From assembly GCA_014728215.1 (NCBI GenBank), contig WJLZ01000198.1:1-32402 (forward strand): a stretch of DNA of 32,402 nt, read 5' to 3'. Below, in pieces: positions 1 through 32,402 of the stretch. This DNA comes from Chitinivibrionales bacterium (GTDB taxonomy: Bacteria > Fibrobacterota > Chitinivibrionia > Chitinivibrionales > WJKA01). A program made the position numbers and the translations under genes. The notes beneath the pieces were generated by a model. That model was not told where the DNA came from and did not search any database. It worked only from the letters and a program-made list of their open reading frames with translations. Position 1 is the stretch's first letter. Every line of letters starts with the position of its first letter.

Positions 1-340
<340 letters not shown>

Positions 341-404
341 CTTTTTTTTATTTACATCTCGTCGATTATGTGCTTCACAAGCAAAACTAATGTCAAATAC
401 AAAA

Positions 405-524
<120 letters not shown>

Positions 525-530
525 TAAATC

Positions 531-562
531 AGCCCCGTATCTCCGGATATGGGGCTTTTTTA
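531..562 (+). terminator. Rho-independent terminator of the rRNA operon
   Basis: AGCCCCGTAT at 531-540 pairs with ATATGGGGCT at 547-556 (one G-U pair), with a CTCCGG loop, followed by a T-rich run TTTTTTATTT. It ends the rRNA transcript. The converging gene at 560-1015 has its stop codon inside the T run, so the hairpin may serve both directions, although only the plus strand has the T tract. Confidence 0.9.
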
Positions 563-1015
563 TTTCATGGTTTCAAGCTCTGATATCGTCTTCTTTAACT
601 TCTTCAGCTCCTTCACCAGTTCAATATTCTCATCCTCACGCTCGGCACAGCGATATTTGGTTGTGCCAAGTTCATAAAGAACAGCCGCAAGCTCCAATCG
701 TGACAGCAGAAGCTCCGTTGGCTGACCATTCATCTGTTCTTCTACTTCATCGATTATCCGATCAGCTTCCATGGTCTCCAGAGAACTGATATTCTTCTCA
801 TGTGAGTGACTGCGCAAATTACGAACACGAATAATAAGACTGTTGAGCTTGCGTTCCCTTTTCGATGAATCAGGCTGATCTTCAACAACCACATCGACAA
901 TTAATTTCTTAGGGGAAGACGATTGCTGGGGTTCGGGAGGAGGCGTACAATCCGCAACAAGCGGTAAAATTGACAGAACAAACAGGGGAAAGACGTTTTG
1001 TTTCAGAGGTATCAT
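560..1015 (-). CDS. Small putative lipoprotein with C-terminal coiled coil
   Basis: The product is 151 residues and I do not recognise a family. The N-terminus has a basic start, a hydrophobic stretch (about residues 8-20) and a cysteine at 23 in VADC, followed by a proline-rich stretch. This resembles a lipoprotein signal, but aspartate just before the cysteine is unusual, so lipidation is uncertain. Residues 110-151 are charged and heptad-like (ERE, ELVKELKKLKK), suggesting a coiled coil. The middle is charged and low in hydrophobics. It stands alone, converging on the rRNA operon and diverging from the cyclic-di-GMP gene. No clear ribosome binding site precedes the ATG. It is probably a real envelope protein, because the frame is open for its full length with a plausible export signal. 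Confidence 0.6.
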   Translation of the reverse strand: MIPLKQNVFPLFVLSILPLVADCTPPPEPQQSSSPKKLIVDVVVEDQPDSSKRERKLNSLIIRVRNLRSHSHEKNISSLETMEADRIIDEVEEQMNGQPTELLLSRLELAAVLYELGTTKYRCAEREDENIELVKELKKLKKTISELETMK

Positions 1016-1112
1016 AGGGTAAAAATCAGTTTAGGAAAATAGTAATTATGGCCATGGTGTATCATGAAACGCCGGCAAAAATATACGACAAATACATATA
1101 AATAACAATTCT

Positions 1113-1142
1113 TTGACTTTTTCTATTAATAATAGGTACAAT
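1113..1142 (+). promoter_or_regulatory. Candidate sigma-70-type promoter for the cyclic-di-GMP gene
   Basis: TTGACT (1113-1118), an 18-bp spacer and TACAAT (1137-1142) would start transcription near 1149, giving a leader of about 65 nt. A second possible pair, TTGTCA (1184-1189) and TATATA (1207-1212) with 17 bp between, would start at or after the ATG and is less likely. The region is AT-rich, so chance matches are possible. Confidence 0.4.
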
Positions 1143-1166
1143 TACAATATTGTGTTTTAAAAGTGT

Positions 1167-1182
1167 ATCATTTTAAAATGAT
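1167..1182. promoter_or_regulatory. 16-bp perfect palindrome in the cyclic-di-GMP gene leader
   Basis: ATCATTTTAAAATGAT is its own reverse complement. It lies between the candidate promoter at 1113-1142 and the ATG at 1215. This is a plausible site for a dimeric regulator, but it contains only two G/C pairs in AT-rich DNA and could be chance. Confidence 0.35.
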
Positions 1183-1214
1183 TTTGTCAGCATCTTTCTG
1201 CTCTGCTATATAAT

Positions 1215-2870
1215 ATGAAAGCATCATTGCCCGACCAGATAATCAGTGTTCTTCTGATCGAAGAAAATGAAATCCAGAGGAAACTGATTACCGATATGCT
1301 TGCCACAATTCCCGATATCCATTTTGCTGTCACATGTAAAGATAAGCTCGATGGTGCTCTCAATTATCTTGTCGATCATTCCTCCGATGTAATTCTTATG
1401 GATCTTATTTCCACCAACAGTCGGGCATTCGATGCTTTCATTGAGGTGCACAGCAAAACTACCGATGTTCCGATTATCGTAGTGGCGTCGGATGATGATG
1501 AGAATATTGCGCTCAAGGCAATCCAGTGTGGGGCCCAGGATTATCTGGTACGGGGTAATTTTGATGCAGTGCTCATTGCGCGGTCAATTCGTTATGCAAT
1601 CGAACGTCAACGTATGCTTACCGAACTGAAATTCGCGCTCGCTTCGGAAAAAGTTCTTATGGAAGAACTTGACCGGAAAAACAAAGAGCTGGTTGAACTT
1701 TCTATTACCGATGGGCTTACCGGGTTGTATAATCATCGTTTTATTCAGGAACGATTCGATTTTGAATTCAAACGTGCGAAACGGTACGGAGCTCCACTCT
1801 CGTGCATGCTCATCGATATCGATCATTTTAAATCGGTCAATGATACCTATGGTCATCAATTCGGTGACCTGGTTCTCACCGAAATAGCCGATTTGATAAA
1901 AAAAGGTTCCCGTGAAGTTGATATTTGCGGTCGTTATGGTGGCGAAGAATTCATGGTTGTTGCAAGTGTTAATGCCGATGATGCCATGCTCTATGCAACC
2001 AAGTTACATAAATCCATTGATGAGTATGAGTTCACCAATGGAGAAAATTCCATTCATGTTACTGTCAGTATCGGAGTGGTGGATTATCATAATGAAGTCA
2101 AAACCAAGCAGGAACTGATTGATCGGGCCGATTCGGCGCTCTACTGGGCGAAACGGGACGGTCGTAACCTGATCAGGCTGTGGAAAAATGTTGAAGGTGA
2201 CGATGCCAAGGAGTCGCTGGACCAGCTGGGGATCAGTGGCCTTAAATCCGAATTCATGCGCCTTTCGCATGATATTCGGGCAACCTATATGGAATCAACC
2301 AATGCTCTGGTGCGGGCTATTGATGCTAAGGATCATTATACTCAGGAACATTCGAAAGGGGTTTCTTCATATGCAGTACAGGTTGCCAAAGCATTGCGAC
2401 TGCCCGAAAAGGAGACTGAAATCATAAAATATGCAGGGCTCCTTCATGATATCGGGAAAATTGGAATAAGCCACGAAATTCTTACCAAGAAAGAGCGCCT
2501 GAAATCTGAAGAGTTTGATATATTAAAAAAACACCCTGTTATCGGAGTCAGTATTCTCAAGGATGTAAAATTTCTGGAGAAGGAAATTCCGATCATTCTT
2601 CACCACCACGAACATTTTGACGGAAGAGGATATCCCCATGGATTGAAGGGGAGAGAAATTCCTCTGGGAGCCCGGATTCTGGCCGTTGTTGATGCCTGGG
2701 ATGCTATGACTACCGATCGCGAATATCGACGACGGCTTTCGACCGAGGAAGCAATTAATGAGCTGAAACGATTCAGCGGTACACAATTTGACAATGAAAT
2801 TGTTGATGCTTTTTTAGCCCTTTTTGAAAAGGGGTTTGATGGTTTTTCAAAGAAATGTTCGAAAAAATGA
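1215..2870 (+). CDS. REC-GGDEF-HD-GYP cyclic-di-GMP synthesis/hydrolysis protein
   Basis: A 551-residue cytoplasmic signalling protein with three domains. Residues about 10-125 are a response-regulator receiver with a phospho-acceptor aspartate near 62 (VILMDL). Residues about 165-325 are a GGDEF diguanylate cyclase with GGEEF near 242 and a product-inhibition site REVD exactly five residues before it. Residues about 355-540 are an HD-GYP phosphodiesterase with HDIGK near 410 and HHHEHFDGRGYP ending near 472. By their motifs both catalytic domains look intact, so the protein could both make and degrade cyclic-di-GMP. In the receiver the usual Thr/Ser is Ala (VVAS) and the usual Lys is Arg (YLVRG), so phosphorylation control may be altered. 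No Shine-Dalgarno precedes the ATG, which was chosen because the receiver fold begins directly after it. A STAS gene follows by 31 bp. Confidence 0.95.
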   Translation: MKASLPDQIISVLLIEENEIQRKLITDMLATIPDIHFAVTCKDKLDGALNYLVDHSSDVILMDLISTNSRAFDAFIEVHSKTTDVPIIVVASDDDENIALKAIQCGAQDYLVRGNFDAVLIARSIRYAIERQRMLTELKFALASEKVLMEELDRKNKELVELSITDGLTGLYNHRFIQERFDFEFKRAKRYGAPLSCMLIDIDHFKSVNDTYGHQFGDLVLTEIADLIKKGSREVDICGRYGGEEFMVVASVNADDAMLYATKLHKSIDEYEFTNGENSIHVTVSIGVVDYHNEVKTKQELIDRADSALYWAKRDGRNLIRLWKNVEGDDAKESLDQLGISGLKSEFMRLSHDIRATYMESTNALVRAIDAKDHYTQEHSKGVSSYAVQVAKALRLPEKETEIIKYAGLLHDIGKIGISHEILTKKERLKSEEFDILKKHPVIGVSILKDVKFLEKEIPIILHHHEHFDGRGYPHGLKGREIPLGARILAVVDAWDAMTTDREYRRRLSTEEAINELKRFSGTQFDNEIVDAFLALFEKGFDGFSKKCSKK

Positions 2871-2901
2871 CCGACACGTATCTCCAGAAGCGAGTGGACG
2901 G

Positions 2902-3243
2902 ATGAAAATAAAAATTCAGGAAGAAAATGGTCTGGTAATCACTTCCATTGACGGATCAATATTACAGGAACATGTTCCGCTCTTTCGAATGCGGCTTCTG
3001 GAACTAATCGAACAAGGAAAAACAAAAATCATTTTGAATATGGGTGAAGCTACCTATTTGAGTAGTATCGGACTGGCCGCTCTGGTAACTGTTAAAGGGC
3101 GGGCCGAAGAGGGTGGGGGGGATCTAGTGCTGGTGCAAACCAACTATTTAATCGCAAATTTACTGAAAATCACCAACCTTCATAAAAAAATAAAAGTCTT
3201 TGAAACCCTGGATACTGCACGGACCTACTTTATTTCCGATTGA
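2902..3243 (+). CDS. STAS-domain protein (anti-sigma factor antagonist-like)
   Basis: 113 residues forming a single STAS domain of the SpoIIAA/RsbV type. In that family a small protein binds an anti-sigma or HPt/kinase partner and is switched by serine phosphorylation. The phosphorylation loop reads YLSSIGLAAL, with serines at about 54-55 of this start. I chose the ATG at 2902 because the domain begins there with MKIKIQ; the frame is open further upstream to 2824, but that would overlap the previous gene and add 26 residues with no domain content. It probably shares a transcript with the REC-GGDEF-HD-GYP gene (31-bp gap), so it may carry output from that sensor. It ends 8 bp from the converging dnaA stop. 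Its partner kinase or phosphatase is not in the window. Confidence 0.85.
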   Translation: MKIKIQEENGLVITSIDGSILQEHVPLFRMRLLELIEQGKTKIILNMGEATYLSSIGLAALVTVKGRAEEGGGDLVLVQTNYLIANLLKITNLHKKIKVFETLDTARTYFISD

Positions 3244-3250
3244 ATGTTCG

Positions 3251-4648
3251 TCAGGCGACAGCTCTGATCTGTTCTTCGATTTGTTCTACCCGCTCTGCAA
3301 TTTCATTATCTGTTGCTAAGAGCTTTTCTATCTTTTTACAGGCATGAATTACTGTCGAATAGTCTCTTCCACTAAAGGCAAAGCCGATCGATCGCAATGA
3401 CTGTCGAGTCCATTTTTTGCATAAAAACATGGCAATATACCGGGGAAGGGACACTTCTCTTTTGCGCGAGTGCGCGGTAAGCTGATTGAGACTGCATTTG
3501 AATTCTTCAGAAACCTTCTGCTGGATCATCTGAATGGATACCGGTTCGCTCTTTTGTGAAAAAATATCCCCACATATTTCCTTTGTGATATCCAGGGTAA
3601 TATCGCGACCGGTAAATGACGATGATGCAAGAAGCTTTATGAGAATTCCTTCAAGCTCCCGTACGTTGGAAGTAACATGGTTGGCAATGTATTCGATAAC
3701 ATCGTTGGGAATCGACATACCGTCGATTTCGGCTTTTTTTCTGAGGATCGCCATTCGTGTTTCAAAATTCGGTGGCTGAATATCCGATATCAGTCCTCCC
3801 AGAAATCGGTTAATGATGTGTTTCATCATATCCGGAATTTTGTCCGGAGGGCGATCTGAAGAAAGGACTATTTGCTTGTTTTCCAAAAGTAATTTGTTGA
3901 ATATGCGAAAAAATTCCTTTTGGGTGCCGTGTTTGCCGCTGAAAAACTGGATATCATCGATAAGAAGCAGGTCGATATCTCTGAAACGCTTATAAAAAGA
4001 GGTAGAATCACGTTTTTCAATAACATAACTTATATATTTGGACGTGAATTCTTCGCTGGTAAGATAAATAACTTTATCTGCGGTACATTCTTTTTGAGCA
4101 AAATGACCGATTGCCTGAAGCAGATGGGTTTTACCCAGACCCGTGCTTCCGTAGATAATGAGGGGGTTGAACGTGGTTTTACCCGGAGCTTCGGCAACAG
4201 CCAGGGATGCTGCATGGGCCATACGATTGCTGTCGCCGACAACAAACTTATCAAACGTGTAGTTGGGGTGAAAGAGGCCGCTTTTTTCCACGGTGCGGGG
4301 AATAGCTTTTTCTTTGGTTGTTTTTATCGTATTTGAAATCGGCTCAATTATTTTCCAGTCCTTTTCGATCGGCTCAAACTGCAGGGTAGTGCATGGAATG
4401 TCATTTTTATTGAGTGTCTCTGCAATGATTTCACCGAAATGTTCTTCGATAAAATCGGCAAAAAATCGATTGGGAACCTGAATGGTGACAAAACCCCCGG
4501 AGGAAGTAGTCATCGATATGGTTCTGAACCATGTTTCGAAACTTGAGGATCCGATTTTTTCTTCAATTTGGCGCAAACAGCGTTCCCAGGGAGTAAGGGA
4601 ATGCGATTCTGAAAGGTTATTTGTTAACATGTTATCCACATTCTCCAT
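3251..4648 (-). CDS. dnaA: Chromosomal replication initiator DnaA
   Basis: 465 residues, normal length. Domain I (about 18-90) has the usual WxxxLxxIE and SFETWF features. The AAA+ domain carries Walker A GSTGLGKT (about 166-173), Walker B LLLIDDIQFF (about 226-235) and sensor LSSDRPP, then INRFLGGLISDIQPP with the conserved arginine. The C-terminal DNA-binding domain contains the signature region SGRDYSTVIHACKKI, close to the family GGRDHSTV.HA pattern. It binds DnaA boxes and opens oriC. A perfect box TTATCCACA lies inside its first codons (4632-4640) and a cluster lies upstream, fitting autoregulation and an adjacent origin. It appears monocistronic: no dnaN or other replication gene is next to it. 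The ATG is placed so that domain I starts at the usual distance. Confidence 0.98.
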   Translation of the reverse strand: MENVDNMLTNNLSESHSLTPWERCLRQIEEKIGSSSFETWFRTISMTTSSGGFVTIQVPNRFFADFIEEHFGEIIAETLNKNDIPCTTLQFEPIEKDWKIIEPISNTIKTTKEKAIPRTVEKSGLFHPNYTFDKFVVGDSNRMAHAASLAVAEAPGKTTFNPLIIYGSTGLGKTHLLQAIGHFAQKECTADKVIYLTSEEFTSKYISYVIEKRDSTSFYKRFRDIDLLLIDDIQFFSGKHGTQKEFFRIFNKLLLENKQIVLSSDRPPDKIPDMMKHIINRFLGGLISDIQPPNFETRMAILRKKAEIDGMSIPNDVIEYIANHVTSNVRELEGILIKLLASSSFTGRDITLDITKEICGDIFSQKSEPVSIQMIQQKVSEEFKCSLNQLTAHSRKREVSLPRYIAMFLCKKWTRQSLRSIGFAFSGRDYSTVIHACKKIEKLLATDNEIAERVEQIEEQIRAVA

Positions 4649-4935
4649 GCTTTACAGAAAGGACAGACTTAACAGTACGGCAAAAAATTAACACAATGGC
4701 AAAAATGTTGTGCTAATATTTTGTAACTCAGTGAAATATAATGAGATATGGTTTTGATGTAAGGCGTTACTTTATTTGAAATTGAAGTTATCAACTTTTT
4801 ATTCACACTCTCTCAACTATTTATCAACAATAAGTTGTCAACATTAAAATATCAAATACTGAACACTGAATATAATATTATCCTAATCAATGTCAAAGAA
4901 AAAAAATATATTTTTTTAAAAATTTTTTATACCAG
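4632..4935. other. Candidate replication origin (oriC): DnaA-box cluster plus AT-rich unwinding element
   Basis: The 511-bp gap upstream of dnaA holds no convincing gene. Box-like nonamers on the plus strand are TTATCCACA (4632-4640, perfect), TTATCAACT (4788-4796), TTATTCACA (4799-4807, fits TTATNCACA), TTATCAACA (4821-4829) and TTGTCAACA (4835-4843). The first four steps of the main cluster start 11, 22 and 14 bp apart, the first two being close to one and two helical turns. About 50 bp further, 4896-4932 is almost pure A/T in long A and T runs, a good candidate for the duplex-unwinding element. A perfect box, near-consensus boxes, an AT tract and an adjacent dnaA gene together are typical of bacterial origins. 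The exact boundaries are not defined. Confidence 0.7.
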
Positions 4936-5090
4936 AAAATATGAACAAAACAAGCCGGTTTTTTCTTCTCCTTTCTCCAGAAAACCGACTGACAAAGGTA
5001 TTCTTTACCATGAGATTATCACGTTCGGGGATGATCCTTTTTATGGAGTATTCGATAAATAAAACCTGAAGAAAAAGTTAACGAAAAAGC

Positions 5091-5118
5091 TAAAGAAAAA
5101 CTTTCAGTTTACCGAAAT
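5091..5118 (+). promoter_or_regulatory. Candidate sigma-28 (FliA-type) promoter of the DUF5610-like gene
   Basis: TAAAG (5091-5095), 15 bp, then ACCGAAAT (5111-5118), compared with the FliA consensus TAAA-N15-GCCGATAA. The spacing is identical to the stronger site before fliD and to the site before the flgM-like gene. Transcription would begin near 5125, about 35 nt before the ATG. Confidence 0.5.
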
Positions 5119-5159
5119 GATAGGTAGAGCATCGAAAACAATTTTTCAAGGAGGAATAC

Positions 5160-5861
5160 ATGGCCCTATCTTCGATTGTCACCTCCGGAGTTGGAATCAA
5201 CACTCCCTTTCCATCACGCCGCCAAAATCCCATAAAGCAACCATCATCAGCCCTTCACCAACACGCGCCATCGTCACAACGGACGCAACCGAAGACATAT
5301 CGAAATGCATCTTTGACAAAAGAGTATTACTCTTCTAAATCATTATCCATGGAATTTCAGAGCAAAGACGGTGATACGGTTACCCTGGATATGCAGCATG
5401 TAGAGTACCAGAAAAGCATGATTACTGTAAACGGCGGTTCTATGAGCGATGCAGACTGGGAACGTATTGTTGAAAACCTTAAAGATGAATTTAGTCAACT
5501 ACAAAAAGAATTGATTGATTCCTTTATCGGCAGTGTGGAAGGTGAAACCGGTAAAGTGAACAAATCGGAAGAACCGGAGATTGCGGATGTTCCCGAATTC
5601 TGGAATGCGGAAAATACATCCCAACGTATTGTCGATTTTTCTCTCTCCTTTATTGAAATGTATGAAGGTTCCGATCAGGAATATCTTGATCTTATGAAAG
5701 GGGCAATTGAGGAGGGATTCAGTCAGGCGCGGGAAATGATCGGTGAAGTGCCCGGGGCTGTTGAAAATCTTACCAATGAGACATACAACCTTACCATGGA
5801 CAAGCTCGCTGCCTGGGCTGAAGAACGAGGGTTGGAATTTGACATTGAACAGGCAGTATAG
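5160..5861 (+). CDS. DUF5610-like protein, probably flagellum-associated
   Basis: 233 residues with no signal peptide or membrane segment. Residues 1-70 are rich in Ser, Pro, Gln and Thr and look disordered. Residues about 150-225 resemble the DUF5610 domain: TSQRIVDFSLSFIEMY, GAIEEGFSQAREMIG and a final ETYNLTMDKL helix, which match my memory of that family's pattern. The function of the family is unknown. The start is secure: AAGGAGG at 5148-5154 sits at ideal distance from the ATG. A sigma-28-like promoter lies just upstream, which suggests it is expressed with late flagellar genes. The gene is monocistronic and is followed by a weak terminator. Confidence 0.75.
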   Translation: MALSSIVTSGVGINTPFPSRRQNPIKQPSSALHQHAPSSQRTQPKTYRNASLTKEYYSSKSLSMEFQSKDGDTVTLDMQHVEYQKSMITVNGGSMSDADWERIVENLKDEFSQLQKELIDSFIGSVEGETGKVNKSEEPEIADVPEFWNAENTSQRIVDFSLSFIEMYEGSDQEYLDLMKGAIEEGFSQAREMIGEVPGAVENLTNETYNLTMDKLAAWAEERGLEFDIEQAV

Positions 5862-5896
5862 GCATAAAAAAATCTTGTGATATTCCTTTTTGTATA

Positions 5897-5922
5897 ATGC
5901 ATGTAATCCTTATAACATGCAT
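5897..5922. repeat. 8-bp inverted repeat downstream of the DUF5610-like gene
   Basis: ATGCATGT (5897-5904) pairs with ACATGCAT (5915-5922) around a 10-nt loop. There is no T run on the plus side, so it is not a classical terminator. It could stabilise the 3' end of the transcript. Each arm is itself partly palindromic. Confidence 0.4.
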
Positions 5923-5941
5923 CAATAAACCACTCGCATTT

Positions 5942-5962
5942 ATCCCTTAGATGGGATTTTTT
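5942..5962 (+). terminator. Weak Rho-independent terminator after the DUF5610-like gene
   Basis: ATCCC (5942-5946) pairs with GGGAT (5953-5957) and is followed directly by six T residues. The stem is short (5 bp), so efficiency is uncertain. It sits just before the converging barrel-protein gene. Confidence 0.5.
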
Positions 5963-5969
5963 GATTTCT

Positions 5970-6998
5970 TTATGATGTTGTGTCGGGACTCGAATCGGCA
6001 AATTCGTATCCAAACCAGAATCTCACAAAAATGTGGCCCGGATTGGTAATGCTGATCCCCATATCGAGCCCGCCAAAATAAGGGGAGTAATCGGTTTTTC
6101 GAAGTTCAAGTCCGAGATGAATACAATTTCCATTCACTGAACTTTTATCATACAAATCGCTGAGGGGACCGAAATTTTCAAGATCGCTGCTCATGCCCAC
6201 AAGCGTTCCGAGAATTTCGAGTGTTCGTATTGAAACCATCGTTTTGAAAACCTGGTAATCGCCCGATTGCTGGTTCCAGAGGCCCAGGGAGGAATTTGCC
6301 GTAAAACTGAAGCTGGTCATGGCCCTGATAAAATCGTCATTAAAAGAAAAATGCATCCCCAGCTTTCCATCATGGTACCATCTGCTCTGAACATTGATAA
6401 TGCCGGTTGCCATATAACTGATCGAAAATCCGGTCATATTGAAAAAAAGTGGGGAAATCACCCCACCACCGATACTCCAGATAAAACTCCGTTGTGAGCG
6501 TTGCAGATCACGGGGTTCTTCAAATCCGAAAGCGGTCAGGCCACCAACGCTCCCAAGATAGGGCAGATTGCCGGCGATGCCGAACTGAAGGCTTGGGCGA
6601 TCAAAAGAGAAGCTTCCACTTGTCGAAACCCCTCTGCCATCAATCGTCGTATTTGTTTGTGATGTTTTTTCGTAGAGGCCGGTTCCCAGAATGCCCACAC
6701 CACATTTGAAATATTCGGTTATCGGGAATAACGCCCGGGCTGATGCAATCACATATTTCCCGGCAAGAGGGGCAACATTCGAGGTCAATATTGTTCTGGT
6801 TTCGATTTTACTTAAAAGTGCAGGATTCGCCCACCAGTTACCGGGAGAAAGAATGTTTTCGAGATAGAGGGTGCGCTGAAAAAAAAGATAACGATTCGCA
6901 ATTTCATCATCAGTAGCAGCATCACTGATCGATGGTTGCACAATTGAAACCAGAGTACATATCAGTATGGCGGCCGATCTTTGGATATGGCGTATCAT
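5970..6998 (-). CDS. Putative outer-membrane beta-barrel protein
   Basis: 342 residues with a signal peptide: basic start MIRHIQR, hydrophobic AAILICTLVSIV, and likely cleavage near ISDA-A at about 27. The mature part is rich in Gly, Ser, Thr and aromatic residues arranged in alternating patterns typical of amphipathic strands. It ends with a strand-like run (HIFVRFWFGYEF) followed by a short polar tail. I cannot assign a specific family; a PorV/PorQ- or FadL-like barrel is possible. Its ATG shares one base with the stop codon of the upstream MCE gene (TGATG), so the two are co-translated. This suggests that the barrel and the MCE protein work in the same envelope transport step, though that is inference. 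Confidence 0.65.
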   Translation of the reverse strand: MIRHIQRSAAILICTLVSIVQPSISDAATDDEIANRYLFFQRTLYLENILSPGNWWANPALLSKIETRTILTSNVAPLAGKYVIASARALFPITEYFKCGVGILGTGLYEKTSQTNTTIDGRGVSTSGSFSFDRPSLQFGIAGNLPYLGSVGGLTAFGFEEPRDLQRSQRSFIWSIGGGVISPLFFNMTGFSISYMATGIINVQSRWYHDGKLGMHFSFNDDFIRAMTSFSFTANSSLGLWNQQSGDYQVFKTMVSIRTLEILGTLVGMSSDLENFGPLSDLYDKSSVNGNCIHLGLELRKTDYSPYFGGLDMGISITNPGHIFVRFWFGYEFADSSPDTTS

Positions 6999-7885
6999 CA
7001 GAAAACAATTTCAATCCGAAGTGGAATGCCGTATTTTTCGATTTCTTTAATCGTTTTTCGGAGCAGGTTAATCTGAGTATTGATTTGCTCTATCTGCCTG
7101 GCCCATACTGTTTTATCCTTTTCCTGCACAAGCTCGAGCGCGGAGGATACCGTATTCATCAGTTCTCCGATTTCAACGAGAGCCAGAGCGGCTTCATTGA
7201 TAAATTTTTCCAGCATCGTACTGTATCCATCGGCAACAGAATTAACTTCGCGGGTAAATATGGAAGTCTTAACCGCGATCCGGTCGATTTCTTTTAATTG
7301 ACGGCTGAGTTGGCTGTCGAGTTCAGGGAGTTTCAGGAGAAGAAAATGAGTTAGACTGTCGATATCGCTCACCAGCGTGTTGAATTTTTCTGCAAAAGGA
7401 GCATCATCGCCACCCTTGCCTTCCAGAAACAAGGTAGAGAGCTCCTGGTATTTATGAATTTCTTCCTTAAGCCGCCAGGCCAAACCAACAGCTTCGGAAA
7501 TTCCGGGAACAAATTTTCCCTGAAGCGTATCGGAGGCCGGGATGGAAGAGAAGCTTTTTCCTCCGGGAGTAATGGAAATCACCCGATCGCCCATCAGGCC
7601 CTTATCAATAGTAACAATCGAATAATTTTTATAGATAGTGAGCTTTTTATCGAGCATTATTTCTACACAGACCCCTCGGGGGTGAGACTGGACCGATTTG
7701 ATTTTACCGACTGTTGCACCGTGAACATTTACGGGATCTTCAATTCGGAGGTTGCCTATGCGGGGAAACAGAATTACCCGGACTTCTGAAGGAAAATAGG
7801 AAGTTTTAATCACGTAGGAGCCGACTACAACAAGAAACAGGGCAAGAATGGCACAAATTATATATCCCAGCCGACGGTCATCCAT
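6998..7885 (-). CDS. MCE-domain (MlaD-like) lipid-transport protein
   Basis: 295 residues from the ATG at 7885. A single membrane anchor (about residues 8-27, YIICAILALFLVVVGSYVI) is followed by one MCE domain (about 35-115) with LFPRIGNLRIEDPVNVHGATVGKI and GLMGDRVISITPG. The C-terminal half (about 150-295) is alpha-helical and coiled-coil-like. MCE proteins form periplasmic hexamers that carry phospholipids or other lipids between membranes. The frame can also start at TTG 7891, two codons earlier; I prefer the ATG. The usual MlaE permease and MlaF ATPase genes are absent next to it, and a barrel-like gene follows with a one-base overlap. Confidence 0.88.
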   Translation of the reverse strand: MDDRRLGYIICAILALFLVVVGSYVIKTSYFPSEVRVILFPRIGNLRIEDPVNVHGATVGKIKSVQSHPRGVCVEIMLDKKLTIYKNYSIVTIDKGLMGDRVISITPGGKSFSSIPASDTLQGKFVPGISEAVGLAWRLKEEIHKYQELSTLFLEGKGGDDAPFAEKFNTLVSDIDSLTHFLLLKLPELDSQLSRQLKEIDRIAVKTSIFTREVNSVADGYSTMLEKFINEAALALVEIGELMNTVSSALELVQEKDKTVWARQIEQINTQINLLRKTIKEIEKYGIPLRIEIVF

Positions 7886-7958
7886 GGTCAAAAGATAGGT
7901 GATTTTTCCAGATAAATCAAGGAATTACCATTATAGAGGCAATTAAAATAAAAGAGTA

Positions 7959-7986
7959 TAAAGATTTTCAATGAAGGTGCCGATAG
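7959..7986 (+). promoter_or_regulatory. Sigma-28 (FliA-type) promoter of fliD
   Basis: TAAAG (7959-7963), 15 bp, then GCCGATAG (7979-7986). The -10 element matches seven of eight bases of GCCGATAA and the -35 TAAAGATT is close to TAAAGTTT. Spacing is 16 bp between TAAA and the -10, within the known range for FliA/SigD. The leader to the fliD ATG would be about 55 nt. Confidence 0.75.
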
Positions 7987-8048
7987 ATATATATAGATAT
8001 TCATGAGAACGAGAAAAAAAGCATATTCTCAAAATTAAGGGGAGCCCT

Positions 8049-10004
8049 ATGGGAATCTCAATCAACGGACCGTCAGGAATCGATACCTCCTATATTATCG
8101 ATTCTCTTACGGATATGGAATATGAGCGGGTGCGCAGAGTTGAGCAGCAGAAAGCGGCATATGATCTGAAAATACAGGCCTACAGTAAATTACAATCCTT
8201 TGTCAGCGATGTATCATCAAAAGCTTTTTCACTGAATAACAAAGATGATTTCGGCCTCTTTGCCGAGAATTCATCGAACGAAGACATTGTTACTGTAACG
8301 GGCGCAGCGGGAAGCACTCCCGGTTCATACGGCGTTAGAGTTTTTAATGTGGCGCAGCATGAAAAAATGGTCAGTGCCGATGGGATCATTTCCAGCCAGA
8401 CAGAGGCCTTGTCATCCTTTGGGATAGGTACCGGAACAATCAGTATCGAGGGTACCGAAATCGATATAACCGCAACCGATACGATTCAGGATGCAAGGCG
8501 GAAAATAAACAATGCAACTGATGCAGATGGGAAGGAACTGGGAGTCTCGGCATCGGTGATAAAAATGAGTGATACCAATTTCAGGCTCGTTCTTTCTGCA
8601 AAAGATACGGGAAGCGGCGGTATTGCATACAAGGATGTTTCCGGAACAGCACTGCAGGACCTTGGAATAATCCACTCGGCCGACGGCAACAAGGGAAATA
8701 CGACACAGGTACTTACATCTACTGATGATATCAATACAATTTTTTCGGGTTTGGTTGCTGGAGACACAATTCAATATGGAGGGGTGGATCATAACGGAAA
8801 CGAAGTCAGTAATACCTTCATAGTAAAAGCATCGAGCACAGTTGACGATTTACTTCAGCAGGTTGAGGAAACCTACAACGGCATGGCCGATGCAACGATC
8901 GACGCGACCGGTAACCTGGTACTCACCTCAAAAGTTGAGGGGAGTTCCCAGATGACAATGACTTCACTGAACATTGCCGGAACCGATTATCAGATGAATG
9001 TTTCTGTCGCCGGTGATGAAGGCGCAGGGGTATTGTCGGTAGGAAGCAATGCCTATTTCAGTGTTGATTCACTCTATATGGAATCGAAATCAAATGCAGC
9101 ACAAGATTTCATTGCCGGTGTAACGCTTAACCTTAATAAAGCTGATGCCGGGGAGACGGTAGCGGTTGAAATTGACCGTGATTACGAGGCAATTACTAAA
9201 AAGGTCAAGGATCTTATTGATTCATTCAATGCCCTTCATCGGTTTTCAAAAGAGAGCACAACCTATGGTGACCCTGAGGATGAGGACAGTGATGGGGGAG
9301 TTCTTGCCGGTGATATGACCGTTTCGAGTATCGTCAGTCGGATAAGAAAATTATTTCAAACTCAGTTTGAAAATGCTCCCACTTACAAAAATCTCACCAT
9401 GGCCGGTGTTGAAACCGATTACAATACAGGGAGGTTTACTCTCGACGAAGAGAGATTCAAAGAAGCTCTTCAGAAGTCTTTTGATGAGGTTGTTGATTTG
9501 TTTGTTACTTCAGGAGCATCCGATAATGCGAACATTACCCTGGGTATTTACGATGAGAATGTTAAATCGGGAACGTATACTCTCGAAGAGATCAACGGCA
9601 ATCAACAGGTTCGTATTACGGGAAGTGACGGTACCTCCTATGATTCCGATGTGCGGACGGGTGAGATCGTCTCTTTTTCAGAGGGGCTGGCCGCGGGGCT
9701 TAAATTGACATTTCCCGCCGGAACACTGGCAGCGGGAGAGACCGCTTCCTTTACCTTCACCCGTGGTTTGAGTGATATTATTAAAGATGAAATTGACGGC
9801 TTAACCGACAGCAAGGAAGGTCTGATTTCGCTCCGGCAGGAAACATACCGGAGTAGTATTAATCGCGCTAATGACCGGATAACAAAGTTGGAAGCCAGAG
9901 TTGAAAAATACAGGGAAAGACTGGTACGGGAATTCAGTTATATGGAGCAGGTAATGGCCGAACTCCAGTCTCAAAGTACAAATATGTTAAGTGCCCTGGG
10001 TTAA
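8049..10004 (+). CDS. fliD: Flagellar hook-associated protein 2 / filament cap FliD
   Basis: 651 residues, long for the family (often 450-500 in enterics) but within its range. The N-terminal FliD domain (about 5-105) begins GISINGPSGIDTSYIIDSLTD. A flagellin hook-IN-like segment follows (about 118-205, SFGIGTGTISIEG, TIQDARRKINNA), then a variable middle and a C-terminal FliD domain (about 380-645) ending in a long helix with MEQVMAELQSQSTNMLSALG. The protein is exported by the flagellar type III system and caps the filament, guiding flagellin insertion. AAGGGGAG upstream of the ATG is a good ribosome binding site. fliS follows by 35 bp and a FliT-like gene after that, the usual fliD-fliS-fliT order. 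A sigma-28-type promoter precedes it. Confidence 0.96.
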   Translation: MGISINGPSGIDTSYIIDSLTDMEYERVRRVEQQKAAYDLKIQAYSKLQSFVSDVSSKAFSLNNKDDFGLFAENSSNEDIVTVTGAAGSTPGSYGVRVFNVAQHEKMVSADGIISSQTEALSSFGIGTGTISIEGTEIDITATDTIQDARRKINNATDADGKELGVSASVIKMSDTNFRLVLSAKDTGSGGIAYKDVSGTALQDLGIIHSADGNKGNTTQVLTSTDDINTIFSGLVAGDTIQYGGVDHNGNEVSNTFIVKASSTVDDLLQQVEETYNGMADATIDATGNLVLTSKVEGSSQMTMTSLNIAGTDYQMNVSVAGDEGAGVLSVGSNAYFSVDSLYMESKSNAAQDFIAGVTLNLNKADAGETVAVEIDRDYEAITKKVKDLIDSFNALHRFSKESTTYGDPEDEDSDGGVLAGDMTVSSIVSRIRKLFQTQFENAPTYKNLTMAGVETDYNTGRFTLDEERFKEALQKSFDEVVDLFVTSGASDNANITLGIYDENVKSGTYTLEEINGNQQVRITGSDGTSYDSDVRTGEIVSFSEGLAAGLKLTFPAGTLAAGETASFTFTRGLSDIIKDEIDGLTDSKEGLISLRQETYRSSINRANDRITKLEARVEKYRERLVREFSYMEQVMAELQSQSTNMLSALG

Positions 10005-10039
10005 AAAGCGCAGGATAGAATGTTTCAAAGGAGGGAACG

Positions 10040-10468
10040 GTGAAAAAAGGATATTCAGCTTACCGCACAGTAAATGTCGATACCGCTGATCAGGGAAAAC
10101 TTATTCTGATTGCCTATGACGTTGCAATTAAACATTGCAAATTGTCGATAGAATTATTTGATGAAAAGGATAAGATTGAGCAGCGGACCCGGCATCTTTT
10201 TAAGGCGCAGGATGCAATTTCAGAATTGATGAGTGCCCTTAATATGGATACTGGAGAGATCGCACTTAACCTTTACCGGCTTTATGAATATCTGATGCAT
10301 AATCTTATCCAGGCGAATGTTAAATCGAGTAAAAGCTTTGTTGAAGATACTCTCAAACATCTGTATACATTACGTGATGCATGGAATGAAGCGATTTGTA
10401 TAACCAAAGCGTCTTCGGCAAACCAGGAAGATTCTAATAGTCAGGAAAACTTTGCAGTAACAGGATGA
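10040..10468 (+). CDS. fliS: Flagellar export chaperone FliS
   Basis: 142 residues, usual length. It opens with a GTG codon placed eight to twelve bases after AAAGGAGGG (10027-10035), which decides the start. Family features include the early Tyr/Ala region (YSAYRTVNVDTADQGKLILIAYD), the helix HLFKAQDAISELMSALNMD, and the typical NLYRLYEYLMHNLIQAN. FliS binds flagellin in the cytoplasm and keeps it unpolymerised until export. The C-terminal 20 residues are polar and Ser/Gln/Asn-rich. It lies between fliD and the FliT-like gene and is likely co-transcribed from the sigma-28-type promoter before fliD. Confidence 0.95.
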   Translation: MKKGYSAYRTVNVDTADQGKLILIAYDVAIKHCKLSIELFDEKDKIEQRTRHLFKAQDAISELMSALNMDTGEIALNLYRLYEYLMHNLIQANVKSSKSFVEDTLKHLYTLRDAWNEAICITKASSANQEDSNSQENFAVTG

Positions 10469-10471
10469 TCT

Positions 10472-10861
10472 ATGAAAAAAGAAGCAATACTTTCGGTGTT
10501 AACGAATCTTTGTACTCTTCTGTCAAGTGTCAAGCAGCTCATGACTCAATTGGGACCGGTTCCGGACCCGGACACAATACAGCAGGCGCTTATCCGGCGG
10601 CAGGAAATGCTCGAAGACATTACCCGGCAGATTATCACACTCGACCATCTTGATATAAAATGGAGAGAGCGGATAACCGAAGATCATGAGTTGACGTCCC
10701 TTGGAAAAAGATTTAAAATGCTTGCCGAAACCACCGCAAAAATCGATAAACAAATAGCTGATGGACTGAAACAGCGAATGGCGGGTGTGGAAAGTGAACT
10801 GAAGCAGCTGACCAAATCAAAAAGCGCCGCTGTTTCGTACGCAGCTCACAGTATGATGTAA
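10472..10861 (+). CDS. FliT-like flagellar chaperone candidate
   Basis: 129 residues, all-helical and charged, without signal or membrane segment. Sequence similarity to FliT is not obvious by eye. The call rests on position directly after fliD-fliS (3 bp after the fliS stop), on size (FliT is about 120 residues) and on the predicted long helices. The region RRQEMLEDITRQI is similar in style to FliT/FlgN-type export chaperones. FliT binds FliD, so co-expression with fliD would make sense. FlgN or another small export chaperone is an alternative. AGGATGA just before the ATG is a weak ribosome binding site. The gene ends 7 bp from the converging aspartokinase gene with no visible terminator. 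Confidence 0.6.
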   Translation: MKKEAILSVLTNLCTLLSSVKQLMTQLGPVPDPDTIQQALIRRQEMLEDITRQIITLDHLDIKWRERITEDHELTSLGKRFKMLAETTAKIDKQIADGLKQRMAGVESELKQLTKSKSAAVSYAAHSMM

Positions 10862-10868
10862 GTATTTT

Positions 10869-12230
10869 CTATCCGAAAAACTTATTGTATAATGCCCCAA
10901 CAGCCTTTTTCTCATCCGAGGCATCGATTCCGAAAATCATACTGATTTCTGAACTTCCTTGATTGGCCATTTTGATATTGACATTCGCATCGCCCAGCGC
11001 TTGTGCTGTTTGTGCAAGAACTCCAACTTTATGGATAAGCCCCTCGCCGACAACTGCAACCAAGGCAATACCGAATTCGGTTTTGATATCATCGGGTTGA
11101 AGGGTTTCTTCGATTCTTCGAATAATATTATTAACTATCTCCGGTGTGAGTTGGGACTGGTCGAGAATGACCGACATGTTATCGACTCCGGAGGGGCAGT
11201 GTTCATAAGAAAGGCCCATCTTTTCGATAATTGAAAGCAGTTTTCTTCCAAATCCTTTCTCACGGTTCATGAGGAATTTTTGCAGATTAAAACTTGCATA
11301 GCCACCGCCACTGGCAATACCCACGACATCTCGTTCGGAGGGGAGACGGCGGGAAACAATGAGTGTTCCGGAATTATCGAGATTGAACGTATTGCGGAGG
11401 CGTATCGGAATTTTTTTATCCATAGCCGGACGAACAGCTTCTTCATGAAAAACATTAAATCCTATATAGCTCAATTCCCGCATTTCTTTGTAGGTAAGGG
11501 CCGGGATTTGTAAGGGAGAATCTACAAGATTGGGATTTGTGCTGTAGATACCATTAACATCAGTCCAGTTTTCATATTCGATTGCATCGAGAGAATCGGC
11601 AAGAATAGCACCGGTAAGGTCGGAGCCCCCCCGGCTGAATGTCGCAATATCACCATTTTGAGTGATCCCGTAGAAACCCGGGAAAACAACGACAGTTTCA
11701 GAACAGATTTTTTTCAGCTGGGCAAGTCTCATTGAACTGTCCCTGAGCGGTTGAGCATCGCCGAAACTATCGGTGACGATCAAACCGGCTTCTTTGGGTG
11801 AAACATACCGTGCATCGATTCCCTTCGTTGTTAAATAACGGGCAAACAGACGAGCATTGAAATCTTCGCCCGACGCAACAATTGAATCATGATATTTATC
11901 TTTATTGTCCTTTGGAGCCGCAACACGTGTTTCGAGATCGGATATTATTTCATCGCACTCCTTATCGGAGATTCCAAGGGGCAAATAAATGTCACGGTAC
12001 CGCTGCTTGAGCTGATTGATTTCTTCGGAACAATCGTCATTTTTAAGGCTCTTTTTTGCAATTCTGATCAGCAGGTCGGTAACTTTGATGGTAATACCGG
12101 ATGCTTTGCCCGGTGCCGACAAGACCACACAACGACGCGATGTGTTTAACGTGAGTATTTTGGCAACTTGTTGAATGCCTTCCTTTGTTGCAAGAGAACT
12201 TCCGCCAAATTTGCATACAATAAACTCCAT
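10869..12230 (-). CDS. lysC: Aspartate kinase (monofunctional, LysC-type)
   Basis: 453 residues, close to the length of E. coli LysC. It phosphorylates L-aspartate with ATP, the first step to lysine, threonine, methionine and diaminopimelate. Visible motifs are KFGGSS (7-12), the ATP-site stretch TFSRGGSDLTGAILA (about 210-225) and the WTDVNGIYSTNP segment. Residues about 295-453 form the paired ACT regulatory region (SYEHCPSGVDNMSVIL; GLIHKVGVLAQTAQALGDANVNIKMANQGSSEISMIFGI). These domains normally bind lysine or threonine for feedback inhibition; which effector applies here cannot be read by eye. No homoserine dehydrogenase domain is fused. It stands alone between flagellar genes and the sigma factor gene. 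Confidence 0.95.
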   Translation of the reverse strand: MEFIVCKFGGSSLATKEGIQQVAKILTLNTSRRCVVLSAPGKASGITIKVTDLLIRIAKKSLKNDDCSEEINQLKQRYRDIYLPLGISDKECDEIISDLETRVAAPKDNKDKYHDSIVASGEDFNARLFARYLTTKGIDARYVSPKEAGLIVTDSFGDAQPLRDSSMRLAQLKKICSETVVVFPGFYGITQNGDIATFSRGGSDLTGAILADSLDAIEYENWTDVNGIYSTNPNLVDSPLQIPALTYKEMRELSYIGFNVFHEEAVRPAMDKKIPIRLRNTFNLDNSGTLIVSRRLPSERDVVGIASGGGYASFNLQKFLMNREKGFGRKLLSIIEKMGLSYEHCPSGVDNMSVILDQSQLTPEIVNNIIRRIEETLQPDDIKTEFGIALVAVVGEGLIHKVGVLAQTAQALGDANVNIKMANQGSSEISMIFGIDASDEKKAVGALYNKFFG

Positions 12231-12535
12231 CAGACCCGATTTCCTTGTTTGTGTGACACGAATTAACTGAAAATTATGAGCGAAATAATATAATAGATGG
12301 GCACAACTATGTCTTAATTATCTCTCTATACCGGATTTGATAAACATTAATTAACTAAAATATAAAAATATCTTTACCAAGGGGTGCATTTTAAAAGTGG
12401 ATTATATATATTCTCATGGTACGGTTTGATTAACGGACGGTTAGTTATTCTCTATATTTATAAAACGGCACGATATTTTTTTCTTAGAACTATTCTCGAA
12501 TACAAGGGAATTCAGTCTAATTCTATATAGTCATC
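12231..12535. other. Divergent intergenic region between aspartokinase and sigma factor genes
   Basis: This 305-bp stretch has no credible gene. It is AT-rich and must contain promoters for both flanking genes. Possible -10-like elements (TATATT near 12453, TATAAA near 12459) occur on the plus strand, but none has a well-spaced -35, so I assign no promoter. No riboswitch or leader peptide was recognised on the aspartokinase side, although I cannot exclude a structured leader. Confidence 0.5.
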
Positions 12536-13399
12536 ATGCGCCAACCCAGATTAGACACAGCGCGGTTCTTGTCGGAGGAAACTTCTCTCGCTCTCTACTT
12601 AAGAGAAATAAGCAAGGATAAAACCTTGACCATCGAGGAAGAAGTAGAGTTGGCGGTTCATATCAAAAAGGGTGATCGAAAGGCTCTCGAGAAACTGGTG
12701 CGGGCAAATCTACGCTTTGTTGTCAGTGTGTGCCGCAATTATCAGAATCAGGGCCTTCCTTTAAACGATCTTATTAACGAAGGAAATCTCGGCCTTATCA
12801 GAGCCGCTAAGCGGTTTGACGAAAAAAAGAATTTCAAGTTTATCTCCTATGCAGTATGGTGGATTCGACAGTCTATCCTGCAAGCCCTCGCAGAGCAATC
12901 CCGCATAATCAAATTACCGCTCAACCGGGTCGGAACGATTCATAAAATCGGAAAAACTCAAAGCAAGCTTGAACAGAAGTACCGTCGAATGCCCAACATC
13001 GAAGAAATTGCCCGGGAGCTGAATATCGATGAAAATGAAGTGCGGGAAAGTATGAAAATCGGCAACAATCATGCTTCGCTGGATGCACCATTGCAGCGGG
13101 GTGAAGAATCGAACCTGATGGATATGATTCAAGACGATCAGCAGGAACAGCCCGATGATGGAGCGATAGATATTTCACTCCAGGAAGAAATCAATAAAAC
13201 ACTCAGCACGCTTACCCAAAAAGAAAAAGATGTTGTCCGTCTCTATTTCGGTATCGGAGAAGATACTGCCCACACCCTCGAAGAAATTGGGCTGCGGTTT
13301 AATTGTACCCGTGAAAGGGTTCGTCAGATTAAAGAGAAAGCAATACGCCGGCTCAAACATGCTTCACGGCGTAATCGCCTGAAAATGTATCGCCCCTGA
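12536..13399 (+). CDS. rpoD: Primary RNA polymerase sigma factor (RpoD/SigA, short FCB type)
   Basis: 287 residues. The order is region 1.2 (about 15-50, ALYLREISKDKTLTIEEEVELA), region 2 (about 55-125, LRFVVSVCRNYQNQGL, DLINEGNLGLIRAAKRFD, FISYAVWWIRQSI), region 3 (about 130-205) and region 4 (about 220-280, LTQKEKDVVRLYFGIG, TLEEIGLRFNCTRERVRQIKEKAIRRL). Region 1.1 and the non-conserved insert of proteobacterial RpoD are missing, exactly as in the primary sigma factor of Bacteroidetes, which is about the same length. The intact promoter-recognition regions and strong resemblance to that protein argue for the housekeeping factor rather than a stress sigma. No Shine-Dalgarno precedes the ATG. 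It converges with the flgM-like gene. Confidence 0.9.
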   Translation: MRQPRLDTARFLSEETSLALYLREISKDKTLTIEEEVELAVHIKKGDRKALEKLVRANLRFVVSVCRNYQNQGLPLNDLINEGNLGLIRAAKRFDEKKNFKFISYAVWWIRQSILQALAEQSRIIKLPLNRVGTIHKIGKTQSKLEQKYRRMPNIEEIARELNIDENEVRESMKIGNNHASLDAPLQRGEESNLMDMIQDDQQEQPDDGAIDISLQEEINKTLSTLTQKEKDVVRLYFGIGEDTAHTLEEIGLRFNCTRERVRQIKEKAIRRLKHASRRNRLKMYRP

Positions 13400-13421
13400 G
13401 AATAAAATCGTACTCCCGGAA

Positions 13422-13450
13422 TAAAAATAGGAGAACCTGATGGTTCTCCT
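13422..13450 (-). terminator. Hairpin terminator between the sigma factor and flgM-like genes
   Basis: AGGAGAACC (13429-13437) and GGTTCTCCT (13442-13450) form a perfect 9-bp stem with a TGAT loop. Read on the minus strand it is followed by ATTTTTAT, so it best fits termination of the flgM-like transcript. It probably also protects or ends the sigma factor transcript from the other side, where no T run follows. Confidence 0.8.
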
Positions 13451-13490
13451 CTCCAAAAATCTCATTTAAAAATGATTGATTCAGGTCTGT

Positions 13491-13811
13491 TCAGGTACCC
13501 GATAAGCCGAAATCACCCATTATTTTCTCTGCGAGAGCATCCTGTATTTCGGGCCTGTTATAGTAGCCTTCTTTAACCCTTTTTATAGCCAGATCAACTT
13601 TATCGTGCCGTATTTCGGGCGATTGAACAGCATGAGCCGCAGCCGCTTCAGCCTGAGCTTTAACTTCCGACAGCCTCTTGCCGTCCGAAGAAAACTCAGA
13701 TCTGTCGACATTCGATAGCTTTATCCGCGGAACATCCTTGTTCTGTTTCTCAAGGCCTTTGACCTTGCGAAACTCGGCATTAAAGGGTTCCATTGCTGCT
13801 GGTATTCGCAT
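13491..13811 (-). CDS. flgM: FlgM-like anti-sigma-28 factor
   Basis: 106 residues, typical size for FlgM (about 95-105). The N-terminal 55 residues are charged and look disordered, as in FlgM. Residues about 63-103 match the FlgM sigma-binding region: SPEIRHDKVDLAIKRVKEG, YYNRPEIQDALAEKIMGDF, compared with the family pattern of VR..KV..l...I..G.Y......iA..ll. FlgM holds sigma-28 inactive until the hook is complete and is then exported through the flagellum. AAGGAAAGGTGG lies before the ATG. A sigma-28-like promoter with the same spacing as the fliD site lies upstream, giving the usual negative feedback. It lies apart from other flagellar genes, converging with the primary sigma factor gene. 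The family assignment is by eye. Confidence 0.75.
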   Translation of the reverse strand: MRIPAAMEPFNAEFRKVKGLEKQNKDVPRIKLSNVDRSEFSSDGKRLSEVKAQAEAAAAHAVQSPEIRHDKVDLAIKRVKEGYYNRPEIQDALAEKIMGDFGLSGT

Positions 13812-13857
13812 AGTTAATCACCACCTTTCCTTACATCATGTAAGGCTTCTGTTCGTT

Positions 13858-13885
13858 ATATCGACAGATTTAAATGAAAACTTTA
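13858..13885 (-). promoter_or_regulatory. Candidate sigma-28 promoter of the flgM-like gene
   Basis: Read on the minus strand: TAAAG (13885-13881), 15 bp, then GTCGATAT (13865-13858). The -10 differs from GCCGATAA at two positions. Its spacing equals that of the sites before fliD and the DUF5610-like gene. The leader to the ATG at 13811 would be about 40 nt. Confidence 0.55.
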
Positions 13886-13983
13886 GCTTTTTCTTTAAAT
13901 AATTATAAAATATTTTAAGAAAAATATCAATATTCATTTGGAGCAGTGGCTAAATATACATTTTTTTGCTTTGGCCGACCGGT

Positions 13984-15189
13984 TTATCCGCCGATATTGC
14001 CGATCATCTCGAACATCGGCATATACATGGCAAACAGAATTCCACCGATAACAACACCCATAACAACGATCATAAGAGGTTCGAGCATGGAAGTAAGGGC
14101 ATCGACAGCAGCATCAACCTCTTCCTGATAGAACTGGGAGACCTTGGTCAGCATCCCTGATAGGTCACCGGTTTTTTCGCCGACTGCTATCATATGAATA
14201 ACCATTGGCGGAAATATCCCGGTATCCTTGAGCGGTTCGGCGATAGTTAAACCTCCGGTAATTTTTTCCAGGGTTCTGAAAAGTCCTTTTTCTAAAACAG
14301 CATTGCCGGCTGTTTTTGCGGTAATTGAAAGGGCATCCAGAATGGTGACACCGCTCGAGAGGAGGGTTGAAAGGGTTTGTGAGAAACGGCTGACCGAGCC
14401 CTTGCGCTCGAGATTCCCAATTATGGGCAGATGAAGTTTGAGCCAGTCGATATTGTATTGTCCCTTTTCGGTTTTGTAATACATTGTAATTCCAACCACA
14501 GCTGCAATGATAAAAGCGAGTATGAAAATGATATTGGCACGGAGAAAATCCGACAGTGTCATTACTATTCGGGTCGGCAGGGGAAGTTCCCCCCCCATAT
14601 CGGCAAACATTTGTGCAAAGGTCGGCACCACAAAGGTAAGCATAATGGCAACGACCGCTATTGCAACAATCGAGAGAATAATCGGATAATTGAGGGCTCC
14701 CTGAATTTTCCGGCGAAGAGCATAGGCCTTTTCCTGGTATTCTGCCAGTCGGGTAAGGATTGCATCGAGGTTACCCGATGTTTCTCCTGCGGCTACCATG
14801 TTGCAGTAGAGCTGGTTGAAAATTTTCGGGTGTTTTGACAGGGAGTCGGCGAGGGTATTACCGCTTTGGATATCACCCGACACCTGCTGAATAGCTTTGG
14901 CAAGGATTTTATTTTCGGTTTGCTGCGCCAGGATATCAAGACATTGCACAAGGGGTAAACCGGCAGAGGCCATTGCGGCAAACTGGCGTGAAAACCGACT
15001 GAGTTCCTGAAGTTTGACGCCGCCTCCCATAATATCAATATTCAGATTGATAGGCTTTCCTTTAACAGAAAGCGGGCGTAGTTTTTTCTTTCGGAGAAGG
15101 CTTAAAACTTCATTCTTATTCCGGGCCTGTATTTCCCCCTTCACCTGTTTTCCGCCGGGGGTGACTCCTACATAAAGATAAGTAGGCAT
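13984..15189 (-). CDS. pilC: Type IV pilus inner-membrane platform protein PilC
   Basis: 401 residues, normal for PilC/GspF. The N-terminal part (MPTYLYVGVTPGGKQVKGEIQARN) is followed by two homologous GspF domains (about 70-190 and 270-395), each with the ...FSRQFAAMASAGLPLVQCLDIL or ...FSQTLSTLLSSGVTILDALSI pattern and a GETSG/GEKTG motif. Membrane segments are near 168-190 (ILSIVAIAVVAIMLTFVV), 220-240 and 370-392 (LMIVVMGVVIGGILFAMYM). The protein sits at the base of the pilus machine and couples the PilB and PilT motors to pilin assembly. It starts 28 bp after pilT and is the last gene of this run. A general secretion GspF role cannot be excluded by the protein alone, but the adjacent pilT favours a pilus. 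Confidence 0.93.
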   Translation of the reverse strand: MPTYLYVGVTPGGKQVKGEIQARNKNEVLSLLRKKKLRPLSVKGKPINLNIDIMGGGVKLQELSRFSRQFAAMASAGLPLVQCLDILAQQTENKILAKAIQQVSGDIQSGNTLADSLSKHPKIFNQLYCNMVAAGETSGNLDAILTRLAEYQEKAYALRRKIQGALNYPIILSIVAIAVVAIMLTFVVPTFAQMFADMGGELPLPTRIVMTLSDFLRANIIFILAFIIAAVVGITMYYKTEKGQYNIDWLKLHLPIIGNLERKGSVSRFSQTLSTLLSSGVTILDALSITAKTAGNAVLEKGLFRTLEKITGGLTIAEPLKDTGIFPPMVIHMIAVGEKTGDLSGMLTKVSQFYQEEVDAAVDALTSMLEPLMIVVMGVVIGGILFAMYMPMFEMIGNIGG

Positions 15190-15217
15190 AGCGATCTACT
15201 CTCCATTAATTTCATGA

Positions 15218-16270
15218 TTATCCAAGCATTTTTTGCAGTCCCTCAGGATCGGGGCTTTTTGCAAGCACATCCGACATGGTGACCAGCCGGCGTTTGTAGA
15301 GATTTGCCAGGGATGCGTTCATTGTCTGCATGCCGTGTTGCTGGCCGATTTCGATTATTCCCTGAAGTTGATGGATTTTATCATCGCGGATTAACTGCCG
15401 TACAGCGGTATTGGCAATCAGAATTTCACAAGCCATAATGCGTCCTCCGCCGACCCGGGGGAGCAACGACTGACATACAACGATTTCCAGCACCATCGAA
15501 AGCTGAGCCCGCACAATCGATTTCTGTGCGGGAGGGAAAACATCGACAATTCTATTAATTGTTTGAGCTGCCGAATTGGTATGAAGGGTTGCAAAGGTTA
15601 GATGACCGGTTTCGGCAATGCTCAGTGCTGCCTGGATTGTTTCCAGGTCGCGCATTTCACCAATGAGTACAAAATCAGGGTCCTGTCGAAGCGCCACTCT
15701 GAGCGCACTGGTAAAAGAGTCGGTGTCCTGACGCACTTCACGTTGATTAACAATGCATTTTTTGTGTGGATGAACAAATTCGATCGGATCCTCAACGGTC
15801 AGTATGTGCCCGTTCCGTTCGGTATTGATCTTATCAATCAACGCGGCAAGAGTGGTACTCTTACCACTTCCTGTTGGACCGGTAATGAGAATCAAGCCAT
15901 TAGGTTTTTCGGCAATTTTACTTAATATTGGTGGAAGGCCAAGGGTCTCGAGCGAATGTATACGAAAGGGAATTTGCCGGATAGCACAGGCGGTACAACC
16001 ACGTTGCTGAAACACATTGGCCCTGAACCGGCAAAGATTCTGGACACCGAAGGAAAAATCGACTTCCCGGTTCTGTTCGAAAAGTTTCCGCTGCTGTTCA
16101 TTCATGATACTGTAAGCCAGCTTGAGTACCTGGTCGGGAGTCAATTTTTCCACGCCTTTTGGAACAAGTTTCCCATCAACCCGATAGAGCGGAGGGGAGC
16201 CTGCAGTCAAATGAAGATCGGAGGCATTTAAATCGAGGACCTGAGAAAGCAATTCCTGTATTGATATCAT
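15218..16270 (-). CDS. pilT: Type IV pilus retraction ATPase PilT
   Basis: 350 residues, the usual size. The N-terminal PAS-like region (about 1-100) begins ISIQELLSQVLDLNASDLHLTAGSPP, the PilT hallmark. The ATPase core has Walker A GPTGSGKST (about 131-139), the Asp box around HILTVEDPIEFVH, Walker B LIGEMRDLET, and the His box GHLTFATLHTNSA near 225. The C-terminal region carries the AIR-like retraction segment near VRQLIRDDKIHQLQGIIE. It hydrolyses ATP to depolymerise the pilus, giving twitching motility, adhesion control or DNA uptake. It follows pilB by 133 bp and precedes pilC by 28 bp. Confidence 0.96.
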   Translation of the reverse strand: MISIQELLSQVLDLNASDLHLTAGSPPLYRVDGKLVPKGVEKLTPDQVLKLAYSIMNEQQRKLFEQNREVDFSFGVQNLCRFRANVFQQRGCTACAIRQIPFRIHSLETLGLPPILSKIAEKPNGLILITGPTGSGKSTTLAALIDKINTERNGHILTVEDPIEFVHPHKKCIVNQREVRQDTDSFTSALRVALRQDPDFVLIGEMRDLETIQAALSIAETGHLTFATLHTNSAAQTINRIVDVFPPAQKSIVRAQLSMVLEIVVCQSLLPRVGGGRIMACEILIANTAVRQLIRDDKIHQLQGIIEIGQQHGMQTMNASLANLYKRRLVTMSDVLAKSPDPEGLQKMLG

Positions 16271-16403
16271 ACTTATGAAATTAGTTGTTGAGATGTTGAA
16301 TATACAATTTTCTTTTTAAGAAATAATCCCGATTTTGATAATTTTTACACGCCAATGCTGAATCCCTGTAAAAACCTGATAATGACGCAGTTAAAGGTGC
16401 TTT

Positions 16404-18104
16404 TTAAATTTCAATAGCGCTCAGCATTTCTTCGACTGTTGTCTCGCCTTTAATGAGCTTTTCCATTGCGCAGTCTTTAAGGGTTTTCATACCATCTTTA
16501 AGTGCCTGATCTTTGAGTACGTTTGGCGGAGCCCGATCGATAATCAAATCCTGAAGACCCCGCGTTGCCGGCATTACTTCATACAGTCCACAGCGTCCCC
16601 TGAAACCGGTACCGTTACACAGAGGACAACCAGTTCCCTTGAACTGGGTTATTTTTTTCGCTTGGTCCATATCGATATGCAAGATCCGGGCAAGTTCTTC
16701 ATTGTTTGTCTCTACCGGCTCTTTGCAATCGGGGCAAATTTTGCGTACAAGGCGCTGGGCGATAACGATTCGCACCGATGAGGCCACCAGAAAGGGTTCA
16801 ACACCCATATCGATTAGCCGGGCTATTGTTGCAACCGAATTATTAGTATGGAGGGTACTGAAAACCAGGTGACCGGTAAGCGCCGACTTGATGGCTATTT
16901 CTGCGGTTTCTCCATCACGAATTTCACCGAGCATGATAATGTCCGGATCCTGACGGAGAAAGGATCGGAGGGCCGAGGCAAAACTTAAACCGATATCGCT
17001 GTTGACATTTACCTGATTGATACCATCGATATTGTATTCCACAGGATCTTCTACGGTCATGATATTGACATAGGGTTGGTTGAGCAGGCTCAGGGCGGAG
17101 TACAGCGTGGTCGTTTTTCCACTTCCGGTAGGGCCGGTAACCAGAAACATACCGAAGGGAGAATGAATCGCTTCCATAATATGTGTAAGGCTTGTTGATG
17201 GAATACCAAGTTTTTCCATATCGAGCACAAGATTGGATGCATCGAGAATACGCATCACCACTTTTTCGCCGTAAATAGTCGGTATTGTACTGACACGTAT
17301 ATCGACCGTATTAATGCCGATTTTAATTTTTATCCGTCCATCCTGCGGAAGCCGTCGCTCCGATATGTCCAGATCAGCCATAATCTTTATCCGTGAAATG
17401 ATTGCAGGCCGAAGTCGGTAGGGAAGGGATGAAATCGTCATGAGTCTGCCGTCGATCCGATACCGCATCCTGAACACTTTCTGATAGGTTTCAAGATGGA
17501 TGTCACTGGCATCCTTTTTAACAGCTTCGACAATAATATGGTTCACCAGTTTTACGACAGGCGCTTCGGAAATAGCAGCGCTGATATCATCGACTGCATC
17601 ATCGTCATCCTGTCCCTCTAAAACCTCAAATTCCTCTTCCTTGATATCGCTGAGAATTTCCTCAACATCGTCATCATCAGTGGCATAATTGAGCTTGATT
17701 GCCTCTTTTATTCCTTCAACGGGCGCCATGATCGGTTTGACATTACAGCCGGTCAGAAACTTGACCGCATCGAGAACAAAAAGGTTTTTAGGATCGGAAA
17801 TCGCTACGGTGAGTACTTTGTTTGTTTTATCGATTGCAATGATGCCGTATTTCTGAGCAATGTCCAAAGGGACAATCTCCACTACGGAAGAATCCAGCTC
17901 AATGTCTTTCAACTCGAGTTCCTGAGATTCGAACTGTTTTGCCAGAAAGGCACCTATTTCCTCGATACTCTGAATGATATCGGTGGCAATTAAGGCTTCG
18001 GTCAATTTACCGCCGTTTGAACTCTGATATTTAAGGGCCGTAAGAAGTTGTTCTTTTGTTAAAAAGTTCTTATCAACAAGGATCTGGCTGATTTTCTGTG
18101 CCAT
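16404..18104 (-). CDS. pilB: Type IV pilus assembly (extension) ATPase PilB
   Basis: 566 residues, normal for PilB. The N-terminal MshEN-type domain spans about residues 5-150, a family region known in some members to bind cyclic-di-GMP. The ATPase core has Walker A GPTGSGKTTT (near 326), the Asp box MTVEDPVEY, Walker B IIMLGEIRDGETAEIA and the His box GHLVFSTLHTNNS. Zinc-binding cysteines are CPDC (near 456) and CPLC...RC (near 494). It powers pilin polymerisation at the inner membrane. An acidic linker of about residues 140-175 (DDDDVEEIL, EGQDDDDAVDD) lies between the N-domain and the core. The gene upstream encodes an unknown membrane-anchored protein and pilT follows. Confidence 0.95.
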   Translation of the reverse strand: MAQKISQILVDKNFLTKEQLLTALKYQSSNGGKLTEALIATDIIQSIEEIGAFLAKQFESQELELKDIELDSSVVEIVPLDIAQKYGIIAIDKTNKVLTVAISDPKNLFVLDAVKFLTGCNVKPIMAPVEGIKEAIKLNYATDDDDVEEILSDIKEEEFEVLEGQDDDDAVDDISAAISEAPVVKLVNHIIVEAVKKDASDIHLETYQKVFRMRYRIDGRLMTISSLPYRLRPAIISRIKIMADLDISERRLPQDGRIKIKIGINTVDIRVSTIPTIYGEKVVMRILDASNLVLDMEKLGIPSTSLTHIMEAIHSPFGMFLVTGPTGSGKTTTLYSALSLLNQPYVNIMTVEDPVEYNIDGINQVNVNSDIGLSFASALRSFLRQDPDIIMLGEIRDGETAEIAIKSALTGHLVFSTLHTNNSVATIARLIDMGVEPFLVASSVRIVIAQRLVRKICPDCKEPVETNNEELARILHIDMDQAKKITQFKGTGCPLCNGTGFRGRCGLYEVMPATRGLQDLIIDRAPPNVLKDQALKDGMKTLKDCAMEKLIKGETTVEEMLSAIEI

Positions 18105-18215
18105 ATTCTGCTTTTGGTAGTATTCAAGGATGTTAGGATATCTCTATTATTTTATCCTAAAGGGACGGAACAATGCAAGATAAAGCTTTGGAAGATAAAT
18201 TGAAAGGATAAGAAG

Positions 18216-19046
18216 CTATAAAAAATCGGCCTGATCTTTTTGAATGCTGATTTTATTCATTGCATTTTTTTGTATCTGGTAGTAAAAATGTTTTGAATCG
18301 GGAGAAATAATGTTCGATTTTTCACCCGAGGATTTCCGGTATGAACCTGGAGGCAGGGCGATAACTTTTCGGGGACGGAAATGATTGCGCAAGCTTCGTA
18401 TCTCCATGTCCTCTGCCCGGCTGATTATCAGTATATCGATCGATTCTTTGAGAACGGGAAGCATTATTGAATCGGATACACCGAACCGGGAATCACAAAT
18501 AAGGAATGTGATTTTGTCTAATTCGGCCAGGAGGCCGGGGACATTATTGTCACCCGCAACAACCCTGATTTTACCACCGGAATCGAGGGTGTACCGCGAG
18601 GTCGCAAAAGTGGGGGAATTATCGGAAGCCCCCTCCGGTTCGATTGTATCGATTCCAAGGGTTATCTGTTGTACCGGTTCGGGGGTTACCTTCGAAAGAG
18701 ATGGAGAAAACGATGGAAGGGTGACCAGCGAGATGCTGTCGAAGGGAAATTGTACCCCTTCGGCGCCGGATGAAACCGAGAGAGGGAGTATGGTTGCATA
18801 ATCCGGCGATCGGACAAGAGCAAGCCAGGTTACTGACGAATTCCCCGCCAGAATGCATTTTTTTTCAAATATAAAGGGATTATTCCGTCCTTGTTTTGCA
18901 TACCAGGTCAACAGTACCACAATCGTAACAATCACGACAATACGAAGCAGGGAACGGCGGCTCGAATGCTTGTTGCCTGAATAAAAAGAACTTGCTTTCC
19001 GTACCCTGTTCAATCGTTCTTCCCGTTCTTCTCTTTGGTTGTACAT
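18216..19046 (-). CDS. Membrane-anchored protein of unknown function, possibly a degenerate ComEC-like metallo-beta-lactamase fold
   Basis: 276 residues. A basic, polar N-terminus (about 1-33) precedes one membrane segment (about 34-48, LLRIVVIVTIVVLLTWY), giving a cytoplasmic tail and a periplasmic body. I do not recognise a family with certainty. The stretch from about 180 (ITFLICDSRFG...IDILIISRAEDMEIRSLRNHFRPRKVIALPPGS) resembles the C-terminal part of ComEC-type metallo-beta-lactamase domains, where a histidine pair normally follows the DILIISHHG position. Those histidines are absent here, so any enzyme activity would be lost. It lies 30 bp after the mutarotase-like gene and 111 bp before pilB, so it is probably co-transcribed with the pilus genes. 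A link to pilus function or DNA uptake is inference. Confidence 0.6.
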   Translation of the reverse strand: MYNQREEREERLNRVRKASSFYSGNKHSSRRSLLRIVVIVTIVVLLTWYAKQGRNNPFIFEKKCILAGNSSVTWLALVRSPDYATILPLSVSSGAEGVQFPFDSISLVTLPSFSPSLSKVTPEPVQQITLGIDTIEPEGASDNSPTFATSRYTLDSGGKIRVVAGDNNVPGLLAELDKITFLICDSRFGVSDSIMLPVLKESIDILIISRAEDMEIRSLRNHFRPRKVIALPPGSYRKSSGEKSNIISPDSKHFYYQIQKNAMNKISIQKDQADFL

Positions 19047-19076
19047 AGACAGGTATGCTCCCGGAGGCGGAATGAT

Positions 19077-20195
19077 TTACAGCTCATTTGTTTTAAATGT
19101 CAATCTCGTTTCCCAATGAACAGACTCATCGGGGGAAACGGAAAACTTAACAAAGGGTTCCGGACAGACAGCGGTTTTTTCGGCATAAAAATTGTACTTC
19201 GAAGGCGGCTTGGTACCCTCGACCGTGATCGATGCACCGGAGAGCCGGTTCGTTACAATGCACTGATTTTCTTCGGGAACATGGGCAAGATCTTCAAATT
19301 CGGCCCAGAGAGCTTTACCGCCCAGATTGCCTGTTATATTCAGAACAGAATCGGATATCACCGCGTAACCTTCCATTTTTCTTTGAATTTTCTCACTTAC
19401 TTTCAGGACAAATGGAAACCTGCATCTGTACATGGAATCGACAGGATATTCATCAATGGTGATGAAATTGTGGCTGTAGTGTTCGGTGGTGATCTTCCGG
19501 TTGCCGATATTATGGAGCGTATGCGAAATTGTGACTGCCGGGGTATCCTGAGAAAGATATATCTGCTTGATATAAGAATATCCCCATCCTGATGCCATGG
19601 TCAGGTCCTGTTTAAATTCGATCCACTTGTTTCCTTCACACCTGATCTGCCACAGTCCCTGCTCGGCAACCGGGTAGGAGGTGTTCATGAAATATTTGTT
19701 TGTGGTTTTTATCAATTTGCCGACGCCGATTTTAACAAAGGTATCACCTGAATCTACGGCGGAAAAAAGCGGAGGGGTTTCCATATCGAACTCTTCTGCA
19801 GGTCCGATTCCGTGCCCCGGATCTGAAGGGTCGTGCGGGGTCTTCCATTCGGAGAAAAATGAATGACCGTTGTATTCGACCTTTGCGATCATTCCCGACC
19901 AGTCGAATCGTGTCCCCCGGTAATAGCCGCACCGGGAATTGGGGGTATAAATCGTCACACGAAGCATTCCGTTTTCAAGAATAATCCGGGGCGGGTCCAT
20001 TGAATCGCAAAATGCTATATTTGTTAAACGGCTGTTGCATTGTGATGGTGGGGTATGTCCCGTCGCGTTTTCAGAATCAGACATCTCCGCACGGTCCTGA
20101 GTGCGCGTTTTTTCGCATGTCGCATTGATCGATGTCAGACTGAGTGCAATAAGAAAGTAACCAAAAACACGTTTTTTACCCATAAAATACGCCAT
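19077..20195 (-). CDS. Exported galactose-mutarotase-like (aldose epimerase fold) protein
   Basis: 372 residues. The start at 20195 is supported by GGAGG five bases upstream; a second Met is four codons later. An N-terminal hydrophobic segment (about 11-25, FGYFLIALSLTSINA) suggests export, with a cysteine just after it; a lipobox is weak. The mature part resembles the galactose mutarotase-like beta-sandwich: ILENGMLRVTIYTPNSRCGYYRGTRFDWSGMIAKVEYNGHSFF, then HGIGPAEEF, later EHYSHNFITID. Such folds bind sugars and include aldose 1-epimerases and carbohydrate-binding enzymes; the substrate is unknown. It heads the minus-strand run that continues into pilB-pilT-pilC with a 30-bp gap to the next gene, although it may be only a neighbour. 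Confidence 0.75.
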   Translation of the reverse strand: MAYFMGKKRVFGYFLIALSLTSINATCEKTRTQDRAEMSDSENATGHTPPSQCNSRLTNIAFCDSMDPPRIILENGMLRVTIYTPNSRCGYYRGTRFDWSGMIAKVEYNGHSFFSEWKTPHDPSDPGHGIGPAEEFDMETPPLFSAVDSGDTFVKIGVGKLIKTTNKYFMNTSYPVAEQGLWQIRCEGNKWIEFKQDLTMASGWGYSYIKQIYLSQDTPAVTISHTLHNIGNRKITTEHYSHNFITIDEYPVDSMYRCRFPFVLKVSEKIQRKMEGYAVISDSVLNITGNLGGKALWAEFEDLAHVPEENQCIVTNRLSGASITVEGTKPPSKYNFYAEKTAVCPEPFVKFSVSPDESVHWETRLTFKTNEL

Positions 20196-20340
20196 AAATT
20201 CCTCCGGAACGGTTCAGTTATCCTATTAATCAAAATAATGCATTGTAGGGGGTGGAAGAATGATTTATGTGTCAATGGATTGTTTTTATTCCTGTAACAT
20301 AGTAGATTTTCTATATATACGCATAAAAAACCAATTAACG

Positions 20341-20369
20341 CTGAAAAAACGATGCTAATATACTATAAT
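20341..20369 (+). promoter_or_regulatory. Candidate sigma-70-type promoter of the TPR operon
   Basis: CTGAAA (20341-20346), a 17-bp spacer and a perfect TATAAT (20364-20369). The start of transcription would be near 20376, about 42 nt before the ATG. The -35 matches four of six bases. No other gene lies between it and the operon. Confidence 0.5.
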
Positions 20370-20417
20370 TAGGAAACATAATAACTTATAAATACATACG
20401 GCTGTAGCAACTTTTCA

Positions 20418-22535
20418 ATGTATCCCCAAAAATTGCGAAACAGTATTATTCTCATATTTTTTGCCGCAATAAGTGCATGGCCTCGCATATCTATAGCACT
20501 ATTCCCTTTGAATGATAAAAGTGGTAATCAGATGAATGAATGGGTCAGCTATGCTGTTCCTGATCTTCTTTTCAGGTCTTTAAGCATGCTGGAGGGGGTG
20601 CAGGTGTGGGATCCGATATTCCTTTTCAATGCTGATTCGGTGGGCTGGGAGATGGAATCGGATTCTCTTTTACAATTACACCGGCAGCAATGGGAATGGA
20701 ATATCGTTGCTGGTGGACGGTATCGGGTTAGTGGTGATACCGTTGCGCTGGAATTCCTTTTTATCGATGATGGAGAGGAAAGATGGGATAAAAAAAAGAT
20801 TACCGTGAGGGGTAATATCAGAACATTTTCTTATCTTTGCGATAAAATACTTAAAAGGTTTGTAGAGGATATTGGGCTTCCGGCATCAGAAAACGCTGCA
20901 TCCTATCTGAAAGATTCTCATGCAAGCCGTAATTATCAGGCCTATGCAACCTATGCAGCAGGATACGGATTCGAACTCACAGGGGAGTACCCTGCTGCTC
21001 TATCGGCCTATTACCGGGCAATCGATATAGATCCATCCTTCTCAATAGCCCGTTATCGCGCAGCGCGCATACATCTTCTTGCCGATAATCACGTAAAAGC
21101 GCTCGAGCTGCTCCAAAATTCAGGATTTACATCATCATTCGATCCCCTTGCCAAGGCATGGGCTGCCGAATTTTATATCGACAATGAAACACCTGAAAAA
21201 GCACTTGGATTTACCGATAAAAACCGGAGTGTTCTTGAGAAAACCGCGTGTGGACTGAAAGCTCTGGGCAAAGCCCATCTTCTTGAAGGGGCCTATGACC
21301 GGGCGGAAGCAATGCTTACCAGGGCTTCAGCCTTCGGCCCGTCGGACCTGGAAACCGAGTTTTTACTGGCCACGGTTTTTCTTTCTACCGGACGGTTTAC
21401 CAGGGCTTCAGAGATTTTCAACCATCTGATCGAACTCCAGCCCCGCAATATGAAATATTATTCCCATCTCGGTGGGGCATTTCGCCGGGCGGGCAAACTG
21501 ATGGAGTCGGTTCAGGTTCTCGAGAATGCACTCAATATCGAACCGGATAATCCATCAATTCTGATCAGTCTTGCCCAAACCTATTCTCATCTGGAATGGT
21601 ATGAAAAAGCGGAGCAACTGCTTTTGCATGCCCTTGAGATAAATCCTGATCTTGATGTTATCCATTTAAATCTCGGGGTACTCTATTGGCATCTCGGCAA
21701 AAAGGAGAAGGCCGAAAAAATATTTACCCAGTCGACAAAATCCGTAAAAAACACACAGCTGGCGCTTAATAACCGCGGAAATATCCATTTTCTCAAAGGT
21801 GAAATCAAAAAGGCAATCAAATGTTACCGTAAAGCGGATAAGGCCGGTAAAAAAAGTGATATTATCCTGTCGAATATGGCATCCGCCTATTTGGCGGTAG
21901 GGAACAAAAAGGATGCGTTTGCGTGCCTTGAAGAACTGATCCGCTTGTCTCCCGTCAATATCGACGCCCTCGATCAACTTGCCCGTATTGCCGAAGAACA
22001 GGAAAAATATAAAAAAGCCGAGGAGTATTATCTCGAAATTCTGCAAGCGATGCCTCATTCCGAAGATGCAGTGACCGGTCTTGTGGGTATTTACAGAAAA
22101 CAGGAAAGGTATGATGATGCTGTTGCTGTTGTTGAATCCTACCTTAATCGGTATCCCGGAGACAAGCGTCTGCGGCTGCTTCTTGCAGATATCTATTCCC
22201 AACGGGGATGGTATGAAGTTGCTGTGGCAAAATATGAGGAGATGATACGGGATTTTCCCGACGATCCCCAAATCAAGTTACGGTTCGGTAAGAGCATATA
22301 CGATGGTATTACTTATCGGGAAAACAGCAACCATGACCGGGCTGTTTACGTCCTAAAAAGCGCCGCCGCCGGCCTGCCCGGTAATCCTGAACCGGATTAT
22401 CTGATCGGTATGATATACATGGACAAAAAGTACAAAGCTCTCGCTGTGGAACACTGGAACAACGCACTAAGCAAAGCAACCGACAGGCGGCTCATTGCCA
22501 GGATACAGGATTTGATAGCAAAGGCGCAGCGATGA
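20418..22535 (+). CDS. Exported TPR protein with TolB/CsgG-like N-terminal domain
   Basis: 705 residues. A signal-like segment (about 8-24, SIILIFFAAISAWPRIS) precedes a domain at about 25-165 beginning IALFPLNDKSGNQMNEWVSYAVPDLLFRSLSML. This resembles the beta-alpha domain found before TPRs in TolB-N/FlgO/CsgG-like proteins. Residues about 172-640 are roughly a dozen tetratricopeptide repeats, for example YAAGYGFELTGEYPAALSAYYRAIDIDP and LNLGVLYWHLGKKEKAEKIF. TPRs form protein-binding superhelices. The gene opens a three-gene operon: its TGA overlaps the next ATG (ATGA). No Shine-Dalgarno was seen at the ATG. It is probably periplasmic, binding partners encoded in the operon; its function is unknown. 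Confidence 0.8.
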   Translation: MYPQKLRNSIILIFFAAISAWPRISIALFPLNDKSGNQMNEWVSYAVPDLLFRSLSMLEGVQVWDPIFLFNADSVGWEMESDSLLQLHRQQWEWNIVAGGRYRVSGDTVALEFLFIDDGEERWDKKKITVRGNIRTFSYLCDKILKRFVEDIGLPASENAASYLKDSHASRNYQAYATYAAGYGFELTGEYPAALSAYYRAIDIDPSFSIARYRAARIHLLADNHVKALELLQNSGFTSSFDPLAKAWAAEFYIDNETPEKALGFTDKNRSVLEKTACGLKALGKAHLLEGAYDRAEAMLTRASAFGPSDLETEFLLATVFLSTGRFTRASEIFNHLIELQPRNMKYYSHLGGAFRRAGKLMESVQVLENALNIEPDNPSILISLAQTYSHLEWYEKAEQLLLHALEINPDLDVIHLNLGVLYWHLGKKEKAEKIFTQSTKSVKNTQLALNNRGNIHFLKGEIKKAIKCYRKADKAGKKSDIILSNMASAYLAVGNKKDAFACLEELIRLSPVNIDALDQLARIAEEQEKYKKAEEYYLEILQAMPHSEDAVTGLVGIYRKQERYDDAVAVVESYLNRYPGDKRLRLLLADIYSQRGWYEVAVAKYEEMIRDFPDDPQIKLRFGKSIYDGITYRENSNHDRAVYVLKSAAAGLPGNPEPDYLIGMIYMDKKYKALAVEHWNNALSKATDRRLIARIQDLIAKAQR

Positions 22536-25500
22536 ACAATAGCCGGTTTTTAATTTCTTCACTGTTTTATCGTGGGACACTTCTGGTGCTCCTTTGCAGC
22601 GCATTTTTGTTTGGCCGGCCCGACACAGTACCCACCTGGCTGGATACAATTCCTCCGGAAATAACGATATCGCCAAAAGAAAAATATCACCGCACGATTT
22701 TTCATGTATCGCTGGAAGCCGATGAGGTCGCTACCATTTTCATGGGCATTAATACCCGCAAAAAAATGAAGGTATACCGCCGTCCGGTGACAATTACCGA
22801 TGATGGGAAAGTGACTATTTACTTTCGTGGAGAAGACGATTTTGGAAATGCCTCGGAACTGGATTCCATGATATATGTGCTGGACCGCCGTTTGCCGCAG
22901 CTGAAATTTCAGCCGGAGCCGGGGCAGTATCGAAAAGAGATTGTAATCCATCTTTATTCCGATGAACCGGTGCAGTATTTTTTCCACCGTTCCGAAGACG
23001 ACATGCCGGGGAAAAAAATTCCCGATTCACTTGTCGTCTCTCGGAGTCTGAAGGGCTTTTTCAGTGTACTGGACAGTGCCGGAAACCGGACGTTCAGTGA
23101 TATGGTACACTATACTGTCGACACAACGAAAATTGAGGTTTCAGCTTCGCCTCCCGAAGGCTTATATAGTCAATTACAGGAAATCAACCTTTCTTCGACC
23201 CCCACGGCGGAGATCTACTATTCCTTCGATCCGTCCGCTCCAGCCGACTGGTTTGACAAATACGATAAACCGGTAAAGCTTCCCTACGGACTGACCGTCC
23301 TCAGATACTTTGCACGCACAAAAAGCGGTGTGAAATCCGGGATCTATCACTCAAAATATGTCGTGGATACAATCGCCCCTTCGGTCAGGTTCGATTACCG
23401 TCAGGGACCATCGATAGACACCGTGGTTTTAAGTAGCCGTGAAAAGGCAAACATCTGGTATACCCTTGAGGGCACGGTGCCCACCGAAGAGAGCATTCCC
23501 TACACAGGCCCGATTACGGTTAAGAAAGTAGACCGGAGCACCATCCGGGCCAGAGCAAAAGACAAGGCAGGGAATCTGTCGCAACCCTTTGAGTGGGAGC
23601 GCAAGTATGATAAAGCTCCTCCTGTTGTTACTCTGTCACATCCGGAAGGCCTGTATACCAAAAAGCTTTCGGTTCAGATCAGCGCTAATGAACCGGCGAA
23701 TATTTACTATACGCTGGATGGTATGGAGCCGACAACGAAGTCCTTTTTATATCGGGAGCCTCTTTCGATTACAAAGGAAGGAACGACTGTTCTCAGGTGT
23801 CGTGCAGTCGACAGAGCGGGAAACAGATCGGAGGAGGTTACTGCTACCTATACGATCGATACCAAACCGCCTCTTGTCAAAGCGCGGATCGAACAGAATG
23901 TACAAGAGAATATCTATACGGTAACGCTCTATTCCAACGAACCGGTACGGATTCATTATGAAACAGGTTCTGTAACGCCGGGGATGTCGTCGCCGGTGTA
24001 TCGGGAGAAACTTACCATGCGCAGCGGACAGGTGCTTCGATATTTTGCCCTGGACAGTGCCGGGAACCGGAGTAAGGTCCGGGTGATGAAAGACCTGATT
24101 CGTCCGATCGTCTCCGCCTCACCGGGGGGAGGTATATTCAACAGGCAGGTCCGTATCGGTTTTATAACCAACATGAGTTCTACCATTAAATGGCGCCTGC
24201 TTCCCGATACCACTTTCCGCGCCTTCCGGGATTCCATAGAGCTTTCGCGCCAGGGGACACACTCGATAGAATATTATTCAGTTACCGCCGACGGTATGCG
24301 GAGTCCCTTTCACCGAAACGAGTATGTTCTCGACTGGACATCTCCCCAAGTCAACGTGACGCTACGCAGGGGGATCGGTGATTCGGTGTCGGTATTTTTC
24401 GAATGCAGTGAGAATGCAACAATATATTACACAACCGATGGTTCGAGTCCTCTTTTCAGCGGCACGGTCAAAATGGCCGCCAATAAATTTCTTTCATCCC
24501 GTGACCGGATCAGTGTGATGCGTGACAAAGAGATCCGGCTGACTTTTTATGCCGAAGACATTGCCGGTAACCAGAGTGCATTGTCGATATATGATCTTTC
24601 GAAACCCCGGGTAACTCCAAATGTTCCCTCAGGGCCCGAGAGGGTCTATAACCGGTTTCTTTCGGTATCGCTGAATACACTCGACGACCGTTCTCAAATC
24701 TATTACAGCCGTCACGGCAACAGGCCGACTCTCGACTCAACACTCTATACCGCGCCGATCACCCTTCTCCATTCCGATACAATTGTAGCATTCGTTATGG
24801 ATGCATCCGGATTCAAGGGAGATCTCGATACGTTCATTTATCATATCGATCTACCTCCTTCTGCCCGGTTTACTACTTCTCCGGACACCATATATGCCGG
24901 CGCTCCTATGATGTTTAATGCCCTTTCGACGACGGATCCCGAAGCTGCTCCTGAAGAACTGCTGTTCCGGTGGGATTACAATGGAGACGGTGTTTTTGAT
25001 ACTGATTTCGATGCCGGACCGAAAAATGAGTTTGTCTTTGATCGGGGCGGCCTCTATCCGGTCCAGCTTGAGGTTAAGGATCCTTCAGGCCGTACCGGAG
25101 AAATCGTTCGAAAGATCCGGGTTCATGAATTATGTCCTCAGGGAATGCGGTATGTTATCGACAAAAATGGTCGCAGCTTCTGTATCGATAGGTATGAATG
25201 GCCGAATATCCGGAAGAAGGTTCCACAGACCGGCTTTACATGGATAGAGGCAAAAATGGAGTGTATCAATGCAGGAAAGCGGCTCTGCACTGCCCAAGAA
25301 TGGGAGAGTGCATGCCGGGGAGCAAGCGTAACTGCCTATCCCTATGGTTCTTCCCATGAAGAGAAGCGATGCCCCGACAAGGGGAGGAGGCTTTTCAAAT
25401 CAGGGTCTTTTAATCGATGTGGTGAAGGGTATGGGCTTTCGGACATGGTTGGTAATGCCTGGGAATGGGTCGATTCCAGACGGGGCGATTATCCTCTTAT

Positions 25501-25606
25501 GGTGGGCGGGTCGATTACGGACGGAAAGGATGCCCATTGCGGCGCCGTATCACCGGGAACAGTAACCACACGTTCGGCTCATATCGGATTCAGGTGTTGC
25601 AGATGA
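22532..25606 (+). CDS. Surface-type protein: nine Ig-like (chitobiase C-terminal-like) repeats, PKD domain, SUMF1-like domain
   Basis: 1024 residues. An N-terminal hydrophobic segment (about 9-25, FYRGTLLVLLCSAFLFG) is a likely signal peptide. About nine repeats of roughly 80 residues follow (starting near 39, 118, 198, 279, 360, 444, 523, 603 and 690). Each has PxVxxSPxxG..., a central IYYTxDGxxP and a final FRAxDxAGNxS, the pattern of chitobiase/beta-hexosaminidase C-terminal-like modules (CHB_HEX_C). Residues about 773-866 are a PKD domain (FDALSTTDPE..., RWDYNGDGVFDTDFD). Residues about 868-1024 resemble a sulfatase-modifying-factor (SUMF1/FGE) domain: SFCIDRYEWPN, RLCTAQEWESACRG, GLSDMVGNAWEW, HIGFRCC. 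The paired active-site cysteines of true formylglycine enzymes are not evident, so a binding rather than enzymatic role is likely. It overlaps its neighbours by ATGA at both ends. Confidence 0.85.
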   Translation: MNNSRFLISSLFYRGTLLVLLCSAFLFGRPDTVPTWLDTIPPEITISPKEKYHRTIFHVSLEADEVATIFMGINTRKKMKVYRRPVTITDDGKVTIYFRGEDDFGNASELDSMIYVLDRRLPQLKFQPEPGQYRKEIVIHLYSDEPVQYFFHRSEDDMPGKKIPDSLVVSRSLKGFFSVLDSAGNRTFSDMVHYTVDTTKIEVSASPPEGLYSQLQEINLSSTPTAEIYYSFDPSAPADWFDKYDKPVKLPYGLTVLRYFARTKSGVKSGIYHSKYVVDTIAPSVRFDYRQGPSIDTVVLSSREKANIWYTLEGTVPTEESIPYTGPITVKKVDRSTIRARAKDKAGNLSQPFEWERKYDKAPPVVTLSHPEGLYTKKLSVQISANEPANIYYTLDGMEPTTKSFLYREPLSITKEGTTVLRCRAVDRAGNRSEEVTATYTIDTKPPLVKARIEQNVQENIYTVTLYSNEPVRIHYETGSVTPGMSSPVYREKLTMRSGQVLRYFALDSAGNRSKVRVMKDLIRPIVSASPGGGIFNRQVRIGFITNMSSTIKWRLLPDTTFRAFRDSIELSRQGTHSIEYYSVTADGMRSPFHRNEYVLDWTSPQVNVTLRRGIGDSVSVFFECSENATIYYTTDGSSPLFSGTVKMAANKFLSSRDRISVMRDKEIRLTFYAEDIAGNQSALSIYDLSKPRVTPNVPSGPERVYNRFLSVSLNTLDDRSQIYYSRHGNRPTLDSTLYTAPITLLHSDTIVAFVMDASGFKGDLDTFIYHIDLPPSARFTTSPDTIYAGAPMMFNALSTTDPEAAPEELLFRWDYNGDGVFDTDFDAGPKNEFVFDRGGLYPVQLEVKDPSGRTGEIVRKIRVHELCPQGMRYVIDKNGRSFCIDRYEWPNIRKKVPQTGFTWIEAKMECINAGKRLCTAQEWESACRGASVTAYPYGSSHEEKRCPDKGRRLFKSGSFNRCGEGYGLSDMVGNAWEWVDSRRGDYPLMVGGSITDGKDAHCGAVSPGTVTTRSAHIGFRCCR

Positions 25607-28600
25607 AGCGAGCAGCGGCAATCGTCATACTCTTTATTTCCTTTGGTCTTTGGGCAGATCAGAGCATGGCGCTCGAGTGGCTTCTTGAAGACGTTCATTC
25701 CGAGGAGTATATACGACTTCCCGTCTCATCGGTAACCCGGCCTGAAAATGTTCGCCGTGCCATGGAGCATTACCATGCCGGTGAATACCGGAAAGCAGCG
25801 CGGATTCTGGAAAGTGCTTTTAAGCTGGGGCTTCCCGATGGAGACATCGATTTTATCGGTTTTGCCCTTGCTGAAAGCTATCGTCAACTTGGCCTTGAGA
25901 ACCTGGCCCGGGACAAATACCTTTTTCTGGTCGAGAAGACACCGGAGAGTGATAAGGTGGCGCCGTCTTATTTCCGGTTGATTCAGTATGCTTATGAAGA
26001 CAGGGACCTTGAGACCGCCGAATCGATTCTGAAGATATACGAAGAAAGGTTTTTGCGCCACCCCTTGTACCAGCCGGTTGTATATTCGCTGGCAAAGCTT
26101 TACTACAGAAAAAAGGAGTACGGGGCCGCCGCCGGATTGCTCGAAAAAATCACACAACAATCAGCGTACCATTCCCAGTCTCGTTTTTTGATGGCTCTCT
26201 GTGAAATAGAATTGAAAAATCCTGATAAAGCACTTCTTCAGCTCGATTATGTCAGAAAAAATTCAACAGATGAAGATCTTACCGCCGAAGCATCCATCCT
26301 TATCGGAGATTTGTATTACCTTCAGGATAACCCTTCTACTGCGCAGGAATATTACCGTCAGGTTCCAAAAAGCGCTTCGCGGTACGATTATGCACTGGTA
26401 AAAATAGCCCGCACCTATTATGACCTGGGAACGTATGATGAAGCCCGGGATTATGCCCGTGATTTCATACGAAAGAATCCCAACAGCAAATATTTTTTTG
26501 AAATGATCAGCCTTCTCGAACAGGCTTATCTGGAGACCGGCGATACAGTTAAAGCACATTCCATAAACGATCTGGTTTACAAAAAAATTGTCAATGCCCG
26601 TCTTTCATTTGAGATATACGACGAATTGACCTCACTCGCGGAAGCTGTTGCCGATTGGAAGCAGATTGAATTCATCGGTCTCCGCAGAAAGGATAAGGCA
26701 CTCGAAAAGACCGTCCGGGAAAATATCGAAAAGCTCGAGAATCTGAAAAAGGAACATCTGGCATTACTTGTCAAGATGGGGGAGCGGAGTTCTGATGACA
26801 AAACCGGTGAATCGTTCAACCTTGCTGTGCGTCAATATCTCTCTATCCTGAAAGAGCAGATTGTCGATAGGGAAGACAAGCTTATCGATCTCAGAGGGAA
26901 AATTGAAATAGACACGATCGAATTGAAATCATCGCCCGGGGATACGGTTCTGAGAAATGAGATCGTTTTGCTGAAATCCCGTCTGGACAGCACAGAAAAG
27001 GCCATGCGGCAGCTCGAACACGAGTATGCGATCGTGGTTGAACAAGCCAGGCGTGCCGATAAAAGGATGAGCCGTCGCGATCATGAAGGACCGGCTAAAT
27101 ACGTGGACTGGTCCTTTATCAAATATCAGAAAAAGAAAAACCATCTCTCCGAAGTCAGTGCGCAGATGTATGCGACAGATACAATTCCACCCTCCACCGA
27201 CTCCTTATCAGATAAGGGACAGAAAGTCGCACGGCAATTTTCCGAGATCGATTATGAGAGGCTACAGAAGGAGTTGGCCGGAGAAAGAGACCTTTTGATT
27301 AATCACATTAAGGCTATGCAGGAATTCTATCCAAATAATAAATACTCGGCCCGGATATTATTTCGGCTGGCGGAACTTTATTTCGATGGAGCAAGTGATG
27401 ATTTCGGGAGGCGGCTTGCCGAGTATGAAAGGAAAATGGAAGAGGGCGAAGATACCGCCGGACTCGAGTTTCCCGATTATGACCTCAGCGAGGTTTTGAG
27501 GATTTATGACAAGATTATTTATGAATTTCCAAAAGATGAAAGTGCCGATGACGCCTATTTCTATAAAGCATTGGCGCTCCAGAAACTCGGACTCTATGGT
27601 GAAGCCAACGATATACTTGTACAGCTGACTGAAAAGTATCCCGAAAGTGAATATTTTGTCGAAGCAAATATGAATGTCGGACGATACTATTTCGAACATC
27701 CGAAAATAGAAAACAACAAAGGATATGATCTTGCCGAAGAGGCGTTCAGAACAGTTCTTCAATACCGCGACCATCCCCAGTTTATACAGGCGTTGTATAA
27801 TCTCGGATGGTGTTATTATATGCAGGATCATTACGAAGATGCGATTGCTGTGTTCAAATACCTTATCGAAGAAGTTGAATTGGATTTCGATCCCGAGAAG
27901 ATGGATGAGAAACAGGTGGTGAATCCATTGTTGAGAGGAGAAGCGATTGACTATATCGCTATCAGCTTCGATGAGGAAAAGCAGATCGATGATGCTGTTA
28001 AGTTTCTCGAGTTGATCGGAAATATCGATTATGCCGCCCTGGTTCTCCAGAGAATCGGTGAACTACGATCGGAGGTTCAGGATTATGATGTGGCGATACG
28101 GGTCTATCGGCGGCTCCTGGAGGAATATCCCCACAGCATTGCGGCGCCGGATGCCGGGAGCGCTCTCATTACCATCTACGACGGCACCAATCGGAGTGAG
28201 GAAGCGCTCGAAGAGCGGAAACGATTTTTCAAGAATTATGCCCGTGGTTCCGAATGGCATACCACCGTTGGGGAGCGGGACAGCACAGCGGTTATGCGTG
28301 TTGATTCATCTGCGATTGCAAAGGGGCTGTATGTTGCAGATTCCTATGTCCGGGACGCCGAAAGGGAGGTGAGCTTAAAGGATTATACTTCTGCAGCCGA
28401 ATACTACGACCGCGTTGCGAGTGCATACCCGAATCATCCACGGGCTGTTGAGGGGTTGTGGAATCTGGCCGTTATCTACGAAGACAAACTCGGCAAGCCC
28501 AAAGATGCCTATACCTGCTATTTACACTACAGCAAGCGGGAAAATGCGAATAAGGCACGGCGGCACCAGGCCGCATTGAACGCTATTGCCCTGGCGCAAA

Positions 28601-31422
28601 AGATGCAACCTCCGGATTCGGCAGTCGCAACCGGTGACCTCGAACCGTCAACCGTGGTTATGCTTGAAGCAATCACCAATTACCTCGAGAATTTTCCGGA
28701 CGGCAATGCTACCAGTGATGTTATGATTTCAATGGCTGCTGTTTATTTCAATCGGGACATGTATTCGAATGCGGCAAAAATATATAACGATATCCTGAAA
28801 AAGGGGAGAGGCGACAAGAATTATTTCAGGGCGATGCTGCTTTTGGGGCAATGTCATTTTGGCGAAGAAAAATGGCAGCGGGCTTCCACTGCCTTTAAAG
28901 AGGTATGGCGGAAATCGCCGGATCCCGAAATGAAAGAAAAAGCCTACAACCTGCTGCTTCAATCGGAATTTCTCGCCGCGAAACAGTATCAGAGTTCCGG
29001 GGATCATCGCAAAGCTGCAGAGGCGTTTATCGAAATCGAGGGCAGCTTTCCAGGAAGTCAATACAGTGGTGTTGTGTTGTTCAATGCTGCTGAAGCCTAT
29101 GAAAAGCTCGAGGAATGGGATGAATCGGGGAAGGCCTATTTCCGCCTTGTGGATAAGTATCCGCAGTCGGAACTTGCGCCCGGCGCGCTTTTTAATGCAG
29201 CGTCGAATTACGAAAAAGTCGACAAATTCGATAAGGCGGCCGAAGCCTATGAAAAGCTGGTCGATAATTATCCCGATTCGGATAAAGCCAAAGATGCACT
29301 CTTTAATGTCGGTTTCTGCTACGAAAAAATGGGCAAACTCGACAAGATGGCGGAAGTCAACGAGCGGTATACAACGCTATATCCGGATGAAAAGGACGCC
29401 GGCGCCATGCTGATCCGGTCGGCAAACTTTTATTATAAAACAAAGATGTATGCCAAAGCCAAACAGGTTTACAAAAATTATGTCCGCCGTTTTGGTAATA
29501 CTCCGCAGTCGGTCGAGGCTCTCTTTATGATTGGAGAGATTCATATGGTGACTGATGACCGGAAAAATGCGGTGATGTTTTACGATCAGGCCGAAAAACA
29601 GAACCTCCGGTTTGCTGAAGCCGGTAAGGAAACAAACAATTACTTTGCCTCCGAAGCCGCATTTGCTACGGCAGAAATCAAACGCAAAGAATTCGCTGAA
29701 GTCAAATTCGATGCCACAGGGGAAAAATTGAAAAAGCTTCAGGAACAAAAATCCTCACTGCTGGCCCAGGCGAGTAAATCGTATACCAGAGTAATAAAAT
29801 ACAAAAGCAAGCGGATGTTCGAAGCTGCCTATCAAATTGGTCAAATGTATGAAAACTTTGGCCGCGACTGGTTCGGACAGAAACGTGAAAAACTCGACCC
29901 CATTAAAACGGCGGTCTTTGAAAAAGACCTCTATCTGGTGACTTCAGGGCTTATCGAGCGCTCATTTAAACCCTATGAAAAATTAATAGAAATAGGGCAG
30001 GGGTTTGATTCTTTGTCGCAGGAAGATAAAAAATGGATTGAAAATGCCAAAACGAAAATCTGCAAAAATCATATTCGTACCGGGGATATGATTGTCAATT
30101 CGGTGGGGGCAATGTATAAGGCTCCTATCCCTGATGAAATCAAGAAAAAGCCGCTCCATTATTTTCAGTATCTGAAACAGTTGAACGAAACGCTGAAACC
30201 AATAAAGATAAAAGCCCGCGACTATTTTCTTAACGCATACCATCATCTTAATGAGCTTGAAATATGTCCTCAGAGTGCTCAGCGGTGTTTAGAACGGTTT
30301 GGACAACTCAATTACATGATCGGCAGTGAGTATGAAAAACTTGCTCAGAAAATTGTCAAGGAAGAGTATGAGACGCCTGGGGGACTCGATGAAGTGGAGA
30401 GGGAAGAATTATTGTTTCAACTGGAAGATATCGTTTTTGAACTACAGGATAATGCGATTTTCGCTTACGAAGACGCTATGAACTGGGCTCAGTCCAACAC
30501 AGCCGATTCGGGGCCCTGGTATTCTAAAATCATGGAGGGTCTTGCCCGGTTGAGTCCGGATATGTATGGTGCTGATTTTTATGAAACCAGGGTAATACCA
30601 TCAAACCGAAGCTGGGTAGTGAGGACGGATGAAGCGGGGAGCTGGTACGGTGATTCCCCACCGCTTGAGGGATGGAAAGCCGCAGCAGTTCAGAAAGAAT
30701 ACAGCGTTCCACCGTTCCCTTCAGGTAATCCCGAGGCGATATGGTCGCCGGATTCACAGGCAAAACGGGTATTTATCCGTAAGGATATTTTTCTTGACGG
30801 CAAGCCGAGGGACGCGGTCTGCTATTTTTCGGTAGCCGGTAAGTACAAACTCTATCTCAATGGACAAGTTGCAATTCAGGATACACTGGGAGAAAAAACA
30901 GATTCTCAAATCGATAGTCTGGGAAATATTTCGAGGCTTTTACGAGGCGGCGATAATGTTGCCGCTCTGGAGGTTGAGTGGACACAAGATCGTCGTCCCG
31001 GCGTGGCGTTGTGTTTGAAAACCATGCTTGATACTACCACAAAATTTACTTCTTCGGCCCCCCGGATAAACGTGGCGTCAATGGGGATTAAACCGGATTC
31101 TTCGGCCGACGGAGCACTCGGCAGCATCGATTCTGCATTGTCGGAACCACCGGAAAGCACACCCGATTCAACGGCTGTTGTCAAAAAAGGGATCAGTGAA
31201 AACTGGTATGTCCAGGAATACAAAAGCAGGGGAGAACTGCTCAATGCTATCGAAGATTATCAAAAGCGCTCCCAGGATACGCAGCAGGCAATTCGTAAAG
31301 AACGGCTCGAGTTACGAAAACTTCAGGTAAAAGAAGAATTTCTCGATGCCAAAATCGAGACAATGAAAAAAGAGATCGAAGAATTAAATCGTTCGATCTC
31401 TGAAATGAAACGGGGCAAATAG
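25603..31422 (+). CDS. Giant exported TPR protein with jelly-roll-like domain and C-terminal coiled coil
   Basis: 1939 residues from the ATG at 25603, which overlaps the preceding TGA (ATGA). The frame is open 138 bases further upstream inside the previous gene, but the signal peptide MKRAAAIVILFISFGLWADQ begins here. Residues about 45-360 hold TPRs, about 364-490 a charged coiled-coil region, and about 564-1382 a second long TPR array. This array includes near-identical units (FNAAEAYEKLEEWDESGKAY, FNAASNYEKVDKFDKAAEAY) with a YPxSxxA step like the TolA-binding/YbgF repeats. Residues about 1679-1815 resemble a galactose-binding jelly roll (RVFIRKDIFLDGKPRDAVCYFSV, YKLYLNGQVAIQD). A linker and a coiled coil at about 1885-1939 finish it. 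The TPR style resembles large TPR proteins of myxobacterial gliding clusters, by eye only. It is likely a periplasmic or surface scaffold. Confidence 0.85.
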   Translation: MKRAAAIVILFISFGLWADQSMALEWLLEDVHSEEYIRLPVSSVTRPENVRRAMEHYHAGEYRKAARILESAFKLGLPDGDIDFIGFALAESYRQLGLENLARDKYLFLVEKTPESDKVAPSYFRLIQYAYEDRDLETAESILKIYEERFLRHPLYQPVVYSLAKLYYRKKEYGAAAGLLEKITQQSAYHSQSRFLMALCEIELKNPDKALLQLDYVRKNSTDEDLTAEASILIGDLYYLQDNPSTAQEYYRQVPKSASRYDYALVKIARTYYDLGTYDEARDYARDFIRKNPNSKYFFEMISLLEQAYLETGDTVKAHSINDLVYKKIVNARLSFEIYDELTSLAEAVADWKQIEFIGLRRKDKALEKTVRENIEKLENLKKEHLALLVKMGERSSDDKTGESFNLAVRQYLSILKEQIVDREDKLIDLRGKIEIDTIELKSSPGDTVLRNEIVLLKSRLDSTEKAMRQLEHEYAIVVEQARRADKRMSRRDHEGPAKYVDWSFIKYQKKKNHLSEVSAQMYATDTIPPSTDSLSDKGQKVARQFSEIDYERLQKELAGERDLLINHIKAMQEFYPNNKYSARILFRLAELYFDGASDDFGRRLAEYERKMEEGEDTAGLEFPDYDLSEVLRIYDKIIYEFPKDESADDAYFYKALALQKLGLYGEANDILVQLTEKYPESEYFVEANMNVGRYYFEHPKIENNKGYDLAEEAFRTVLQYRDHPQFIQALYNLGWCYYMQDHYEDAIAVFKYLIEEVELDFDPEKMDEKQVVNPLLRGEAIDYIAISFDEEKQIDDAVKFLELIGNIDYAALVLQRIGELRSEVQDYDVAIRVYRRLLEEYPHSIAAPDAGSALITIYDGTNRSEEALEERKRFFKNYARGSEWHTTVGERDSTAVMRVDSSAIAKGLYVADSYVRDAEREVSLKDYTSAAEYYDRVASAYPNHPRAVEGLWNLAVIYEDKLGKPKDAYTCYLHYSKRENANKARRHQAALNAIALAQKMQPPDSAVATGDLEPSTVVMLEAITNYLENFPDGNATSDVMISMAAVYFNRDMYSNAAKIYNDILKKGRGDKNYFRAMLLLGQCHFGEEKWQRASTAFKEVWRKSPDPEMKEKAYNLLLQSEFLAAKQYQSSGDHRKAAEAFIEIEGSFPGSQYSGVVLFNAAEAYEKLEEWDESGKAYFRLVDKYPQSELAPGALFNAASNYEKVDKFDKAAEAYEKLVDNYPDSDKAKDALFNVGFCYEKMGKLDKMAEVNERYTTLYPDEKDAGAMLIRSANFYYKTKMYAKAKQVYKNYVRRFGNTPQSVEALFMIGEIHMVTDDRKNAVMFYDQAEKQNLRFAEAGKETNNYFASEAAFATAEIKRKEFAEVKFDATGEKLKKLQEQKSSLLAQASKSYTRVIKYKSKRMFEAAYQIGQMYENFGRDWFGQKREKLDPIKTAVFEKDLYLVTSGLIERSFKPYEKLIEIGQGFDSLSQEDKKWIENAKTKICKNHIRTGDMIVNSVGAMYKAPIPDEIKKKPLHYFQYLKQLNETLKPIKIKARDYFLNAYHHLNELEICPQSAQRCLERFGQLNYMIGSEYEKLAQKIVKEEYETPGGLDEVEREELLFQLEDIVFELQDNAIFAYEDAMNWAQSNTADSGPWYSKIMEGLARLSPDMYGADFYETRVIPSNRSWVVRTDEAGSWYGDSPPLEGWKAAAVQKEYSVPPFPSGNPEAIWSPDSQAKRVFIRKDIFLDGKPRDAVCYFSVAGKYKLYLNGQVAIQDTLGEKTDSQIDSLGNISRLLRGGDNVAALEVEWTQDRRPGVALCLKTMLDTTTKFTSSAPRINVASMGIKPDSSADGALGSIDSALSEPPESTPDSTAVVKKGISENWYVQEYKSRGELLNAIEDYQKRSQDTQQAIRKERLELRKLQVKEEFLDAKIETMKKEIEELNRSISEMKRGK

Positions 31423-31426
31423 AATC

Positions 31427-31454
31427 GCCGAGTTATCTGATAACCGGCATTTTT
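31427..31454 (+). terminator. Rho-independent terminator ending the TPR operon
   Basis: GCCG and GTTA (31427-31435, with a bulged A) pair with TAAC and CGGC (31441-31448) around a TCTGA loop, followed by ATTTTT (31449-31454). It begins five bases after the operon's stop codon. It also contains the stop codon and last codons of the converging gene. Confidence 0.75.
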
Positions 31455-32402
31455 CCCTGAACTACTTTTTTACCGGTTTTCCACCGGTAAATGATTATCT
31501 TTCCTGCGAGTAGAGAAGGCGCCTGAAAAATGCTGTTCTTGCGAAGCGCGTGATGAGCGATCACTTTGCCGCTTGGTGTGAACAGTGACAGCGTGCCGTT
31601 TTGGGGTATAGTAAAAAAGGAGCCCCTGCCTGTCGACAGTGCCCGAAATTTGAATATGCGATTGAACGCAATTCCATTGGTCACCGGAGTTTCGATTCCC
31701 TGAAGGATGCTGAAAACAATATCGCCTTCAGGTTCTCCTACAGGGTTATATCTGTATTGAAACTGTTCATTGATAGAGAGATCGTAGACGCCGTTTTCGG
31801 GTTCACGGCTTGATGAGTTGCCCCAGGGAATAGCGCCTTCGTATATGCCCGGTGAGGATTCAACAAGGGTGACAACTTCTTTCTCCTGGGAAGGACCAAG
31901 CAGGGTTATGAATACCGTATCGGTCTGGGTTGTTTTATCGTCGTCATATACCCTGATATGCAAGGTGTCGCTTGCCTTACTGAAATTAGTGAGTTTTACC
32001 TGGTCCTCTCCGGCGGTCTGTGATGCGTCGAGTATCTCGATAAAGAGCGAATCGGATCTTTTCCTGTAATTCTCCAGTGATGATGAATCGGTGTAGGAAC
32101 TGCTGTTGTTGAAATAAATCTCGGCTTCCTTGACTTCAAGGACAACTGATCCGGAGTAAGGATCCTGGTCTTCCTCGCCGATTCCCAAAAAGGAGAATGA
32201 GATTTCATCGTCGATACCAACATCGAACTTATCGTTACCGGGTATGCGGGCGGATGGGTCCCCGTATTCGATTGAACCGATATATGTGCCGGTACCGGAT
32301 TCGATAAGCGTGACGGTTTCGGTTTCTCCGTTGGGGCCGTTCAATTCGATTTCTGTGGTATCGACCCCCTTGGTCCTGGAGTCGTCGTACACCTGGATAT
32401 AA
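31433..32402 (-). CDS. C-terminal part of a secreted repeat protein (5' end outside window)
   Basis: At least 320 residues; the frame runs open to the window edge, so the true start is outside it and the apparent GTG at 32392 is internal. Two similar blocks of about 120-130 residues are visible. Each has a YDD segment (VYDDSRTKG; RVYDDDKTTQTD), a TVTLxESxxGxYxGxIxxGxxxxRxPxN segment and a strand-rich end. These look like beta-sandwich adhesion-type modules, but I do not name a family. The last about 70 residues (GTLSLFTPSGKVIAHHALRKN, LLAGKIIIYRWKTGKKVVQGKM) resemble C-terminal sorting-type tails of secreted FCB proteins (the pattern L.l....G..i.......l..g.y......g.....k), which hints at type IX-like or similar secretion. 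That is inference. Confidence 0.7.
   Translation of the reverse strand, partial: YIQVYDDSRTKGVDTTEIELNGPNGETETVTLIESGTGTYIGSIEYGDPSARIPGNDKFDVGIDDEISFSFLGIGEEDQDPYSGSVVLEVKEAEIYFNNSSSYTDSSSLENYRKRSDSLFIEILDASQTAGEDQVKLTNFSKASDTLHIRVYDDDKTTQTDTVFITLLGPSQEKEVVTLVESSPGIYEGAIPWGNSSSREPENGVYDLSINEQFQYRYNPVGEPEGDIVFSILQGIETPVTNGIAFNRIFKFRALSTGRGSFFTIPQNGTLSLFTPSGKVIAHHALRKNSIFQAPSLLAGKIIIYRWKTGKKVVQGKMPVIR

Follow-up and report, generated by a model that had tools for sequence, protein, structure and literature searches.

The question raised by this locus is whether three long adjacent genes, here termed A, B and C, form a system of their own or belong to a larger machine. The window, which is the whole 32,402-nt stretch of DNA analysed, is contig G000:C198 of a 5.0-Mb draft genome of Fibrobacterota (order Chitinivibrionales). 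On its plus strand, gene A (20418-22535) encodes an exported TPR protein of 705 aa, gene B (22532-25606) an exported protein of 1024 aa with Ig-like repeats, PKD and FGE-fold domains, and gene C (25603-31422) a giant exported TPR scaffold of 1939 aa that resembles the GltD-like machine family. An earlier sequence-only reading had described three long exported proteins of these lengths, which is borne out by the open reading frames and by the signal-like N-termini: each protein has one signal-like hydrophobic stretch at its N-terminus and zero further membrane segments, and no lipobox Cys is conserved in A, B or C. The ATGA overlaps proposed for both junctions can be read directly in the sequence, covering 4 nt at the A stop/B start (22532-22535) and 4 nt at the B/C junction if C starts at 25603. 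The C start of most orthologues lies 9 nt further upstream (MLQ[MIV]) and gives a 13-nt overlap with B; this earlier start is also available in the window at 25594, and the resulting overlap (25594-25606, plus strand) reads ATGCTGCAGATGA. On the other hand, the claimed TATAAT promoter and downstream terminator did not hold up. Promoter-like sites in the region numbered 14 vs 19.6 expected in shuffles, and terminator candidates 20 vs 14.1 expected (sd 4.5), so that these consensus matches, being no more frequent than by chance, were rejected as operon signals. The best hairpin downstream of C (31469-31491) lies inside the convergent gene at 31433-32401.

Several other features surround the operon. 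The contig starts with the 3' end of a 23S rRNA gene and a 5S rRNA gene (1-523). Upstream of the operon, the type IV pilus genes pilC, pilT and pilB occupy the minus strand at 13984-18104; PilB/T/C were considered as partners of A-B-C and rejected because they lie near it in only a few genomes. An exported protein without Pfam match is encoded at 19077-20195, divergent from A, and its homologue is found beside A in G002 too.

The conservation of the operon was examined in 121 Fibrobacterota genomes, 23 of which carry A-B-C and 98 do not. Besides Chitinivibrionales, full-length B orthologues (33-67% identical) were detected in two genomes from a different class, of which one (G004) is named Ca. 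Raymondbacteria. Every full-length B orthologue in Chitinivibrionales is preceded by A and followed by C wherever the contig reaches that far. Only B-C is present in the Raymondbacteria-class genomes, and A is thus not universal. Since the order A-B-C is kept in Chitinivibrionales, without scattering of the genes, and B-C in Ca. Raymondbacteria, this is a genuine conserved operon as had been proposed, with homology and synteny far beyond chance. No conserved neighbours were found beyond A-B-C, the other flanking genes varying among genomes. Literature searches on gliding in Chitinivibrio, on Raymondbacteria and on Glt in Fibrobacter turned up no description of the operon; outside Fibrobacterota, a contig scan with only two peptide patterns provides weak evidence of absence. 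The idea of an undescribed three-gene system stands as far as the operon is real, but the operon is not free-standing, because C belongs to a known scaffold class and a motor locus lies elsewhere.

Protein A begins with an alpha/beta domain (20475-20897, plus strand; AlphaFold pLDDT 81.5) of TolB-N/CsgG/LpoB/GNA1162-like fold, followed by a TPR array (Pfam), which agrees with the TolB/CsgG-like domain and TPRs first suggested for it. Foldseek searches against the PDB gave GNA1162 and CadC as best matches, with PelC, LpoB and TolB at weaker E-values. Each of 18 Chitinivibrionales genomes has this conserved non-TPR domain once, and A scored 58.5 bits against the GltE model, below the cut-off of 225. 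In protein B, an array of Ig-like repeats (CHB_HEX_C/Fn3_assoc; 22619-24841) is followed by a PKD domain (24854-25099) and a C-terminal FGE/SUMF1-fold domain (25109-25603), all on the plus strand. Pfam matches support both the PKD and the SUMF1-like ends that had been noticed, and the FGE domain is also supported by alignment; of the nine repeats originally counted, six are independently significant in Pfam and about nine are suggested only by motif spacing. The FGE domain contains 10 near-invariant Cys. The catalytic Cys pair, which we take to lie in the GGS..C....C stretch, is absent as a pair from all 14 orthologues aligned, and C1003 aligns with a later Cys. FGE enzyme activity was rejected as a predicted function of B because the pair is missing. 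A second large PKD/FGE protein, bearing a FecR domain, adjoins lnt (apolipoprotein N-acyltransferase) in the same genome (G000:C44, L052 4484-7294).

Protein C consists of TPRs, a helical region, a jelly roll and a C-terminal coiled coil, and Pfam, AlphaFold and Foldseek concur with the earlier view of a giant TPR scaffold carrying a jelly-roll-like domain. The jelly roll (30583-31032, plus strand), also found in the TPR-b paralogue, resembles GH2/rhamnosidase sugar-binding domains, and the coiled coil (31228-31419, plus strand) is an AlphaFold helix. Profile comparison aligned residues 203-1009 of C with TPR-a (E 2e-41) and residues 1018-1815 with TPR-b (E 3e-64) of the paralogue locus G000:C92, and residues 585-1659 with the TPR protein of G000:C185 (E 1e-52). 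As a control for the TPR background, C vs A gave E 3e-19. The matches to TPR-a and TPR-b take in the non-TPR helical and jelly-roll parts, the latter with a probability of 97.8%. The TPR/ExbB locus at C63 was rejected as a relative of C, since its E-value of 5e-20 is comparable to the control and both its ExbD proteins keep the Asp. Because C aligns end to end with TPR-a plus TPR-b, it is a fusion of the two-gene pair; in G007 it comes as two parts, of which the second has a signal peptide of its own. The scaffold genes of both C92 and C185 run on into TolQ-TolR-TolR-TonB-like genes, and the TonB-like proteins carry an AgmX/PglI C-terminal domain above the curated cut-off. Luciano et al. (PMC3169522) described this gene order for the Agl-Glt/Nfs core and noted homologues in one Fibrobacteres genome. 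On the strength of these alignments, C is assigned to the giant TPR scaffolds already known from machines of the TolQR/GltG type; its likeness to GltD is drawn through TPR scaffolds beside AgmX/TolQR genes and not through M. xanthus GltD itself. At C92 (L051 3580-18151), the Glt-like TolQR genes are followed by genes for glycosyltransferases and for polysaccharide export of the Wza/Wzc type, a layout reminiscent of Nfs-Exo.

The corresponding motor genes of A-B-C were located through the Raymondbacteria class. In G004, B, C, F11 (a small exported protein), TolQ, TolQR, TolR, a GltG-like protein, PilZ, a FliL-like protein and SecA follow one another on one strand, while a contig of G007 runs from the last part of C through F11, TolQ, TolQR, TolR, GltG-like and FliL-like to SecA. 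C is thus contiguous with the motor in two genomes of this class, which belong to different families, with PilZ, above its Pfam cut-off, seen in the G004 run, one of the two. In Chitinivibrionales, the motor block precedes FliL-secA at a locus unlinked to A-B-C, and in the host genome it occupies about 15.0-19.6 kb of G000:C200 (F11, TolQ, TolQ-TolR fusion, TolR, GltG-like, PilZ). FliL was rejected as a part of the system, as it is not specific, lying upstream of secA in genomes without A-B-C too. The secA of G002 (L127 2112-6854) is interrupted in frame near residue 396 by ~530 additional aa, which show DUF3106/TerB-like matches and no intein domain.

The block contains two tandem TolQ, the second fused to a TolR domain, and hence two TolR, one separate and one fused. 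These correspond to features of the Agl-Glt/Nfs core (group B of Luciano 2011), namely an AglR-like TolQ/ExbB and two TolR/ExbD subunits (AglQ and AglS counterparts); the grouping into one cluster is retained in Ca. Raymondbacteria and split in Chitinivibrionales. The GltG-like protein scored 74.9 bits against the AgmX/PglI domain NF033768 (cut-off 40) and 85 vs a cut-off of 650 against the GltG equivalog model, so that the AgmX/PglI domain is present and the exact GltG family is not. Among the genes of the locus, none was recognised as GltC, GltE or a Glt outer-membrane barrel. In the membrane motif of the separate TolR, KLNITSM[MI]DMFT, the Asp is invariant; in the fused TolR domain its place is taken by Asn, or by Gly in Raymondbacteria. 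A comparable asymmetry, with one Asp and one Asn or Cys, is common to both Glt-like paralogue motors (C92 and C185) and is absent from the ordinary ExbD pair at C63. In the TolQ tree, the two copies each fall on their own side of one branch (support 97), so that the tandem pair is older than the split of the two classes.

The distribution of the motor matches that of the operon. A genome-wide search found the TolQR fusion in 21/23 genomes with A-B-C vs 0/98 without it (Fisher p 1.5e-21). At the secA locus, the motor block is present in all 15 A-B-C genomes with enough sequence, G004 and G007 included, and absent from 13/13 genomes that lack A-B-C and have >4 kb of upstream sequence; four further such genomes show no block in 1.7-2.1 kb upstream of secA. 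One of the 15, G026, has an internally deleted copy: its motor block is without TolQR, TolR and GltG, and its B lies in two frames (L068 1367-4425, L159), either through joint decay or through an assembly error. In G042, where A-B-C is divergent, the 3 kb upstream of secA contain no motor block; in G065, A-B-C is present and the motor was not found. Both genomes are ~82-83% complete. The motor of G067 is on another contig, and the 2 kb upstream of its secA are without the block. On the secA tree, the distribution of A-B-C requires at least five changes and offers only three well-supported independent contrasts, none opposite, so that a sign test cannot reach 0.05 and the phylogeny-aware test, taken by itself, falls short of significance. 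Given these few independent events, contiguity with the motor is stronger evidence than co-occurrence. On this genomic evidence, the motor locus upstream of secA is considered part of the same system as A-B-C.

We assign a probability of about 0.72 to the reading in which A-B-C is the periplasmic/outer-envelope module of a split proton-driven trans-envelope machine of the Agl-Glt/Nfs class, with its motor encoded at the second locus, and we conclude from the comparative data that A-B-C and this motor probably constitute a third such machine, undescribed in the literature searched. The TolR asymmetry shared with the Glt-like paralogue motors suggests a proton-driven motor of that class. Proton flow through TolQ/TolR would move or reshape the GltG-like rod, which would interact with the giant scaffold C and pass force to it, possibly by way of A and F11. 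Onward transmission to surface material might then fall to C, which has a jelly roll of sugar-binding type, and to B, whose Ig-repeat rod ends in a docking FGE fold. Judging by the jelly roll, the Ig rod and the example of Nfs, the most likely cargo would be surface polysaccharide or adhesin complexes serving surface attachment or gliding, and the PilZ protein suggests that the machine may be under c-di-GMP control. Precedents are available for the force path, in the interaction of AglR with GltG in Myxococcus, and for a motor whose genes are remote from those of its partner, in the AglRQS motor shared by Myxococcus Glt and Nfs (PMC3169522, PMC3858216). A bolder version, which we regard as possible yet doubtful, holds that the locus beside secA encodes an undescribed c-di-GMP-responsive asymmetric motor, with one TolR bearing the ion-binding Asp and one Asn-substituted TolR fused to the second TolQ, and that a dedicated A-B-C arm serves a function outside the known Glt/Nfs machines, e.g., moving glycan-bound adhesin complexes over the surface during polysaccharide attachment.

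Other explanations deserve consideration. The TolQ/TolR-like motor, the N-terminal domain of A with its resemblance to TolB-N/LpoB/CsgG folds, and the score of C against the YbgF profile (tol_pal_ybgF; 170.3, above the cut-off of 90.1) could instead indicate envelope maintenance of the Tol-Pal type, in which a CpoB/YbgF-like C would take part in outer-membrane constriction or lipid/lipoprotein handling and not in surface movement. However, the TonB-like protein bears an AgmX/PglI domain and not TolA, the TolB propeller and Pal are absent from both loci, Raymondbacteria are without A, and so patchy a distribution is unlike that of an essential division system; this explanation is unlikely. A passive, non-energised surface scaffold or adhesin complex that binds polysaccharide, its link to TolQR being a coincidence of shared ancestry, would account for the Ig, PKD and FGE domains and the GH2-type jelly roll, and a role as cellulolytic scaffolds has been suggested for giant TPR proteins of F. 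succinogenes (PMC6851124). The small number of independent phylogenetic contrasts also leaves room for it, but two genomes from different families have the motor directly contiguous, and the presence and absence of the block at the secA locus track A-B-C, which makes a passive scaffold the least probable of the readings considered.

It is also very improbable that A-B-C serves the type IX secretion system (T9SS) as an accessory module, in which the FGE fold of B would play the part of GldK/PorK/GldJ and C that of a TPR adaptor of the PorW/SprE type. The FGE fold is a docking hub in PorK/GldK/GldJ (PMC12421860), and SprA occurs in 121/121 of the Fibrobacterota sampled, the host included (its SprA/Sov relative, the T9SS translocon, lies at G000:C150 32050-35691). 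Nevertheless, A-B-C is present in only 23/121 and lies on different contigs from sprA, beside which many genomes encode separate FGE proteins of 380-510 aa. Moreover, the linked motor is TolQR/GltG and not GldL/GldM, and the weak PorW/SprE profile match of C, which would speak for such a module, is TPR-driven and far below the cut-off (62.7 vs 250). T9SS membership was therefore rejected on distribution and linkage.

Comparison with known systems places the split Agl-Glt/Nfs-class machine proposed here among several relatives. It shares TolQ/TolR relatives, a TolB-N-like domain and YbgF-type TPRs with Tol-Pal, whereas no TolA, TolB propeller or Pal was found in A-B-C or the motor loci. Like PorK/GldK/GldJ, which function in a trans-envelope machine, B is an exported protein with an FGE fold lacking the catalytic Cys pair; unlike them, it is a 1024-aa Ig-repeat protein and not a conserved lipoprotein, and its link is to TolQR/GltG and not PorL/M. 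Within the phylum, it resembles the TolQ-TolR-TolR-TonB/TPR loci (C185, C92 and F. succinogenes FSU_2397-2403), which have a homologous scaffold and motor and the same TolR asymmetry, although in C185/C92-type loci the motor is adjacent, the scaffold is single or split in two, there is no FGE/Ig protein and, at C92, Wza/Wzc-type polysaccharide genes are also present. The similar F. succinogenes cluster was reported to be more abundant on cellulose (PMC6851124).

As in Agl-Glt/Nfs, a TolQ, two TolR and a TonB-like GltG with AgmX/PglI C-terminus accompany a giant exported TPR scaffold (C, the putative GltD counterpart), and the motor is unlinked to some of the parts that it would drive. The differences are that the scaffold is here a 1939-aa fusion with a jelly roll, co-operonic with the Ig/PKD/FGE and TolB-N/TPR proteins, that the second TolQ is fused to a TolR domain, that PilZ is linked, and that GltC, GltE and the Glt barrels are lacking among the genes identified. 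To our knowledge, the proton-driven surface transport machines of the Agl-Glt/Nfs class, among them the one behind Myxococcus gliding, have been studied almost only in that genus. The present comparison may provide a parts list for a new machine type with a residue-level test point (the TolR Asp), and it suggests that one machine can be divided over two loci while the joined state is kept in a sister class. The Agl-Glt/Nfs class would thereby gain another type, of distinct architecture, in Fibrobacterota, a phylum that includes uncultivated bacteria and polysaccharide degraders.
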